From positions 1-64,000 of the forward strand of contig NZ_SMDQ01000023.1 in NCBI RefSeq assembly GCF_012911975.1: a stretch of 64,000 nucleotides of DNA, given 5' to 3'. Every line of letters starts with the position of its first letter. The first letter of the stretch is position 1. The position numbers and the translations under genes were made by a program. Below, one piece after another: positions 1 through 64,000 of this stretch. The notes beneath the pieces are model-generated. The model worked only from the letters and a program-made list of their open reading frames with translations. It did not search any database and was not told where the DNA came from. This DNA comes from Nodosilinea sp. P-1105 (GTDB lineage: Bacteria; Cyanobacteriota; Cyanobacteriia; Phormidesmidales; Phormidesmidaceae).

Positions 1-87
1 GGGAGATGGGGAGATGGGGAGATGGGGAGATGGGGAGATGGGGAGATGGGGAGATGGGGAGATGGGGAGATGGGGAGGTGGGGAGAT
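1..87. repeat. 8-bp tandem repeat (GGGAGATG)n, cut by window edge
   Basis: Nine perfect GGGAGATG units are followed by one GGGAGGTG variant and a partial unit. The array starts at base 1, so its true length is unknown. It runs into a TTTTGGATTTG tract and then a hairpin repeat, the same order as downstream of base 16051. There, the G-rich tract lies directly in front of a leftward gene. Confidence 0.95.
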
Positions 88-96
88 TTTGGATTT

Positions 97-166
97 GTAG
101 CGTGGGTTAGGCGGTCAGGGTTAGGGCGATCGCCAGGTCCCTTAAGCTTCGCCGTAACTCACGGGG
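97..166. repeat. Hairpin-forming dispersed repeat, copy 1
   Basis: The arms CGTGGGTTAGGCG (101-113) and CGCCGTAACTCACG (150-163) are nearly complementary, with a HIP1-like GCGATCGCC between them. A second copy lies at 16225-16295 and begins with the same 18 bases. Both follow a TTTTGGATT tract, so this is one unit of a composite intergenic repeat. The rest of the 167-499 leader shows no gene. Confidence 0.7.
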
Positions 167-499
167 GAGAGAGGGAGAGGTGGAAATGGCGTAGGGGCAG
201 AAGATGGGGCCATAGGATTTCCTTGTCATGGCAAAACATTGGTGTGAAATTTTAATCAATTTAACTGAGTTAGCTGATCCTGATAATTGGGTCAGTAGGT
301 TCAGGTAAAACGCCCACCACCTAGGGAATAATTCCTAAAGGTAGCGATCGCACGCCGCCGCCCCATTGTCGGAATCGCTTGTCATCAGGGCGATCCCCGG
401 GTATAGGCAGGCTAGACAAAGATCGGCTAAAATGGCTGTCTGCCCACTGTGGTAGGTTTCCCTGTGCGATGACCTCTGTTTGTGCGATCACCCCCGTGT

Positions 500-1588
500 A
501 TGGTTCAACTCAATAACGGCATCACCCTTTTTCTCAGCCTGCTGGTTGAAGCCATGCCCTTTCTATTGCTGGGTGTGATTTTCTCCAGTGTGCTGCTGCT
601 GTTTGTAGATGAGCGCAGACTGTTAAGTATACTGCCCCGCAACGTGGTGTTAGCGTCTCTGTCCGGCAGTATGATTGGGTTCATGTTTCCGGTTTGCGAG
701 TGTGGTAATGTGCCTGTCGCTCGCCGCCTGTTGATGAAAGGGGCGCCGACGGCAGTGGCCATGGGATATTTGCTGGCTGCTCCCACTGTCAACCCGATTG
801 TGTTCTGGGCCACCTGGATGGCCTTTCGCGACCAGCCTGAAATTGTCTTTCTTCGGGTCGGCTTTACGATGATTATCGCCACCATCATCAGCCTGATCTT
901 CAGCCGACAGAAAGATATGCGCCCCTTTCTGCAGGACAACCTGACTCGGCTAATGGGGGAGCCGGTGGATACCTCCAGCAGGAACGGTAATGGTCAGAAC
1001 GGTAATGGCCCTCAGGGCAACTCAGGGGTAACCTGCCCCGCCCCGGCTGCTAGTGCCGCCGCCACCTCCCCTCTATTACAGTCCGGGACGTTTCTCATGC
1101 AGGCTCCGGGGCAGGTACTGCAATTAAATGCTCCCCCAGCCCAGGTCATGGACCAGTTAGCGCCATCGCTGCCCCCCCTCAAGGATCGGCTGCGGATGAT
1201 GGGGGACAATATGGTGCTGGAGCTGCGGGAACTGGGGTCAGTGCTGATTATCGGTAGTGCCATTGCCGCCTTTGTGCAGGTGGCCATTCCCCGAGAAGTC
1301 ATTCTCAGTTTGGGACAGGGGCCAATTACGTCAATTCTGGCGATGATGACCCTGGCCTGGGTGGTCTCTATCTGCTCAACGGTTGACTCCTTCTTTGCCC
1401 TATCTTTTGCATCGGTGTTTACCAGCGGGTCGCTGCTGGCATTTCTCGTATTTGGCCCCATGGTTGATTTGAAAAATATCAGCCTGTTGCTGACGGTGTT
1501 TAAAGGACGCACTATTATTTATCTGTTTGTGCTGGTGGCCCAGCTCACCTTTTTGCTGACCTTGATCATGAATCTGTATGGCGGGTAA
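500..1588 (+). CDS. YraQ/ArsP-type (UPF0718) membrane permease
   Basis: This is a polytopic membrane protein of 362 residues. Hydrophobic helices form an N-terminal block, and a second block follows a Pro/Ala/Gln-rich central linker (about residues 155-225). The motif PVCECGNVPVARRL near residue 65 marks the permease family that includes YraQ and the organoarsenical exporter ArsP. The transported substrate cannot be read from sequence. A GTG at 482 is in frame, but the ATG at 500 begins MVQLNNGITLF, which fits the usual family N-terminus, so 500 is preferred. The next gene encodes the TIGR03943 partner seen with this permease in many bacteria (YcgR/YcgQ in Bacillus). The two are probably co-transcribed and act as one complex. 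Confidence 0.85.
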   Translation: MVQLNNGITLFLSLLVEAMPFLLLGVIFSSVLLLFVDERRLLSILPRNVVLASLSGSMIGFMFPVCECGNVPVARRLLMKGAPTAVAMGYLLAAPTVNPIVFWATWMAFRDQPEIVFLRVGFTMIIATIISLIFSRQKDMRPFLQDNLTRLMGEPVDTSSRNGNGQNGNGPQGNSGVTCPAPAASAAATSPLLQSGTFLMQAPGQVLQLNAPPAQVMDQLAPSLPPLKDRLRMMGDNMVLELRELGSVLIIGSAIAAFVQVAIPREVILSLGQGPITSILAMMTLAWVVSICSTVDSFFALSFASVFTSGSLLAFLVFGPMVDLKNISLLLTVFKGRTIIYLFVLVAQLTFLLTLIMNLYGG

Positions 1589-1657
1589 TGACCCCATGGC
1601 CATCCCCCCCGAATGATCCACGTTTGCTGTATTGATCTGTCAGGCTAGGCGGTACCC

Positions 1658-2461
1658 ATGACCTCTCCTTCTTTGCCCCGTCGCCGGCGGCGATTGCCCA
1701 AATCCCAACGGCTGCCCTGGCAGGCCATCGTCGATAGTTTGGTGATGCTGCTGTGGGGGCTGATGTTTCTCCGGTTTGCGGTGACGGGTCAGCTGTATTT
1801 GTTACTGCACCCCGACTTTATGTGGCTGGCGCACCTGGCCATGGTGATTCTGCTGGTTTTGGGCCTAGCCCGCTTGGTCCAGGTTTGGAACATGGTTCGC
1901 CAAACGCAACCGCAAGAGACCATCCGCAGTCAGGAGCACTTTGCCCTGTTACCCCGCCGACTCAGCTGTGGGTTGCTCCTGGCGGTGGCCATGTTTGGCA
2001 TGGTGTATACTCCCCGGCCTTTCATGAGTGAAACAGCCTTTCAACGGGGGATTACTGATGTGCTCGGGCAAACGCGATCGCGTCCGGAACGGTTTGTGCT
2101 CAGTGGGTCTCCCGAAGATCGCTCCATCGTCGACTGGATTCGCACCCTCAATGTTTATCCAGAACCCGATGCCTATACTGGACAGGGGGTGAAGGTCAGC
2201 GGATTTGTCACCCACATGCCCGACTGGCCCAGCAATATGTTTATGATTACTCGGTTTGTGCTCACTTGTTGTGCCGCCGATGCTTATCCCGTGGGGTTAC
2301 CGGTGGAACTGCCGGAGGGGACATCCCGTCCAGAACCTGACACCTGGTTAGAGGTGGAGGGAACCATGCAAACCGACACCCTGGATGACACTCGCCAATT
2401 GGTCATTGGCTCACCCACCCTGACTGAAATCTCTCAACCCCGTAACCCCTTCGAGTATTAG
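1658..2461 (+). CDS. TIGR03943-family (YcgQ/DUF1980-like) permease partner
   Basis: The 267-residue protein has a basic N-terminus (PRRRRRLPKSQR), hydrophobic segments near residues 28-50, 53-72 and 100-115, and a soluble C-terminal domain. That domain contains KVSGFV and the segment RFVLTCCAADAYPVGLPVEL, which is typical of TIGR03943 proteins. The family accompanies YraQ-type permeases, and this gene follows one by 69 bp on the same strand. The Cys pair in LTCCAAD could bind metal or form a disulfide, which is inference. The stop lies only 2 bp before the next start, so three genes (500-4068) look like one operon. Confidence 0.8.
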   Translation: MTSPSLPRRRRRLPKSQRLPWQAIVDSLVMLLWGLMFLRFAVTGQLYLLLHPDFMWLAHLAMVILLVLGLARLVQVWNMVRQTQPQETIRSQEHFALLPRRLSCGLLLAVAMFGMVYTPRPFMSETAFQRGITDVLGQTRSRPERFVLSGSPEDRSIVDWIRTLNVYPEPDAYTGQGVKVSGFVTHMPDWPSNMFMITRFVLTCCAADAYPVGLPVELPEGTSRPEPDTWLEVEGTMQTDTLDDTRQLVIGSPTLTEISQPRNPFEY

Positions 2462-2463
2462 CT

Positions 2464-4068
2464 ATGGTCCGTCGTTCCCGTCGTCGTTTGCAACGTTCGC
2501 CCGCCCAGCGCCAGCCGCTGGACCGGGTCGCCATCGTGGTCATAGCCGGGCTAGCCCTAGCCATTGGTTTACTGGTGTTTTCTGGGGATCATGCCATTGC
2601 CCGGGTGCGAGAGTTTACCTGGCAAGACCGCCAGGTGGGGGCTGAAGATCGAGCCTTTGTGATCACCTTTAGTCGACCAATGGATTCAGTCAGTGTGGAG
2701 GAAAACCTGACTATTGATCCCCCTTTGCCGGGCCGAGTAAGTTGGGCTGGTCGTCGGATGGCCTACACGTTTGACCACCCGATCCCCTACGGCCAGTCCT
2801 TTAAGGTCAGTCTGCAGGATGCCCGCGATCGCTTTTCCGCCGATCTTGAGCAACCCATCAGTCGTTTTGCCCCCTTCGAGGCCAACTTTCAAACCCGCGA
2901 TCGCGCCTTTCTCTACATCGGGGTTGAAGGGGACGAAGCCAATCGCCTGGTGCTGGCCGACTTACAACGGCAAGAACGCACGATTCTCACCCCCCGCCAT
3001 CTATCGGTCATCCACTTTATTCCCTATCCGCTGGGGGATAAGGTATTGTTTTCTGCCAGTGACACCAGCAATGGGGGCGGGCTGCTCAGCCAAAAGCTCT
3101 ATACCGTCACGACGGGTATTCACCCCCACCCCCCCGACGACTTAATGACCGGTGGTCCCTCCCTGTGGGAGCGGCTCTGGTCTCGGCCCTCGGTTGCCGC
3201 TGAGTCAGGGGAATTGGAGTTGGTTCTAGATGACAAGGACTACCAAAACCTCAAGTTTGACCTGTCCCCCGACGGCCAAACCATCGTGGTCCAGCGGGTT
3301 AATCAACAAAATCCGGCTGACTTTGGCCCCTGGGTGATTCGCCAAGGGCAGGCTCCTCGGCCCCTGGACACCGACCCCGGCGGTGACTTTTTAATTGCGC
3401 CTGACAGTCAGTCTTTGGTACTGCTGCAAGGGGAGGGCACCGCCATCATCGACCTAGAGCAACAGACACAAACTGGCCCCAGTCAGCCCCTAGATTTTCT
3501 GCCCGACTATGGTCGGGTCTTTGACCTGGCCCCCGACGGCTCAGCGGCGGCGATGGTTAATTACAACCAAAACGATCCGGAACGCCGCTTTATGGAATCC
3601 CTCTTTTTGGTCACCAATGTGGGCCAAGAAGAAGAATTGCTGCAAGTCAGCGGCGCCATTCTCGATGCCCAGTTTGACAGCGCCAAACAGTTTCTCTATG
3701 TGCTGGCTAGCGAAGTCACGGTCGACACGGACAACCGGGATGCCATCGCCAGTGAGTCCTACACTGAGCAGCCGATGCTATTGGCGATTAACCTCGAAGC
3801 GATGGCCATGACAAAGTTACTGCTGTTGCCCCAACAACAGCGAATTCACATGAGCCTTGCTCCTGACGGGTTGTCGTTGCTGCTAGACCTGGACGGTCAG
3901 GTGCATGCTGATACCCTGGAGCCTTCAGAATCAGAAAATGGCGATCGCGCCTCCATCTGGCACATTCCCCTGTTTACTGATTCAGAGGAGCGGGACACCA
4001 GTACCCCTACTGTAATTGACCCAGAGCCGTTTCCCTTCCATGGTTTGCAGGCCAGTTGGTTGCCCTAA
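2464..4068 (+). CDS. Membrane-anchored protein with bacterial Ig-like domain and propeller-like body
   Basis: The protein has 534 residues. One transmembrane helix (about 22-42, VAIVVIAGLALAIGLLVFSG) follows a strongly basic N-terminus, so the body is probably exported. Residues 50-135 (VITFSRPMDSVSVEENLTI...WAGRRMAYTFDHPIPYG) resemble an SbsA/Big_5 Ig-like domain. The remainder holds repeated blade-like patterns such as LSPDGQTIVV, IAPDSQSLVLL, LAPDGSAAAMV and LAPDGLSLLLD, as in TolB/WD40-like propellers. No catalytic motif is visible. It starts 2 bp after the TIGR03943 gene and may be an accessory part of that transporter. Its 3' end overlaps the convergent pgeF by 3 bases. Confidence 0.7.
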   Translation: MVRRSRRRLQRSPAQRQPLDRVAIVVIAGLALAIGLLVFSGDHAIARVREFTWQDRQVGAEDRAFVITFSRPMDSVSVEENLTIDPPLPGRVSWAGRRMAYTFDHPIPYGQSFKVSLQDARDRFSADLEQPISRFAPFEANFQTRDRAFLYIGVEGDEANRLVLADLQRQERTILTPRHLSVIHFIPYPLGDKVLFSASDTSNGGGLLSQKLYTVTTGIHPHPPDDLMTGGPSLWERLWSRPSVAAESGELELVLDDKDYQNLKFDLSPDGQTIVVQRVNQQNPADFGPWVIRQGQAPRPLDTDPGGDFLIAPDSQSLVLLQGEGTAIIDLEQQTQTGPSQPLDFLPDYGRVFDLAPDGSAAAMVNYNQNDPERRFMESLFLVTNVGQEEELLQVSGAILDAQFDSAKQFLYVLASEVTVDTDNRDAIASESYTEQPMLLAINLEAMAMTKLLLLPQQQRIHMSLAPDGLSLLLDLDGQVHADTLEPSESENGDRASIWHIPLFTDSEERDTSTPTVIDPEPFPFHGLQASWLP

Positions 4069-4856
4069 CGGCTGACAATCCCCGACCACTGCACCTGTTT
4101 TTTCCCTGTGCGCCGGTACGAAAAGAAGCGCTCCGGTTCTTGAAAGGTGCAGTGGGGGGCGATCGCCACTTGATCGGCGCTAATCCCTAATTGCTGCAAC
4201 TGCCACCAGTTGACCTGGCGGACATCCAGTCGGGCTTTACCAGGTTCAGGATCCGCCAAAATTGGGGTTCCCCCTAGGTCCTGAAGGCTGTCCACGACAG
4301 TTTGATCTGGAACCTCTTCATTGGCCTGAATGTCAGCCAACGCTGCGATTGTCCGCCCGACCTGGGCCGCAACGGCCACGGAAACTTGATACACGTCTCC
4401 CGCAATGGCTGGGCCAATGGCAATGACCAGGTCCTCTAAACGACTACCCTGGGCCTGCATCTGACGTACCGTTAGCGGCAGAATTCCCTGGGCGGTGCCC
4501 CGCCACCCCGCATGGATGGCCGCCGTTTTACCCGTGGCGCGATCGCCGATCAAGACCGGATTGCAGTCTGCCGTACAGACCCATAGGGCTTGACCTGGGG
4601 CATCGCTCGTTAAGCCATCGGCTTCTGGACGGGGGCCATGGGTCACCGTCTGGGCTTGGTTAGCCGTTAAGACCTGATGCCCATGTACCTGTTTAACCCG
4701 ATGAACCGAGGCCTGGTCATCCAAAATATCCGTTAAGGACTCTGGAATCTGAGGCCACCCATGGCGGGTAAAAAAGCCATGGGGCCAGGGACGTAGCAGA
4801 TCGCAGACCAACGTCGGTTGGTCTTGCACCACCTGCCACTGCCAAAGTTCCGTCAC
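4065..4856 (-). CDS. pgeF: Peptidoglycan editing factor PgeF (multicopper polyphenol oxidase/laccase-domain family)
   Basis: The 263-residue protein matches the YfiH/PgeF family. The metal-binding residues are visible in KQVHGHQV, TADCNPVLI and AIHAGWRGTAQGIL, and the C-terminal HCTFQEPERFFSYRR is typical. In Escherichia coli PgeF removes wrongly incorporated amino acids from peptidoglycan precursors. The same fold has been called adenosine deaminase/phosphorylase in other bacteria. The start is GTG at 4856 (MTELWQW). The gene is convergent with the preceding one and shares its last 3 bases. Confidence 0.9.
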   Translation of the reverse strand: MTELWQWQVVQDQPTLVCDLLRPWPHGFFTRHGWPQIPESLTDILDDQASVHRVKQVHGHQVLTANQAQTVTHGPRPEADGLTSDAPGQALWVCTADCNPVLIGDRATGKTAAIHAGWRGTAQGILPLTVRQMQAQGSRLEDLVIAIGPAIAGDVYQVSVAVAAQVGRTIAALADIQANEEVPDQTVVDSLQDLGGTPILADPEPGKARLDVRQVNWWQLQQLGISADQVAIAPHCTFQEPERFFSYRRTGKKQVQWSGIVSR

Positions 4857-4881
4857 AGCACTGCCTCCTATACCTGATAAC

Positions 4882-4905
4882 TTAGGCTTGATAGCTTAAG
4901 CCTAA
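4882..4905. repeat. 8-bp perfect inverted repeat upstream of pgeF
   Basis: TTAGGCTT (4882-4889) and AAGCCTAA (4898-4905) are exact complements with an 8-base spacer. The repeat lies 26 bp upstream of the pgeF start and could be an operator or a minor hairpin. The function is unknown. Confidence 0.5.
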
Positions 4906-5192
4906 TAGTTTAAAGACTCGCAAGGTCATAAAATCCCAGCCTCAAATCCTAACCTCATTCCGGCGCAGGCGGAAATCGATCATGGGGTAACGGCTCTCGC
5001 AGGGACTGTATTGTGAGGCGTATCGCTTAGGTCATTATGGAGCAGAGGTTAAGACACCCTTGTTCTCTATCAAGTTCTCTTAGACTTCGCCCTTCAGAGG
5101 CGACTGTCCCAACTCAGGAATGATACGGTGGACTCACACATACATGATCTTATTGATTTAATCTCACCTACGCCCGCTTATCATTCGATTTA

Positions 5193-5222
5193 GTATTTCG
5201 GTAGCTGCGGCTACCGAAATAC
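5193..5222. promoter_or_regulatory. Perfect 13-bp hairpin upstream of birA
   Basis: GTATTTCGGTAGC (5193-5205) pairs exactly with GCTACCGAAATAC (5210-5222) around a TGCG loop. No T-run follows on either strand, so it is not a classic terminator. It lies 53 bp before birA in a 419-bp region (4857-5275) that otherwise shows no gene. Confidence 0.6.
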
Positions 5223-5275
5223 CTCGGGTAGGGCTTAGGCACTATCTAAACTCCTATATCTGGAATCGCTATCGG

Positions 5276-6097
5276 GTGAATTTAGAACAGCTGTACCATG
5301 AGCTTGCTCGACCACCCAAAACCTTAGGGGTTTTACCCCTGTTTTGGGCCGTACGTCCGCAGTTTAGGCTGCACTGGGTTGAACAGGTGGATTCCACCAA
5401 CCGTGTCCTTGGCGACCTCATGGTCGCTGGGGCAACTGCCGGTACGGTGGTCTTAGCCAAAACCCAGCGGTTGGGGCGGGGGCAGTGGGGTCGCCAGTGG
5501 CAGTCTCCAGCTGGAGGGATCTACCTCTCCCTGGGGCTAAAGCCGGAGATTCCGGTGCAGCGAAGTCTTTACCTAACCCTGGCCAGTGCCTGGGGAGTGG
5601 CTACCAGCCTTAGCAATCTTGGTCTGCCCGTGCAGGTCAAATGGCCCAATGACCTAGTGGTCAGGGGTAAAAAGCTAGGAGGGGTACTGGCTGAAACCCG
5701 TGTAGTGGGCTCTCAGATCAATGATGTGGTGGTTGGACTGGGGCTAAATGGCTTTAATCCAGTTCCGGCAACTGGTGTAACGATTCAGCAGCTCATTCAA
5801 CCGGAACACCATGCCACCCCGTTGAATAGCTTGGAGGGACTAGCCGCCGTTGCCCTCTATGGCCTGATGCAAGGGTATCTGTATTGGCAAAGTCAAGGGG
5901 ATGAAGCCTTTTTAGAGGTCTATCAAACCCAGATGAGCCACCTAGGACAGAGGGTTACCGTTGGCAGCGATCCAGTCCAAGTAACGGGCATAGCCCCATC
6001 CGGCAACTTGCGGGTTTGCCCCGTTGATGCCAACGCTCTGGGGGATACTCCCCTAGAAATCGAACCAGGAAAAGTGACTTTAGGCTACAATGCGTAG
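5276..6097 (+). CDS. birA: Biotin--[acetyl-CoA-carboxylase] ligase, monofunctional
   Basis: BirA joins biotin to the carrier protein of acetyl-CoA carboxylase through biotinyl-AMP. The 273-residue protein carries the biotin/ATP loop GRGQWGRQWQSPAGG (about residues 66-80), the family segment KWPNDLVVRGKKLGGVLAE, and a C-terminal SH3-like domain (LGQRVTVGSDPVQVTGIAPSG). No N-terminal DNA-binding domain is present, so this is a group I enzyme, not a repressor. Translation appears to begin at GTG 5276 (MNLEQLYHELARPP). The M23 peptidase follows 8 bp after the stop and is probably co-transcribed. Confidence 0.9.
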   Translation: MNLEQLYHELARPPKTLGVLPLFWAVRPQFRLHWVEQVDSTNRVLGDLMVAGATAGTVVLAKTQRLGRGQWGRQWQSPAGGIYLSLGLKPEIPVQRSLYLTLASAWGVATSLSNLGLPVQVKWPNDLVVRGKKLGGVLAETRVVGSQINDVVVGLGLNGFNPVPATGVTIQQLIQPEHHATPLNSLEGLAAVALYGLMQGYLYWQSQGDEAFLEVYQTQMSHLGQRVTVGSDPVQVTGIAPSGNLRVCPVDANALGDTPLEIEPGKVTLGYNA

Positions 6098-6105
6098 CGA
6101 TTGAT

Positions 6106-7485
6106 ATGGTGGATAACAACAACACGAAAAGTCAGCGACAAGAGCAGCACCGTCTAGCCAAAATGTCTATCCAATGGGCCAGATCAGTGGCTTTGCTGGG
6201 CAGTCTAGGGTTAACCAGTAGTGGGTTAGCCATTGCCGACACCCGTCGGCCTAACGAGGTTAATGAGCCCTTTGAAACCTCGGCAGACTATCTAGCCCCT
6301 ACCGAAAGTAGGTCCCACCACCAGTCAAACCCTAGTGTGGTCCCTCACCTAGACCCGGCTAAAGCCTCCTCAAATCAGCCTAATTTTTCGCCGTTGAGAT
6401 CGTCCCCGTCAGTCCCTCTGACGTCTCCTTCTGCAGAAAACAATCTGATGCAACCCCAGGTTCCCCCTCCGGCTTCTCCGCCAGCTATTGTGGCCCCTGC
6501 GCCAGCGTCGGCTCCTACCATGGCAGAAAGCTTGCTTAAGCCGACCCCCTCGCCCACTGCAGATGCCGCTGAATCATCTACGGAACGCACGGTGCCCGCC
6601 GAAATTGCCGCTGATGAGTCAGTGCCTCAAGGCTATAACAGCGTCTTTATTGATTCCACTGACTACAGTGTGGGGGCAACCCAAGTTCCTAACGTTGTCT
6701 TTTCAGATCGCTCCAGTGGCTGCGAAATTAAAGTATCTGGCGGCCAGGTTAACCCTGGTGCCTGCAACGGTAACGCCACCAATGCTACCCGGGAAACAGC
6801 CTCTGCGTCCCAGGGGGGAAATGGGGTGCAAGTAGGGCCTGTTACGGTTGATTCTAGAGGAGTCAGCCTGGGTAACACCACGATTGTTAGCCGCGAGGCC
6901 CTGAATGAGCGGTTGCGTCCGCTCAATATCCTGCGCCGGGGCAATGAAGAATATGTGTTTCCCCTATCAACCCCGGCCCCTATCAGCTCGCTGTTTGGCT
7001 GGCGCATGCACCCCATTCAACAAACCTGGCGGTTTCATGCTGGGGTTGATTTAGCTGCGCCCACTGGTACTCCCGTGTTAGCCACCCGGTCTGGGCGGGT
7101 CGCCGTATCAGACTATTTGGGGGGCTATGGCCTCACTGTTATTCTGCGCCATGGTGACGGCGATCTAGAGTCACGCTATGCCCACTTATCTCAGTTAGCG
7201 GTCAAGCCTGGGGAGTGGGTGGAACAGGGAGAAGTGATTGGCCTAGTAGGTAGTACTGGTAATTCCACGGGGCCGCACTTACACTTTGAAGTGCGCCAAC
7301 TCACTAGCCAAGGCTGGGTTGCGGTTGATCCGATCGAAGTCGTAGAACATGGCTTAGCTAACTTGATCGAATTGCTCGACAATCCAAGGCTAGCGTTAGG
7401 TCGGTCTACCCCCAATGCCGAACCAGCCGACGATGCTCTGCCGGTAGATTACCCCTTCCGTCCGGCCCAGCCCAATGCCAGCTAG
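6106..7485 (+). CDS. M23-family peptidoglycan endopeptidase, exported
   Basis: This 459-residue protein has an N-terminal hydrophobic signal/anchor (about residues 27-45, ARSVALLGSLGLTSSGLAIA), a long Pro/Ser/Ala-rich linker, and a C-terminal LytM/M23 domain (about 290-425). The domain begins FGWRMHP and has zinc ligands in RFHAGVDLAAP and PHLHFEV, with the catalytic histidine in RYAHLSQL. All M23 residues are therefore present and it should be active. The likely role is cutting peptidoglycan cross-links during growth or division, or processing lysostaphin-like bonds. It follows birA closely. Confidence 0.9.
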   Translation: MVDNNNTKSQRQEQHRLAKMSIQWARSVALLGSLGLTSSGLAIADTRRPNEVNEPFETSADYLAPTESRSHHQSNPSVVPHLDPAKASSNQPNFSPLRSSPSVPLTSPSAENNLMQPQVPPPASPPAIVAPAPASAPTMAESLLKPTPSPTADAAESSTERTVPAEIAADESVPQGYNSVFIDSTDYSVGATQVPNVVFSDRSSGCEIKVSGGQVNPGACNGNATNATRETASASQGGNGVQVGPVTVDSRGVSLGNTTIVSREALNERLRPLNILRRGNEEYVFPLSTPAPISSLFGWRMHPIQQTWRFHAGVDLAAPTGTPVLATRSGRVAVSDYLGGYGLTVILRHGDGDLESRYAHLSQLAVKPGEWVEQGEVIGLVGSTGNSTGPHLHFEVRQLTSQGWVAVDPIEVVEHGLANLIELLDNPRLALGRSTPNAEPADDALPVDYPFRPAQPNAS

Positions 7486-7531
7486 GCCTAACCATTTGTC
7501 CCCACTCCTCCAGTCGGAGGGTTAAGGGCCT

Positions 7532-7954
7532 ATGGCGTTTGGCATAGACCACACAGTGCGCTTCCATGAAACTGATGGGGCTGGAGTTGTTTATTTCGCC
7601 AATGGCCTGGTGATGTGTCACATTGCCTACGAGGCGTCCCTAGAAGCGGCTGGAGTAGACCTGGGTGACTTTTTTAGGGCCACTACTGTGGCTTATCCAG
7701 TGGTGCATGCCCAGATGGATTACCGCCGCCCCATGTACTGCGGTGATCGGGTACATGTGAAATTGACCCCAACCCGCTTGGATCAGAAAACGTTTGAGGT
7801 CACCTATCAGCTGACGGCGATCGCCCAGCCGGAAACCCTCCTGGCCCAGGCCGTCACCCGCCATGTCTGTATTGATGTTCAGACCCGCCGCCCTTGCCCC
7901 TTGCCCTCGCCAATGGAGCACTGGATTCAGCAATGGGGAATCCATGGAAGATAG
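7532..7954 (+). CDS. Hot-dog acyl-CoA thioesterase, probable 1,4-dihydroxy-2-naphthoyl-CoA hydrolase
   Basis: The 140-residue single-domain hot-dog protein contains the 4-hydroxybenzoyl-CoA thioesterase signature HETDGAGVVYFANGL, with the catalytic aspartate near residue 13. In cyanobacteria, close relatives of Synechocystis Slr0204 hydrolyse DHNA-CoA in phylloquinone synthesis. menB, the preceding enzyme of that pathway, is in this window at 60873-61721 but not linked. General acyl-CoA thioesterase activity is the alternative. The last 11 bases overlap a 32-codon ORF in another frame. Confidence 0.8.
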   Translation: MAFGIDHTVRFHETDGAGVVYFANGLVMCHIAYEASLEAAGVDLGDFFRATTVAYPVVHAQMDYRRPMYCGDRVHVKLTPTRLDQKTFEVTYQLTAIAQPETLLAQAVTRHVCIDVQTRRPCPLPSPMEHWIQQWGIHGR

Positions 7955-8042
7955 ATGGCAAGAATGGTTGTTTGTCGCCACCTATGTGACGTTCCTGGCG
8001 GCGATCGCCTGGCTGGTCGTCAGGCCTGGCCGTAAGGACTAA
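7944..8042 (+). CDS. Possible 32-residue single-pass membrane protein
   Basis: An ATG at 7944 opens 32 codons ending in TAA at 8042. The peptide begins MEDRWQEWLFVATYVTFLAA, continues with a hydrophobic stretch, and ends VVRPGRKD. One transmembrane helix with a positive tail is typical of small subunits of photosynthetic or respiratory complexes. I do not recognise it as PetL, PetN, PetM, PsbX, Psb30 or an NdhP/Q sequence. It overlaps the thioesterase gene by 11 bases, which suggests coupled translation. Only the composition supports it. Confidence 0.45.
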   Translation: MEDRWQEWLFVATYVTFLAAIAWLVVRPGRKD

Positions 8043-8085
8043 TGGTCTGTTTTTTTGGCTCAAGCCTTGACCCTGCGCTCTTGGT

Positions 8086-8340
8086 TCAAGTCTCTTCATC
8101 GGGTTGACCGTAGGCAGCAGGATCTAGCCACCCGGCTTGCCGCATCAGCCGGGGCCAGAGCACCAGAAAGAACCCCATCCATACCGTGATCGGCACAGCC
8201 ACGATCGCCGTCAACCACCAGCGATGGCCCAAGAGCCAACTGGCGGCAATTAACCCTAGCCCTGTCAGGGCAATGGACCAGGGCTGACACCACCAGGGCT
8301 TGAGCTGCCAGGGGCTAGTCAGAGGGGAGGATTTTTCCAT
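8086..8340 (-). CDS. Small two-helix membrane protein (DUF6737-like)
   Basis: The 84-residue protein is rich in Trp (WQLKPWWCQPWSIALTG...LGHRWWLTAIVAVPITVW). It has two transmembrane helices (about 22-38 and 45-65) and an acidic C-terminus (AYGQPDEET). It resembles a short cyanobacterial membrane family annotated as DUF6737; that family name is from memory and unverified. It converges on the thioesterase genes and lies 44 bp beyond the perR stop on the same strand, so it may be read with perR. Confidence 0.6.
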   Translation of the reverse strand: MEKSSPLTSPWQLKPWWCQPWSIALTGLGLIAASWLLGHRWWLTAIVAVPITVWMGFFLVLWPRLMRQAGWLDPAAYGQPDEET

Positions 8341-8384
8341 GGAGCGCTGGGGTGATAAGAAGCGTCAACGTCAAGAAAGTGGCC

Positions 8385-8798
8385 TTAGCAGCGATCGCAC
8401 ACTCCATGGACCGTCACTTCATAACCTTCAACTTTCCACTTTGTGCTCAGGCTATGGACGTCAACATCTGATAGGGCGTCCCAGGGAATATCTGCGATCG
8501 CGCCACAGCAGCGACAACGAAAATGATGGTGGGGCTCCACATTGGCATCGTAGCGGCAGACCCCCTCTTCCAATAGCACCTCGCGCACCAGGCTGACATC
8601 TCGCAGCGCCTGCAGAGAGCTATACACCGTCGCCTGGGATGAGGTAGGAGCCGTTTGATTTAAGTCCATCAAAATATCGTCAGCGGTGGGGTGATCAGAA
8701 CGCTCCAGTAAGTTGGCATACACAGCAAACCGCTGGGGCGTCACCCGCAATCCCTTTGACTTTAGCGTCTGAACAATGTGATTAGCTTGCTGCTGCAT
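8385..8798 (-). CDS. perR: Fur-family peroxide regulator, PerR-type
   Basis: The 137-residue protein has a winged-helix DNA-binding half (LKSKGLRVTPQRFAVYANLL...ADDILMDL...ATVYSSLQAL) and a metal-binding half with HHHFRCRCCG and a second Cys pair in VCDRC at the C-terminus. The CxxC pairs (CRCC, CDRC) would hold the structural zinc. Peroxide sensing by oxidation of Fe-ligand histidines is known for PerR. The divergent neighbour is a type II peroxiredoxin, as in Synechocystis, where Slr1738 (PerR) faces the ahpC/prx gene sll1621. That context favours PerR over Fur or Zur. Two palindromes in the shared promoter are likely targets. Confidence 0.85.
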   Translation of the reverse strand: MQQQANHIVQTLKSKGLRVTPQRFAVYANLLERSDHPTADDILMDLNQTAPTSSQATVYSSLQALRDVSLVREVLLEEGVCRYDANVEPHHHFRCRCCGAIADIPWDALSDVDVHSLSTKWKVEGYEVTVHGVCDRC

Positions 8799-8959
8799 CG
8801 TGACTGACTCCTGCTAGTCGGCTCAGAACTCCTTATAGTCCTAGTTTTCATAGCCCTAGTTCTTTAGCTCTGGCTTAGCCGTGGTGGCTGAGTAAACTGC
8901 TCATAACATGGTAACACTCTAACTTGAGGGTAAACATTATTTAAGATATGCTACGAAAG

Positions 8960-8977
8960 ATAAGTAATTTTACTTAT
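8960..8977. promoter_or_regulatory. Palindrome, candidate PerR operator 1
   Basis: ATAAGTAA (8960-8967) and TTACTTAT (8970-8977) are exact complements with a 2-base spacer. The site lies in the AT-rich perR/prx divergent promoter, about 85 bp before prx. Confidence 0.55.
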
Positions 8978-8986
8978 TGATTAATT

Positions 8987-9013
8987 CTTAACTCGGAATT
9001 ATTCTGAGTTAAG
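8987..9013. promoter_or_regulatory. 27-bp palindrome, candidate PerR operator 2
   Basis: CTTAACTCGGAAT (8987-8999) and ATTCTGAGTTAAG (9001-9013) match at 12 of 13 positions around one base. It lies 49 bp upstream of the peroxiredoxin start, where a repressor would cover the promoter. The size fits Fur-family boxes, but assignment to PerR is from context only. Confidence 0.6.
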
Positions 9014-9062
9014 TAGCAACTGAAACGCAGTTAAGTTGTTTAATTAATTCGAGAGGTAATCT

Positions 9063-9635
9063 ATGGCTGTTATCAAGCGCGTTCCCGACGTCACCTTCAA
9101 AACTCGTGTGCGGGATGAGTCCATCGGTGGCCCCAACCCCTATCGTTGGGAAGATCAGACCACCCAGGACATTTTTGGTGGCAAGAAGGTTGTTGTGTTC
9201 TCTTTGCCGGGTGCTTTTACCCCTACCTGCTCTTCCAACCACCTGCCCCGCTACGAAGAGCTCTATGACGAGTTCAAGGCCCAAGGTGTTGACGAGATCA
9301 TCTGTGTGTCTGTGAATGACGCCTTCGTGATGTTCCAATGGGGCAAGCAAATTGGCGCTAAGAACGTCTTCCTGCTGCCCGATGGCAACGGTGAATTCAC
9401 TCGCAAGATGGGGATGCTGGTTGACAAGTCGAACCTGGGCTTTGGCATGCGCTCCTGGCGTTATTCCATGCTGGTGAATGACGGCGCCATCGAGAAAATC
9501 TTTGTCGAGCCCGACTACGCTGACAACTGCCCCACCGACCCCTTTGAGGTGTCTGACGCTGACACCATGCTGGCGTACTTGAAAGGGGCTGAGCCCGCTG
9601 GTGTCTCTGAGCCTCGTCTGGCTTTCGTCGGCTAA
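9063..9635 (+). CDS. Type II peroxiredoxin (Prx5-like)
   Basis: This 190-residue peroxiredoxin reduces H2O2 and organic peroxides using a thioredoxin- or glutaredoxin-type donor. The peroxidatic cysteine is in [17 protein letters not shown] (Cys about residue 59). A second Cys in [10 protein letters not shown] could resolve it. The segment [10 protein letters not shown]-like ([14 protein letters not shown]) is characteristic of the Prx5 group. An AT-rich leader with TTAATTCGAGAGGTAATCT before the ATG gives a clear ribosome site (GAGAGG). Divergence from the PerR-type gene suggests peroxide induction. Confidence 0.92.
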
Positions 9636-9676
9636 GGTTCCTAGCATCTCTATCTGAGCCGTTCTGGTTCACCTTG

Positions 9677-9703
9677 CCAGGGGCAGCTCAACGCTGCCCC
9701 TGG
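9677..9703 (+). terminator. Hairpin terminator after the peroxiredoxin gene
   Basis: CCAGGGGCAGC (9677-9687) pairs perfectly with GCTGCCCCTGG (9693-9703) around TCAAC, 42 bp beyond the stop. The following TGTGCTTGAT is only weakly T-rich. Confidence 0.7.
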
Positions 9704-9914
9704 TGTGCTTGATAGGTGTCGCCGGGGTGTTGCCTTCATGATTATATGCCTATATAATTGTTTGGTGATTAAATGTGCTGGCGTTGAGAGCTGCCATGGT
9801 TAGAGTGCCAACGGTTTCTAGTGGTTTTGTTTCCTGGGGCGATCGCCGCCAACGCCTTTAGAGATCAGTTACTGCGGTCACTATTCGTCTTGTTACTTCA
9901 CGCTGTCTTTATCT

Positions 9915-10919
9915 ATGAAACTCTCCAGTAAAAACCTCGATACTCGTCTTGATCAGGTCTATGACGCCATTGTGGTTGGCGGCGGCATGGGTGGGTTGTC
10001 AGCCGCCATTTATCTGGCCCGCTATGGACTGAACTGTTTGGTGATTGAAAAGGGCAAAGGGCGATCGGTGTGGATGCAAGATTTACGAAACTTTGTAGGC
10101 TTTGACCCTGATACCCCTGGTCGCGACATCCTAAACCACGGCATGAAACAGGCGATTGCCTGGGGAGCTGACTATCTGCGGGGCTATGTAGAAAACGTTG
10201 TAGACGAAGGGGAGCACCTGGCCGTACAGGTTAAAGTGGGCAAGAAAGACAGTATTTACCCCGTCTTTCGCACCAAATATTTGGTGGCGGCCTCCGGGGT
10301 GATTGATCGGCTACCCCAGCTTGATGACATGCAAAACGTCTATGATTACGCCGGTTATACCCTACATGTTTGTATGATCTGCGACGGCTACGACATGTGG
10401 GATCAAAAAGCTGTCCTGATTGCTGGCTCAGAATCCCAAATCAACGCGGCATTTGTGCTCAATTGGTTTACCCCCTACATTTCAGTGTTAACCCACGGGC
10501 TCTTCGCCGTCGGCGACGACATGAAGGCGAAGTTAGCGGATCACGGCTACCCCCTGTACGAAGCCCCCATCGCCAAGTTTTTGGGCCAAGACCACCAGCT
10601 TAGGGGAGTAAAACTGACTGACGGCACCGTGGTCGAAGCCACTACCGGCCTGGTCAGTATGGGGTCTACCTATCACAACCACTACCTGAAGGGGGTCCAG
10701 GGCCTAGAGTGGAGTGGCGAAAACCTGGTCACCAATACCATGGCCCAAACGACCCACGATCGCATTTTTGCCCTGGGCGACCTGAAGCAGGGCCTCAACC
10801 AAGTGTCCATTGCCGTAGCCGATGGCACCCTGGCCGCCACCCAAATTTGGCGCAACACCCGCCGGGCCAGCCCGCCTCGTAAATGGGAAGAGAATTTGGC
10901 TCAGGCGCTGGTGTCTTAG
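9915..10919 (+). CDS. Thioredoxin-reductase-like flavoprotein lacking an evident NADPH motif
   Basis: The 334-residue protein has an FAD-binding GGGMGGLSAAIYLARYG (about 22-38), the redox pair HVCMICDGYD (Cys about 152 and 155) and the second FAD motif FALGDL near residue 290. In ordinary thioredoxin reductases the middle domain shows GGGDSAxEE and HRR. Here the equivalent region reads IAGSESQINAAFVLNWF...SVLTHGL, with neither motif. This fits the pyridine-nucleotide-independent cyanobacterial enzymes described as FFTR and DDOR (Slr0600-like), the latter holding a second FAD in that site. The electron donor and substrate are not readable here. It lies 280 bp after the peroxiredoxin gene. Confidence 0.75.
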   Translation: MKLSSKNLDTRLDQVYDAIVVGGGMGGLSAAIYLARYGLNCLVIEKGKGRSVWMQDLRNFVGFDPDTPGRDILNHGMKQAIAWGADYLRGYVENVVDEGEHLAVQVKVGKKDSIYPVFRTKYLVAASGVIDRLPQLDDMQNVYDYAGYTLHVCMICDGYDMWDQKAVLIAGSESQINAAFVLNWFTPYISVLTHGLFAVGDDMKAKLADHGYPLYEAPIAKFLGQDHQLRGVKLTDGTVVEATTGLVSMGSTYHNHYLKGVQGLEWSGENLVTNTMAQTTHDRIFALGDLKQGLNQVSIAVADGTLAATQIWRNTRRASPPRKWEENLAQALVS

Positions 10920-11056
10920 CACGGTTAGCGGTACATGGTTAGCGGTACACGGTTCGTGGTACGCGGCATCCGTACAGTCTGGGGGTTACCGTGCGCCTGA
11001 TACCTTGCACCATGAACCTGACACCGTATACCGTGAACCTGCTCCCTTGCACCGCA
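10920..11056. repeat. CGGTACACGGT/CCGTGAACC-type dispersed repeat
   Basis: Variants of GGTTAGCGGTACA and CCGTATACCGTGAACC fill the gap between two convergent genes. The left half (ACACGGTTCGTGGTACG) and right half (CGTATACCGTGAACC) are roughly complementary. The same motif family recurs near 14720, 17690, 22380 and 60740. Confidence 0.65.
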
Positions 11057-11058
11057 CC

Positions 11059-11586
11059 CTAATCAAACCCCAAATCATCGCTGCGCCCAGCATGGGCTAA
11101 CGCCAGCTGATGGTATTTTTGAGCGTGCTCCAATAATTCCAGGGTTTGGTGCTCAGATACCTGACGCACCACTTTGCCGGGCACCCCCATCACCAGCGAC
11201 TGGGGCGGTACATCTTTGGTCACCACCGCCCCAGCTCCAATGATGCTGCCTCGGCCAACCCGCACCCCATCCAGTACGATCGCACCAATGCCAATCAGGC
11301 TTCCCCGCTCAATATGGGCACTGTGGATAACGGCTCGGTGCCCGACGGTGACATAGTCTTCTAGGATGGTCGGGCGACCCGGATCCCCATGCAGAATGGC
11401 CCCATCCTGTACATTGGTATAAGCACCAATGGCAATACTTTCAATGTCTCCTCGTAATATGGCTCCATACCAAATGCTGCAACCTGCCGCTAGGGTAACG
11501 TGGCCCATCAGCGTAGCATTTGGGGCGACGAAAGCCGCTTTTGTGTCATCGGGTTGGGGCCAAACCGATCGGGCAGAGTAAACCAT
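11059..11586 (-). CDS. Gamma carbonic anhydrase family protein (left-handed beta-helix)
   Basis: This 175-residue protein consists of hexapeptide repeats ([22 protein letters not shown]...[26 protein letters not shown]) with a C-terminal helix. It matches the YrdA/PaaY gamma-CA family. The zinc-site histidines are present in AILHGD and [12 protein letters not shown]. It is the short form without the RuBisCO-like repeats of CcmM, so it is not the carboxysome scaffold. Activity is uncertain, since many family members are inactive. It converges on the flavoprotein gene. Confidence 0.85.
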
Positions 11587-11779
11587 GGTAACTAGGGTCT
11601 CAAAAAAATCTCAGGATTGGGCCAATGGTGTATGTTGACTACCAAGTCAGCTGGGTTCCCAACGTATAATACGGGTACAGGTAATACGGGTATAGGAACA
11701 AATTCATTGTCCCTGGTTTTCCCCCATAGTTCACTCACCTGCTTACGCACCTACTGAGGACGCAACTGGTTTCAGCCCA

Positions 11780-12292
11780 ATGGTTAATTCCGCTTTGCAG
11801 TATCCCATCTACGGCCCAGAAATCCAATGTCCTCATTGTCGTCAGACCATTCCGGCCTTGACCTTGACGGATACTTATCTGTGTTCGCGCCACGGGGCTT
11901 TTGAAGCTGACCCCGAGTCTAAGGAACTCGTTCACCTACAGTCGGGTCGCCACTGGCGCCAATGGGATGGCGAATGGTATCGCCAGCATACCCATCCCGA
12001 CGGCATTCGTTTTGAAATTCATGAGGCCCTCGACCGACTTTATACCCAAGGATATCGAGCCACCCGGGTGATTATTGCTGAGCGTTATCAAGAGCTGGTG
12101 AATGCTTACTTAGAACGCAATTCTCCCTGGCGGGGCTCAGGAGAAGGGACCTCCTCACCCAAGCTGTATGGGCTGCCGGTAGAATTTAGCCCTCCCCCCG
12201 AACAGGATCCCCAGTGGGCCGTAATTAACTTTAACCTGGAGAAAGAGCCCGGTGTTCCGGTACGCTATCCCTATTTTCGATTGTTCGAGTAG
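11780..12292 (+). CDS. TIGR02652-like cyanobacterial conserved protein with CxxC
   Basis: The 170-residue protein starts with a zinc-finger-like segment (EIQCPHCRQTIP...YLCSRHGAFEADP) followed by ELVHLQSGRHWRQWDGEWYRQHTHPDG and an alpha/beta C-terminal part. I recall this pattern as the cyanobacterial family TIGR02652; the identification is from memory. No enzymatic motif is visible. It heads a run of four same-strand genes with 9 bp, -14 bp and 17 bp gaps. Confidence 0.6.
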   Translation: MVNSALQYPIYGPEIQCPHCRQTIPALTLTDTYLCSRHGAFEADPESKELVHLQSGRHWRQWDGEWYRQHTHPDGIRFEIHEALDRLYTQGYRATRVIIAERYQELVNAYLERNSPWRGSGEGTSSPKLYGLPVEFSPPPEQDPQWAVINFNLEKEPGVPVRYPYFRLFE

Positions 12293-12301
12293 TTTGTCTG
12301 A

Positions 12302-12718
12302 ATGCTCCATCACGCTTCCATTCGTACCCAGGATATTCACCGGGCCATTGACTTTTACGAACACCTTGGCTTTGTAGTACACGAGCGGTTTACCGCAGGC
12401 ATTACCCTAGCGTGTTGGATGGAAGGACTGGGGGGACGCATCGAATTGATTCAGGTGCCAGAACCCCGCCCTGCTGCTGATGCCTTTGGGGATGAGCATT
12501 ACAGCGGTTACTATCACCTATCTTTTGATTTGACTGAGCTCACCCCCAACCTGCCTGATTGGGTCAACCAGCTGCGATCCCAAATGGCGGGCATTAAGGT
12601 GCTGCTAGAGCCCCAACAGCAAATCATTGGCGATCGCGTCTACGAGGTCGCCTTTATCGCCGACGCCGATGGGTTGCCCCTGGAGTTTATTCGGGTGCTA
12701 GGCCATGTCCAACCCTAA
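12302..12718 (+). CDS. VOC (glyoxalase/dioxygenase-fold) family protein
   Basis: The 138-residue protein starts MLHHASIRTQDIHRAIDFYEHLGF, a standard VOC opening with a putative metal histidine at residue 4. It includes RIELIQVPEP (Glu ligand), a YYHLSFDL segment and ends with ADGLPLEFIRVLG. All paired beta-alpha-beta-beta-beta modules seem present. The metal positions (H4, E51, H79, E130 by position) are consistent with an active metal site. The substrate is unknown. Its end overlaps the ATPase gene by 14 bp, suggesting coupled translation. Confidence 0.8.
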   Translation: MLHHASIRTQDIHRAIDFYEHLGFVVHERFTAGITLACWMEGLGGRIELIQVPEPRPAADAFGDEHYSGYYHLSFDLTELTPNLPDWVNQLRSQMAGIKVLLEPQQQIIGDRVYEVAFIADADGLPLEFIRVLGHVQP

Positions 12719-14156
12719 TGGAGTGGCCCCCTTTGCCGATAACTGGGCCTACCTAAAAACTGAGCTGTCTTGGTTGGATCGGCTGCTGATGGTGGCCGTC
12801 TCCCGGCAAAAGCGGGAGATTCAAGACTTAGACGACTTTGCCCTGTCTAGCGAAGATCGGGTCACCAGCCACTGGTGGAAAGGGATTATTTACCTGAGTG
12901 GCCAACCCGGCTACGATCATGCCCGCCCGCCTAAAGCCAGTCGCAAAACTGGCAGCGGCTATGTTCAACAGCTGGAAGCTCGGATTCAGGCTAGTCAGAG
13001 TCAAGGGATTGTGCTGGCTCTGCCTGCCCTGCGGGATCAGCTCAAACTTAGCCCCTTTGAAAAAAACGTTATCCTCCTGGCCCTGGCCCCAGAAATTAAC
13101 CAGCGGTTTGGTCGCCTCTATAGTTATTTGCAGTACCAGCATGACGAGTCCGACTGGGACTTGCCCACGGTTGATCTCTGTCTGCGGTTGCTCTGCCGTA
13201 ATGACCAAGAGTGGCGGCGATCGCGCCCTCAAATCGCCCCTGATAGCCGTCTGGTCCACCTAGGTCTGGTGGAATGGGTGAATGCCGATGACACCACCCT
13301 ACTCAGCCGTCATCTGCGTCTTCACGAAGATCTCACCACCTACCTGCTGGCCGAGTCCCCCAATCTTGCCACCATTCAGACTTGGGCCACCCCGGCCGCC
13401 AGTGACCCGGAACCTCCCGCCATCCCCACTGACCCATGGGAAAGTCTGGTACTGCCAAATTCTTTGATCAGCCAGCTGAGAACTGTTATTGCAGCTGCCA
13501 AATTCCAGGAGACACCGAGTCCAATGGTGCTGCTAACTGGGGCCGAGGGAACCGGTAAAACCTTAGCGGCACGAGTACTAGCCGCAGATTTAGGCTGGCC
13601 CCTGATCACCATCGACTTAAGCACCCTAGGCCCGAATGATGACCGTGATCCACCCGACCTAGCGGATTGGGTGACCCTACCCCCCTGTGTCTTGCACCTG
13701 ACATCAGCCCCCAGCTGGTTTGGTCGCTGCCCTACGCTTGATCCAGCCCTGGTGCAGTCGTGGGTGATCCGGCGGCGACGTCAACCCGGACTGACCCTAC
13801 TCAGTAGCCCTTACCTGCAATCAGTGAAACCGTCCTGGCGACAAGCGATGACTGGTGTGCTGGAATTTCCCCGTCCCGATCGGGCCACCCGGGAGGTGCT
13901 ATGGCAACGGGCTATGCCTGCTGCGATCGCCCTAGAACCAGCGCTCAGTTGGTCCCATTTGGCTCAGCATCTTGCCCTCACGGGGGGCGAAATCAATACC
14001 CTAGCTCAAACAGCCAGGGCTCTGCTTCAGCCCACGGACCCTCCTGTGCTTACCCTAGGGGTTCTCCGTCAGGCGCTGGCCCTACATCATCCTGAAATGA
14101 AGCTACCGAAGCCCAAAGCTCCCCGTGCCCAGTCATCAAAATCTAAGCCTACGTGA
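12705..14156 (+). CDS. AAA-type ATPase with N-terminal helical/winged region
   Basis: The 483-residue protein has an N-terminal helical part (about 1-240; KREIQDLDDFALSSEDRVTSHWWKG...KLSPFEKNVILLALAPEINQRFG). A P-loop ATPase core follows, with Walker A LTGAEGTGKTLAARVLAADL near residue 270. The Walker B region is poor (WVTLPPCVLHLTSAP), so ATP hydrolysis is not certain. The C-terminus is basic (LPKPKAPRAQSSKSKPT). The N-terminal pattern resembles cyanobacterial AAA ATPases annotated with a winged-helix domain. The role is unknown. It overlaps the VOC gene. Confidence 0.65.
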   Translation: MSNPNGVAPFADNWAYLKTELSWLDRLLMVAVSRQKREIQDLDDFALSSEDRVTSHWWKGIIYLSGQPGYDHARPPKASRKTGSGYVQQLEARIQASQSQGIVLALPALRDQLKLSPFEKNVILLALAPEINQRFGRLYSYLQYQHDESDWDLPTVDLCLRLLCRNDQEWRRSRPQIAPDSRLVHLGLVEWVNADDTTLLSRHLRLHEDLTTYLLAESPNLATIQTWATPAASDPEPPAIPTDPWESLVLPNSLISQLRTVIAAAKFQETPSPMVLLTGAEGTGKTLAARVLAADLGWPLITIDLSTLGPNDDRDPPDLADWVTLPPCVLHLTSAPSWFGRCPTLDPALVQSWVIRRRRQPGLTLLSSPYLQSVKPSWRQAMTGVLEFPRPDRATREVLWQRAMPAAIALEPALSWSHLAQHLALTGGEINTLAQTARALLQPTDPPVLTLGVLRQALALHHPEMKLPKPKAPRAQSSKSKPT

Positions 14157-14161
14157 GCCCT

Positions 14162-14167
14162 AAGGAG
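14162..14167 (+). promoter_or_regulatory. Ribosome binding site deciding the DUF355 start
   Basis: AAGGAG lies 6 bases upstream of ATG 14174 and overrules the upstream GTG at 14153. Confidence 0.8.
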
Positions 14168-14173
14168 ACCACC

Positions 14174-14656
14174 ATGGATCTGACGTCAGTGACCATTACC
14201 CTACCAGAGGGAAGTAACTTAATTTTGGGACAAGCTCATTTCATCAAGACCGTCGAAGACCTTTACGAGATTATGGTGGGTACCTCAGCCCAAGCCAAAT
14301 TTGGTCTGGCCTTTTGCGAAGCCTCTGGCCCTTGCTTGATTCGGGCGGCAGGTAACGATGACACCCTAAAAGCGGCCGCCATCCAAAATGCCCAGGCCAT
14401 TGGTGCCGGTCACAGCTTCCTGATTTTGATCCAAGCGGCCTATCCCATCAATGTGCTAAATGCCATTAAGCAATGCCCCGAAGTATGCCGCATCTACTGC
14501 GCCACAGCCAATCCTGTCGAGGCGATCGTGGTCGAAACCGATCAGGGCAGAGGTATTTTAGGCGTGGTGGATGGCTTTTCACCCAAGGGCGTAGAAACCG
14601 CCGAAGATGTTAAAGCCCGCCATGCCCTGTTGCGTACCATTGGTTATAAACAATGA
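14174..14656 (+). CDS. Adenosine-specific kinase family protein (DUF355)
   Basis: A 160-residue protein with the DUF355 pattern: ILGQAHFIKTVEDLYEIMV, FGLAFCEASGPCLIRAAGND, GAGHSFLILI, and the C-terminal ILGVVDGFSPKGVETAEDV. The archaeal homologue PAE2307 has been called an adenosine-specific kinase; the function in cyanobacteria is not established. An earlier in-frame GTG exists at 14153, but AAGGAG at 14162-14167 lies 6 bases before the ATG at 14174, which decides the start. It follows the ATPase gene by 17 bp. Confidence 0.85.
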   Translation: MDLTSVTITLPEGSNLILGQAHFIKTVEDLYEIMVGTSAQAKFGLAFCEASGPCLIRAAGNDDTLKAAAIQNAQAIGAGHSFLILIQAAYPINVLNAIKQCPEVCRIYCATANPVEAIVVETDQGRGILGVVDGFSPKGVETAEDVKARHALLRTIGYKQ

Positions 14657-14672
14657 CAACCCATTACACCTA

Positions 14673-14803
14673 GTGGTCAGTCAATCTGACACTGATGGGA
14701 TCTGCGGCCTGGGGTTCACGGTTTACGGTCTGCGGTTAAAGGGTAGCCGTAGCCCTGACACCGTAAACCCTGTCAGCCCGCCACTGTTAACTTGACAGGT
14801 CAC
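14673..14803. mobile_element. MITE-like element A (131 bp, TA flanks)
   Basis: The left end GTGGTCAGTCAA (14673-14684) and right end TTGACAGGTCAC (14792-14803) are inverted repeats, flanked by TA at 14671-14672 and 14804-14805. Two further elements with the same ends lie at 58160 and 60583. TA duplication and ends of this kind suggest an IS630/Tc1-mariner parent (inference). The interior holds CGGTTTACGG/CCGTAAACC motifs. The right end supplies the last base of the arsJ TAG stop codon. Confidence 0.75.
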
Positions 14804-16050
14804 TAGGTGGCCATGGCACTGGTTGACTTCGGATCTGGCAGTTGGGTGGTAATCAAGGCCGCCACCAACACAAACAAACTAGACACCCACAGGCAACCCA
14901 CCAGGCCATACCATTGGTAAAACAACCCTGAGGTAATCGTCCCTAGCAGGCGCCCCCCAGAGTTAGCCATATAGTAGAACCCCACATTCAGAGCTACATC
15001 CTTGTCTTCGGTGTAAGCCAGCACCAAGTATGAATGCACCGCCGAGTTAAAGGCAAACACAATCCCAAATACCACTAGCCCCCCCGTCACCGCGATATCT
15101 CCTCGTACGCCTGACATCAGGGTAAGGGCAATCAAAGCCGGAATGGCCGTCAAAATCGAGGTCCAAAACAGAATGGTCTTGGCCCGGGGTACCACCCTGC
15201 CGCTGCTATCTTTACGCAGTAGCTGGGGGGCCAGAAACTGCACCATGCCATAGCCGATCACCCAGATGGCCATGTAAGAGCCCACCTGCATGAAAGTCCA
15301 ACCCAGCACCTCGTACAGGAAAACTGGCAGGGCCACCACGAACCACACATCCCGAGAGCCAAACAAAAAGAAGCGGGCCGCCGAAAGAACATTGATTTCT
15401 TTGCTTTTAGAAAACAGCTGACGAAAGCGCACCTTTTCGCCAATCTTGCCCATATCGGCCGGCAAAAACCAGCCCGACAGCAAAATCACAAACAGCACCG
15501 CCGCCTGAATTAGCAGCGCCTGCCGGAAGCCAACCCCTTGTAGCAGGGCAGCACCGACAAAAAACCCCACCCCCTTCAAGGCATTCTTAGATCCTGTTAG
15601 GACCGCTACCCACTTAAATAATCGCGATGCGGCTTCCTTGGGCACCACCAGGCGAATGGCACTCTTGGAGCTCATCTTAGTCAAGTCTTTGGCAATGCCA
15701 GAAAAAGCCTGGGCCGCCATCACATAGCCCACCTGTACCGGCACGACCCAGTCAGGATTCAGAAAGGCCAGCATCACCAGGGCAAAGACCTGTAAGCCAA
15801 TACCCCCATATAGCGTCAGCCGCAGCCCCACCTGAGAGCCAATCCAGCCACCCAGGAAATTGGTCACCACGCCAAAAATCTCATAAAAGAGAAACAGCAT
15901 GGCAATTTCAAAGGGGGTGTAGCCCAACACATGGAAGTGCAACAGCACCATCATCCGTAGGGCGCCATCAGTGATGGTGAAGCCCCAGTAGGCAGCCGTG
16001 ATGATGGCGTAGTTGCGCAGGCTGGCGGGTTTGAAGGTGGAGGAGGACAT
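14803..16050 (-). CDS. arsJ: Organoarsenical (1-arseno-3-phosphoglycerate) efflux MFS transporter ArsJ
   Basis: The 415-residue protein has about 11-12 transmembrane helices and matches ArsJ closely (YWGFTITDGALRMMVLLHFH, FLFYEIFGVVTNFLGGWIGS, SGIAKDLTKMSSKSAIRLVV). ArsJ exports 1-arseno-3-phosphoglycerate made by a partner GAPDH, and the ester breaks down to arsenate outside. The GAPDH gene is directly upstream on the same strand, separated by 282 bp of repeats. The TAG stop is formed at a MITE junction, so the original C-terminus may have been different. A C-rich tract instead of a Shine-Dalgarno sequence precedes the ATG. Confidence 0.92.
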   Translation of the reverse strand: MSSSTFKPASLRNYAIITAAYWGFTITDGALRMMVLLHFHVLGYTPFEIAMLFLFYEIFGVVTNFLGGWIGSQVGLRLTLYGGIGLQVFALVMLAFLNPDWVVPVQVGYVMAAQAFSGIAKDLTKMSSKSAIRLVVPKEAASRLFKWVAVLTGSKNALKGVGFFVGAALLQGVGFRQALLIQAAVLFVILLSGWFLPADMGKIGEKVRFRQLFSKSKEINVLSAARFFLFGSRDVWFVVALPVFLYEVLGWTFMQVGSYMAIWVIGYGMVQFLAPQLLRKDSSGRVVPRAKTILFWTSILTAIPALIALTLMSGVRGDIAVTGGLVVFGIVFAFNSAVHSYLVLAYTEDKDVALNVGFYYMANSGGRLLGTITSGLFYQWYGLVGCLWVSSLFVLVAALITTQLPDPKSTSAMAT

Positions 16051-16295
16051 GGTGGGGAGTGATGGGGTGGTGGGGGAGTGGATGGGTGGATGGGCGCTGC
16101 CCTGAGCTTGCCGAAGGGTGGATGGGTGGATGGGGTGGCGTAGGGGCGGACCCGTGTGTCCGCCCTAGCGGGGGAATGGGGAAGGAGGGAGAATTTTGGA
16201 TTTTGGATTTTGGATTTTGGATTCGTAGCGTGGGTTAGGCGGCCAGGGACAGGGCGATCGCAGGTCACCCAGATCACCGCCGTACCCCACGACTG
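16051..16295. repeat. Composite repeat between gap and arsJ
   Basis: Read on + strand: a G-rich tract with GGATGGGTGGATGGG units starts at the base next to the arsJ ATG. Next come a 30-bp hairpin module (16137-16166) with arms GGGGCGGAC and GTCCGCCCT, a four-unit ATTTTGG tract (about 16192-16222), and a hairpin repeat with arms CGTGGGTTAGGCGG (16229-16242) and CCGCCGTACCCCACG (16277-16291). The 30-bp module recurs at 38265-38294 with one difference. Confidence 0.85.
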
Positions 16296-16332
16296 GGGGA
16301 TTTGAAGTTGGAGGGGAGTAGGGGCTAGCAGG

Positions 16333-17340
16333 TCAGAGGCTTTGGGCCACTTTGCGGGCCAGATCTGCCATCCGGCAAGAGTAGCCCCACTCGTTGTCGT
16401 ACCAGGCCAGAATCTTCACTTGGGTGCCATCCACTACCATGGTGGATAGGGCATCAATGATCGACGATCGCGGGTCGTCTTTATAATCCACAGATACCAG
16501 CGGGCGCTCTTCATAGCCCAGGATGCCGTGCAGAGGTCCATCGGCGGCCTGCTTCAGCAATTGGTTGACCTCATCCACGGTGGTGGGGCGGTCCACTTCA
16601 AAGACGCAGTCTGTCAGCGAGGCGTTGAGCAAAGGCACCCGCACAGCCAGACCGTTGAGTTTGCCTTTCAACTCTGGGTAAATTAATGTAATTGCCGTCG
16701 CTGAGCCAGTGGTGGTGGGAATCAGCGACATACCCGTGGCCCGGGCGCGGCGCAGGTCTTTGTGGGGAGCATCCACAATAGTTTGGGTGTTGGTATGGTC
16801 ATGGACTGTAGTGATCACCCCGTGACGAATCCCTAGACCTTCGTGAATCACCTTCACCACTGGGGCCAGACAATTTGTGGTGCAAGAGGCGGCTGTTAGC
16901 AGGTGGTGTTCGGCTGGGTCATAGAGGTGATCATTAATGCCGTAGACCACATTTAAGGCCCCCTCTTTCACTGGCGCGGCGACGATAACTTTTCGAACCC
17001 CCGCCTTGAAGTAAGGATCAAGCAGCGCTGAGGTGCGAAACTTCCCGGAGCACTCTAGCACCAGATCTACTCCAAAGTCTGACCAAGGAATGTCACCGGG
17101 GGAGGAGCCGTCACTAAAGCCTAGAGGGGTGCCATCGATGGTGATTTTTTCGTCCCCAACAGCAACTACATCCGGTTCCCAACGACCATGGACCGAGTCA
17201 AATTTCAGCAGGTGGGCGGCAGCGGCAGTCCCGCCTTTGACGTCATTAATGTGGACAAACTCCAACTCTGGATAGGCCCAACCTGCCCGCAACACTAACC
17301 GGCCAATGCGGCCAAAGCCATTGACAGCAACTCTCACCAT
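16333..17340 (-). CDS. gap: ArsJ-associated glyceraldehyde-3-phosphate dehydrogenase
   Basis: This is a full-length 335-residue type I GAPDH with a Rossmann motif ([13 protein letters not shown]), the active site [18 protein letters not shown] (Cys about 154) and the C-terminal [14 protein letters not shown]. The usual housekeeping enzymes are also GAPDHs. However, the tail-to-head neighbour arsJ and the arsenic-type operators upstream make this the dedicated copy that forms 1-arseno-3-phosphoglycerate from arsenate. The residue after the NAD pocket (NDVKGG) is compatible with NAD, though coenzyme preference is not certain. Confidence 0.9.
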
Positions 17341-17407
17341 AGCGATTGGATCCTACTGATTAATACAATGGCCGCCAAATCTCATTGGTTTAGCCCACTA
17401 AGCCGTT

Positions 17408-17477
17408 GTAGACTCATCATTTCAAGAAGAATTGATTTGTCTGTAGACTCATCATTTCAAAAAAAATTGATTTGTCA
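17408..17477 (-). promoter_or_regulatory. Two 35-bp direct repeats with ArsR/SmtB-type operators upstream of gap-arsJ
   Basis: Units 17408-17442 and 17443-17477 both begin GTAGACTCATCATTTCAA. Each contains TTCAA-N6-TTGAT (17421-17436 and 17456-17471). This differs by one base from ATCAA-N6-TTGAT, the site I recall for Synechocystis ArsR at arsBHC, which is also present twice. The repeats start 68 bp before the gap ATG. No arsR gene lies in the window, so the regulator would act in trans. Confidence 0.7.
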
Positions 17478-17496
17478 AGTTATCCAGATCACAAAG

Positions 17497-17530
17497 AAAC
17501 CCCCAGGCCAGCAGAATGGCCTGGGGGTTT
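17497..17530 (-). terminator. 14-bp perfect hairpin, probable terminator
   Basis: AAACCCCCAGGCCA (17497-17510) pairs exactly with TGGCCTGGGGGTTT (17517-17530) around GCAGAA. On the minus strand it is followed by CTTTGTGATC, so it most likely ends leftward transcription from the Nif11 gene before the gap-arsJ promoter. Confidence 0.7.
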
Positions 17531-17548
17531 GGGGTATTGGGGGCAGGT

Positions 17549-17750
17549 GCTGGGTACGGGTATCGGGTGACGGGTATCGGGTGGCGGGTATCGGGTGGCG
17601 GGTATCGGATGCAGGCATCGATATCCCCTCCTGGGAGGCCTGTACTGAGTATGTCGAAGTAGGCAGGGGTGGGTAACACGGTTCACGGTTCACGGCTCAC
17701 GACTTGCCGTACACCTTGTACCGTGAACCGCAAACCTAACACCTGATACC
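17549..17750. repeat. Tandem GGGTATCGGGTGGC array plus inverted-pair repeat, copy 1
   Basis: Four degenerate 14-bp units (about 17549-17607) precede a block from 17625 (CCCCTCCTGGGAGGCC) to about 17735. This block is the reverse complement of 22373-22472. Of 57 core bases only two differ. The block ends with CCGTACACCTTGTACCGTGAACC. No gene is visible between 17341 and 17755. Confidence 0.85.
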
Positions 17751-17755
17751 TCAAT

Positions 17756-18046
17756 CTAATGTCCCGACGGGGGATCTCCACTAAACGGTTGCACCCCAGT
17801 GGCGGGATAGTCATCGTGGGTGGGACCAAATAGCTCCAGAATGGCTTCCACCAGATCGCCCAAAAAGCCTTTCTGTTCTTTGATCACTGGCAAAGCCTGG
17901 CGCACATGGTCGGGGGAAAAGTCGTAGCCTTTCGCTTCTCCTAAGTTAATTAACTCACGTTGATCGTCGATGGCCTGCACCTGACTCTTGAGATCAGGAT
18001 CTTGAGCGGCCTGCTGTAGAAATGAGAGTGCATTTTCCTTAGACAT
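17756..18046 (-). CDS. Nif11-domain small protein
   Basis: From ATG 18046 the protein has 96 residues and begins MSKENALSFLQQAAQDPDLK, a clear Nif11 domain (PF07862), with GYDFSPDHVRQAL further on. A GTG/ATG-type start at 18097 is possible, but the methionine at 18046 begins the domain and has GGAG upstream. Some Nif11 proteins are leader peptides of ribosomal natural products. Here there is no double-glycine cleavage site, no Cys-rich core (C-terminus ATGVQPFSGDPPSGH) and no maturation enzyme nearby. A free-standing Nif11 protein of unknown role is therefore the safer call. Confidence 0.75.
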   Translation of the reverse strand: MSKENALSFLQQAAQDPDLKSQVQAIDDQRELINLGEAKGYDFSPDHVRQALPVIKEQKGFLGDLVEAILELFGPTHDDYPATGVQPFSGDPPSGH

Positions 18047-18163
18047 GATTATGACTCCGAGTAACTGGGCCTGGGTGAGGTGGGATAGGCTGCGCATTGA
18101 CCATTTCTTGCCAAGGTCAAATTTACCTCTAGTGCCACCCCTAGTGTCGCCCTAGAGATGCCG

Positions 18164-18240
18164 AACGGGGATCAGACTCAACAGAACCTTGCATTTCTTG
18201 AAACATCGCAACTCCACTGTGGCTTTAGATCCCCGTTTTT
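18164..18240 (+). ncRNA. Possible short RNA or leader with terminator
   Basis: AACGGGGAT (18164-18172) pairs with ATCCCCGTT (18229-18237), followed by TTTTT. The 56-base interior shows no ORF. It could be a small RNA, or an attenuating leader of clpC. Nothing recognisable as Yfr1 was seen. Weak evidence. Confidence 0.25.
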
Positions 18241-18321
18241 ACTCCCCCCGAGCGTCTCAGATGGCTAGAGGGTGGCCTAGCATTTGCCGCAAAGCAGGAT
18301 AGCAAGATAGAATAGGTTAAG

Positions 18322-18357
18322 GAATGTTAATACTTTTCTGAGAAAAAATTAACATTC
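18322..18357. promoter_or_regulatory. 10-bp inverted repeat upstream of clpC
   Basis: GAATGTTAAT (18322-18331) and ATTAACATTC (18348-18357) are exact complements spaced by 16 AT-rich bases. The repeat lies 195 bp before the clpC ATG and is a candidate operator. The rest of 18047-18552 shows no gene. Confidence 0.45.
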
Positions 18358-18552
18358 TATCTTCTTTGACGCCTACCTCAAGCTAGGGTTTTAGTCTCAA
18401 CCGATTAAACCGTAGTGGGGGGTGAGGTTCTCCCCACTGCTGAGTACAAGTGTTTCCTCGTAAAGTATTAATAAGCTGATTGTTGTTCTAACCCTATTTT
18501 TCTTCATTAACCACTTTTTTCTCCTCAGCCCACTAGCGGATCACTAACTACC

Positions 18553-21030
18553 ATGTTTGAACATTTCACCAACACGGCGATCGCGGTCATTATGAAGGCC
18601 CAAGAAGAAGCCCGGCGCTTACGTCACAACTTTGTAGGCACTGAGCAGCTGCTGCTGGGCTTGATTAAGGAAGAGTCCACCGTATCTGCCAAGGTGTTAG
18701 GGGAATTTGGCATCAATCTAAATGATGCTCGCGCCGAAGTAGAAGCCATCATTGGTCGGGGTAGCGGTAGTGTACCCCCCGAAATTCCGTTTACGCCGAA
18801 GGTGAAGCAAGTTTTTGAGCAGGCTTTTCAAGAGGCGCGGCGCATGGATGCTGCCTACATTGAGCCTGAGCACCTATTGCTGAGCCTGACCCAAAGCACC
18901 GAGAGTGTGGCCTATCGGGTGATGACCAACCTGGGGGTTGAGCCCGCCAAGGTTCGTACCCGAATTATTCAAGACATGGGCGAAGCGGCGGCGGTACCAG
19001 CTGGTGGCCGTGAAAGTCGCGAGGGGGGCCGCAAGACGGGCAAAATTTTGTCTGAGTTTGGCACTGACCTGACCGCCCTGGCTGCCACAGGCAAGATCGA
19101 CCCAGTCATTGGTCGAGCTCAGGAAATTGAGCGGGTGGTGCAAATTTTGGGTCGCCGCACTAAGAATAACCCCATTTTGGTAGGGGAACCTGGGGTGGGT
19201 AAGACCGCGATCGCTGAAGGACTAGCCCAACGGATTGCTAACCAAGATGTCCCTGAAGCTTTAATCACCAAGCGGGTAATTAGTCTGGATATGGGGTCTT
19301 TGGTCTCGGGCACCCGGTTTCGGGGTGACTTCGAAGAACGCTTAACCCAGCTAGTACAAGAAGTGCGGGAAGATCCCGATGTAGTGTTGGTGATCGATGA
19401 AATTCACACCTTGATTGGGGCTGGCTCCTTAGAGGGGGGCATGGACGCCGCCAATATGTTGAAACCAGCCCTGGCCCGGGGAGAAATGCAGTGTATCGGG
19501 GCCACGACCCTGGATGAATTTCGTAAGTACATCGAGCGGGATGCTGCGCTAGAACGGCGCTTTCAGCCGGTAACCATCAATCCCCCCTCGGTGCAGGAAA
19601 CCATCGAAATTTTGCAAGGGGTGCGCAGCCGCTACGAGCAATTCCACCAGGTCACCTTTACCGATGAAGCTTTAGAGGCCGCCGCTAAGCTGTCCGATCG
19701 CTACATCAGCGATCGCTACTTGCCCGACAAAGCAATCGATTTAATTGATGAATCCGGTTCCCAGGTAAAACTGCGGTTTATGCCCAAGTACCCCTCCAAG
19801 GAACTGAAGCAGCAACTGCGTCAGGTCAATAAAGACACCGATGAAGCGATTCAAATGCAGGACTTTGGCCGCGCCAAAACTCTGAAGGATGAGCGTCAGG
19901 CTCTCCTACAACAGCTACAAGCGGATATTCCTGAGTATGGGGAAGCGGCCGCAGGTACCCTGCCCCCTCAACCCGTGGTTGACGAAGAGAATATCGCTGA
20001 TATCGTTGCCAGTTGGACCGGTATTCCCGTCAACCGGATGACGGAAACCGAAGCCGCTCGTCTGATGCACTTAGAAGATATTCTGCACGAGCGAGTGATT
20101 GGTCAGCACGAGGCTGTAATGGCCGCCTCAAAGGCTATCCGTCGAGCCAGATCGGGGATTTCCAGTGCCGATCGCCCCATCGCTAGCCTAGTATTTTCTG
20201 GCCCCACTGGGGTGGGTAAAACTGAGTTATCCAAGGCGTTAGCGATGGCTTTGTTTGGCTCAGAAGACGCGATGATTCGGTTGGACATGTCTGAATTCAT
20301 GGAAGGCCATACCGTATCCAAGCTGATTGGTTCCCCGCCAGGGTTCGTGGGCTATGACGAAGGGGGCCAACTAACTGAGGCCGTGCGTCGCAAGCCCTAT
20401 GCCGTCATTTTGATGGATGAGATTGAGAAGGCCCACCCCGAGGTGTTTAACCTGCTGCTGCAAGTGTTAGAAGATGGCCGATTAACCGATGCCAAAGGGC
20501 GTGTGGTCAGCTTTAAAAATGTGCTGATTATCATGACCTCGAACATTGGTTCCCAGGTGATTGAGAAAGGCGGCAACGGTCTAGGCTTTGATCTGGCCAC
20601 CACTGACGCTGCCACCAGCCAGTACAACAACATCCGTAACCTGGTAAATGAAGAGATGAAGCAGTATTTCCGCCCAGAACTGCTGAATCGCCTGGATGAA
20701 ATCATTGTTTTCCGTCAGCTGACCCAGGCTGAGGTAAATCAGGTGGCTGACCTGATGCTGGATCAGGTTAACCAGCGCCTGGTTGATCGCCAGATCCAAG
20801 TCACCCTATCGGATGCGTTTCGGGCCAAGCTTGCTACTGAGGGGTACGACCAACGCTATGGGGCTCGTCCCATGCGGCGGGCGATCGCCCGATTGGTCGA
20901 AGATTCCCTGGCTGAAGCCATCTTGGCCGGAGACCTGGAATCCGGCGATCGCGCCCTGTTGGATATCAATGAGGCTGGAGAGCCGATCGTCAAGCCCGAG
21001 CGTCAGCCTGCCATGGCTAGCATGGGTTAG
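18553..21030 (+). CDS. clpC: ATP-dependent Clp protease ATP-binding subunit ClpC
   Basis: An 825-residue Hsp100 unfoldase that feeds substrates to ClpP. The order is: double Clp_N repeat (about 1-145), AAA-1 with GEPGVGKT (about 212), [14 protein letters not shown], a UVR-type middle segment ([16 protein letters not shown], about 437-455), AAA-2 with GPTGVGKT (about 550), and the ClpP-docking loop NGLGFDL near 675. Length and all motifs are normal for cyanobacterial ClpC. The ATG at 18553 starts [21 protein letters not shown] strong terminator follows, so it is monocistronic. Confidence 0.97.
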
Positions 21031-21092
21031 GCCGCCCCGACGATGATGCTAGTGAACTGGCTCTACTGAAATCGGCTGAGATCTGAATATTG

Positions 21093-21124
21093 ACGGTGGG
21101 TAACTGAGTTACCCACCGTTTTTT
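21093..21124 (+). terminator. Rho-independent terminator of clpC
   Basis: ACGGTGGGTAAC (21093-21104) pairs perfectly with GTTACCCACCGT (21108-21119), followed by a run of six T. Confidence 0.93.
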
Positions 21125-21202
21125 GATCGTGTCAACCCTTTGAAACCGCTGAGGTTAACGGTAGGATAGCCCTGAAACCCTCAGCCCCTCTCCCGTAATA
21201 CC

Positions 21203-22300
21203 ATGGTGAATCTTCCCCCTGAATTCCCCGACTCTTCTGACCCCAACCAGCCACGTCCAGCCACTGACAATGTTCCCAGGAGTGATCGCCGCATCCTCGA
21301 CTTTGATGAGCTGCTGGCTTTGGTGCTGGCTTTGTTAGGCGTAGGGGCGATTTTTTGGTGGGGGCTAAGTCGAAATGACACCTTCGCGGCCCAGACTGGA
21401 CTACTACGACGTCAAGTTGACGAGGCCGTTCCCCGCCTGTTTGGGACTACAGAGGAAACAACTCCTGAGCGATTTCAGCCCCGTAGCTTAGAACCAGGCC
21501 AACGGCGACCGACCGCAGCATCGCAAGACAACAATTCCCAAACCCAAACAGGGGGGCTACCGAGCCTCGGCCGTCGCTCTGATCAGCCTAGGCGAGCGGT
21601 ATCGCGAGGGGTGGCTGAACCGGAGGCAACCCCAATCGCCCCAGCGACTGTACCAGCAGATCAGCCTGCCACTGACCCGGCGGCTAACTCTGCGGCGGCC
21701 CCTCCACCCCTGGATATTTCGGATGTGCCGGAAAGTCACTGGGCTTACCCCTTCATTGTGGCTATGTATGAGGCTGGCTATTTACCTGCCTTTGCCTCGG
21801 GGCAATTTGAACCAGACCGAGCCTTGAACCGTGGGGATCTAGCCCTGCTGATCGATCAGGCGTTTGGCGATCAACCGGATCCGGCTGCTGCTGAGTTCAG
21901 CGACGTATCGAGTGCCGACCAAGTGGCCCCCGCTGTCGACCAAGCCGTTGCCAAAGGGTTCATGAGTGGCTATCCAGAAGGAGATTTTCGCCCTAACCAA
22001 CTTGTCCCCCGCTATGAAGTGTTAGTTAGTCTAGGGGCAGGGCTGGATCTGCCTAATGCCTCTAACCCAGACCAGACCCTACAAGCGTTTGTCGATGCTG
22101 AGGCCATGCCCGAGTGGGCCAGGAACCCGGTGGCCGCAGCGGCGGAGAATGCCCTGATTGTCAATTACCCCAACCGCGACCAACTAAGGCCCACCGCCAC
22201 CGCCACCCGGGCTGAAATCGTGGCTATGATCCACCAAGCTCTGGTCAACCAAGGGGAGCTGCCGCCAGTGGCGTCGGACTATGCTGTGCCGGCCCTTTAG
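21203..22300 (+). CDS. Membrane-anchored protein with three SLH domains
   Basis: This 365-residue protein has one transmembrane segment (about 31-52, LLALVLALLGVGAIFWWGLS), a Pro/Gln/Ala-rich linker, and three S-layer homology domains at about 175-230 (ISDVPESHWAYPFIVAMYEAG), 235-290 (EFSDVSSADQVAPAVDQAV...YPEGDFRPN) and 295-355 (NYPNRDQLRPTATATRAEIVA). SLH domains bind pyruvylated secondary cell-wall polymer. In cyanobacteria they also link the outer membrane to peptidoglycan, but there is no porin barrel here. It is an inner-membrane-anchored, wall-binding protein of unknown partner. Preceded by the clpC terminator. Confidence 0.85.
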   Translation: MVNLPPEFPDSSDPNQPRPATDNVPRSDRRILDFDELLALVLALLGVGAIFWWGLSRNDTFAAQTGLLRRQVDEAVPRLFGTTEETTPERFQPRSLEPGQRRPTAASQDNNSQTQTGGLPSLGRRSDQPRRAVSRGVAEPEATPIAPATVPADQPATDPAANSAAAPPPLDISDVPESHWAYPFIVAMYEAGYLPAFASGQFEPDRALNRGDLALLIDQAFGDQPDPAAAEFSDVSSADQVAPAVDQAVAKGFMSGYPEGDFRPNQLVPRYEVLVSLGAGLDLPNASNPDQTLQAFVDAEAMPEWARNPVAAAAENALIVNYPNRDQLRPTATATRAEIVAMIHQALVNQGELPPVASDYAVPAL

Positions 22301-22317
22301 GGCGGGGATAGGAAATA

Positions 22318-22490
22318 GGTGTTAGGTGAGAGGTGTTAGGTGTCGAGTGAGAGGTGTCAGGTGTCGGGTTGGCGGTTCACGGTACAAGGTGTACGGCAGA
22401 CCGTGAACCCGATTCCCGTGTAACCCACCCCTGCCTACTTCGACATACTCAGTACAGGCCTCGCAGGAGGGGATGCCGATACCCAATACC
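22318..22490. repeat. GGTGTTAG/GGTGTCAG heptamers plus inverted-pair repeat, copy 2
   Basis: Heptamer variants (22318-22368) lead into GGCGGTTCACGGTACAAGG and then 22417-22472, which is the reverse complement of 17625-17680 with two differences. The order of sub-blocks is kept, so the two copies form one inverted pair around clpC and the SLH gene. The region 22301-22601 shows no gene. Confidence 0.85.
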
Positions 22491-22601
22491 CGAAACCCAA
22501 ACCCAATACCCTATTTCTTGATCCCACCGTCTGATAGACTGGGAAGTTGAGATTGGGAACGCGGAACCCATTAAATATAGGCAGTTTGGAGGATTTATCC
22601 C

Positions 22602-23639
22602 GTGGAAAGTACCCTCGGACTTGAGATTATTGAGGTGGTCGAACAGGCGGCGATCGCATCATCCCGATGGATGGGCAAGGGCGAAAAAAACATCGCTGAC
22701 CAGGTAGCGGTGGAGGCCATGCGGGAGCGCATGAACAAAATTCATATGCGCGGTCGTATCGTCATCGGCGAGGGGGAACGGGACGATGCACCGATGCTCT
22801 ACATCGGCGAAGAAGTCGGCATCTGCACCCAGACAAACGCTTCCGATGTCTGCAACCCTGACGAATTGCTAGAAATCGACATCGCCGTTGACCCCTGTGA
22901 AGGCACTAATTTGGTGGCCTACGGCCAAAATGGCTCCATGGCCGTGTTGGCCATCTCTGAAAAGGGGGGGCTATTTGCGGCCCCCGACTTTTACATGAAA
23001 AAGTTGGCAGCGCCTCCCCAGGCCAAGGGCAAGGTTGACATCAATAAGTCAGCCACCGAAAACCTGAAGATTCTGTCCGAGTGTTTAGATCGCTCCATCG
23101 ACGAGCTGGTGGTGGTGGTGATGAAGCGCGATCGCCACAACGACCTGATCAAAGAAATTCGTGATGCAGGTGCCCGGGTTAAGCTGATCGGCGATGGGGA
23201 CGTGGGGGCGGCCCTCTCCTGTGCCTTTTCTGGCACCAACACCCATGCCCTGATGGGGATTGGTGCGGCCCCCGAAGGGGTGATCAGCGCGGCCGCTATG
23301 CGGTGTCTGGGGGGGCACTTCCAGGGCCAGCTGATTTACGACCCGGCGGTGGTAAAAACTGGCTTGATTGGCGAAAGCAAAGAAGCCAACATCGCTCGGC
23401 TACAAGAAATGGGCATCACTGACATTGATAAGGTCTACGACACCGATGAACTGGCCTCTGGGGAGACCGTACTGTTTGCGGCTACCGGCATTACCTCCGG
23501 TGAATTGATGAATGGGGTCCGCTTCTTCCATGGTGGGGCTCGTACTCAATCTCTAGTAATCTCTAGCCAATCCCAAACCGCTCGTTTTGTGGACACCATC
23601 CACATGTTCGATCAGCCCAAGACCCTACAAATTCGCTAG
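22602..23639 (+). CDS. glpX: Class II fructose-1,6-/sedoheptulose-1,7-bisphosphatase
   Basis: The 345-residue GlpX-type enzyme removes the 1-phosphate from FBP and SBP in the Calvin cycle, where cyanobacteria use this dual form. Visible motifs are [20 protein letters not shown] and the metal/substrate site [20 protein letters not shown] (about 97-116). [20 protein letters not shown] is also present. Translation starts at GTG 22602 ([17 protein letters not shown]) with GGAGGA 10 bases upstream. A clean terminator follows. Confidence 0.95.
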
Positions 23640-23663
23640 GTTCTCCCGTGGGCTTGTTACCCT

Positions 23664-23695
23664 AGAGATGCGGTGCTACCGCATCTCTTTTTTTT
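23664..23695 (+). terminator. Rho-independent terminator of glpX
   Basis: AGAGATGCGGT (23664-23674) pairs with ACCGCATCTCT (23678-23688) and is followed by a long T-run. Confidence 0.95.
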
Positions 23696-23884
23696 GCCTA
23701 TCGTTTGATGGACTTTTGTTGAGTTTCCTTGAGTCGGGTCCAATTTATCTCTAAGTTCAAACATATTGGCTTTTGTGTCCGGGGTAACGTTGATATCGTC
23801 TATGTCTTAGCGGTTTTACCGAATCAAGCACCCTACCCCCCGGTACGCCATAAATAGGTGAATCACTAAACGCGTGGAGGAAGA

Positions 23885-25177
23885 ATGAATATCGCCGTAA
23901 TTGGCCTGAGCCACAAAACCGCCCCAGTTCATATTCGCGAAAAACTTAGTATTCCGACGGCTCAGACAGGAGACGCGATCGCCCATCTCACCCATTGCCC
24001 CCACCTGGACGAAGTATCCATCCTCAGCACCTGTAACCGTCTCGAAATTCACATCGTTACCGAAGACACCGAGCAAGGGGTGCGGGAGGTGACTCAGTTC
24101 TTAGCTGATCACAGCGGCCTGCCCCTGCCAGAATTGCGTCAGCATCTGTTTATTCTGCTCCACCAAGATGCGGTCACTCACCTGATGCGGGTGGCAGCTG
24201 GGCTCGATAGTCTGGTGCTGGGGGAAGGCCAAATCCTCTCCCAGGTGAAACATGCCCACCAGCTGGCCCAGCAACACAAAAGCAGTGGCCGCATCCTCAA
24301 CCGTTTACTTAAGCAGGCGATTACCGCTGGTAAACGGGTGCGTACCGAAACCAGCATTGGTACCGGGGCCGTATCCATTAGCTCGGCGGCCGTGGAGCTA
24401 GCTCGGCTAAAAGTGCCCCACCTGAGTCAGTGCCATGTCAGCATTCTGGGAGCCGGTAAAATGGCGCGCCTGCTGGTGCAGCATCTGCTGGCTAAAGACA
24501 CCTGTACCATCACCATCCTCAACCGCACCGTCGATCGGGCTAACGAATTAGCCAAGCAATTCAGCGACAGCGACATTCGCACTGGCACCTTAGACACCAT
24601 GATGGAGACCGTACAGTGCTCTGATGTGGTGTTTACCTGTACCTCCGCCACCGAACCGCTGCTGCACCGCGACAACCTGGCACCCGTTCTGGATGCCGGT
24701 CGCAACCTGATGGTGTTCGACATTTCAGTTCCCCTGAATGTCCACGCCAACGTCAATGAGCTAGAGCGGGTGTTTGCCTTTAATGTGGATGACCTGAAGG
24801 CGGTAGTGGCCCAAAACCAGGCCAGTCGTCGCCGCATGGCTATGGAAGCCCAGTTACTGCTGGATGAAGAGGTGGACAGCTTCATGGACTGGTGGCGTTC
24901 CTTGGATACCGTAGTCACCATCAGCAGCCTGCGCAACAAGGTTGAATCTATCCGCGAGCAGGAATTGGAAAAAGCCCTATCTCGCCTGGGCAGCGAGTTT
25001 GCCGACAAGCACCAGGAGGTGATTGAAGCTCTGACCCGGGGCATCGTCAACAAAATCCTCCACGACCCCATGGTGCAACTGCGGGCCCAGCGGGATATTG
25101 AAGCCCGCAAGCGGGCGATGCAAACCCTACATGTGCTGTTTGACCTGGAGACCGCTTCCAACGAGAAGTACAGCTAA
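23885..25177 (+). CDS. hemA: Glutamyl-tRNA reductase
   Basis: HemA reduces glutamyl-tRNA to glutamate-1-semialdehyde, the first committed step to haem, chlorophyll and bilins. The 430-residue protein has [17 protein letters not shown] at the N-terminus, the catalytic cysteine in [11 protein letters not shown] (about residue 50), the NADPH-binding [17 protein letters not shown] (about 181-197) and the helical dimerisation tail. GTGGAGGAAGA provides the ribosome site before the ATG. The next ORF starts 7 bp after the stop. Confidence 0.96.
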
Positions 25178-25184
25178 CCCCCCT

Positions 25185-26735
25185 ATGCCCCGCTGGTTTA
25201 ATACTGCTGGTCCCTGCAACCCGGCTATCCACTACATGTTGCCTGCCACCGAACGGTTGCCCAATGTAGAGCGACTGGTGGCCCAGCAGGGGTATTTTGT
25301 TATCCACGCTCCCCGCCAAACGGGCAAAACGACAGCCATGCTGGAGATGGGGAAACAATTGACCGCCAGCGGTCAATACACAGCGGTGATGCTGTCGGTA
25401 GAAGTGGGAGCCGCCTTTAGTCAGGATCCTGATCGGGCCGAAGGGGCTATTTTAGATGCCTGGCGGGGGGCAGCTAATGTGCGGCTGCCCCCAGACTTGC
25501 AGCCCCCCCTCTGGCCTGCAGCTGATCCCGGTCGGCGAATTGGATCGGCCCTAGCGGCTTGGAGCCAGGCATCCCCTCGCCCCTTAGTGATTTTTATCGA
25601 TGAAATTGATGCCCTGCAAAATCAGGCCTTAATCTCTGTATTGCGACAGCTGCGGGATGGCTACCCGAATCGTCCCCAGGCCTTTCCCCAGTCCCTGGCC
25701 CTGATTGGCCTGCGGGATGTGCGAGATTATAAGGTGGCGTCTGGGGGCAGCGATCGCCTGAATACGGCCAGTCCTTTCAATATCAAGGTCAGATCCTTTA
25801 CCTTGCAAAACTTCAGCCGGGAAGATGTGATCGCGCTCTACCAGCAACATACCCACGACACTGGCCAACGCTTTACCCCTGCCGCCCTAGAGCATGCCGT
25901 TTACTTGACCGATGGTCAGCCCTGGCTAGTGAATGCCCTGGCTAAAGAGGTGGTGGAAGAACTGGTGCCCGATCCTGAGTTTCCGATTACAGACGCTCAC
26001 ATTGATCGAGCCAAAGAAATTCTGATTCAGCGCCAGGATACCCACTTAGATAGTCTGGCAGAACGGTTACGAGAGCCTAGAGTCAAAGCGATCATCGAGC
26101 CGATGCTGGCTGGCCAGGCGTTGGCAGACACCCCCCTGGATGATCGTCGCTTTCTGCTGGATCTAGGTCTACTGAAGCATGATCCCATGGGGGGCCTGAC
26201 GATGGCCAACCCCATCTATCGAGAAGTCATTCCCCGGGTACTCGCCAGTGGCTCCGAAGATTCCTTGCCACGCATTTCGCCGAGTTGGCTGATGCCAAAC
26301 GGAGGGTTAGATACCAACCAGTTATTAACAGCTTTTTTAACCTTTTGGCGGCAACATGGAGAGCCTCTGCTTAAAAGCGCGCCTTACCACGAAATTGCCC
26401 CGCACCTGGTGCTGATGGCTTTTCTGCATCGGGTAGTCAATGGCGGCGGCACCCTAGAGCGAGAGTATGCCATTGGCACCGACCGGATGGATCTCTGTCT
26501 GCGCTATGGCGATGTGGTTTTGGCCATTGAGCTCAAGGTTTGGCGTCAAGGGCGGACTGACCCCCTGCCGACTGGGCTAGAGCAACTGGATCGCTATCTA
26601 AGTGGCCTGGGCCAGGATACCGGTTGGCTGGTCATTTTCGATCGCAGAGAAGGCCTGGGTCCGATCAGCGATCGCACCACTGTAGAGCCAGCCACCAGCC
26701 CAGCCGGGCGACAGATCACCGTGATCCGAGGCTAA
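25185..26735 (+). CDS. AAA-like ATPase with C-terminal PD-(D/E)XK-type domain
   Basis: From ATG 25185 the protein has 516 residues (an open frame extends back to 25098 inside hemA). Residues 1-60 contain PATERLPNVERLVAQQGYFVIHAPRQTGKTT, with the P-loop near residue 43. Walker B is VIFIDEIDALQN. The middle is helical. At the C-terminus, MDLCLRYGDVVLAIELKVWR (about 434-453) has the D-xn-ExK spacing of the PD-(D/E)XK nuclease fold. Similar two-domain proteins are common but uncharacterised, and are sometimes suspected of defence or mobile-element roles. It sits between hemA and ureG. Confidence 0.75.
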   Translation: MPRWFNTAGPCNPAIHYMLPATERLPNVERLVAQQGYFVIHAPRQTGKTTAMLEMGKQLTASGQYTAVMLSVEVGAAFSQDPDRAEGAILDAWRGAANVRLPPDLQPPLWPAADPGRRIGSALAAWSQASPRPLVIFIDEIDALQNQALISVLRQLRDGYPNRPQAFPQSLALIGLRDVRDYKVASGGSDRLNTASPFNIKVRSFTLQNFSREDVIALYQQHTHDTGQRFTPAALEHAVYLTDGQPWLVNALAKEVVEELVPDPEFPITDAHIDRAKEILIQRQDTHLDSLAERLREPRVKAIIEPMLAGQALADTPLDDRRFLLDLGLLKHDPMGGLTMANPIYREVIPRVLASGSEDSLPRISPSWLMPNGGLDTNQLLTAFLTFWRQHGEPLLKSAPYHEIAPHLVLMAFLHRVVNGGGTLEREYAIGTDRMDLCLRYGDVVLAIELKVWRQGRTDPLPTGLEQLDRYLSGLGQDTGWLVIFDRREGLGPISDRTTVEPATSPAGRQITVIRG

Positions 26736-26788
26736 GTGCCCTAGCGGTGTAAGATACCAAGCATCCAAACGCTGAGGATCTGCCACTA

Positions 26789-27406
26789 ATGACGACACCC
26801 TTTCGTGTGGGGGTAGCGGGGCCAGTGGGATCGGGCAAGACCGCCCTGGTGGATTGCCTGTGCAAGGCGCTGCGCGATCGCTATTCCATTGCCGTTGTCA
26901 CCAATGATATCTATACCCAGGAAGATGCCCAGTTTCTAGTACGCAGCCAGGCCCTCAATCCCGATCGCATCGTGGGAGTGGAAACTGGCGGCTGCCCACA
27001 CACCGCCATTCGCGAAGATGCCTCCATGAACCTGGTGGCGATCGAAGACCTGGAAGCGCGGTTTCAACCCCTAGACTTTGTGTTCGTAGAAAGCGGCGGC
27101 GACAACCTGGCCTCTACCTTTAGCCCAGAACTGGTGGACTTAACCCTGTATGTGATTGACGTGGCCGCTGGGGACAAGATTCCCCGTAAGGGGGGGCCGG
27201 GGATTACCAAGTCAGACTTTTTGGTGATCAACAAAATTGACCTGGCACCCATGGTCGGTGCCAGCCTGGCGGTGATGGAGCGCGACGCGAAGAAAATGCG
27301 GGGCGATCGCCCCTTTGCCTTTACGAATCTTAAGACTCAGGAAGGTCTGCCCAAAGTGATTGAGTTTATTCAGTATCATGGCGTAACTAGCCCAGCCATA
27401 CCCTAA
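26789..27406 (+). CDS. ureG: Urease accessory GTPase UreG
   Basis: UreG uses GTP to drive nickel insertion into urease. The 205-residue protein has the P-loop [25 protein letters not shown], the metal motif [19 protein letters not shown] (CPH) and the NKxD-type NKIDLAP. All are intact. None of the urease structural genes are in the window. The urea transporter operon follows 192 bp downstream on the same strand with its own NtcA-type promoter, which links uptake to hydrolysis. Confidence 0.96.
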
Positions 27407-27484
27407 ACCCTACCCTAGGGGTTAGACACCCCCGAGCTGTTGTGCTAAAAAGTCTGATTTATTACGGGGAAGTTGAGGTTTTTC

Positions 27485-27526
27485 GTATCACAGACTACAC
27501 TTGCCTCTATTCACTACCCCTAATAT
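27485..27526 (+). promoter_or_regulatory. NtcA-activated promoter of urtABCDE
   Basis: GTA-TCACAGAC-TAC (27485-27498) is a perfect GTA-N8-TAC NtcA box. TAATAT (27521-27526) follows after 22 bases and fits the TA-N3-T -10 element at canonical spacing. NtcA activates nitrogen-assimilation genes under ammonium shortage. The transcript would start about 70 bp before urtA. Confidence 0.85.
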
Positions 27527-27598
27527 CCACTCTGAAGGTCTAAGCGCACTATTTGGGTAGCGAAAATCCTTTTTTAATTGAGTCAGGAGCGAGATTGA

Positions 27599-28906
27599 AT
27601 GGTACCTCGATTTAACCGACGTAAGTTTTTGGTGTATGGGTCGGCCACCCTAGGCACCTCGATGCTGTTGAAAGCCTGTGGAACTCCCACCGATACAGCG
27701 ACAGATACTGATGCCGACGGTGATGCCCCTGCTGCCGATGGTAATGGTGACACCATCAAAGTAGGTATTCTCCACTCGTTGAGTGGCACTATGGCTATCA
27801 GTGAGACCACGGTAGTTGACGCAGAACAACTGGCCATCAAAGAAATTAACGAGGCTGGGGGTGTCCTGGGTCGGCAAATCGAGGCGGTGGTTGAAGACGG
27901 CGCTTCTGATTGGCCCACCTTTGCTGAAAGGGCCGAAAAGCTGATCGACCAAGACCAGGTGGCCGTGGTATTTGGCTGCTGGACATCCGCTAGCCGCAAA
28001 GCGGTACTCCCTGTTTTTGAATCTAAAAACCACATGTTGTGGTATCCGGTGCAGTATGAAGGTCAAGAGTGCTCCCAGAATATCTTCTACACTGGGGCCG
28101 CCCCTAACCAGCAAATCGAGCCCGCTGTAGACTGGCTACTGGAAAATAAAGGTGATGAGTTCTTCCTGGTCGGGTCTGACTACGTCTTTCCCCGCACCGC
28201 CAATACCATCATCAAAGAGCAACTTGAGGCTCGGGGTGGCACCACCGTGGGTGAAGACTACCTGCCCCTGGGGAATACCGAAGTCACCCCAATCATCACC
28301 CGCATTCGTGCTGCCTTGCCCGACGGCGGCGTCATCTTTAACAGCCTCAACGGCGATAGCAACGTCGCTTTCTTTAAGCAGTTGCAAGGGGCTGGTATGG
28401 ACCCTGATATGTATCCTGTGATGTCGGTGAGTCTGGCGGAAGAAGAAGTGCGCCAGATTGGTAGTGAGTTCTTGGTGGGACACCTGGCTTCTTGGAACTA
28501 CTTCCAGACCGTGGATACCCCTGAAAACGAGCGCTGGGTGGCAGCCTTTAAGGAAGAATACGGTGACGATCGCGTTACCAATGACCCGATGGAAGCTGCT
28601 TACATCATGGTCTATCTCTGGAAGCAGGCGGTAGAAGCCGCTGGCACCTTTGATATTCCTGAGGTGCGAGCTGCGGCCTACGGGCAAACCCTGGATGCTC
28701 CCGAAGGTCCGGTGACCATGAATCCCAACCACCACCTATCTAAGACCGTGCGCATCGGCGAGGTGATGGAAGATGGCATGTTTGACATTCTCTGGGAAAC
28801 TGACGGCCCCATTGAGCCTGAGCCCTGGAACCAGTTTGTGCCTGAAACCACTGGTTTTGCCTGTGACTGGTCTGACCCTGACAAAGGGGAGCGGTTTGAA
28901 ATCTAG
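27599..28906 (+). CDS. urtA: Urea ABC transporter substrate-binding lipoprotein UrtA
   Basis: This 435-residue type I periplasmic binding protein captures urea. The N-terminus has a twin arginine (FNRRKFLVYG) and a lipobox (LLKACG, Cys about 27), followed by an acidic linker. This suggests Tat export of a lipoprotein. The body is typical UrtA: VGILHSLSGTMAISETTVVD, FGCWTSASRKAVLPVFE, MLWYPVQYEGQECSQNIFYTG. It leads the urt operon behind the NtcA promoter. A hairpin follows before urtB. Confidence 0.95.
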   Translation: MVPRFNRRKFLVYGSATLGTSMLLKACGTPTDTATDTDADGDAPAADGNGDTIKVGILHSLSGTMAISETTVVDAEQLAIKEINEAGGVLGRQIEAVVEDGASDWPTFAERAEKLIDQDQVAVVFGCWTSASRKAVLPVFESKNHMLWYPVQYEGQECSQNIFYTGAAPNQQIEPAVDWLLENKGDEFFLVGSDYVFPRTANTIIKEQLEARGGTTVGEDYLPLGNTEVTPIITRIRAALPDGGVIFNSLNGDSNVAFFKQLQGAGMDPDMYPVMSVSLAEEEVRQIGSEFLVGHLASWNYFQTVDTPENERWVAAFKEEYGDDRVTNDPMEAAYIMVYLWKQAVEAAGTFDIPEVRAAAYGQTLDAPEGPVTMNPNHHLSKTVRIGEVMEDGMFDILWETDGPIEPEPWNQFVPETTGFACDWSDPDKGERFEI

Positions 28907-28943
28907 ATCGCTCTTGGCTTTAGCCTAGCGTGATGGCGCTAGC

Positions 28944-28981
28944 TAATGGCGAGGGCGCAGTTATCTGAGTCCTCGCCATTA
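28944..28981 (+). terminator. Intra-operon hairpin between urtA and urtB
   Basis: TAATGGCGAGG (28944-28954) pairs exactly with CCTCGCCATTA (28971-28981). CATTTTCAAGG follows, so it is a weak terminator or RNA-stability hairpin. It would give more UrtA than membrane components. Confidence 0.6.
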
Positions 28982-29013
28982 CATTTTCAAGGCTAGGCCC
29001 CACAGCCCTGAGG

Positions 29014-30267
29014 GTGATCATTGGGTGGTCTTGGCTGGATGCACTGCGTTGGGTAGAACGTTTTCAGTCTGTTGTCTTTAAAGCGGTAAAAGCGGTGTTA
29101 GAAGGCTTGATTGGTGGCCTGTTCAACGGCGTCAGCATTGGTGCGGTGCTGTTGATTGTGGCCTTGGGGTTGGCTATTGTATTTGGACTAATGGGAGTAA
29201 TCAACTTAGCCCACGGCGAGTTGATGATGTTTGGAGCGTACACCACTTATATCGTGCAAAATGCTGCCCAAGAAATTGGCGGCATTGCTCCTGATATTTT
29301 TATTTTTGTGGCCCTGCCCATGGCCTTCTTAGTGTCTGCGGCGTTGGGGCTATTGCTTGAGCGCAGTGTGATTCGCTATCTCTACGGTCGACCGCTGGAG
29401 ACCCTGCTGGCCACCTGGGGGGTGAGCCTGATTTTGCGGCAGTTTGTCCGTAGCGTCAATTGGCCGATCGCGATTGGCTTAGTCATTTTTGCTGTACTGT
29501 TTGGCGTAGGACGTTGGTTGCTCAACCGCTACACCGACTGGGATCGAATCAGCCAGTGGGCTAATCCGATCTTTGTGGGGCTGTCAGCCGCGATCGCCCT
29601 GGTGGCGGGCATTCTGATTCAAAACGCTGGCAGCAACCAGTTTACCCGGGCTTGGTTCAGCACTCGCAACGTGGATGTGGCCACCCCAAACTGGCTGCGG
29701 GGCGGTGTCACCGTAGGCACGTCCCTGCAATTTCCCTACGCCCGTCTATTTATCATTGCTCTGACGATTCTATGTGTGGTTGCCGTGTATTGGTTTCTCA
29801 ACGGCACGGCCTGGGGCCTGCGGATTCGATCCGTCACCCAGAATCGAGGTATGAGCGCCTGCCTGGGGATTCCCACCGATCGGGTCGACGCCTTGACCTT
29901 TGCCCTTGGGTCTGGCCTGGCTGGTATTGCCGGGGTCGCCGTCACCCTATTGGGGTCTGTGGGACCCAACTTGGGGGTGAACTACATCGTTGATGCCTTC
30001 ATGGTGGTGGTGGTAGGCGGCGTGGGTAAGTTGGTGGGCAGCATTGTGGCGGCCTTGATTATCGGCATCGCCGTTTATCTGGTCGGCTCGGGTACCCTGG
30101 CTTTGCTGTTCCCGCCCACAGAAGCGTTCCAGCCCTTTATCGACTTCTTTAACTTCTTTGCCACCACCAGCATGGCCAAGGTGATGGTATTTGCCCTGAT
30201 TATTTTGTTCTTGCAGGTGCGGCCCGCTGGGCTGTTTCCCCCCAAAGGTCGTTCGGTGGAGCTATAG
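29014..30267 (+). CDS. urtB: Urea ABC transporter permease UrtB
   Basis: A polytopic LivH-type permease. The start is GTG 29014 (MIIGWSWLDALRW), giving 417 residues. Another GTG at 29095 (MLEGLIGGLFNGVSIGAVLL) matches the usual UrtB N-terminus better, so the first 27 residues are uncertain. Typical segments are GLMGVINLAHGELMMFGAYTTY and RPLETLLATWGVSLILRQFVR. The C-terminal part has VGGVGKLVGSIVAALIIGI. An additional hydrophobic stretch at about 150-200 lies between conserved blocks. The urtC start is 3 bp beyond the stop. Confidence 0.95.
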   Translation: MIIGWSWLDALRWVERFQSVVFKAVKAVLEGLIGGLFNGVSIGAVLLIVALGLAIVFGLMGVINLAHGELMMFGAYTTYIVQNAAQEIGGIAPDIFIFVALPMAFLVSAALGLLLERSVIRYLYGRPLETLLATWGVSLILRQFVRSVNWPIAIGLVIFAVLFGVGRWLLNRYTDWDRISQWANPIFVGLSAAIALVAGILIQNAGSNQFTRAWFSTRNVDVATPNWLRGGVTVGTSLQFPYARLFIIALTILCVVAVYWFLNGTAWGLRIRSVTQNRGMSACLGIPTDRVDALTFALGSGLAGIAGVAVTLLGSVGPNLGVNYIVDAFMVVVVGGVGKLVGSIVAALIIGIAVYLVGSGTLALLFPPTEAFQPFIDFFNFFATTSMAKVMVFALIILFLQVRPAGLFPPKGRSVEL

Positions 30268-30270
30268 CTA

Positions 30271-31449
30271 ATGGCAACAGATGCAACTATTCAGCCCCGC
30301 CGCGTTGTCAAGGCCAGCCAAAAGCGTAAGCTGGTCATCGAAGCCCTTGTTGTCATTGCGATCGCCCTGATTTTGGCCTTCGTGGTGCCGATGTTTTTGT
30401 CTGGCTTTCGGCAGAACTTGCTAGGACGGTTTTTGGCTTTAGCCATTGTGGCCCTGGGGATTGATCTGATCTGGGGGTTTACCGGGCTACTCAGCCTGGG
30501 GCATGGTATCTTTTTTGCCCTCGGGGGCTATGCCTTTGCCATGTTTCTGCAGCTTAACTCGCTGCCAGACGGGCAAATCCCTAACTTCTTTAGCCTCTAT
30601 GGGGTAAGCCAACTGCCCTGGTTTTGGGAACCGTTTTATTCGTTGCCGTTTACCTTGGTCGCTATTTTCATGATTCCGGCGATCGTGGCTGGGCTACTGG
30701 GCTACATGGTCTTTCGAAACCGGATTCGCGGCGTCTATTTTTCGATTTTGACCCAAGCGGCCTTAGTGGTGTTTTTTAACTTCTTTAATGGTCAGCAACA
30801 GTTGATCAATGGCACCAATGGCCTCAGTACCACTACCACTATCTTTATGGGGCAGCAGGTGGGTGGTGCTGACATGCGCAGCTTTTTCTACATCCTCACC
30901 GTCGTCTTTTTGGTGTTGATGTATGTCCTCTGTCGCTGGCTGACCAGTGGTCGGTTTGGGCGGCTGCTGGTAGCCATCCGTGATGATGAAAACCGAGTAC
31001 GGTTTTCAGGTTACGACCCCACCGCCTTTAAGGTGCTGGTGTTTGCGGTCTCCGGGGCGATCGCCGGGATCGCTGGAGCGCTCTATACGGTGCAGTCAGG
31101 AATTATTTCGCCCCAGGCTATGGATATTGCCTTTTCCATTGAAATGGTGATTTGGGTGGCCGTAGGGGGACGGGGCACCCTCGTGGGAGCCATTTTGGGG
31201 GCTGTGCTGGTGAACATGGCCCGCAGCCTACTGGGCGAACGCTTTCCTGAGGTTTGGATGTTCTTTCAAGGGGCGCTGTTTTTAATTGTGGTGACCACGT
31301 TGCCGAATGGCATTATTGGCTGGGCTCGTCGCCAGTTCGGTTCCAAGGTCAGCCAAGCCCTTGGCATTGCCCCCACCAACTTGCCTTATCTGGATGACAC
31401 CCCTGAACTTGAACCCCTGACCGACACCCCCGAATTCGTCGAAAAGTAG
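30271..31449 (+). CDS. urtC: Urea ABC transporter permease UrtC
   Basis: A 392-residue LivM-type permease with about 10 transmembrane helices. Conserved segments include LGIDLIWGFTGLLSLGHGIFFALGGYAFAM, FINFFNGQ-like FFNGQQQLINGTNGL, and the ATPase-coupling loop RFGRLLVAIRDDENRVRFSGYD. It forms the heterodimeric channel with UrtB. It overlaps no neighbour but follows urtB by 3 bp. A repeat-filled 170-bp gap separates it from urtD. Confidence 0.95.
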   Translation: MATDATIQPRRVVKASQKRKLVIEALVVIAIALILAFVVPMFLSGFRQNLLGRFLALAIVALGIDLIWGFTGLLSLGHGIFFALGGYAFAMFLQLNSLPDGQIPNFFSLYGVSQLPWFWEPFYSLPFTLVAIFMIPAIVAGLLGYMVFRNRIRGVYFSILTQAALVVFFNFFNGQQQLINGTNGLSTTTTIFMGQQVGGADMRSFFYILTVVFLVLMYVLCRWLTSGRFGRLLVAIRDDENRVRFSGYDPTAFKVLVFAVSGAIAGIAGALYTVQSGIISPQAMDIAFSIEMVIWVAVGGRGTLVGAILGAVLVNMARSLLGERFPEVWMFFQGALFLIVVTTLPNGIIGWARRQFGSKVSQALGIAPTNLPYLDDTPELEPLTDTPEFVEK

Positions 31450-31619
31450 GGCATCGTAGGGTGTTTAACGCCAAAGGCGCGGCTAAAGACAACGCGCAGC
31501 AACGTGCCTCAGTCTAGGCTTCCACCCAGCGCAATAGACCCTGTCAGTCCCCTCGGCCAATGGTGGGCATTGCCCACCCTACGCATTCACCCATCCACCC
31601 TGTCACCCCTCCCCCCCTC
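31450..31619. repeat. Repeat-filled gap between urtC and urtD
   Basis: GTAGGGTG near 31457 and CACCCTAC near 31576 bound a loose palindromic repeat that includes GGTGGGCATTGCCCACCC (self-complementary). CCATCCACCC-type C-rich sequence then runs directly to the urtD ATG at 31620. Confidence 0.7.
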
Positions 31620-32753
31620 ATGAGCACCAAAGTCCTCGATATTCAAAACGTTACCGTCAGCTTTGATGGCTTCAAAGCCCTTAGTAACCTCAACTTCTCC
31701 ATGGACGAGGGAGAGCTACGGGTGATCATTGGTCCCAATGGGGCCGGTAAAACCACCTTTCTCGATGTGATTACCGGCAAAACCAAGCCAACGGAAGGGG
31801 TCACGTACTTTAAAGGCCAAGACCTACGGAAATATAAAGAGCACGAAATTGCCCGTCTTGGTATTGGTCGCAAGTTCCAAACCCCTCGGGTATACCTCAA
31901 CCTCACGCCTCGAGAAAATTTAGATTTGTCGTGTAACCGGACAAAAACGATTTTTCCCACCCTGTTCAAAAAGCCTCCCACCGCCGAGAAGCGCACCGTC
32001 GGTGGCCTATTAGAAACCATCGGTCTCGATCACAAGGCTGACATCCCTGCCGCCCTACTCTCCCATGGGGAAAAACAGTGGCTGGAAATTGGCATGTTAG
32101 TGGCCCAATCCCCCGACCTGCTGCTGGTGGATGAGCCCGTGGCAGGGCTGACAGACGAAGAAACTGAGCAAACCGGTAACCTGCTAATGTCCCTGGCCGA
32201 AAGCCACTCCATTGTGGTGATCGAGCACGATATGGAGTTTGTGCGCCAGATCGCTCGCCAGGTGACGGTGCTGCACCAGGGTACCGTGCTTTGTGAAGGT
32301 ACCATGGACCAGATCCAAAACGATCCTAAGGTGATCGAAGTTTACCTAGGCAAAGAAACCAGCCTCACCCCCGAGCAAATGCTGCTACTGCGCATTGCCG
32401 CCACCATGGCCTGGGCCGATGATAACTTTGCCGATGTCCAGCAGCAGGTGATTCTCGATCGCCTGAGCCGCAAATTTGCCCACGCCCCAGAGGAGCAGGC
32501 AAGCTTGCGGGAAGATCTGAAAGATCTACTGGCCAAAGACATCCCCCTAGAAGAGTTGGTCCCCCAGTTGACGACTCCCGCCCAGCGGGAACAAGCCCTA
32601 ATGCTGAGTTACGAGGTGATTAGTTCCAATCAAATCAACGAAACCGAAGCCATCATTTACCAGACCCTGCTGAATTTGTTGGATCTACCCCCAGACACCG
32701 TTCGCCGCCTGGAGGCCGCCGCCCTGGAGGAATTGGCCGTACGGGGGGATTAG
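31620..32753 (+). CDS. urtD: Urea ABC transporter ATPase UrtD fused to a TerB-like domain
   Basis: The protein has 377 residues from ATG 31620 (MSTKVLDIQNVTVSFDG); upstream codons back to 31560 are repeat. Residues 1-246 are a normal UrtD ATPase: Walker A GPNGAGKTT, LIV-type signature LLSHGEKQWLEIGMLV, Walker B LLLVDEPVAGLT, and end VIEVYLGKE, where other UrtD proteins stop. In the same frame about 130 residues follow that look like TerB: LLLRIAATMAWADDNF and later ALMLSYEVISSNQINETEA, the two acidic helix repeats of that all-helical fold. No frameshift or second start is needed. The added domain may bind metal or a regulator (inference). Confidence 0.9.
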   Translation: MSTKVLDIQNVTVSFDGFKALSNLNFSMDEGELRVIIGPNGAGKTTFLDVITGKTKPTEGVTYFKGQDLRKYKEHEIARLGIGRKFQTPRVYLNLTPRENLDLSCNRTKTIFPTLFKKPPTAEKRTVGGLLETIGLDHKADIPAALLSHGEKQWLEIGMLVAQSPDLLLVDEPVAGLTDEETEQTGNLLMSLAESHSIVVIEHDMEFVRQIARQVTVLHQGTVLCEGTMDQIQNDPKVIEVYLGKETSLTPEQMLLLRIAATMAWADDNFADVQQQVILDRLSRKFAHAPEEQASLREDLKDLLAKDIPLEELVPQLTTPAQREQALMLSYEVISSNQINETEAIIYQTLLNLLDLPPDTVRRLEAAALEELAVRGD

Positions 32754-32927
32754 GGGAAATTTTGGATTTTGGATTTTGAATTCGATACCCCATCCCCCCC
32801 GTTCCCCATCCACCCATCCACCCCTACCCTGTGGGAAGCCGTTCCGCGTCTACACCCCATCACCCCCACCCTCTCCACCTCTCTCATCCACCCATCCACC
32901 CCGTTACTCATCCACCCATCCACCCCC
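32754..32927. repeat. TTTTGGATTTTGG tract and CCATCCACCC repeats between urtD and urtE
   Basis: ATTTTGG units (32759-32780) are followed by CCATCCACCCATCCACCCC-type sequence at 32807-32825, 32886-32900 and 32911-32927. The last block ends at the ATG 32928. Translation of this block in frame gives low-complexity HPSTP repeats, so it is not real UrtE sequence. Confidence 0.85.
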
Positions 32928-33680
32928 ATGACCACCACCCTCCCCACCCCCACCCACCAAGATCCCCTCACCGCTCCCATGGTGGAAATCTCTGGGCTCA
33001 ACTTCTACTACGGCGAAAGCCACATTCTACGGGACGTCAACTTGACAGTTCCCAGAGGGCAAATGGTCTGTCTGATTGGCCGCAACGGGGTGGGCAAGAC
33101 CACACTGCTGAAAAATATTATGGGAGTACTACGTTCTCGTACTGGAACGATTCGGTTTGAAGGGCAGGTAATCAATAGTTTTCCTCCTGATCGCCGGGCT
33201 CGGTTAGGGATTGGCTATGTGCCCCAGGGGCGAGAGGTGATTCCTCGTCTGACGGTGCGGGAGAATTTGCTGATTGGCCAAGAAGCGTTGGGTAGTCGTG
33301 GCAAAGCTCGAAAAGAAGTGCCGGAATCTATCTATGAACTATTTCCAGTGCTCAGGGATATGCTGGATCGGATGGGGGGCGACCTGAGTGGCGGGCAACA
33401 GCAGCAACTGGCGATCGCGCGCGCGATCATGGGCCAACCCAAACTGTTGGTGCTGGACGAGCCCACAGAAGGGATTCAGCCCTCGATTATTCTGGACATT
33501 GAGGCAGCAGTCAAAAAAATTGTCAAGACCACTGGCATTTCGGTGCTGTTGGTCGAACAGCACCTACATTTTGTGCGCCAGGCTGACTATTACTACGCTA
33601 TGCAGCGGGGCAGTATTGTGGCTAACGGTCCCACCCGCGAACTGACAAACGACATTGTTCAAGAGTTTCTGGCGGTATAA
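32928..33680 (+). CDS. urtE: Urea ABC transporter ATPase UrtE
   Basis: A LivF-type ABC ATPase of 250 residues from ATG 32928. The family usually starts at the equivalent of ATG 32979 (MVEISGLNFYYGESHILRD, 233 residues), so the first 17 residues are uncertain. Walker A is GRNGVGKTT, the signature is DLSGGQQQQLAIARAIMGQP, and Walker B is LLVLDEPTEGIQPS. An open frame reaches back to 32769 but only through the repeat. No Shine-Dalgarno sequence precedes either ATG. Confidence 0.93.
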   Translation: MTTTLPTPTHQDPLTAPMVEISGLNFYYGESHILRDVNLTVPRGQMVCLIGRNGVGKTTLLKNIMGVLRSRTGTIRFEGQVINSFPPDRRARLGIGYVPQGREVIPRLTVRENLLIGQEALGSRGKARKEVPESIYELFPVLRDMLDRMGGDLSGGQQQQLAIARAIMGQPKLLVLDEPTEGIQPSIILDIEAAVKKIVKTTGISVLLVEQHLHFVRQADYYYAMQRGSIVANGPTRELTNDIVQEFLAV

Positions 33681-33699
33681 CGCCAATATTGTCTACAGA

Positions 33700-33775
33700 T
33701 CACCAGCAATCTGCGGTATAGGTCAGCTAACCATTCCTGATACCTGACACCTATAACCTGACACCCTCAGCAACG
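33700..33775. repeat. CTGATACCTGACACC-type repeat after urtE
   Basis: TGATACCTGACACCTATAAC and neighbours are reverse-complement members of the GGTGTCA heptamer family seen at 22318 and 46729. The gap 33681-33922 has no other visible feature except a small palindrome at 33798. Confidence 0.55.
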
Positions 33776-33922
33776 GTGATCATATGTCTGCCAGGCAAGT
33801 ACAAGTACTGGTCAGGGGGCGCGATCGTCTCGGTTATTCAGTCACATTTCTTTCTCAGGATCAATAGTCAGGGGGCTGGCCATCTGCAACAGTAAAAGTG
33901 GATAGAACATGAAGTTAACCCT

Positions 33923-34588
33923 ATGGCTACCTACCTAGTAACTGGCGCTAATCGCGGCATTGGCTACGAATATTGTCGGCAGCTGAAACAGCGGGGTGAT
34001 ACTGTGATTGCAGTTTGTCGCCAGCCCTCCGACCCCCTCAAAGCGTTAGGGGTAACGGTGATCACAGGGATCGACATCACTGACGCTAGCGCTGTGGCCG
34101 ATCTGACTGAAAAGCTGCAGGACACCCAACTGGATGGGTTGATCAACAATGCCGGTATTCTAGAGCGCATTACCCTAGAGAATCTAGACTTTGACAGCAT
34201 TCGCCGCCAATTTGAAGTGAATGCCCTCGCCCCCTTGCGCCTGACGGCGGCTCTCCTGCCAAATCTGGCTGAGGGGTCAAAAGTGGTACTCATGACCAGT
34301 CGGATGGGCTCCATTGGCGACAATACCTCCGGTAGTTCCTATGGCTACCGCATGTCAAAGGTGGCTCTCTCGATGGCGGGCAAGTCGTTGTCCCATGACC
34401 TCAAGCCTAAGGGTATTGCGGTGGCGATTCTACATCCAGGCTTAGTGCAAACCCGGATGACAGGGTTTACCGATAGCGGCATTACGCCTGCAGAGTCGGT
34501 AAAGGGGCTGCTGGCCCGAATTGACGAGCTCACCCTAGATAACTCTGGAACCTTCTGGCACGCCAATGGAGAAGTGCTACCCTGGTGA
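33923..34588 (+). CDS. SDR-family oxidoreductase (C-factor-like)
   Basis: A 221-residue short-chain dehydrogenase with TGANRGIGYEYCRQL (cofactor loop), GLINNAGILE, a catalytic serine region VVLMTSRMGSIGD, and YxxxK in YGYRMSKVALSMAG. It resembles C-factor/sniffer-type SDRs. NADPH use is suggested by the basic residues after the second strand (AVCRQPSD). The substrate is unknown. It converges with the EAL gene, with 12 bp between stops. Confidence 0.85.
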   Translation: MATYLVTGANRGIGYEYCRQLKQRGDTVIAVCRQPSDPLKALGVTVITGIDITDASAVADLTEKLQDTQLDGLINNAGILERITLENLDFDSIRRQFEVNALAPLRLTAALLPNLAEGSKVVLMTSRMGSIGDNTSGSSYGYRMSKVALSMAGKSLSHDLKPKGIAVAILHPGLVQTRMTGFTDSGITPAESVKGLLARIDELTLDNSGTFWHANGEVLPW

Positions 34589-34600
34589 GCCTTCTAAGCG

Positions 34601-35374
34601 CTAAAACCCATGGGCTGATACGCTGGCGAGCTTTTCAAAAGTGGGTTTAGCAAAGTAATAGCCCTGAAACAGCTCAATGCCAAAAGACTGCAAGACACTC
34701 AATTCTTCGTAGGTTTCAATTCCCTCGGCGATCACCGTGGTGGACAGCTCTTCGCACACTTGCAAAATGCCTTTGATAATGGCCTGGCGAATTTTATCCT
34801 GCTCGATATTGCGAATCAGCGCCATGTCAAGTTTGATCATATCCGTGCGAATTTCAGCTAGAAAGTTTAACCCTGCATAGCCAGCCCCAAAGTCGTCAAT
34901 GGCGGTTTTAAAGCCCCGGCTTTTGTAGTGGGCCACGATTTCCCGCAGATGGGCATGGTCGGTGACTTTCTCCCCCTCGGTAATTTCAAAGATAATGCGG
35001 TTGATTGGGAAGTTATACCGCTCAGCCGCTTCGAGGGTGGTTCGAATGCAAAGTTCTGGGCGGTAGACCGCATTGGGCATAAAGTTGATGCTAAGAAAGG
35101 AGGGGATTTCCAGCTTGGCGGCTAGCTTAACGGCTTTGACCCGACAGGATTGATCAAAGCGGTAGCGGTTTGTGTCGTTTACTTGTTGAAAGACTTGCTC
35201 GGCAGGTTCATTATTCAACCCTCGGACCAAAGCTTCTTGGGCGAAAATTTGCCGTGCCGTGGTGTTCACAATGGGTTGAAATGCCATTGTGAAATCAAAT
35301 GCGAGTCCTTCTCCCCTGCAACATTCTTGGCAACCCGCCGGGCGATCGCCGATTTTAACTGTCATAGATCTCAC
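34601..35374 (-). CDS. EAL-domain cyclic-di-GMP phosphodiesterase
   Basis: A 257-residue EAL-only protein. The catalytic motifs appear in order: QEALVRG (EAL at about 48), SINFMPN, FEITEG, DDFGAGYAG, DMIKLDM, AEGIET and QGYYFAKP, so it is predicted active. An N-terminal Cys cluster (CQECCRGEGLAFDFTMAFQP) is typical of the subgroup and could bind metal. It has no sensor domain or GGDEF partner nearby. The start may be 35374 or 35365 (MTVKIGDR). It may lower c-di-GMP and affect motility or aggregation. Confidence 0.88.
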   Translation of the reverse strand: MRSMTVKIGDRPAGCQECCRGEGLAFDFTMAFQPIVNTTARQIFAQEALVRGLNNEPAEQVFQQVNDTNRYRFDQSCRVKAVKLAAKLEIPSFLSINFMPNAVYRPELCIRTTLEAAERYNFPINRIIFEITEGEKVTDHAHLREIVAHYKSRGFKTAIDDFGAGYAGLNFLAEIRTDMIKLDMALIRNIEQDKIRQAIIKGILQVCEELSTTVIAEGIETYEELSVLQSFGIELFQGYYFAKPTFEKLASVSAHGF

Positions 35375-35715
35375 TGTCTCCGTTAAGCAAGCTGTAGCCT
35401 AAAGTATTGATCAGTTAGGCTACGTAGGTTAGGGCAATCTGAGCTGTCAGACTCTTCATAACGTTCTAGCATTCCAGTTTTAACATTTGTCGTTTGCTAG
35501 CCCCTTAAAGATGGCCCTAAAGGCCTAAAGCCGGGGATGATTTAAATCCTCTACTTTCAAAAAATTGGTAATTAAAAATATCTTAAAGATTCTATTCTCA
35601 GTGCAGGTGCCGAGACCTGGGTTCAACGGCCTAGTTGTTGGTTAATAGAGTCACGGTGACGACTGCAAGCAATCAGCAGATTGACAGTCACTATGGCTTC
35701 ACCCCAATCCTGGAG

Positions 35716-35753
35716 CAGGTTCTCGCTGAAAAAATAGTTCCAGCGAGAACCTG
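35716..35753 (-). terminator. 13-bp perfect hairpin after dapL
   Basis: CAGGTTCTCGCTG (35716-35728) pairs with CAGCGAGAACCTG (35741-35753) around a 12-base loop, 80 bp beyond the dapL stop. It lacks a clear T-run. The region 35375-35832 shows no gene. Confidence 0.6.
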
Positions 35754-35832
35754 ATAGTTCGACCCAAGATAGGCGTTAATAGCCAAACATGACCCTAGGG
35801 TGTCTTTAGTTTACCCAATTCTGTTCAGCTGA

Positions 35833-37068
35833 TTAACCCTTGAACGTCTTAGTCACCCGCTGCATTGCAGCGTTGACATTTTCCCGGCTATTGAAGGCGG
35901 AAATGCGGAAGTAGCCTTCCCCAGCGGCCCCAAAGCCAGAGCCTGGGGTACCTACCACATGGCAGGTGTGCAACAGCTTATCGAAAAAGTCCCAACTGGT
36001 GAGATCGTTAGGGGTTTTGACCCACACATAGGGGGCATTGACCCCGCCATAGACGCTGATGCCAGCCGCCGTTAGCTGTTCCCGAATGATGCGGGCATTT
36101 TCGAGATAAAAGTCCACCAGAGCTTTGATTTGCGCTTGTCCTTCAGGGGAATAAACCGCCTCGGCCCCCCGCTGCACAATGTAAGACACGCCATTGAACT
36201 TAGTGGACTGCCGCCGGTTCCACAGGGTGTGTAGCGCCACATCGCTGCCATCAGCGGCTTTCCCTGTGAGGGATTTAGGTACCACGGTCAGGGCACAGCG
36301 GGTGCCGGTAAAACCAGCGTTTTTGGAGAAGGAGCGAAACTCGATAGCACAGTCCTGAGCGCCTTCAATTTCGTAGATGGAGTGGGGAATAGCCGGATCG
36401 GTGATGAACGCTTCGTAGGCGGCGTCAAACAGAATAATGGACCCATGGGCCTTGGCATAGTTAACCCAGGCTTGCAGGTGTTCTTTGGTGGCGACGGCAC
36501 CCGTGGGGTTGTTGGGGAAACACAGGTAGATTAGATCTACCTTTTCGTCAGGGATGCGGGCGGTAAAGGCATTTTCTGCATTAATCGGCAGATAGACTAA
36601 CCCTTCGTACTCGCCAGCCTCGTTGGCTGGACCGGTGTGGCCCGCCATCACGTTGGTGTCTACATAGACTGGGTAGACCGGGTCAGTTACGGCAATGGAG
36701 TTATCACGGCCAAAGATGTCCAAAATGTTGCCGCAGTCGCACTTGGACCCATCGGAGATGAAAATTTCGCTGGGGTCAATGTCACACCCCCGGGCTTGGA
36801 AGTCGTGCTGGGCAATTTTTTCCCGCAGCCATAGATAACCCTGCTCGGGGCCATAGCCTTTGAAGGAGTCGCGATCGCCCATGTCTTCTACGGCTTTAAC
36901 CATGGCGGTGCGACAAGCCTCTGGCAGGGGTTCGGTGACATCACCAATCCCCAGCTTAATGATGGCCGCATCAGGGTTAGCATCGGCAAAGGCATTCACC
37001 CGACGGGCAATTTCAGGAAACAGGTAACCCGCTTTAAGCTTGAGATAGTTGCTGTTGATAGTAGCCAT
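35833..37068 (-). CDS. dapL: LL-diaminopimelate aminotransferase
   Basis: DapL converts tetrahydrodipicolinate directly to LL-diaminopimelate in lysine and peptidoglycan synthesis, the route used by cyanobacteria and plants. The 411-residue protein (ATG 37068, [20 protein letters not shown]) contains [36 protein letters not shown] and the PLP lysine in [15 protein letters not shown]. An upstream frame start at 37083 adds only MCKRP and is unlikely. Confidence 0.96.
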
Positions 37069-37140
37069 GGGGCGTTTACACAATCGTTACAGTTGCTTAC
37101 ACCAGAGTACCGCCCCATGGAGGGATTTGAGGTGCTTTCC

Positions 37141-37506
37141 TTAGTCGTCAAAGTCGCTAAAATCGCTGGAGTCAGAATTAAAAAACGCTCCAGAGACTGT
37201 GTGCTCTAACTCCATGCGCTGTTCCATCTGGCGTAGAAAGTAGCCGGTCATCATGGCGGAAGCCAACAGCCCAGCTAGGTTTTCGCGATCGGTGGTGACT
37301 TGCACGTTAAAACCTTCTGTGGGGAGTACCCCAACCAACCCTTGTACATTATGGGCAATAATCTGTTTGATTTCCCCGCTGACGGACTGGGCTACTCGAC
37401 TAAGCACCTCTGGCGACTGGTGCTGGAGATATTTAAGCAACTCGTTGGGGTGGTCGCTATTGGTGGACATTCCGACGAATTCAGCGTCTTCGGGATTAAA
37501 CACCAT
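37141..37506 (-). CDS. DUF760 family protein
   Basis: This 121-residue protein has the cyanobacterial/plastid DUF760 pattern: NELLKYLQHQSPEVLSRVAQ, IAHNVQGLVGVLP and LAGLLASAMMTGYFLRQMEQ. The C-terminus is acidic and Ser/Asp-rich (NSDSSDFSDFDD). The true start could be M13 (MSTNSDHPNELL). Function is unknown. Predicted soluble, mainly helical. Confidence 0.85.
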   Translation of the reverse strand: MVFNPEDAEFVGMSTNSDHPNELLKYLQHQSPEVLSRVAQSVSGEIKQIIAHNVQGLVGVLPTEGFNVQVTTDRENLAGLLASAMMTGYFLRQMEQRMELEHTVSGAFFNSDSSDFSDFDD

Positions 37507-37656
37507 GAAAATCAGAGACCTCTGGTCACAACGTCAGCGATGATGGAAAAGCTGTATTGGTCAGCAACAGTCGAAACTATGCCCTGGAACAGCCCCACAT
37601 CAAGCTAATACCTATCAGTATTTCCGATAATAGCGTAACAAATCATGAAAATACCG

Positions 37657-38220
37657 TCAGGATGCTTCATCCACCGGATCATCAGATTCGGGGTCTGACG
37701 CCAGTGAATCGGGGCTATCCCCATCCTTAGGGGGCTTGGCCGCTTTGGGTTTGAGTTCGGGCAATTGATCAATTTCAAAGTGTTGATAAAACTTATCGGT
37801 CACCTGCACCAGCGACGATCGATTATCCGCCTGGCGGCGCTTGCGCACAAAGCCTTGGCTATGGAGTTCTTGCACATGCTGATAAGCCCCGGAACCGCGT
37901 AAATCAACTAACTCAGTCTGGCTCAGGGGTCCACGCAGGGCAATCACCGCCAGGGTGCGCAGGGCCCCTACCCCCAGGTCCAAAGGAATGAGTAGGTCTA
38001 CCAAAAACCGATAGCGTTCCTTGAGTTGGAGGCAGTACCCATCCACGGTTTCCACAATCTCCAGGGCCCCATCCCGGTGGGCGTAGTCATTCATCAACTC
38101 GATCAGGCCTTCTTCAATGTCTTCGCGATCGCAGCGGGCAATCTCCGCCAGCTTGCCGATGGATAGGGGCTGACCTTTGAGGTAAAGGATAGCTTCGATG
38201 CTGGTGGCCAGGGAGGGCAT
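37657..38220 (-). CDS. scpB: SMC-Scp complex subunit ScpB
   Basis: ScpB, with ScpA, joins SMC in chromosome condensation and segregation. The 187-residue protein has two winged-helix domains (SLATSIEAILYLKGQPLSI..., LGVGALRTLAVIALRGPLSQTELVDLRGSG) and an acidic, Pro/Ser-rich tail. No scpA or smc is nearby. The ATG at 38220 directly abuts a C-rich repeat on the coding strand, and no ribosome site is present. Confidence 0.92.
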   Translation of the reverse strand: MPSLATSIEAILYLKGQPLSIGKLAEIARCDREDIEEGLIELMNDYAHRDGALEIVETVDGYCLQLKERYRFLVDLLIPLDLGVGALRTLAVIALRGPLSQTELVDLRGSGAYQHVQELHSQGFVRKRRQADNRSSLVQVTDKFYQHFEIDQLPELKPKAAKPPKDGDSPDSLASDPESDDPVDEAS

Positions 38221-38440
38221 GGGGGAAGGTGGGGTGGGGGGGAGGTGGGGGAGGTGGGGGAGGTGGCGTAGGGGCGGACCTGTGTGTCCGCCCTGGGGGG
38301 GAATGGGAAAATGGGTGGATGGGTGGATTGGGAAGGAGGGGAATTTTGGATTTTGGATTCTTCACTTTTCGTTCTTCCCTTTTCGTTCTGCTGCGCAAGG
38401 GCTACGCCCTACGTTCTTCGGTCTTCGGTCTTCGGTCTTC
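38221..38440. repeat. Composite repeat upstream of scpB
   Basis: On + strand: GGTGGGGGA units beside the scpB ATG, the 30-bp hairpin module GGCGTAGGGGCGGACC... (38265-38294), GGATGGGTGGAT, a GGAATTTTGGATTTTGG tract (38338-38359), and tandem TTCGGTC units (about 38414-38440). The order matches the repeat at 16051-16222. Confidence 0.85.
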
Positions 38441-38496
38441 AAATGCGTCGGGCCGGGCCGGGGGTGTCTGCTGCCGGGGAGGGTGGGTGCCATTCC

Positions 38497-39348
38497 TCAA
38501 TCTAAATTGCGGCCAGTGAGTTCGACAAAAATATCTTCCAGGTTAGAGGGGCGGGTCATCATGCCGGTTTTATCGGGTTGCTGATCCAAATGGGCGTTGG
38601 CCGCCTCTAGGGTGGGAAAGAAGCTGTAATCCCAGCGATCGCCCCGTTGGGTCATGACAATCCCTTCCCCATGGCGCTGACGCAGTTGGTCTAGGGTGCC
38701 CAGTTCGATCAGTTTGCCCTGGTCTAAAATGCCAATGCGATCGCACAGGTATTCCACTTCTTCCATGTAATGGGTGGTCAGGAGCATAGTCATCCCCTGT
38801 TGGTTCAGCCCCTGGATAATTTCCCACAGGCGGCGGCGGGTTTGGGGGTCTAGACCCACCGTTGGTTCGTCCAGGAACAGGATTTTGGGGTTATGCAGCA
38901 AGGCCCGGGCAATCTGCAACCGCCGCTTCATCCCGCCGGATAATGTTTTCACCTTATCATCCCGGCGATCGGCCAGTTCCACATAGTCTAGCCAACGGTC
39001 GATAGCTTGGCGGCGCTGGGGGTTAGGGATGTGGTGCATGCGGCCATGGAATTCCATGTTTTCCCACACTGACAGGTCGCCATCGACACTGGTTTGTTGG
39101 AGGACCACCCCAATTTGACGGCGCACGGCTAACTGCTGGCGGCAAACGTCATAACCGGCTACCACCAGATGGCCATCGGTGGGCTGGGTGAGGGTGGTCA
39201 CCATCCGAATAGTGGTGGACTTGCCTGCGCCATTGGGGCCGAGTAAACCAAACACTTCCCCAGATTTAATCTGTAGGGAGAGATCGTTGACCACAGACAT
39301 ACCGTTGTAAACCTTGTGAACGTTTTGCAGGCTAACCGCAGCATCCAT
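38497..39348 (-). CDS. ABC-2 type transporter ATP-binding protein (DrrA-like), no permease adjacent
   Basis: The 283-residue ATPase has Walker A LLGPNGAGKSTTIRM, signature LSGGMKRRLQIARAL and Walker B ILFLDEPTVGLDPQTRRRLW, typical of daunorubicin-resistance-type exporters. These usually have an ABC-2 permease just downstream, but here 38221-38496 holds only repeats and then scpB. The permease must be encoded elsewhere, or was displaced. The substrate is unknown. Confidence 0.9.
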   Translation of the reverse strand: MDAAVSLQNVHKVYNGMSVVNDLSLQIKSGEVFGLLGPNGAGKSTTIRMVTTLTQPTDGHLVVAGYDVCRQQLAVRRQIGVVLQQTSVDGDLSVWENMEFHGRMHHIPNPQRRQAIDRWLDYVELADRRDDKVKTLSGGMKRRLQIARALLHNPKILFLDEPTVGLDPQTRRRLWEIIQGLNQQGMTMLLTTHYMEEVEYLCDRIGILDQGKLIELGTLDQLRQRHGEGIVMTQRGDRWDYSFFPTLEAANAHLDQQPDKTGMMTRPSNLEDIFVELTGRNLD

Positions 39349-39417
39349 AAGTTAGTAACACTTTGTTAATAATTCCGATTCCCTTTAGAGTATCTCTCAG
39401 CCGATTCCGTTTAAACC

Positions 39418-39714
39418 ATGCGAGCTCGAATTCATCAGCAAATTCTGTACATTCACCAGGACGATGTGCCCGCCTACAAAAAGTCGGGTTCTGTGGTGCG
39501 CAACAGCTATTTCTGGGCGCTGCGATCGATTGCTGACCGGGCCATGTTCAATAAAGATTGGGAATTTGCCGATGTGGTCTGGCCTGCCCTCAGCCGCATG
39601 TTAACTAGCTTTATGGAGTCAGGGTACTTAGGTTATGGAGAAACCATCCTAGAGTTTGACCACGATGATGTGATTCCAGAGGATCTACGCCCGGTAGGTA
39701 CCTGGGTCGATTGA
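39418..39714 (+). CDS. Conserved hypothetical small protein
   Basis: This 98-residue protein (MRARIHQQILYIHQDDVPAY) has an aromatic-rich middle (VVRNSYFWALRSIADRAMF...FADVVWPALSRMLTSF) and an acidic end (EFDHDDVIPEDLRPVGTWVD). It has no signal, helix or family I recognise. It is divergent from the ABC ATPase gene with 69 bp between starts. Codon use looks like its neighbours, so it is probably real. Confidence 0.6.
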   Translation: MRARIHQQILYIHQDDVPAYKKSGSVVRNSYFWALRSIADRAMFNKDWEFADVVWPALSRMLTSFMESGYLGYGETILEFDHDDVIPEDLRPVGTWVD

Positions 39715-39839
39715 GTCCTGCATCCCACGGAAGACTGTTGCTAGGACTGCAACCTCGGTAGATGCAAAGCTCTCCAATTGTTGCTCCCCCATAGGGCTTA
39801 GCCCACGGAAGATAGGGGGCAGATGCTTTTTGCCTTTTG

Positions 39840-40703
39840 CTACACCACGTCTGGTAAAGGACGTTTAAGTCGATACAGCCACAGTAGGCCCCCGATTCCC
39901 AGAGCAATCCCCCCTAGGCTGACCACCTGGGCGATGCGCAATGGCCCTAGCATCAAGCTATCTAAACGCAACCCCTCAATCCACAGGCGGCCTAAGCTGT
40001 AGGCGGCAAAGTAAACCAGAAAAACAGTACCGGGCTTGAGCCGATCGGGATGGCGCAGACCCCAAAAAAACAGCCAGAGCACTAGCCCCAAGACCCCCAA
40101 ATTCCAGAGAGATTCGTAGAGGAAGGTGGGATGGTAATACTCAACGGCTTCTAGCCCTGGCGGGCGTTGGGCCGGGGGTATGTAGAGCCGCCAGGGAAGA
40201 TTCGTGGGGGCACCAAAGGCCTCGGAATTAAAGAAATTGCCCCAGCGGCCAATCGCCTGGCCCAACACCAACGATGGGGCGACAATATCGGCCAGTTGCC
40301 AAAAGGAGAGTTTGTAACGTCGGGCAAACAGCACCGTGGCGATCGCCCCGCCTAGAATCGCCCCATGAATGGCGATTCCTCCCTGCCAAATGGCCAGGGC
40401 GTCTAGGGGCCGGTTGGCATAGCGATCCCACTCAAACAGTACATAGTAGAGCCTGGCCCCTGGTAACGCCCCCACCACCAGCCAAATGAGCAGGGTCTCG
40501 ATCCGCTCGGGGGCGATGTTCCGCCGTTGCCCTAACCGCTGGGCCAAGAACAAACCAATCACCACGGCTGAGGCGATCAGCAGCCCGTACCAGCGGATGA
40601 CGATGGGCCCTAACTGAAAGGCCACAGGCCCCGGAGAAGCAAACTGCCCCAGCACAACGGCCATGTCTGGAACCATAGAAGTTAAAAACGACAGCATCGG
40701 CAA
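39840..40703 (-). CDS. lgt: Prolipoprotein diacylglyceryl transferase
   Basis: Lgt moves diacylglycerol from phosphatidylglycerol to the lipobox cysteine of prolipoproteins. The 287-residue membrane protein has about seven helices and the signature segments [20 protein letters not shown] and [27 protein letters not shown] is also present. It would process lipoproteins such as UrtA in this window. The start could also lie 5-12 codons in, since two further Met codons follow. Confidence 0.95.
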
Positions 40704-40852
40704 CGACTCTTTCCCAAAACGATCAAACCAGGTTTAGGGGATTCTAGCGACTATGTTATATAGTCTGTTGACTGATCCAGGCTGTTGGCTAGCCCCCCTA
40801 TCGAGCTAAGTTCAGCCTCTGTACTGTGAGTAGTGTCTGCGCTGGAATCCGC

Positions 40853-41314
40853 TTAGGCGGTCAGCCAAGTGATTAGCCAAGTGGGCATCACCTGATCCAG
40901 GGTGGCTAGTAAATCCCCCTGAAGCAGGTCTGGCATTGCAATCACATGCAGTTGAAGCAAGACCACAATGGCCACGGTATAGAGGGTTGAGGTGATCAGA
41001 CCATTACGCAGTGACTGACCGCCAGAAGGACTCTGCTGATGGCGCAGGGCCGTCACTGCCCCCTGTTGTATCAGCACAAAACCCACGACATTGGTCAACC
41101 AATAGCCTACCCCAGTGAGGGGAACTAACGCATCGGGGTAAGGGCGGCTGACGAGATAGCCAAAGCCTAAGGCCAGGGGCAAGTTGATCACCAAGTCATT
41201 CCACCAACAGAGGGGCGAAAGCAGATAGCCAACCGCCACTAGGGTGCCCCCCCAGCATCGACGTAACCAAGTATTGGTAGCCTGGGGAACGGTGTCTTCA
41301 GACTTTTTTGTCAT
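40853..41314 (-). CDS. Hypothetical polytopic membrane protein
   Basis: The 153-residue protein has three likely membrane segments (about 22-45, 65-85 and 108-128), with PLCWWNDLVINLPLALGFGYLVSRPYP and VGYWLTNVVGFVLIQQGAV. No family is recognised with certainty. It resembles short cyanobacterial proteins of unknown function. No linked operon: lgt is 149 bp downstream. Confidence 0.6.
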   Translation of the reverse strand: MTKKSEDTVPQATNTWLRRCWGGTLVAVGYLLSPLCWWNDLVINLPLALGFGYLVSRPYPDALVPLTGVGYWLTNVVGFVLIQQGAVTALRHQQSPSGGQSLRNGLITSTLYTVAIVVLLQLHVIAMPDLLQGDLLATLDQVMPTWLITWLTA

Positions 41315-41469
41315 CGCAAAAGCCTCAAAGCCAGGGCAACGACAATGATGACATAGATGATGTTATGTCGGCACTGGGAGTCATTTTCTGGAGGGTTTTG
41401 CCTTATCCTTTGTAAGGAAGACGATAATATGCGATCGCACCTTTCCTGCCCCCAGTTTGTGGCTCGCTA

Positions 41470-44400
41470 ATGCCTTCAGTTCCCCTACCTGACAACGAAG
41501 CGAGACGGTTAGAAGCCCTGCGGCGATACAACATTCTAGACACGCCCCCCGAAGCTGGGTTTGATCGAATTACAGCTCTGGCGGCCCGTTTACTGGATAT
41601 GCCCATTGCCATCGTCTCATTGGTGGACGAATCGAGAGCCTGGTTCAAGTCTTGCTATGGCGTATCGACTCAGGCGGTGCAGCGGTACAGTTCCTTGTGC
41701 AGCCATGCCATTCTGTCTGATCAGGTCCTAGTGGTGCCCGATGTGCGGCAAGATCCGCGATTTGCCCATCATCCACTGGTCCAGGAGGTGTTAGGCTGCC
41801 GCTTTTATGCGGGTGCACCGCTACAAACCCAAGACGGCTTTGTCTTGGGCACCCTATGTGTGCTAGATACCCAACCCCATGAGCGACCTAGCACCGAGCA
41901 ACAGGCGTTGCTGGCGGATCTGGCCGCCATGGTCATGGATGAACTGGAACTGCGGTTAGCGGCCCAGCGGGTGAGTGAAATTGATACAGCCCTGCTGGCG
42001 GTCACCCAAGGGGTAGCCACTGAAACCGGTGAGGCCTTTTTTGTGGCTCTAGTCCAGCACCTGACTGTGGCGCTGGGGGTTGACTACGCTTACATTGGTT
42101 TAGCGAAGGGCGATCGCCAGGAGCAGATCCAAACCGTAGCTGCCTTTGCCCGGGGTCAAATTCTGGACAATTTTGACTATTTACTGAACCACACCCCTTG
42201 TCAAGAGGTGTTACGCCAGCGCCAGCTGTGTTGTTACCCCAGCGGGGTTAAGGCCCAATTTCCGGGGGCAAAGCTGCTGACTCCGTTGGGTATTGATAGC
42301 TACGCGGCCATTCCCTTCTTTGATGCTCAAGGAGAGCCTTTGGGTCTGCTGGGGGTGATGGACACCAAGCCCCTAACCAATGTGAAACTAACCGAGGTAC
42401 TACTGCCCATTTTTGGCCTTCGGATTGCGACGGAATTTGAACGCTTAACCACCGATGCGGCCCGGCAGCAGGTGCAGCAAAATCTTGAGCTCCTAGTGGC
42501 TGAACGCACATCAGAACTCTCCCAGGCCAACGTCCAGCTGCAGCGGGAAATTGCTGAGCGCCAGCACACAGAAGCGGCCCTTAAAAAAGAGCGAGAAATG
42601 CTGCGGGTGCTGCTGGAAAACGTACAAGCGGGGATTGTGGCCTGTGATGAAACCGGGCTCTTAACCCTGTTTAACCAGGCGGCCCGTGACTTTCATGGTT
42701 TATTGGAACAATCCCTGCCGCCGGATCAGTGGACTGAATACTACGACCTCTATCAGCCCGACGGCAAAACGCCTCTGACGAAAAGCGCAGTTCCCTTATT
42801 TAGGGCGTTGCGCGGAGAGCGGGTGGATAGCGCCGAGATGGTGATTGCCCCCAAGGGGAAACCGACTCGTACCGTGCTGGCCAGTGGTCAGGCGATCGCC
42901 ACCAGCGATGGTCCTTGCCATGGGGCTGTGGTGGTCATGCACGACATCACTGAGCGCAAGCAGATGGAGAATGCTCTGCGGGCCAGTGAAGCCAGGCTGT
43001 CTAGAATTTTTGAAACGATCCCCGACGGCATTTTGATGTTTGACCAGCGGGGCAAGATTGTCACGGCTAACTCGGCGGCGGAGGACATTTTGAGGCTCTG
43101 CCGCGCAGATCTCACTGGCCGTACTTACGATCAAGTCAATTGGGTGATGATCACCCCAGACGGCGAGCCCCTGGTTGATGCAGAGTTAGCCTTTGGTCAG
43201 GTAATGCGCACTAAACAGTCGGTGCATGGGGTAGAACTGGCCATGACCCACGCCGATGGCACAACCGTAACCCTATGTGTCAATGCCTCTCCCTTGCTGG
43301 ATGCCGACGACCAAATCACCCATATGCTGGCATCTATTAGTGACATTACCGAGCGCAAGCAGGCCGAACTAACCCTGCAAGCCTCAGAAGAGCGCTATCG
43401 ATCAGTGATTGAAACGGTGGCGGAGGGGATTGTGCTGCAACATGCTGACGGCACCATCTTTACCTGTAATGCCAGTGCAGAACATATCCTGGGGCTCACC
43501 GCCGATCAGATGATGGGACGTACCTCCCTGGATCCTCGTTGGGCTTCCATTCACGAAGATGGATCGCCCTTTCCGGGGGATCAGCACCCAGCCATGGTCA
43601 CCCTGCGCACAGGCGAGCCCCAGTCTAATGTGGTGATGGGGGTCCATAAACCAGACAACACCCTCACCTGGATTTCAATCAACACCCGTCCTTTGTTTAA
43701 TCCAGATGAGCCGGTACCCTTTGCGGTGGTGGCCTCGTTTTTTGACATTACCGATCGCAAACTGGCCGAAGCCGAGCGGGCTCAACTGATTCGTGAACAG
43801 GCGGCCCGCCTAGACGCTGAGGCAGCTCAGTTCCGGGCGGCTCTATTGGTGGATATCAGTACTCTGTTGGCCTCGTTGCTTAACCATACCGAAACCCTGC
43901 AACAGGTGGCCGATCGCATCGTCCCGTTCTTTGCGGATTGGTGCATGATTGACTTGCTACACCCCACCCATGGCCTAGAGCGAGTGGCGATCGCCCATTC
44001 GGACCCGGCCAAGGTAGACCTGGGCTGGCAGATACATCGCCAGTATCCCCAATACCTTGAGGATGGAGAAGGGGTACCAAAGCTTCTGCGGACGGGCCAA
44101 ACCAGGCTGTTGCCCACCATTGAAGCAGCGGTCCTACAAGTGGTGGCCCAAGATCAAGGGCACTTACGCAAGCTGCAAGCCTTAGGGCTTAAGTCCTGTA
44201 TTGTGGCCCCCCTGATTGCCCGAGGACAAGCGCTGGGGGTCATCTACTTTATGACCGCCGAGTCAGATCGCACCTATGTAGCAGCCGATTTGGCCCTAGC
44301 CGAAAACGTTGCCCATCAGATCGCGATCGCCGTCGACAACAACCGCCTCTACCAGGCCGAACAAACAGCCCGTAGCGAAGCGGAGGCGGCCAATCGGATC

Positions 44401-45540
44401 AAAGATGAGTTTTTGGCGGTGCTGTCCCATGAATTGCGATCGCCCCTCAACCCGATCTTGGGATGGTCTCAACTACTGCAAAGGCGGCAGCCCGACGCTG
44501 CTACCCTAGCCCGTGGCCTAGAAACCATTGAACGCAACGCTAAGCTGCAAACTCAACTGATTGCCGATCTGCTGGATGTATCGCGAATTTTGCAGGGTAA
44601 GCTCAGCTTGGAGGTGGCGGCGGTCAATGTCCAAACCACCATCGAGGCGGCGATGGAGACCGTGCGCCTGGCGGCAGAGGCCAAGGGGATCGAGTTGCGG
44701 CCTCAGTTTGCCCCATCTGTGCCCCCTGTGCTGGGGGACGCTGGTCGCCTCCAGCAGGTGATGTGGAACCTGTTATCCAATGCCATTAAGTTCACCCCAG
44801 AGGGGGGCCTTGTGACCATTCGCTTGGGGCTGATCTGCTCGGACAATGGGGTTGACCAGGCCAAGATTACGGTCACCGATACCGGCAAAGGCATCGATCC
44901 TGCCTTCATTCCTTATATTTTTGAACGGTTTCGCCAAGCCGATAGCAAAACCACCCGTAAGTTTGGTGGTTTAGGTCTGGGGTTGGCGATCGCCCGGCAA
45001 TTGGTCGAATTACATGGGGGTACCATTGCTGCCACCAGTGCTGGTGATGACCAGGGATCTACCTTCACCGTACATCTGCCCATCGCCCGTAGCCCTAACC
45101 CCGCCCAAGCTAGGGATAGCTGCATCTCTCAGGCGCATGGGTCGCACCAGGCTGCCACCTTAGCGGGCATTCGCATTTTAGTAGTTGAAGACGAGGCAGA
45201 TGCCCGCCACTTACTGGTGGTTGTGCTTCAGCAAGCAGGGGCCGAGGTAACGGGCGTGTCCTCTGGCCAACGGGCCTTGCTTACGTTGGCCAATCTAAGT
45301 GTCGATGTTTTGATTAGTGATATCGCTATGCCCGACATGGATGGCTACACCTTAATCGCTCAGGTACGCAGTCAACTGGCCATCCAAGGGCTGCAACCCA
45401 CCATCAAAGCCATAGCCCTAACAGCCTATGCTGGAGACATTAATCAACAAAAAGCGATCGCCGCCGGGTTTGACCATCACTTGAGTAAACCATATGAGCC
45501 CGCTGACTTGATCGCCGCGATCGCCAGATTAGTGGGTTGA
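41470..45540 (+). CDS. Hybrid sensor histidine kinase with GAF and PAS sensors and a C-terminal receiver
   Basis: A soluble 1356-residue kinase without transmembrane helices. The order is: GAF (about 12-160, ARRLEALRRYNILDTPPEAGFD), GAF (170-330), coiled coil (330-375), three PAS domains with PAC-like ends (about 376-500, 505-630, 635-765), GAF (790-955), HisKA with SHELRSPLNPILGW (His about 986), HATPase with NLLSNAIKFTPEGG and GLGLGLAIARQLVELHGG, and REC (about 1228-1352). In REC, VVEDEAD is the acidic pocket and DVLISDIAMPDMDGY holds the phospho-Asp. No chromophore Cys motif for phytochrome is evident. A stand-alone receiver gene converges on it 57 bp away. Confidence 0.93.
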   Translation: MPSVPLPDNEARRLEALRRYNILDTPPEAGFDRITALAARLLDMPIAIVSLVDESRAWFKSCYGVSTQAVQRYSSLCSHAILSDQVLVVPDVRQDPRFAHHPLVQEVLGCRFYAGAPLQTQDGFVLGTLCVLDTQPHERPSTEQQALLADLAAMVMDELELRLAAQRVSEIDTALLAVTQGVATETGEAFFVALVQHLTVALGVDYAYIGLAKGDRQEQIQTVAAFARGQILDNFDYLLNHTPCQEVLRQRQLCCYPSGVKAQFPGAKLLTPLGIDSYAAIPFFDAQGEPLGLLGVMDTKPLTNVKLTEVLLPIFGLRIATEFERLTTDAARQQVQQNLELLVAERTSELSQANVQLQREIAERQHTEAALKKEREMLRVLLENVQAGIVACDETGLLTLFNQAARDFHGLLEQSLPPDQWTEYYDLYQPDGKTPLTKSAVPLFRALRGERVDSAEMVIAPKGKPTRTVLASGQAIATSDGPCHGAVVVMHDITERKQMENALRASEARLSRIFETIPDGILMFDQRGKIVTANSAAEDILRLCRADLTGRTYDQVNWVMITPDGEPLVDAELAFGQVMRTKQSVHGVELAMTHADGTTVTLCVNASPLLDADDQITHMLASISDITERKQAELTLQASEERYRSVIETVAEGIVLQHADGTIFTCNASAEHILGLTADQMMGRTSLDPRWASIHEDGSPFPGDQHPAMVTLRTGEPQSNVVMGVHKPDNTLTWISINTRPLFNPDEPVPFAVVASFFDITDRKLAEAERAQLIREQAARLDAEAAQFRAALLVDISTLLASLLNHTETLQQVADRIVPFFADWCMIDLLHPTHGLERVAIAHSDPAKVDLGWQIHRQYPQYLEDGEGVPKLLRTGQTRLLPTIEAAVLQVVAQDQGHLRKLQALGLKSCIVAPLIARGQALGVIYFMTAESDRTYVAADLALAENVAHQIAIAVDNNRLYQAEQTARSEAEAANRIKDEFLAVLSHELRSPLNPILGWSQLLQRRQPDAATLARGLETIERNAKLQTQLIADLLDVSRILQGKLSLEVAAVNVQTTIEAAMETVRLAAEAKGIELRPQFAPSVPPVLGDAGRLQQVMWNLLSNAIKFTPEGGLVTIRLGLICSDNGVDQAKITVTDTGKGIDPAFIPYIFERFRQADSKTTRKFGGLGLGLAIARQLVELHGGTIAATSAGDDQGSTFTVHLPIARSPNPAQARDSCISQAHGSHQAATLAGIRILVVEDEADARHLLVVVLQQAGAEVTGVSSGQRALLTLANLSVDVLISDIAMPDMDGYTLIAQVRSQLAIQGLQPTIKAIALTAYAGDINQQKAIAAGFDHHLSKPYEPADLIAAIARLVG

Positions 45541-45597
45541 CGTCATACAGCGTATTCCTTAAGGTGGGCGCCTGTGCCCGTAATAAACGAAACTTTT

Positions 45598-45993
45598 CTA
45601 GTCTCGATGGTCCGCTTTAGCCTCTAATAAGGTAGCTACCTTAGATAGCAACTGATCACATTCAACCGGCTTACGAATAAAATTGCCAGGCTCTAATGCT
45701 AACTGCTGGTCGGTATGGATATTGTCATGGGCCGTCACCATCAAGATGGGAATAAAAGGCAAATCTGGATTTTGACGAATCTTACGAGTCACCTCGTAGC
45801 CATTCATACCAGGCATCATGATATCCATCAAAATCAGGTCAGGCAGAAAATCTTTTACCTTAGTTAAGGCTGTACCACCATCAGTCGCAGTTTCCACCTG
45901 ATATCCTTCCGTTTCTAAAATAGTTTGGAGGAAAAAGATATTATCATCGATGTCATCGACGACCAAAATTTGAAAGTCAGAGGGAACGCACAC
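45598..45993 (-). CDS. Single-domain response regulator (CheY-like)
   Basis: The 131-residue receiver has ILVVDDIDDN, the phospho-acceptor in LPDLILMDIMMPGMNGYEV, MVTAHDN (switch Thr) and FIRKPVE (Lys). There is no output domain. The start appears to be GTG 45993 (MCVPSDFQIL). It converges on the large hybrid kinase and could relay or quench its signal, which is inference from proximity. Confidence 0.9.
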   Translation of the reverse strand: MCVPSDFQILVVDDIDDNIFFLQTILETEGYQVETATDGGTALTKVKDFLPDLILMDIMMPGMNGYEVTRKIRQNPDLPFIPILMVTAHDNIHTDQQLALEPGNFIRKPVECDQLLSKVATLLEAKADHRD

Positions 45994-46273
45994 GATAAAA
46001 AACTTGTAGAAATCTTTGATTTTTTACAGTTTAATCGATGAGCGTTTATACCCACCTCACACTTCAGACACAGATTGATTCCAGTATACGTTCCACAATA
46101 AAGATGGACCGGACCATTTTGACCAAGAACCAAAGCATCTGCCGTCAGAGAAAGGCAAAGGAATAATCGACCTAAGCGTGTGTCAATTAAACACTTATCC
46201 GAAGTCTGATCGCGACCAGCCCAACAGACCAGGTTCGCGTCCTGGAAATGGATGCTTCTTTAGTTGGGATACT

Positions 46274-46492
46274 CTAAAGCAAGGATAGTTCCACCACGCC
46301 AGCGATCGCGCTAGCCAAGGCTGCAACCATAACATAACGGGGCGGCGTAAACGGCTTGCGACGCTGGGCCCGACGCTTTAAGGCCCCGTAAATGTGGGGC
46401 GCACCCAACAGAAAGAAGAGAATGCCTAAGATGCTGGTACTGGCAGGCGACCGACCCAAATAAGAACTGCTTTGATTGGCTAACATTAGCAA
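46274..46492 (-). CDS. Small two-helix membrane protein, hypothetical
   Basis: 72 residues with hydrophobic segments at about 20-36 (ILGILFFLLGAPHIYG) and 52-71 (YVMVAALASAIAGVVELSLL) joined by a basic loop (KRRAQRRKPFTPPR). This is a hairpin-like inner or thylakoid membrane protein. No family is recognised. The start may be the second Met (46486). Confidence 0.55.
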   Translation of the reverse strand: MLMLANQSSSYLGRSPASTSILGILFFLLGAPHIYGALKRRAQRRKPFTPPRYVMVAALASAIAGVVELSLL

Positions 46493-46728
46493 AAATCCAA
46501 ATTCGTCAAAGACAACTGGTCAGCGAGGCTCCAAGGGTTAGCAGAACTGCACAGAATGCCGTTATCCAACAAGGGGCTTAACTATTCGTTACATTAGCTC
46601 GACCCGTTTCACTCCGACAAGAGTATTTATGCCCAGGCGCTGGTGATCGCTGTAACAGTCCCCTACGGAGGCGAATGCTTGAGGCTAGTAAGGAAGGCAG
46701 AAATATGACCACCTAGGCTGAGGGTGTC

Positions 46729-46776
46729 AGGTGTCGGGTGTCAGGTGTCAGGTGTCGGGTGTCAGGTGTCAGGAAT
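46729..46776. repeat. Heptamer tandem repeat (GGTGTCA/GGTGTCG)
   Basis: Seven 7-bp units alternate between GGTGTCA and GGTGTCG. Related units occur at 22318, 33740 and 54648. Nearby 46832-46855 (GGTGCATT/AATGCACC) is a second hairpin repeat. No gene is visible in 46493-46899. Confidence 0.85.
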
Positions 46777-46899
46777 GGTGGGCCGACTTATGCTTCAGAG
46801 TACTAGCCATTGGTTCTTCTTTTTTTAGAGTGGTGCATTGCTCCGCGAATGCACCCTACGGTACTTTTTCGTTTTTTGTTCTTCCTTCTTCCCTCTTCC

Positions 46900-47910
46900 C
46901 TATGTGGCCAAATACTGGGTAATCTGACGCAAGGCCTCAACCCCTTGAACGTCTTTGGCAAAGAAAGGCACCTGAAAGTGCGGTAACTGGCGAAAGTCCC
47001 GCTGTATCTGGCGCAAGTAGGCTGCTTCCTGGTGCCGCCGGGTCTCAAAAAAGTCCCCTGAGGCCGTTTCAGGTAAGACACGGTTAATCACCAGCGCGGC
47101 CACGGGAATCTGCCCCTGGCGCAGGGCGGCCAGGGCTTTTTGGCTTTCCAGAATCGGTAACTTTTCTGGAATCAGCACCAGCAAAAAAGCGGTCATGGTG
47201 GGGTCCAGCAGGAGACGTCTGGCTCGATAAAATCGCCGCTGGCGCTCGGTGAGGATCTGCCGGATTTGCTCGGTTCGCCAATCCTGAGGGGGCGGCTCGG
47301 GTAGCAACGCCTGGCTGTCCCCTACCTGGCGGAACATGCGCCCCAGATCTGCCGATCGCTGCCGACGGCTAAGTAATCCATCGGTCCAGGCGGCCATCAA
47401 TTGGGGCAGGGACAGCAGCCGCAGAGTGTGTCCGGTGGGGGCGGTGTCAAAAATAATCCGGTCGTACCGCTGTAGCCCGTCATCCATCAGCTGGCTCAGG
47501 CGCTCTAGCAGGGCTGCCTCCAGAGTGCCTGGAGCCAGGCGAGTCAGGTCCATCTGTCGATCAACCTCGCTGTAAAGATGGGGTTTCACCCAATTCCGCA
47601 GGTTTTGTTTGACCGTACCAATGTAGCGGTCTGCCTCCGCCTCAGGATCAATTTCTAACCCCCAAAGGTGGGGCAGCAGTTGCCGATCGCGATCGCCCAG
47701 CGACTGCCCAAAAATATCCCCCAGGGAATGGGCCGGATCGGTGGAAACCACCAGACAGTTACAGCCCTGGTCTGCCGCCATCAGCCCCAGGGTGGCGGCG
47801 GTGGTGGTTTTGCCCACGCCCCCCTTGCCCCCCACAAAAATCAGTTGCTGCCGGCCTAAGCCTAAAGCCGCCCATGGTTGAGGCTCGATGATATCACCTG
47901 TAGTAGCCAT
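46900..47910 (-). CDS. ArsA/Get3-family ATPase
   Basis: A 336-residue deviant-Walker ATPase: LIFVGGKGGVGKTTTAATLG (P-loop at about 25-40), switch-like STDPAHSLGDIFGQSLGD, and DTAPTGHTLRLLSLPQLMAAW. It is the single-domain type, which in eukaryotes inserts tail-anchored proteins and in bacteria is mostly uncharacterised. No arsenite pump or arsD is linked. Instead it is the third gene of an operon with cstA and a small protein ending in Cys-Cys, 11 bp downstream of the latter. That context suggests a role in handling the CC-ending protein or the transporter. Confidence 0.88.
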   Translation of the reverse strand: MATTGDIIEPQPWAALGLGRQQLIFVGGKGGVGKTTTAATLGLMAADQGCNCLVVSTDPAHSLGDIFGQSLGDRDRQLLPHLWGLEIDPEAEADRYIGTVKQNLRNWVKPHLYSEVDRQMDLTRLAPGTLEAALLERLSQLMDDGLQRYDRIIFDTAPTGHTLRLLSLPQLMAAWTDGLLSRRQRSADLGRMFRQVGDSQALLPEPPPQDWRTEQIRQILTERQRRFYRARRLLLDPTMTAFLLVLIPEKLPILESQKALAALRQGQIPVAALVINRVLPETASGDFFETRRHQEAAYLRQIQRDFRQLPHFQVPFFAKDVQGVEALRQITQYLAT

Positions 47911-47921
47911 AGCTGTTGCCG

Positions 47922-48194
47922 TTAACAGCAGCGGATATTATCCAGGGGTGATTGATCCATGCCCTGACGCTGGTGCCACTGGTGGAAATCATCGTAAAGC
48001 AAGGGTAGCAATTCTAAGGTGTAGAAACTCACTGGGTTGGGCACCCCCAACATTTCTGAGAATACCAACAGCATAAACAGATCATCGCGATCCCGCTGTT
48101 CTCGGGCCAGCTGCTGACGGTAGGGAGCCTGGTAAAACTCCTCCAGCCAGTAACGTAGATGCTGATAGATATGTTGCCAGCGCATTGATTTCAT
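47922..48194 (-). CDS. Small protein ending in Cys-Cys (cory-CC-star-like)
   Basis: The 90-residue protein begins MKSMRWQHIYQHLRYWLEEF and ends SPLDNIRCC followed by the stop. I recall a family called cory-CC-star defined by this terminal Cys pair and by proximity to ArsA-type ATPases; this is from memory. Enterobacterial YbdD/YjiX, the small partners of CstA-type carriers, also end in RCC as I recall. That makes an analogous partner role likely. It is aromatic-rich, with no membrane helix. It sits 29 bp after cstA and 11 bp before the ATPase gene. Confidence 0.75.
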   Translation of the reverse strand: MKSMRWQHIYQHLRYWLEEFYQAPYRQQLAREQRDRDDLFMLLVFSEMLGVPNPVSFYTLELLPLLYDDFHQWHQRQGMDQSPLDNIRCC

Positions 48195-48223
48195 CGGCTA
48201 ACGCCCATCGCTACCCTATGAGG

Positions 48224-49885
48224 TTACTCTACGACCTGCTCAGCCCTGGCTTCTAATCGGGCTCGGTTGAAGACCACCGCCGATTCTAGAACCACCCACA
48301 CCGCTGCAACCAAGATCAACACATCAAGCAACAGCAAGAAGTAGTTGCCCTGGTTCCAAAAGTCTCCTAATTGAATCAGCAGGGCTAAAACGGTCATCAA
48401 CAGCACAAACACCAGCGGCACCAGGGTATACCAGTAGGGGCGGGCCAGCTTCACCAGCAGCACACTGATCACCAGCAGGGTTAGCGCCGCCAGCAACTGA
48501 TTGGTGGTACCAAACAGCGGCCAAATGGTCATGCCGCCGGTACCAGCGGTGCCCCCCGCCCCAAAGGCGAGAATTAAACAGGTGATTACCGCCAGAGAGG
48601 TTGACACATATCGATTGGTCAGGGCTGGCAGTTGGTAAATCTGCCCCCATTCTTGGATAATGTAGCGCTGCAAGCGCACCCCAGTGTCCATGGTGGTGCC
48701 AGCAAACAACACTGCAATCACCGCCAATAGGGTGGTCGCAAACCCCACCGGCAGACCCAAGCCATTGTGCATAATGTTAGCTCCCCCCTGCACAAAAGCA
48801 CCGACACCCCCAGCCGCAAAGGACTGGTAGAACTCCTGCCAATCGCCCAGGGTGGCAAAACCGGCGGTGGTGGCCAGAATGGTAGCTAGGGCTAGGGATC
48901 CTTCACCGACGGCCCCTAAGTAACCCACAGGCCGAGCATCGGTTTCCTTGTCAAGCTGTTTCGAGGATGTCCCAGAGGATACCAGGCCATGGAAACCCGA
49001 AATTGCCCCACAGGCAATGGTGACAAAGAGTAAGGGAACTAAAGCCGGGGCATCCGCAGGTACCGCTGGATTCAAAGCTGGCGCTACCACGGTAGGGTTT
49101 GAGATCAAAACTGCCAGGTAAAGAATGCCCAGGCCCAAAAACAACTGCAAGGAGTTGATGTAGTCACGGGGTTGAAGTAGCAACCAAACTGGCAACAATG
49201 AGGCGATAAAGGCGTAGGCAAAGAGTAACAGAATCCAGGTGGTTGCTCCTAGTTCGGGGGCTGGTAATACATCCCCCAGGTAAACCATAAAGTACAGAAT
49301 GGCGAGGCCGCCCAGAGAAGGCCAAAGTAATCCCATCCCCCGGCGATATAGCAAGTAGCCAATGGCCAAAGCCACCACAATGGCACTCCAGGCAGGTAAA
49401 ACACTGCTGCCGAAATTGACAAATAGGTTGGCAATAACCACGGCAAAAACCGCATTGACCATCAATAAGACGAGGAAAATCACAATCATAAACAGGCTGC
49501 GAGCCCGCCTACCTACCACATCCTCTGTTAGGGCACCAATGGAGCGGCCCTGGTTGCGCACACTGGCCCAAAGGGCTCCAAAGTCATGTACTCCACCAAT
49601 GAAGACGGTACCAAAAACCACCCAGAGAAACGCGGGTAGCCACCCCCAAATCACAGCGATGGCTGGCCCCACAATTGGGGCTGCCCCAGCCACAGAGGTA
49701 AAATGATGCCCCCAAAGAACCAAAGGCTTGGTCGGTACATAGTCAACGCCATCTTCATAGGCGTGGGCCGGGGTCACAGCCTCGGGGCGGAGGCGATAGA
49801 CCCGCTTAGCAATCCATCGTGAGTAAAACCGATAGCCCAGAAAAAATCCAAGCCATCCTAAGATCGCCAGGAGTGCGGCACTCAT
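48224..49885 (-). CDS. cstA: CstA-family transporter (carbon starvation protein A)
   Basis: From ATG 49885 (MSAALLAILGWLGFFLGYRF) the protein has 553 residues and about 16 helices; the frame runs back to 49939 but without family sequence. It has the CstA segments YVPTKPLVLWGHHFTSVAGAAPIVGPAIAV, HDFGALWASVRNQGRSIGALT and CGAISGFHGLVSSGTSSKQL. E. coli homologues CstA and BtsT take up peptides and pyruvate. It is first of a three-gene leftward operon with a CC-ending protein and an ArsA-type ATPase. Confidence 0.93.
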   Translation of the reverse strand: MSAALLAILGWLGFFLGYRFYSRWIAKRVYRLRPEAVTPAHAYEDGVDYVPTKPLVLWGHHFTSVAGAAPIVGPAIAVIWGWLPAFLWVVFGTVFIGGVHDFGALWASVRNQGRSIGALTEDVVGRRARSLFMIVIFLVLLMVNAVFAVVIANLFVNFGSSVLPAWSAIVVALAIGYLLYRRGMGLLWPSLGGLAILYFMVYLGDVLPAPELGATTWILLLFAYAFIASLLPVWLLLQPRDYINSLQLFLGLGILYLAVLISNPTVVAPALNPAVPADAPALVPLLFVTIACGAISGFHGLVSSGTSSKQLDKETDARPVGYLGAVGEGSLALATILATTAGFATLGDWQEFYQSFAAGGVGAFVQGGANIMHNGLGLPVGFATTLLAVIAVLFAGTTMDTGVRLQRYIIQEWGQIYQLPALTNRYVSTSLAVITCLILAFGAGGTAGTGGMTIWPLFGTTNQLLAALTLLVISVLLVKLARPYWYTLVPLVFVLLMTVLALLIQLGDFWNQGNYFLLLLDVLILVAAVWVVLESAVVFNRARLEARAEQVVE

Positions 49886-50373
49886 TGCTTGTGATCTCCT
49901 CAAACAGTGTAGGGGGACGTTAGCCCTAAAAGATATCATCGAGAGGACCCTGGTCTATAGGTCACTTAAACAATCGATTCACATTTGCAACATTCTGGTA
50001 ACAGTTCTAGGTTGAACAGCTGGCTTTACCTGAACTGCGCCGACACCAATGGAGGCCGTCAGCCTGTGGATGTCAGCTGGAAGCGGCCAGGTCTATCTGT
50101 TGAATTGGCAACGTTTCTAAGCTCCTAACTCTTCAAACAGAGCATATTGGATCCGTACGTTTTAATAAAAATCCTTGCAGGATCTACCAAACTGTGGGAG
50201 TTTTTTGTAACCTTAAAAACCCCTGTATCTTGATCGGGTTTTCGGGGTTTAGCCCCCTACTTCCCCCTATGGTTAGTGCTGGCCAAGGGTTGAAAGACAG
50301 GATGCGGGCTGTCTAGGCTTTGCTGGTCAAGCACTTTAGCGTTTATGGCAGAGAGACTTGTACTTAGAGGTTT

Positions 50374-51756
50374 GTGATGAGGCGTCAACTTGTTCTGGCT
50401 GGGACCATTGGGTTTACCTTAGGCCTGGCCGCGTGCAGTATTCCTGAGTCGATGAGCTATGGAACTCCAGCCCAGGCTGAGACCACAACTGCGGCCCCAG
50501 GACCACCTGGATCTAACTATGAGGTGTGGGCCTTAGACCAGGCCGATACCCATGCTGATGGCGGTGGTCTGCTGTATATCTGGAGTGGGCCAGCTTTGAG
50601 AGCCCCGGCGGGAGCCCAGCAAGCGGCAGATCCAGCGGCTGTTGCCCCAGAGGTGTATGACCTGGCTGACGCCGCGATCGCCGCAGGGTGCCCGGTGGCC
50701 AAGCGTCCTCACATGTCGCTGGTCAACCACGGTCAGCCCTACCCGACCCATGTGATTGTCGCTAACGTCGCTTCCGGCGATATCCACTTCTTTGACGTGG
50801 AGACTCGCGACATCGTCGGCTGTGTGAATGTGGTCGATGCTGGTGGCATCGGCACTGTACAGGCCCATGCTGCCTTTGCCACCCCCGACAACAGTATGGT
50901 GATTGTGGCGGACATGGCTGGCAATGCCCTGCACAAGATTGCCACCGACTACGACAACAACCAGTTCGAGTTGGTTGAAACCTTAAACCTGCGTCCCTAC
51001 GCCGATCAGGTGGGCACTGAAAGTGTCGTCCCCATTTGCCACAACTTTACGGCTGATAGCCAGCACGCCTATGTCACCCTGGCTGGAGGGGGGGTCGCGG
51101 TGGTCGGCACAGGCTCTGGGGATGGGTCTACCCCGATGACCGTGGACCACATTTACCCGGCGGATCAAGTCCCTGGTATTGGTTGTGGGGCGTTCCCGCT
51201 GGATGACGAAGACATCATGCTGACCAATGGAGAAAGTGGCGCCCAGGGGGGAGATGACTTCCTGTTTGTGTTCGATACCAGCCAGCGCCCTACCTTCCCC
51301 GACCCAGTCACCATCGAGCTGCCTGGGGATGACACCCATGGCTCCGAAATTTGTCGCGACCAGGATGGCAAACCCTGGGTTTGGACCTTTATGCGGGTCA
51401 GCAACGATGTCAATATCATTGACTTAGAGACCAATGAAGTGGTCTCGACCCTGCCCATGGGCCGTCCCTTTAGCCCAGACCCCAAACCTGATTTAGCCTG
51501 GGCCGCCAACAACAAGATGTATGTCAGCTTGCGGGGGCCAAAGCCACTAACCGCCATTGGCAGCCTGCAGAATCCCGAGCGCACCCCTGGGGTGGCCATC
51601 CTGGATATGGCGGCTGACTGTCAGTCTTTTGAATGGCCGGAACGCAATCTACTGCCCATGGAAGACAACCCGAATCGGGTCACCCTCGACGACGGCAGAG
51701 AGGTCTCTGCCTCTGATCCCCATGGCTTAGAAATTGTCTGGCGTCCCGCCCGTTAA
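50374..51756 (+). CDS. Lipoprotein with YncE-like beta-propeller
   Basis: A 460-residue exported protein. The N-terminus MMRRQLVLAGTIGFTLGLAACS is a lipoprotein signal with the cysteine near 21. The mature part has repeated blade motifs (VIVANVASGDIHFFDVETRD, MVIVADMAGNALHKI, HAYVTLAGGGVAVVGTG, NDVNIIDLETNEVVSTLPMG) of the YncE/cytochrome-d1-like propeller type. Several Cys/His positions (GCPVAKRPHMS, PICHNFT, GIGCGAFP) could form disulfides or bind metal. Substrate and function are unknown. The 488 bp upstream (49886-50373) hold no ORF. Confidence 0.75.
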   Translation: MMRRQLVLAGTIGFTLGLAACSIPESMSYGTPAQAETTTAAPGPPGSNYEVWALDQADTHADGGGLLYIWSGPALRAPAGAQQAADPAAVAPEVYDLADAAIAAGCPVAKRPHMSLVNHGQPYPTHVIVANVASGDIHFFDVETRDIVGCVNVVDAGGIGTVQAHAAFATPDNSMVIVADMAGNALHKIATDYDNNQFELVETLNLRPYADQVGTESVVPICHNFTADSQHAYVTLAGGGVAVVGTGSGDGSTPMTVDHIYPADQVPGIGCGAFPLDDEDIMLTNGESGAQGGDDFLFVFDTSQRPTFPDPVTIELPGDDTHGSEICRDQDGKPWVWTFMRVSNDVNIIDLETNEVVSTLPMGRPFSPDPKPDLAWAANNKMYVSLRGPKPLTAIGSLQNPERTPGVAILDMAADCQSFEWPERNLLPMEDNPNRVTLDDGREVSASDPHGLEIVWRPAR

Positions 51757-51794
51757 CGAGAGGCTAATACCAAGGTGATCTCTAGGAAAGATTT

Positions 51795-51882
51795 TCCCTA
51801 TGTGTAGGATGGACAAAGGGCCTTGCCCGTGCCCATAAGCTATCGAGCGATGGGCACGCAAACGTTGCTTATCCTAAGAGGG
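51795..51882. repeat. Nested palindromic repeat after the lipoprotein gene
   Basis: CGTGCCCAT (51828-51836) and ATGGGCACG (51850-51858) are exact complements, and an outer TAGGAT/ATCCTA pair encloses them. This is a hairpin repeat of the kind common in cyanobacterial intergenic DNA and may also help termination. Confidence 0.65.
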
Positions 51883-51980
51883 TATTTTGTGATCCAGAGA
51901 TTGCCCAGGTCCAGCTTGGGATCTGGAGTTTTTCCACAGGCAGAACGCCAGGTCTGGACTGGACTTTGGTTGAGAACTCG

Positions 51981-52454
51981 TTAGTGCCGACGGCAAAGGC
52001 GCCCGATTTGGCCACTGGTAGCGGTCAAGTAGTCTTGGGGGGCCAGCCATAGCATCAGCCCGCGCTTGCCTGCTGATACGGCAATGGTGTCAAAGGTGAG
52101 GATGGACTCATCCACGTACACAGGGTAGGGCTTTTTAGTGCCCAGGGCGGTGACGCCGCCGCGAATGTAGCCGGTGAGGGGCTGTACGGCTTTGAGTGGG
52201 ACGGTTTCAATTTTGCGATCGCCGGTCAGCGCCGCAAATGCCTTTAAATCTAACTGGGTGTCACCGGGAATGACCGCCAGGCAAATCCCCTGGCGATCGC
52301 CCTGAGCCACCAGGGTTTTAAACACCTGGGCTGGGGGCAACCCTAGCTTACTAGCGGTGCTGTCCGCTGCCAGGTCATCGGCATCGACCTCATAGTGGAG
52401 TAGCTGGTATGGCAGTTGCAGGCGATCGAGGATACGGGCTGCGTTGGTTTTCAT
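51981..52454 (-). CDS. ybaK: Cys-tRNA(Pro)/Cys-tRNA(Cys) deacylase YbaK
   Basis: The 157-residue protein (from MKTNAARILDRLQLPYQLLH) is a free-standing editing domain of the YbaK/EbsC type: AQVFKTLVAQGD (catalytic Lys), LAVIPGDTQLDLKAFAALTG, and ALGTKKPYPVYVDES. YbaK hydrolyses mischarged Cys-tRNA(Pro). The frame opens at 52490, but that part lies over a terminator hairpin, so 52454 is preferred. Confidence 0.9.
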   Translation of the reverse strand: MKTNAARILDRLQLPYQLLHYEVDADDLAADSTASKLGLPPAQVFKTLVAQGDRQGICLAVIPGDTQLDLKAFAALTGDRKIETVPLKAVQPLTGYIRGGVTALGTKKPYPVYVDESILTFDTIAVSAGKRGLMLWLAPQDYLTATSGQIGRLCRRH

Positions 52455-52476
52455 GGACTGAGCTAGATTTGAAGAC

Positions 52477-52506
52477 AAAAGCCGCTGCACATCGCTGTGC
52501 AGCGGC
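52477..52506 (-). terminator. Rho-independent terminator of the NCS2 permease gene
   Basis: On the minus strand GCCGCTGCAC pairs exactly with GTGCAGCGGC (arms 52497-52506 and 52481-52490) and is followed by TTTT. It lies 92 bp after the permease stop and just before ybaK. Confidence 0.85.
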
Positions 52507-52597
52507 CTAATAAATGAGATGGAGGTTGAATGTCATACGGTCTCAGCGAGTAGACCAAGAAATTCTCTAGCCGAGACTCCCTGCACGACTAAGATGC

Positions 52598-53983
52598 CTA
52601 GGCCACAAAGATGTAGCGCAGGATAAAGATAGCCGCCAAAATCCACATGCCGATGCTGGTTTCATTCAGCTTGCCCTGAAAGGCCTTGATCACTGGGTAG
52701 GCAATCAGACCCATGGCCAGTCCTTCTGCAATGGAGAAGGATAACGGCATCATGATAATGGTCAAAAACGCCGCGATCGCCGCTGCCGGATCTTCCCAAT
52801 CGATAAACTTAGCCGCCGACATCATCAGCACCCCGACAATCACCAGAGCTGGGGCCGTTGCGAAGGGGGGAATTCCCTGCAAGAAGGGAATGAAAAAGAT
52901 AGAGGCGAAAAACAGCGCCGCCGCCACTACAGCGGTAAAGCCACTGCGGCCCCCTTCTGAAATCCCCGAAGCCGACTCGATGTAGGTGGTCACCGTAGAG
53001 GTGCCCAACACGGCTCCGGCGGTGGTACCCACAGCGTCAGCCATAAACGCCTTTTCTGCCCCAGGGAAACTGCCATCTTCTTTGATGTAGCCAGCCTTGG
53101 CCCCTAACCCAGTCAGGGTACCAATGGTGTCAAACAAATCCACAAACAGGAACACAAATACGATGCTGATCATCTCCCAGAAATTGGTGGCAATCAGCTC
53201 CCCCAGGCCCACAAAGGCTTGGCCAAACAAATCAGTGGGGGGCTGAGGTATCCCCATCAACCCACTAGGCCAGGCGGCCACGCCAAAAATCCAAGACAGA
53301 ATGGCCGTACCCAAGATGCCCCACAGCAGCGCCCCCGTCACTCGCCGAGCAAACAGGGCCGAGGTAATCGCCAACCCCAACAGGGCCATGGCAGCAGAGG
53401 GAGCCCGCAGGTCCCCTAGGGTGGTGAAGGTGGCCTCCGAGGGAGCAATGATACCGGCACCCTTTAGGGCAATGTAGGCAATAAACAAACCAATACCCGC
53501 TGTGGTAGCGTGCTTCACCGCATCGGGAATGGCCGCCACAATTTTACTGCGCAGGTTGGTCACCGTCATCAAAATGAAGATAATCCCTTCGATGAAGACA
53601 GCGGCCAGGGCCACCCGCCAATCAATGCCCAGGCCCAGTACCACCGTAAAAGCAAAGTAGGCGTTAATGCCCATCCCCGGGGCCAGGGCAAAGGGCAGCT
53701 TCGCGTACAGCCCCATAATCAGTGTTGCCAGGGCGGCCGATACCCCGGTTGCCACCACCAACTCCCCAAACAGATCCCCTGACTCGGTGAGAAACACCGC
53801 CTCCGACAAAATGCCAGGATTCACGATCAAAATGTAGGCCATGGTGACAAACGTGGTCACCCCGGCCAGGGTCTCAGTGCGGAAACTAGTCTTCAGGCCA
53901 TCGAAATCAAAAAAATCAGCAACCTTGCCCCCAAAACCTTGCTCAGGCGGTGACTGGGGCATTTGTTCAGTCTGTTGGGTCAC
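52598..53983 (-). CDS. NCS2-family purine permease (AzgA-like)
   Basis: A 461-residue permease with about 12-14 helices. LAGVTTFVTMAYILIVNPGILSEA, LPFALAPGMGINAYFAFTVV and VFLFVDLFDTIGTLTGLGAKAG are typical of the AzgA/GhxP guanine-hypoxanthine/adenine group. The open frame reaches a TTG at 54067, but GTG 53983 (MTQQTEQMPQSPPEQG) has AGGAG (53989-53993) 5 bases upstream, which decides the start. The exact purine cannot be told. Confidence 0.9.
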   Translation of the reverse strand: MTQQTEQMPQSPPEQGFGGKVADFFDFDGLKTSFRTETLAGVTTFVTMAYILIVNPGILSEAVFLTESGDLFGELVVATGVSAALATLIMGLYAKLPFALAPGMGINAYFAFTVVLGLGIDWRVALAAVFIEGIIFILMTVTNLRSKIVAAIPDAVKHATTAGIGLFIAYIALKGAGIIAPSEATFTTLGDLRAPSAAMALLGLAITSALFARRVTGALLWGILGTAILSWIFGVAAWPSGLMGIPQPPTDLFGQAFVGLGELIATNFWEMISIVFVFLFVDLFDTIGTLTGLGAKAGYIKEDGSFPGAEKAFMADAVGTTAGAVLGTSTVTTYIESASGISEGGRSGFTAVVAAALFFASIFFIPFLQGIPPFATAPALVIVGVLMMSAAKFIDWEDPAAAIAAFLTIIMMPLSFSIAEGLAMGLIAYPVIKAFQGKLNETSIGMWILAAIFILRYIFVA

Positions 53984-54146
53984 GGGAGCTCCTGGTAAAC
54001 GACGCACAAACAACACAGAGCTTAGTTCACGCGATCCCACCGGTTTGGTCTGTTGTAAACGATACAAATGCCCTGATCTTGAAGCACTCTGTTACATCCT
54101 TGGGCATTCTAGAGCAATCATCTATAGGTGGAATTGGAGTCGGCCA

Positions 54147-54602
54147 ATGGCAGAACCCATGACCAAAGGAGAGTTGGGTACCAGCGGAGAGGACCTGGTA
54201 GCCCAGTGGCTGCTGGCGCAAGGTTGGCAGCCACTGGCGCGACAGTGGCACTGCCGTTGGGGAGAGTTAGACCTGGTGATGGCCTGCGGCCCCGCTGGTA
54301 GCAGCGGCCACCTGACCTTTGTGGAGGTGAAAACTCGCAGTCAGGGTAACTGGGATGCCGATGGTCTGATGGCCATTACCCGCAGCAAGCAGGCCAAGCT
54401 GTGGAAAGCCGCCCAACTCTACCTGCTAAAGCAACCCCAGTGGGCCGACGCCACCTGTCGCTTCGATGTGGCCCTGGTGGCCTGCCGCCGAGGTGCAATC
54501 CCCACCAGCGGCGACCCCAACCGCTACCTAGATTTGGCCGATGGTCGTTACCTGGTGTTGCAGGACTATATTGACTGTGCCTTTGATGTGCCGGGGCGGT
54601 AG
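54147..54602 (+). CDS. yraN: YraN/UPF0102 family nuclease-fold protein
   Basis: The 151-residue protein (ATG 54147, MAEPMTKGELGTSGEDLVA) belongs to UPF0102. The segments GELGTSGEDLVAQWLLAQGW, RWGELDLVM and TFVEVKTRS show the PD-(D/E)XK-like core (E..D..ExK). The biochemical role is unsettled; a DNA-processing function is suspected. The frame extends to 53841 only because of the antisense permease gene. Confidence 0.88.
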   Translation: MAEPMTKGELGTSGEDLVAQWLLAQGWQPLARQWHCRWGELDLVMACGPAGSSGHLTFVEVKTRSQGNWDADGLMAITRSKQAKLWKAAQLYLLKQPQWADATCRFDVALVACRRGAIPTSGDPNRYLDLADGRYLVLQDYIDCAFDVPGR

Positions 54603-54603
54603 G

Positions 54604-54690
54604 GGAGGTGAAGAGGTGAAAAGGTGGGGAGGATGGGGACGGTGGGGAGGTGTCGGGTATCAGGTGTCAGGCATTGGTGACAGGTTAAGG
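54604..54690. repeat. G-rich GGGGAGGTG tract plus GGTGTCGG/GGTATCAGG units
   Basis: Directly after the yraN stop lies GGGGAGGTGAAGAGGTGAAAAGG-like sequence, then heptamer variants (54648-54675). The family matches repeats at 1-87 and 38221, but here it follows a 3' end and does not abut a start codon. Confidence 0.7.
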
Positions 54691-54811
54691 AAAAGAGGCA
54701 GAAGTCAAGCCCTTATGGAAAGGCGGTCGAGGGCTTCATCACTCGAAGGTGTTCAGAAAGTCGTGCTCAATCAGGCTAGAACCCTTGATTTCTCGTTCCC
54801 AGAACTGGAAC

Positions 54812-55231
54812 TTACACAAAAATCAGATCACTCTCCTGCTTCAGCCACTTCTGGCTGATGGCCTGAATCGTGTAGGTAAGTACATTGCGGCCTTTCTCCT
54901 TGTCCTTGTACCGGGGCAGCTTAGGACGACCCAGAAACTTTTCTGGGTGGATGCTCCATTCCTTGATGGCCGCAAAGAATGACCGCCACGACTCATCTAG
55001 GCGCATCAAGATTTGCTGGCTCACCTTAGCGGGCAGCGCCTTGTAGTCGGGCGAATCTTTCAGCGCTGCTGCCATGTAGTTGTAGTTCAGGTACTCACGC
55101 TGAAAGATGAATCGCTGACGAATCTGGTAGTTGGCGTAATTGAATAGATTCTTGGACCGGAAAGCCAGATCATCGATCTCTGCCCAAAACGGGCTGGTCT
55201 TGCGGATAACATGACGGTCAACTAGCTGCAT
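54812..55231 (-). pseudogene. tnpB: TnpB (RNA-guided nuclease family) N-terminal fragment
   Basis: The 139-residue ORF begins MQLVDRHVIRKTSPFWAEID and runs through NLFNYANYQIRQRFIFQREY and GRPKLPRYKDKEKGRNVLTY, which is the N-terminal wedge of TnpB. Full proteins have about 400 residues with a split RuvC and a zinc ribbon. Here the frame stops after ISQKWLKQESDLIFV, so all catalytic residues are missing. It overlaps the tnpA remnant by 14 bp. Confidence 0.85.
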
Positions 55232-55800
55232 CTTGAAGCTCCTTCACAATCGCTTCTGTTTTGCGTTTTGCCCTGCGCTGACCGTATAGTCGAGCCGCAA
55301 AACTGGTCACGATAGCAACCAGGTCTTGCATCAATTCGTCTCGCTGATTGTCGGCTGTATTAACAACTTCTAGCTTCAAACCATTGCGCTCTAACAGTGC
55401 TGCAATATAGCGAACCCCAAACCGGGCTAGCCGGTCTGAGTGCTCAACAATTAAGATGTCGTAGCCATCTCGCCTCAGCAATGCGTCTAGCTTTCTGCGC
55501 TGGTCATTCAGCCCACTCCCCACCTCCTTCACAACGACAACCGTCTGGTAGCCCTTCGCCGTGGCGTACTGAACCAACCTTTCAGCCTGCGCCTCAAGGT
55601 TCTTTTTGTTCTCCGCCGACGAAACCCGCGCATAGATTGCCGCTCGCACACCAGAGTCGGACTCGCCTTCCCTGAGGTGGACGATGATGGTACCCGTACT
55701 CAACTGCTCAACACGGTGCGGAATCGCGTTGCGATTCCACACCGTGTTGAGCAGTTTTGTAAGACACCCCAAGATGAGCGGCGTAATCAGAAAGTTTTAT
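55218..55800 (-). pseudogene. tnpA: IS607 serine recombinase TnpA, frameshifted in the HTH
   Basis: The catalytic domain is intact: RAAIYARVSSAENKKNLEAQ (Ser nucleophile), VKEVGSGLNDQRRKL, DILIVEHSDRLARFG. The N-terminal HTH begins in another frame (KLSDYAAHLGVSYKTA from about 55797) after an ATA where ATG is expected. The reading frame is broken between KTA and NRNAIPHRVEQLSTGTIIV. A 51-bp near-perfect palindrome lies exactly at the break. The open frame can start at 55772 but then lacks the DNA-binding helix. Confidence 0.85.
55704..55754. repeat. 51-bp near-perfect palindrome inside tnpA
   Basis: Arms 55704-55727 and 55731-55754 are 24 bases each and match at 23 positions around a GTT loop. 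The right-hand copy in coding sense encodes the expected AIPHRVEQ. The other arm occupies the place where a Trp-rich HTH turn should be, so it looks like an inverted copy of its neighbour. Confidence 0.9.
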
Positions 55801-55890
55801 GGCACAAGTGTACCATGCTGTCTATATTTGTCTAGGAAATGAATGAAGTTTTGCGATACCCAAAATGCTATCAGGGTTATCAGGTGATAA

Positions 55891-55986
55891 ATGCCCACAA
55901 ACCTGACAGATGAATGCTCCCAATGCAATAACCGCATTCAGGTGGGTTGTCTCACTTGGTCATATACAATCATGTGTTCAACCTGA
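55891..55986 (+). pseudogene. Possible TnpB zinc-ribbon remnant
   Basis: The frame MPTNLTDECSQCNNRIQVGC resembles the T-x-x-CSxCG knuckle of TnpB C-termini, on the strand opposite the IS607 element. It is only 31 residues and the second knuckle is degraded. It could be a chance match. Confidence 0.25.
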
Positions 55987-55991
55987 ACGAA

Positions 55992-56210
55992 CTACTCTTC
56001 TACGAGCGCGGCTGAAGTAATATCAACGTCTTTGCCAATGCCCCAGGCCTCTTTCAGAATTTCACGGAAAGTGGTGGTCTGATACAACATGGCCTCTCGC
56101 AGCTGAACAAGAAGCGCCTGAGCGTCTGCCTGGGAGAGGTTTTGAACCTGGGTTTCAAAGACCTGAAGCTCAAACTGCTGTTCTAAAGGCAGTTGGTTGC
56201 GAATATCCAT
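55992..56210 (-). CDS. nblA: NblA, phycobilisome degradation adaptor
   Basis: The 72-residue protein has the NblA core PLEQQFELQVFETQVQNLSQ, ALLVQLREAMLYQTTTFREI and LKEAWGI. NblA binds phycobiliproteins and ClpC and directs phycobilisomes to ClpCP for breakdown during nitrogen or sulphur starvation. clpC is also in the window (18553), unlinked. A C-terminal extension (GKDVDITSAALVEE) is longer than in the usual 55-65-residue forms. The upstream 265 bp are AT-rich near the start; no GTA-N8-TAC box was found. Confidence 0.85.
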   Translation of the reverse strand: MDIRNQLPLEQQFELQVFETQVQNLSQADAQALLVQLREAMLYQTTTFREILKEAWGIGKDVDITSAALVEE

Positions 56211-56475
56211 ATGGGGTATTTCCTTTAGCTATCGTAACGTCATACTAATTTAGTGTAACGTTTTATTGAATATATGACATCGAGACCCTTATTTTGTGGT
56301 AGCACCTCTGAAGTGTGTTGCTCTAGTCTGGCCTGCTCTGCCGTTCTTCAGCCTTTCACTAGATCTTTAGGCGCTCAAAAGCCTCTCAACCGGGTAGCTT
56401 GCATTTTGGTAGCGTTGTAGGCTATTGAGTGACGGGCAGAAAGAGGCTGGCTCACTGGCCCAGGGGAGGGGCTAA

Positions 56476-58137
56476 ATGAACACCTATTCTGTGTTGCCCA
56501 AACGAAAGATGACCCTGACCTTGGCCGACCAGGAGCAGGGGGCGATCGCGCTAGATGCCGACGTTTACTATCCCGATGGGGATGGCCCTTTTCCAGTATT
56601 ACTAATGCGGCAGCCTTATGGGCGGGCGATCGCCTCCACCGTGGTCTATGCCCACCCCAGTTGGTATGCCAGCCATGGGTACATCGTCGCGATTCAGGAC
56701 GTGCGGGGCCGGGGCACGTCCGGTGGAGAGTTTGATCTGTTTCGCCACGAGGCAGACGACGGCTATGCCACGGTCCTGTGGGCCGCTGACCTGCCCCAGA
56801 GCAACGGCCAGGTGGGCATGTACGGCTTTTCTTACCAGGGGATGACCCAGTTATTTGCGGCGGCCAAGCGCCCAGCCCCCCTCAAAACCGTGGCTCCAGC
56901 TATGGTGGGCTACGACCTCTACCACGATTGGGCCTACGAAAATGGGGCGCTACTGTTGCAAGCGGGTCTGGGTTGGGCGTTTCAACTGGCGGCAGAAACC
57001 GCCCGCCGACAGGGAGACCGTTCGGCCTATCAAGCCCTGTACAACGCTGGCCATACCTTGCCCCTGACTGGGGCGATGCCAGCTCGGCCCCAGGTGCTAC
57101 AAGAGTTGGCCCCCGACTCTTTTTTCCATGACTGGTTGGAGCACCCCCCGGGAGATGTCTACTGGCGATCGCGCACCCCCGACCTTTCCACCGTGGACCT
57201 GCCCATGCTACACATCGGTGGCTGGTTCGATCCTTACCTGCGGGGAGACCTGCGCCTGTACCAGCAGATGGTCCGCCAAACCACGACCCCTCAACACCTA
57301 TGGATTGGTCCCTGGGGTCACATTCCCTGGAGTCGGCGACTGGGGGCGCTGGACTTTGGCCTCGAAGCCGAGAGCCCGATTGATCGGCTGCAAATTCGCT
57401 GGTTTGATCAGGTTCTACAAGAGCGAGATACCGGGCTATTGGCTGAACCACCAGTGCACCTGTTTGTGATCGGCGATAACCAGTGGCAGGCCTTTGAGCG
57501 ATGGCCCGAAGTGCCCCCCACATCTCTATTTCTGAGCAGTACTGGCCTGGCGGGGATGCACCAGGATGATGGTTGCCTAACCACCGAACCCAATGCTGCA
57601 GTCGGCCAGGACGTGATTGTCCACGATCCCTGGCGACCGGTGCCTTCATTGGGGGGCCATAGCGGCCTGCCCCCCGGTCCGTTTGAGCGATGTGCCATCG
57701 ATGGCCGCAGCGATGTGCTCACCTACACCACCGAACTCCTAACTCAGCCCTGGACCGTGATCGGCATCCCAGTGTTGCAGTTATATGTCGAGGTGGATGC
57801 CCCCAGCTTTGACCTCAGTGCCGTGCTCTCTCAGGTGGATACGGCTGATCGGGTGATTAGCTTGACCCAGGGCTATGGGCGGTTCGAGCAGACCGATAAA
57901 CAGCGGGACCAGCCCCTGAGGCTGCCCCTGCATCCCACCAGCTTTACCCTGCCCGTCGGCCACAGGTTACGGCTGAGCCTGGCCGCCTCTGGGTTTCCGG
58001 CATACCCGGTGAACAGCGGCACTGGCCAACCGGTAGGGGATGTCGCCCAGATTGATTACCGGATTGTCACCCTGCGGGTTTGCCACGGCAGAGACTGGCC
58101 ATCAGGGGTGAGTTTAGGACTACGCTATGCTGCTTAG
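56476..58137 (+). CDS. CocE/NonD family hydrolase (X-Pro dipeptidyl-peptidase-like)
   Basis: The 553-residue alpha/beta hydrolase has the nucleophile elbow GFSYQGMTQLF (Ser about 118), VRGRGTSGGEF before it, and an active-site His region in IGPWGHIPWSR. The C-terminal jelly-roll domain (PSFDLSAVLSQVDTADRVI...LPVGHRLRLSLAASGFPAY) is typical. No signal peptide is seen, so it is cytoplasmic. Substrates of the family include esters, amides and antibiotic esters; the substrate here is unknown. AGGGGAGGGG lies just upstream of the ATG. Confidence 0.9.
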   Translation: MNTYSVLPKRKMTLTLADQEQGAIALDADVYYPDGDGPFPVLLMRQPYGRAIASTVVYAHPSWYASHGYIVAIQDVRGRGTSGGEFDLFRHEADDGYATVLWAADLPQSNGQVGMYGFSYQGMTQLFAAAKRPAPLKTVAPAMVGYDLYHDWAYENGALLLQAGLGWAFQLAAETARRQGDRSAYQALYNAGHTLPLTGAMPARPQVLQELAPDSFFHDWLEHPPGDVYWRSRTPDLSTVDLPMLHIGGWFDPYLRGDLRLYQQMVRQTTTPQHLWIGPWGHIPWSRRLGALDFGLEAESPIDRLQIRWFDQVLQERDTGLLAEPPVHLFVIGDNQWQAFERWPEVPPTSLFLSSTGLAGMHQDDGCLTTEPNAAVGQDVIVHDPWRPVPSLGGHSGLPPGPFERCAIDGRSDVLTYTTELLTQPWTVIGIPVLQLYVEVDAPSFDLSAVLSQVDTADRVISLTQGYGRFEQTDKQRDQPLRLPLHPTSFTLPVGHRLRLSLAASGFPAYPVNSGTGQPVGDVAQIDYRIVTLRVCHGRDWPSGVSLGLRYAA

Positions 58138-58159
58138 GGGAACACGCCCAAATAAACTA

Positions 58160-58470
58160 GTGCAGTGTCAAGTTTTGGATTTAGGGTTAGCAGATGTAGA
58201 GATTTGGTGACATCGAGGTCCGAAATCCCCTCCTTTGGAGGCCTGCGCTGTGTAGCCTGCGGCATGGCTTCGCTAGCGCGTAGCGGCCCCGGAGGGGCAA
58301 CTTGTCGAAGTGGGTAGGGGTGGGTCAAGCAAGCCCGAGGGAACCCACCCCGCCCTCCGGGCACCCCTCCGTGGGAGGGGATGAAAGGTCCTGATGTGTT
58401 GAAGCAACCTCCCTGAAGATCAAAGGCTTTTGTAAAGCGCTTACCCTAATGTTTAGTCTTGACGGACCAC
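58160..58470. mobile_element. MITE-like element B (311 bp, TA flanks)
   Basis: Left end GTGCAGTGTCAA (58160-58171), right end TTGACGGACCAC (58459-58470), TA at 58158-58159 and 58471-58472. It contains a nested repeat (CCCCTCCTTTGGAGGCC to about 58380) related to the inverted pair at 17625 and 22417. That explains its larger size compared with elements A and C. Confidence 0.7.
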
Positions 58471-58479
58471 TAAACACAA

Positions 58480-58514
58480 GTAGGGCAGAGACATTATTCA
58501 TGTCTCTGCCCTAC
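58480..58514 (-). terminator. 15-bp perfect hairpin after rpsU
   Basis: GTAGGGCAGAGACAT (58480-58494) pairs with ATGTCTCTGCCCTAC (58500-58514) around TATTC, about 105 bp beyond the rpsU stop. The leftward sequence TTGTGTTTAG is moderately T-rich. Confidence 0.7.
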
Positions 58515-58618
58515 CAAGAGGCTACGAGCTTAAGGTTACTCGCTTCAACGCCACCAAGCACTGGACGTGCTTCACTTCAGCGGGCACCCTAGTGGAAAGC
58601 CTTCAAGCAACTGAGCCT

Positions 58619-58795
58619 TTAACGGTAGCGCTTCTTGCGTCGAGCCACAGCTTTGCGCTTGCGCTTCTCTTGGGGCGTCTCGAAGTGGCGACGACGCTTC
58701 ACTTCTGAAAAAATACCTGCCTTAGAGACCTGACGCTTAAAGCGCCGCAGGGCTGATTCAATGCCTTCGTTTTCACCTACTACGACTTGAGTCAT
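58619..58795 (-). CDS. rpsU: 30S ribosomal protein S21
   Basis: A 58-residue basic protein: [20 protein letters not shown], then [19 protein letters not shown] and an Arg/Lys-rich tail ([15 protein letters not shown]). It matches bS21 throughout. S21 lies near the anti-Shine-Dalgarno end of 16S rRNA. The gene is a single unit with a hairpin downstream and 217 bp to the next upstream gene. Confidence 0.96.
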
Positions 58796-59012
58796 ACTGA
58801 ATCGCTTCTTTCTCCCTTGATAATGTCAGCAATAAAGAACTACAACAACTGTAACCTTCAGGCCTGTTTGGCCTGCCAAAAAGCTTTAGATGTCGCCCCA
58901 GGATGTTTTGAGCCACCTCCCATAATCCTAGGCAAATCTGTGCAGACAGCAAAATAGAGGGCAATTTTGCCCACCTACACCGTATAGGCTACCACAAAAC
59001 CCGTCCTGACAC

Positions 59013-60272
59013 CTAGGCGGCATAAATCTTAGGGCCAATGGCCCTGATCGCATCGGTGCAGACTCCATTGCCCGCCGCCCGAGAGCATAATGGTTGCCCC
59101 TGCCCCGTGGGCTCAGCCACATCTCGCCGGAAGACGGTGCCATTATGCCCTCTCAGGGAGCGGGGGAGCGCTTCATCATCTACAGTTTCCAGGGTTTGAA
59201 TGTTGTAAGTGGTGTAGGTCGTCAGGTCAGGATCGGCAAAATCGATGTCGACGATGGTTAGGCCTTTCCAGGGGGCGCGATCGCCCGCAATCAGTGCCCT
59301 AGGACCAGCCCCCAAAATACCGGTGTGTAGCAGTTGCAAGTTACCCCGATGGCCGGGGTAGTAGGCATGCTGATGGCCACTGATGTAGGTGTGAACGTTG
59401 TAGCGCTCTAGCATGGCCCGCAGTTGGTCGGGATTGGCCATCACCTCCCCTGGTCTGTCGCGCCCGATGGCGATGCCATAGAGGGGTAAATGGCTGATTA
59501 ACATGCGGGCTTTGGCTGTTTGGGCGCGATCGCTCGCCAGCGATCGCTCTACCCAGGCCAACTTGTCCTCTGGAATCCGATGGGAGGAGCCATCCCACAC
59601 CATGAAGAAAATATCACCGTACTCAAAGGTGTAATAGAAGGGAAAGTCGTAGCGATCGATGAAGGTGAGCCCTGGGTCATGGTTGGGATCAGTCCAATAG
59701 GCGGTAGCCAGATCGCGATCGAGTTGAAAGGTAAACTGGCCGTTCGCCCCCCGAGCGGCAGAGCCATCGTGGTTACCCATGGTAAACCCGAAAGGCAGTT
59801 GCTGCTGCCGCAAAGGAGCCGCCACCTCCCGATCAAACGCAGCCCACATGGCCCGAATTTGGTCAGCGGTGAGGCTGTTTTTTTGCCCAGCCACCATATC
59901 GCCGCCGCAAATCACCAAATCAGGCTGCCAGTAGGGCAGCAGGTTAAGGCCTTTGCTCACTTCGGGTTCGTAGTGAGTGGAGCCATAGGCACTATTTAAA
60001 TCACTAATGATCGCCAGGCGCACATCTTTGCGAGGCGGATTAACCACCCCGTGCGGTGCCGCCGCCGCCAAAATAGCCTGGGTGGCGGCGGGCAATTCAG
60101 CCACAGCATCCTCTGCCTGTTGCTGGTCAGATTGCCCAGCGACAGGCTGGGAAACAGCCACCTCCCCAGGTGCCGCCATCGACCCAGCCATTAAGACCTG
60201 GTGAGTGCAGGCCAGACAAAGGCTGAGAATTAAACCAAGACCAATGCCAGTCAGAAAACGCTTGGAACCCAT
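59013..60272 (-). CDS. Metallophosphoesterase lipoprotein
   Basis: A 419-residue calcineurin-like phosphoesterase. A lipoprotein signal (LTGIGLGLILSLCLACTH, Cys about 22) precedes an Ala/Gln-rich linker. Metal motifs are ISDLNSAYGS (Asp; the usual DxH is D-x-N), ICGGDMV, MGNHDG, ISHLPLYG and SGHQHAYYPGH. The D-x-N change at the first motif may lower or alter activity. It is an extracytoplasmic phosphoesterase with unknown substrate. It carries paired Cys near the C-terminus (PLCSRAAGNGVC). Confidence 0.88.
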   Translation of the reverse strand: MGSKRFLTGIGLGLILSLCLACTHQVLMAGSMAAPGEVAVSQPVAGQSDQQQAEDAVAELPAATQAILAAAAPHGVVNPPRKDVRLAIISDLNSAYGSTHYEPEVSKGLNLLPYWQPDLVICGGDMVAGQKNSLTADQIRAMWAAFDREVAAPLRQQQLPFGFTMGNHDGSAARGANGQFTFQLDRDLATAYWTDPNHDPGLTFIDRYDFPFYYTFEYGDIFFMVWDGSSHRIPEDKLAWVERSLASDRAQTAKARMLISHLPLYGIAIGRDRPGEVMANPDQLRAMLERYNVHTYISGHQHAYYPGHRGNLQLLHTGILGAGPRALIAGDRAPWKGLTIVDIDFADPDLTTYTTYNIQTLETVDDEALPRSLRGHNGTVFRRDVAEPTGQGQPLCSRAAGNGVCTDAIRAIGPKIYAA

Positions 60273-60412
60273 GAATGTTTGGAACTAACCACACGCACAA
60301 ACTTAACCTATGATTTGCCTACTGTGATCAAAATCGAATCAGTGGCTGTGGCTATCGGCTATCCGTCCACCCAAAGATTTGTAATCAAGGCCAGATGCCC
60401 CGAGTTGCACTG

Positions 60413-60440
60413 GTAAACTGTAGTTATCGCTACAGTTTAC
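60413..60440. promoter_or_regulatory. 11-bp perfect inverted repeat before the 43-residue gene
   Basis: GTAAACTGTAG (60413-60423) and CTACAGTTTAC (60430-60440) are exact complements around TTATCG. The repeat ends 11 bases before ATG 60452, next to GAGGAAG. It could be an operator or an RNA hairpin near the ribosome site. Confidence 0.6.
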
Positions 60441-60451
60441 GAGGAAGTTGT

Positions 60452-60583
60452 ATGGATCGCCAAATTTCCGGCACCCGCCGTCGTCAAGTGATCAAAGAAC
60501 TGCGCCATCAACTGCGCTATGCCAGTTTAGAAGAGCGGGATGGCATTCGCCAGCAGCTTAACTTTTGGGAGCAACAGCGGTAG
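60452..60583 (+). CDS. 43-residue charged protein, hypothetical
   Basis: From ATG 60452 the peptide is MDRQISGTRRRQVIKELRHQ and onward, ending RQQLNFWEQQR. It is helical and rich in Arg/Gln/Glu. A longer frame from 60395 crosses the inverted repeat and is less likely. GAGGAAG before the ATG is a good ribosome site. The TAG stop is formed at the junction with MITE C, so the original protein may have been longer. No family is recognised. Confidence 0.55.
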   Translation: MDRQISGTRRRQVIKELRHQLRYASLEERDGIRQQLNFWEQQR

Positions 60584-60712
60584 TGGTCTGTCAATTCTAA
60601 ATTTGTAGGTTGGGTGGCGCGCCAGCAGAACCCAACAAGGCTTACTGTTGTTGGGTTCCACTACGTTTCACCCAACCTACGGGGACCCTATTTTTTAGTC
60701 TTGACGCTGCAC
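60583..60712. mobile_element. MITE-like element C (130 bp, TA flanks)
   Basis: Left end GTGGTCTGTCAA (60583-60594), right end TTGACGCTGCAC (60701-60712), TA at 60581-60582 and 60713-60714. The interior is a GTAGGTTGGGT...ACCCAACCTAC palindrome, a repeat common in cyanobacteria. Its first base completes the TAG stop of the 43-residue gene. Confidence 0.8.
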
Positions 60713-60719
60713 TAGAACG

Positions 60720-60870
60720 CTGTCCTACAAACGGAGTGTATGGCCAGCCGTAAACCGAAAGCCGTGAACCGTAAACCGTAAGGACTCTGTCCTCCAACTG
60801 GAGTTTATGGCCAGCCGTGAACCGTGAACCGTGAACCGTAAACCGAAAGCCGTGAGCTGTAAACCCTGCC
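60720..60870. repeat. 67-bp tandem duplication with CCGTGAA/CCGTAAA units
   Basis: Units starting CTGTCCT at 60720 and 60787 share the layout TATGGCCAGCCGT followed by 7-bp CCGTGAA/CCGTAAA repeats. The repeat lies between MITE C and the menB stop. Related motifs occur at 10930, 14720, 17690 and 22380. Confidence 0.75.
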
Positions 60871-60872
60871 AG

Positions 60873-61721
60873 CTAAGGCAGCCAGGGGTACTGACGGAAA
60901 TCAGGGGAGCGTTTTTCCAAGAATGCCTGTTTACCCTCGGCTCCTTCTTCGGTCATGTAGTAAAGCAGGGTGGCATTCCCAGCCAGCTCTTGGAGCCCAG
61001 CCTGGCCATCGCAGTCGGCGTTAAAGGCGGCCTTGAGGCAGCGAATGGCAATCGGGCTTTTTTGCAAAATTTCTTGGGCCCACTGCACCCCTGTCGCTTC
61101 TAGCTGATCCACAGGGACGACACAGTTAACTAAGCCCATATCCAGGGCTTCCTGGGCGCTGTACTGACGACACAGGTACCAAATTTCCCGAGCTTTCTTT
61201 TGCCCCACCAGGCGAGCCAGATAGCTGGCCCCAAACCCACCGTCAAAACTGCCGACTTTGGGGCCGGTTTGGCCAAAGATGGCGTTGTCGGCGGCAATGG
61301 TCAAGTCGCAGACCACGTGCAACACATGACCGCCACCGATGGCATAGCCCGCCACCAGGGCGATCACCACTTTCGGCATCGAGCGAATCAGCCGTTGCAG
61401 GTCCAGGACATTCAGGCGGGGCACACCAGTATCATCCATATACCCCCCCTGGCCTCGTACACTCTGGTCGCCCCCAGAACAAAAGGCATATTTACCGTCG
61501 GTGTGGGGACCAGCACCAGTCAGCAGCACCACCCCAATCCGGCTATCCTCACGGGCGTTGGCAAAAGCGTCATAGAGCTCTGCCACGGTTTTGGGCCGAA
61601 AGGCATTGCGCTTATGGGGCCGATTGATGGTGATTTTGGCTATACCATCAGCCTTTTGGTAGATGATGTCGTCGTAGGGCTTTACGTCTTGCCAGGCAAC
61701 CTGCATGGGGCACATGTCCAT
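60873..61721 (-). CDS. menB: 1,4-dihydroxy-2-naphthoyl-CoA synthase
   Basis: MenB closes the ring of o-succinylbenzoyl-CoA to DHNA-CoA in phylloquinone (photosystem I) synthesis. The 282-residue crotonase-fold protein has [35 protein letters not shown] and [40 protein letters not shown] is also diagnostic of MenB. Start at ATG 61721 ([20 protein letters not shown]); the second or third Met is possible. Confidence 0.96.
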
Positions 61722-61834
61722 TGAACAGTGGTTTCTAGCCTCTCATATATTGGGTAGGGGTTGATTTTTTCATGGGCAAGCCGGGGCTGCCTGGCCCACA
61801 GGAATGGCGTTGCATAGCGCATGGCTGGAGCACT

Positions 61835-62812
61835 CTAAAGCTGCTGTAAATGGTGGAGGCTAAACAACTGGTCAGGGTCAGTCCACACCTGGACGGGCTT
61901 GAACCCGGCTTCCATGGCTAGCAGCTGAAACTCGTCGATGGTGTACTTGTAGGAGTGCTCCGTGCGCAGGGTTTCCCCGGTTTGGAAGGGAATGGGGATA
62001 TCTCCTAACTGTACAGTTTGATCCCTGAGGCTGACGATCGCCATTTCAATCCGGCCAGCATCAGGGTTGTAGTGAGCCCGGTAGGTAAACTGGTCTAGAT
62101 CAAAGTCGGCGTCCAACTCTCGGTTGATGCGTTCCAGCAGGTTAAGGGCAAAGGCGGCGGAGACCCCCTGGGCGTCGTCATAGGCGGGTTCGAGAACCTG
62201 GGCAGATTTTTTCAGGTCAACCCCAATCACCAAATCCCCCAGCACCGAGATGGTTTTTAGAAAGGCCACGGCTTCAGCCGGTTCCAGGTTGCCAATGGAT
62301 GACCCCGGGAAAAAGCCGACGGTGGCTTGGTCCCGGAGTTCTGGAACGCTGTCGATGGGTAAGGGTTGGGTGTAGTCAGCGCAGATGGCGATCGCCCCTA
62401 ACCCGGCAAAGTCCTGGGTTAGGGCCTGGCAAGCTTCCTGTAGGTGCTGGCGAGAGATATCCACCCCCACATAGGTCGTAATTTGAGGGGCTGCTTGCAG
62501 TAAAATCCGCACTTTTTGACTGCTGCCGCTGCCCAGTTCCACCAGGGTGCGGTTTCCTAAGCTAGCGGCGATCGCGGCGGCATGGGTCTGTAAAATGGCC
62601 ATTTCGCTACGGGTCAGATAATACTCCGGTAAGCCACAGATGGCGTCAAACAACTCAGACCCGCGCTTGTCGTAGAGAAACTTGGGAGAAATCGTCTTTT
62701 GCGGTAGGCTTAGCCCTTCCACGACGGCACTGCGAAAATCGTCAATGGGGGGATGAAAATCATATAATTTGACGGGAAAACGCTGGGTCTGAAAACTAGA
62801 ACTTGCGGGCAT
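61835..62812 (-). CDS. egtD: L-histidine N-alpha-methyltransferase EgtD
   Basis: EgtD makes hercynine by three SAM-dependent methylations of histidine, the first step to ergothioneine. The 325-residue protein has KFLYDKRGSELFDAICGLPE, YYLTRSEMAIL, SAM-binding LVELGSGSSQKVRILL and FFPGSSIGNLEP. RTEHSYKYTIDEF near the C-terminus is typical of the substrate pocket. It lies 126 bp downstream of egtB on the same strand, so the two likely form an operon. Confidence 0.95.
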   Translation of the reverse strand: MPASSSFQTQRFPVKLYDFHPPIDDFRSAVVEGLSLPQKTISPKFLYDKRGSELFDAICGLPEYYLTRSEMAILQTHAAAIAASLGNRTLVELGSGSSQKVRILLQAAPQITTYVGVDISRQHLQEACQALTQDFAGLGAIAICADYTQPLPIDSVPELRDQATVGFFPGSSIGNLEPAEAVAFLKTISVLGDLVIGVDLKKSAQVLEPAYDDAQGVSAAFALNLLERINRELDADFDLDQFTYRAHYNPDAGRIEMAIVSLRDQTVQLGDIPIPFQTGETLRTEHSYKYTIDEFQLLAMEAGFKPVQVWTDPDQLFSLHHLQQL

Positions 62813-62938
62813 AAGAGTACAAACGTAACGGCATACAAATACAATCAGAACGGGCAGAACTGGATCAGTGGATCATCAGCAGCGGCAGCGGCCAAGGAAT
62901 AGGGTAACCAGTCCCCCTATGCTGGCCTAGGTCGCAGG

Positions 62939-64000
62939 TCAGGTGGCCAGGCGAATACCGCTGAACTGCCAGCGAGCACTGGGCGGAAAGAAATTACGGT
63001 AGGTGGGGCGAATGTGCCCTGGTGGGGTAACACAGGATCCCCCCCTTAGCACCATTTGGCTACACATAAACTTGCCGTTATATTCTCCCACTGCCCCGGC
63101 CGCAGGGCGAAATCCCGGATAGGGCAAATAGGCGCTTTGGGTCCATTCCCAGGTGTCGCCATAGAGTTGCTCTAGGGGTTCAATCCCGGCAGCGGGTTGG
63201 GGATGCAAGTAGTCAGCTGCCAGTAAATTCCCCTGAGGGGGTACGTCGCGGGTGGCCACTTCCCATTCCGCTTCCGTCGGCAAGCGGCATCCATACCACT
63301 GGGCAAAGGCATCGGCCTCAAAGTAACTGAGATGGGTCACGGGTTGATCGATCCCTAGGGGCTGCAAACCAGCCAAGGTCATGATCCACCATTGACCATC
63401 CTGCTGTTCCCAGTAAAGGGGGGCTTGCCACCCCTGGTCTTGTATGGTTGCCCAGCCTTCCGCTAGCCAATAACTGGGGGTTTGGTAGCCTCCCGCCTCC
63501 ATAAACGCTAAATATTCGCCATTGGTGACTAATCGGTTGGCCAGGGCAAAGTCCTGTAGATACACCTGATGGGCTGGACCTTCGTTATCGAAGCTAAACT
63601 CATCGGCTGCCAATCCCTCCCCCTGGTGACCGATGGTGTGCAGCCCACCAGAAAATTCCACAAATTTGAGGGGGCCAGGGTTAGCCATAGCCTGGGGTAG
63701 ATCCTGACGGTAAGCAGGGCGCAGGGGATTTTGAGCCAGATTGTATTTCAAATCTGTCAATAACAGCTCTTGGTGCTGTTGCTCGTGGTGCAGCCCCAGG
63801 ATGGTTAACGCCGCCACTGGGGACTGATCACCCTGCTGCTGTAGTAGGGCGGCCATCGCCTGATCCACATGGGCACGATACTGGTAAACTTGGTCCACCG
63901 TAGGCCGCGATAACAGGCCCCGCTGAGGGCGTGGATGCCGCTCTCCCACCGCCTCGTAATAGGAATTGAACAAATAGTTATAGGTGGGATGAAACGCTTG
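62939..64000 (-). CDS. egtB: Hercynine oxygenase EgtB, N-terminus beyond the window
   Basis: EgtB is the iron sulfoxide synthase that joins hercynine to a thiol (gamma-glutamylcysteine or cysteine) with O2. The visible 353 residues start mid-protein: the frame continues to the window edge (FHPTYNYLFNSYYEAVGERH), so the 5' end is missing. The DinB-like domain holds the iron ligands in LGLHHEQQHQELL. The C-terminal FGE-sulfatase domain has CRLPTEAEWEVA, GDTWEWTQSAYLPYPG and RGGSCVTP. The thiol substrate cannot be told from sequence. Confidence 0.93.
   Translation of the reverse strand, partial: QAFHPTYNYLFNSYYEAVGERHPRPQRGLLSRPTVDQVYQYRAHVDQAMAALLQQQGDQSPVAALTILGLHHEQQHQELLLTDLKYNLAQNPLRPAYRQDLPQAMANPGPLKFVEFSGGLHTIGHQGEGLAADEFSFDNEGPAHQVYLQDFALANRLVTNGEYLAFMEAGGYQTPSYWLAEGWATIQDQGWQAPLYWEQQDGQWWIMTLAGLQPLGIDQPVTHLSYFEADAFAQWYGCRLPTEAEWEVATRDVPPQGNLLAADYLHPQPAAGIEPLEQLYGDTWEWTQSAYLPYPGFRPAAGAVGEYNGKFMCSQMVLRGGSCVTPPGHIRPTYRNFFPPSARWQFSGIRLAT

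Follow-up and report, generated by a model that had tools for sequence, protein, structure and literature searches.

A TerB-like domain fused to the urea-importer ATPase UrtD in a cyanobacterial urt operon

Results

The urt locus and its promoter

The window, the whole stretch of 64,000 nucleotides of Nodosilinea sp. P-1105 DNA that was analysed, carries in order genes for a UreG-like protein, UrtA, UrtB, UrtC, UrtD and UrtE, with the urt genes spanning 27599-33680 (Table 1). The same urt gene order is found in related loci. The names UrtA, UrtB, UrtC and UrtE are given by position and by this shared order, not by family models of their own, and those of UrtA and UrtE also by likeness to the known proteins. 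Upstream of them, the name UreG-like is our reading of the family PF02492 (CobW/HypB/UreG). Between this gene and a hemA-looking gene lies an ORF with an AAA-like domain (25098-26735; PF14516, 28.6 bits), whose first possible start overlaps the preceding gene.

Table 1. Coordinates of the features at the urt locus of the window.
Feature	Position	Strand	Evidence
UreG-like GTPase (urease accessory), upstream of urt genes	26789..27406	+	PF02492 CobW/HypB/UreG, 136.6 bits
NtcA-type operator GTATCACAGACTAC	27485..27498	+	Pattern match, 114 bases before urtA start
-10 box TAATAT	27521..27526	+	Read from sequence, 22 bases after operator
UrtA, urea-binding protein of ABC importer	27599..28906	+	ORF; homologues in same place in related operons
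UrtB permease	29014..30267	+	ORF, start codon unsure; homologues in same place in related operons
UrtC permease	30271..31449	+	ORF; homologues in same place in related operons
UrtD ATPase core, residues 1-246	31620..32357	+	TIGR03411 residues 5-245; PF00005, PF12399
TerB-like C-terminal domain, residues 247-377, plus stop codon	32358..32753	+	PF05099 E=3.7e-4; AlphaFold2; structural matches; conserved fusion
UrtE, importer's second ATPase	32928..33680	+	PF00005, 119.1 bits; homologues downstream of fused urtD in most related operons

An earlier reading of the sequence alone (the sequence-only reading) had called the importer nitrogen-regulated, and this is backed by an NtcA-type promoter before urtA. 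The layout, an operator followed after 22 bases by a -10 box, is that of an NtcA-activated promoter. The bare NtcA pattern occurs in the window at chance level, with 7 found and 5.9 expected. Within 450 bases before urtA it is present in 25 of 34 named loci against 49 of 1198 control pieces taken from these loci, and together with a -10 box in 23 of 34 against 4 of 1198, the 34 being the named loci with enough DNA upstream of urtA and including many close relatives, which are not independent. The combination of pattern and -10 box is missing in L072, L082, L084, L098, L100, L106, L117, L118, L123, L135 and L148.

urtD encodes a complete ATPase followed by 131 further residues

The urtD gene (31620-32753, forward strand) is a single unbroken frame that runs from an ATG at 31620 to a TAG at 32751-32753 and encodes a 377 aa protein. 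The UrtD model TIGR03411 matches residues 5-245 with 377.9 bits, above its cut-off of 304.1, and over positions 2-242 of its 242; the short C-terminal motif PF12399 has its last residue at 246, and PF00005 is also matched within this core. The ATPase had been proposed to stop at VIEVYLGKE, the ordinary end of UrtD, and to be followed by about 130 residues in the same frame. Both points hold, with TIGR03411 reaching 245, PF12399 reaching 246 and 131 residues (247-377) coming after. A sequencing error was ruled out as the source of the fusion, since the same fusion is seen in 45 named loci.

The tail is TerB-like by profile and probably by predicted fold

When the tail is scanned alone, its best Pfam family is TerB (PF05099; E=3.7e-4, 21.2 bits), below the cut-off of 24.4 bits, and the second is DUF533; within the whole protein the TerB match has an E of 0.0043. 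Among ten sequences scanned closely, two exceeded the TerB cut-off, seven lay at 17.4-21.4 bits and one, the tail of L159 (genome G133), was without a TerB match. This copy and most scanned tails thus stay below Pfam's own TerB cut-off, whereas a fused homologue (L028, 26.4 bits) and a stand-alone one (L112, 26.2 bits) exceed it, and for this reason we call the window's copy TerB-like and do not file it as a formal PF05099 member. In an alignment of fused and stand-alone relatives (A1), each of the 23 members gives a TerB match with an E of 1 or lower (6.7e-7 for the best), although they are mutually related and do not amount to 23 independent tests. NCBIfam assigned the tail to no family. A PDB sequence search with the tail alone returned at best 9pfw, a redox enzyme (E 0.025), and the A1 profile at best Utp8 (E 0.082), with 2h5n at E 0.77.

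The predicted structure points to the same family. The AlphaFold2 model of the tail, built from 65 sequences, has seven helices, with a pLDDT of 83.2 and a pTM of 0.73. A structural aligner placed first 2ou3, annotated as "tellurite resistance protein of cog3793", from Nostoc punctiforme (Z 10.9, rmsd 3.3, 125 aligned), second the uncharacterised protein 5t2x (Z 8.7, rmsd 4.5, 88 aligned) and third 2h5n (Z 8.2, rmsd 3.6, 117 aligned), while the remaining matches reached Z 5.5 at most; Z values below about 13 can be ordinary between helical bundles without kinship. With Foldseek, the top matches were three chains of 2h5n (probability 0.99-1.00, E 0.027-0.096, none below 0.001), and the other matches listed had probabilities of 0.23 or less. 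2h5n is a member of the TerB-like superfamily. Taken together, sequence and predicted fold make TerB-like the clear reading of the tail. In a model of UrtD with its tail (pTM 0.62) the position of the tail is not fixed.

The sequence-only reading had also argued for TerB from an internal duplication of two acidic segments. This was undetected when the two halves were locally aligned and compared with shuffles, since shuffles scored at least as high as the real halves in 385 of 500 cases for this protein and in 166 and 495 of 500 for two relatives; plain local alignment of halves is a simple test, blind to an old, worn duplication. The argument from duplication was dropped.

Stand-alone relatives and the acidic motif

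The nearest relatives found are stand-alone cyanobacterial TerB-like proteins of about 150-170 aa, whose near forms share about 40-51% identity with the tail. The window's genome itself has such a paralogue (contig C195:2644-3024; L002, L216), 51% identical. In our main reading the tail shares ancestry with such a stand-alone protein. Compared with the window's fused tail, the stand-alone form contains an additional loop and extends further at its C-terminus. In alignment A2 (65 sequences, from the window and from 64 named loci out of the 80), between 35 and 38 of the 39 fused copies lack the loop of about 7 residues and the C-terminal stretch. Most tails closely related to the window's thus form a trimmed branch, and divergent fused tails keep more of the stand-alone form. 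The sequence around the 34 stand-alone loci showed no urt genes. In 20 of these 34 (including L107, L111, L112, L133 and L136) the gene for a Crp-type regulator is found upstream in the same orientation, and the one scanned, at L112, has a cyclic-nucleotide-binding domain and an HTH; other neighbours are an M61 peptidase (13 of 34) and NadA (12 of 34).

All 34 stand-alone named copies have the complete acidic motif "DG-x5-E" (D21-G22-E28), a putative metal-binding motif, as do 11 of the 45 named fusions and 7 of 16 fused tails from an unbiased genome draw (below). It is broken in the window's tail, where D21 is kept, G22 is replaced by D and E28 by Q. At position 28, 34 of the 45 named fusions have Q, and 11 of the 16 drawn fused tails have E. 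Residue conservation is better counted on the draw than on loci found with a pattern, and the invariance of M17, W19 and D21 in the named loci is partly forced by the search pattern, which lies over them. In the drawn tails D21, F40, L54, Y101 and L104 are present in 16 of 16 and E97 in 15, while M17 is found in 9 and W19 in 13. Loss of the motif had been considered as an argument against metal sensing after a first count (Q at position 28 in 28 of 39 fused tails; 65 sequences), and was rejected once the recount exposed a sampling effect; the acidic motif is not generally lost in fused tails.

The fusion is found across cyanobacteria

The draw comprised 386 cyanobacterial genomes. UrtD was found in 140 of them with an E threshold of 1e-90, and a tail homologue in 56 with a threshold of 0.01. 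A tail of 117-139 residues is attached to UrtD in 16 of the 140 UrtD-bearing genomes, from 8 family codes and each read from the DNA (G000, which is the window's, G170, G058, G083, G211, G109, G119, G145, G187, G286, G076, G093, G133, G131, G360 and G135). The tail of G133, invisible to BLAST and to Pfam TerB, was called by position, length and alignment only. With this spread the extension is not strain-specific. In G131 (L156) tail homology continues past the TAG stop, and its fused tail of 117 residues is slightly shortened.

The other 124 of the 140 have a UrtD frame without room for a tail, so the tail is not generally needed. These calls were made because the open frame, of at most 321 residues, is too short for core and tail, except in G370, where the frame has 404 residues yet only 6 extra ones when the DNA is read; two UrtD loci (L207, L208) gave no core at a BLAST filter of more than 50% identity and were left out of the reading. 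The tail-less UrtD proteins that were read end 0-22 residues past the core. Tail-less members occur also inside tail-bearing families: G215 (f1), G014 (f6), G062 (f16) and G033 (f9). In G215, which belongs to the family of the window's genome, the locus L215 has a tail-less UrtD, no UrtE within the 3.5 kb around it and a downstream frame that, judged by eye, looks like a protein kinase; in this genome the urt operon may have been split. G342 and G370 (about 3 Mb, f20) encode a TerB-like protein with a C-terminal stretch of its own and no urt gene in 2.7 kb (L209, L210), and their UrtD, on other contigs, is tail-less.

The named loci are the best 80 of 151 found with one tail pattern and are biased to near relatives; they comprise 45 UrtD fusions, 34 stand-alone copies and one split case, and given this sampling 45 of 80 is no frequency of fusion. 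UrtD and tail share a single open frame in 45 of the 46 loci that hold both, the split case being a metagenome bin (L098) where one frame does not cover both. Fused hosts include Nodosilinea, Leptolyngbya, Adonisia, Xenococcus, Spirulina, Picosynechococcus PCC 7117 and Symploca. To judge by its relative PCC 7117 (L118), Picosynechococcus PCC 7002 probably has the tail as well.

A Synechocystis-type UrtD (L066, genome G093) has 373 aa, a mass of 41.27 kDa and the end SVDEDGD; in the excerpts of PMC6603209, UrtD (Sll0764) is given 41.19 kDa and UrtE 27.42. The published forward primer for Synechocystis urtD matches L066 and L065 exactly. The 24-base end assembled from two published primers has 2 mismatches to L066, with the 20-base piece not exact. 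Because size and primers agree in this way, the Synechocystis model strain very probably carries the tail in a divergent form, for which Pfam gives DUF533 at 25.2 bits and TerB at 19.6, both below their cut-offs.

Origin and selection

The tree of the tails was built from 81 sequences (46 from fusions and 35 stand-alone) over 136 columns and contains several long branches; 21 named loci that were near-copies, partial or broken had been left out by hand without a computed threshold. In the best tree the fused tails fall into two groups, with 2 label changes, of which strong branches force at most 1. Fused tails lie on one side of a branch in 26% of 200 bootstrap trees. The tail of G286 (L028/L049) resembled a stand-alone copy by its extra loop, which had raised the idea of repeated independent fusions; since a tree that holds all fused tails together as one clade is not rejected (p-AU 0.375), we do not claim them. 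We also built a quick tree of 108 UrtD cores, from 91 of the 140 genomes (picocyanobacteria thinned) and 17 named loci, on which the tail trait changes state at least 13 times, with 4 changes forced by strong (starred) branches. Together, the two trees fit a single old fusion and many later losses; tails may also have been transferred, or have been fused a second time.

Between the window and nine close relatives, dN/dS is 0.056-0.112 for the tail and 0.025-0.042 for the core, the comparison with a tenth (L089) being saturated. For those pairs among the ten relatives with a tail dS below 1.3 (34 of 45), it is 0.039-0.215 for the tail and 0.000-0.059 for the core. In every pair compared the tail evolves faster than the core. 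The tail is clearly under purifying selection, weaker than that on the core, and with dN/dS of 0.04-0.22 it is not degenerate. None of the three findings named beforehand as speaking against the sequence-only reading (no TerB similarity, restriction to one strain, degeneracy) was made, and its central proposal, UrtD fused to a TerB-like domain, is backed by the profile matches, the predicted fold and the comparison of genomes. The 131-residue tail is a real domain, as its best Pfam match to TerB, the homologous tails elsewhere and purifying selection show.

Discussion

On balance, we consider it somewhat probable that this UrtD of the UrtABCDE importer bears a C-terminal TerB-like regulatory or docking domain, joined once early and lost many times. 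The product is a two-domain ATPase subunit of the high-affinity urea importer, in which a complete UrtD nucleotide-binding domain is followed by a TerB-like domain of seven predicted helices. The latter would sit on the cytoplasmic side, beside the ATPase, and may increase or decrease transport by binding another protein or a ligand, which would match urea uptake to the state of the cell. Its action would resemble that of the domain at the C-terminus of NrtC, the ATPase of the nitrate importer. According to the excerpts of PMC6603209, this NrtC domain acts in the inhibition of nitrate uptake by ammonium, and PII also controls uptake. NrtC thus provides a precedent for control of an importer through an extra domain at the C-terminus of its ATPase; by this analogy, a regulatory or docking domain is the most likely role of the tail, and a regulatory input on urea uptake, as had been suggested from the sequence, is plausible. 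In the same excerpts, two-hybrid assays with Synechocystis proteins show PII binding to UrtE and not to UrtD, while PII pull-downs enriched UrtD besides UrtE, which the authors credit to the whole complex (PMC6603209). Given the two-hybrid result, PII is unlikely as the partner of the tail. The UrtD of PCC 7002 was among the proteins that a redox probe tagged when nitrogen was limiting (PMC4080843), which says nothing about the tail. The stronger form of the regulatory reading, in which the tail is a new post-translational switch that works beside PII through a TerB-bound protein or ligand, in Synechocystis too, and makes this the first TerB-regulated ABC importer, is offered only tentatively.

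That the tail is an evolutionary leftover without a function of its own would agree with its patchy spread, the many changes on the UrtD tree, the 124 of 140 UrtD-bearing genomes that lack it and its faster change relative to the core. Such a leftover is already disfavoured by dN/dS of 0.04-0.22, by D21, F40, L54, Y101 and L104 being kept in 16 of 16 drawn tails and by the single open frame in 45 of 46 named loci holding UrtD and tail, and we regard it as very improbable. Metal or stress sensing, also brought up by the sequence-only reading, is unsupported. Urease needs nickel, and a tail that gates urea import as a sensor of a metal such as nickel for urease, zinc or manganese would draw on the acidic residues that drawn fused tails keep (D21 in 16, E97 in 15 and E28 in 11 of 16), and on D21-G22-E28 standing together in 7 of the 16, including the Synechocystis-type L065 and L066. 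Zinc and manganese also induce the ter genes of Klebsiella, terB among them, in the excerpts of PMC12054061. E28, however, which is invariant in the 34 stand-alone named copies, has been replaced by Q in the window's copy and in 34 of the 45 named fusions, and in the window's copy G22 is D as well; we consider a metal sensor unlikely.

The tail might instead be structural, stabilising UrtD, placing the importer in the membrane or tethering it to another complex, such as a TerC-family membrane protein or urease, without any on/off switching. TerB forms complexes with the membrane protein TerC (excerpts of PMC12054061), and the window's genome encodes one TerC-family protein above cut-off, which makes docking to a membrane partner a serious alternative, although no connection of this TerC gene with urt was seen. 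In addition, proteins of urea metabolism co-purify, which the excerpts of PMC6603209 read as possible channelling. Most UrtD-bearing genomes of the draw keep a tail-less UrtD, which argues that assembly does not generally depend on the tail, and a purely scaffolding role seems to us possible but doubtful. If the tail is regulatory, as we favour, it would add a second control point on cyanobacterial nitrogen uptake, next to PII on UrtE.

A literature search that covered few subscription papers found no paper on a TerB-like domain on UrtD or a urea importer, and "TerB" does not occur in PMC6737895. As far as these searches go, a TerB-like domain on a urea importer ATPase is a new form. ABC ATPases with C-terminal regulatory domains are already known. 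TerB domains are widespread; since this one is joined to an importer of known substrate, in lineages with tractable model strains, a TerB role becomes readable as urea uptake.

With the UrtD of other UrtABCDE systems (TIGR03411), the window's protein has the whole ATPase core and the operon order in common; it differs in continuing for 131 residues where UrtD without a tail ends 0-22 residues after the core. The tail finds its best Pfam family and its top structural matches in TerB (PF05099/COG3793; 2ou3, 2h5n), but here the TerB-like domain forms part of an importer ATPase and is encoded in a urt operon, not in a ter operon. The C-terminal domain of NrtC is NrtA-like and not TerB-like. As a nitrogen-importer ATPase whose C-terminal domain helps to regulate uptake, going by the excerpts of PMC6603209, NrtC is the system to which the window's UrtD would be a putative parallel.
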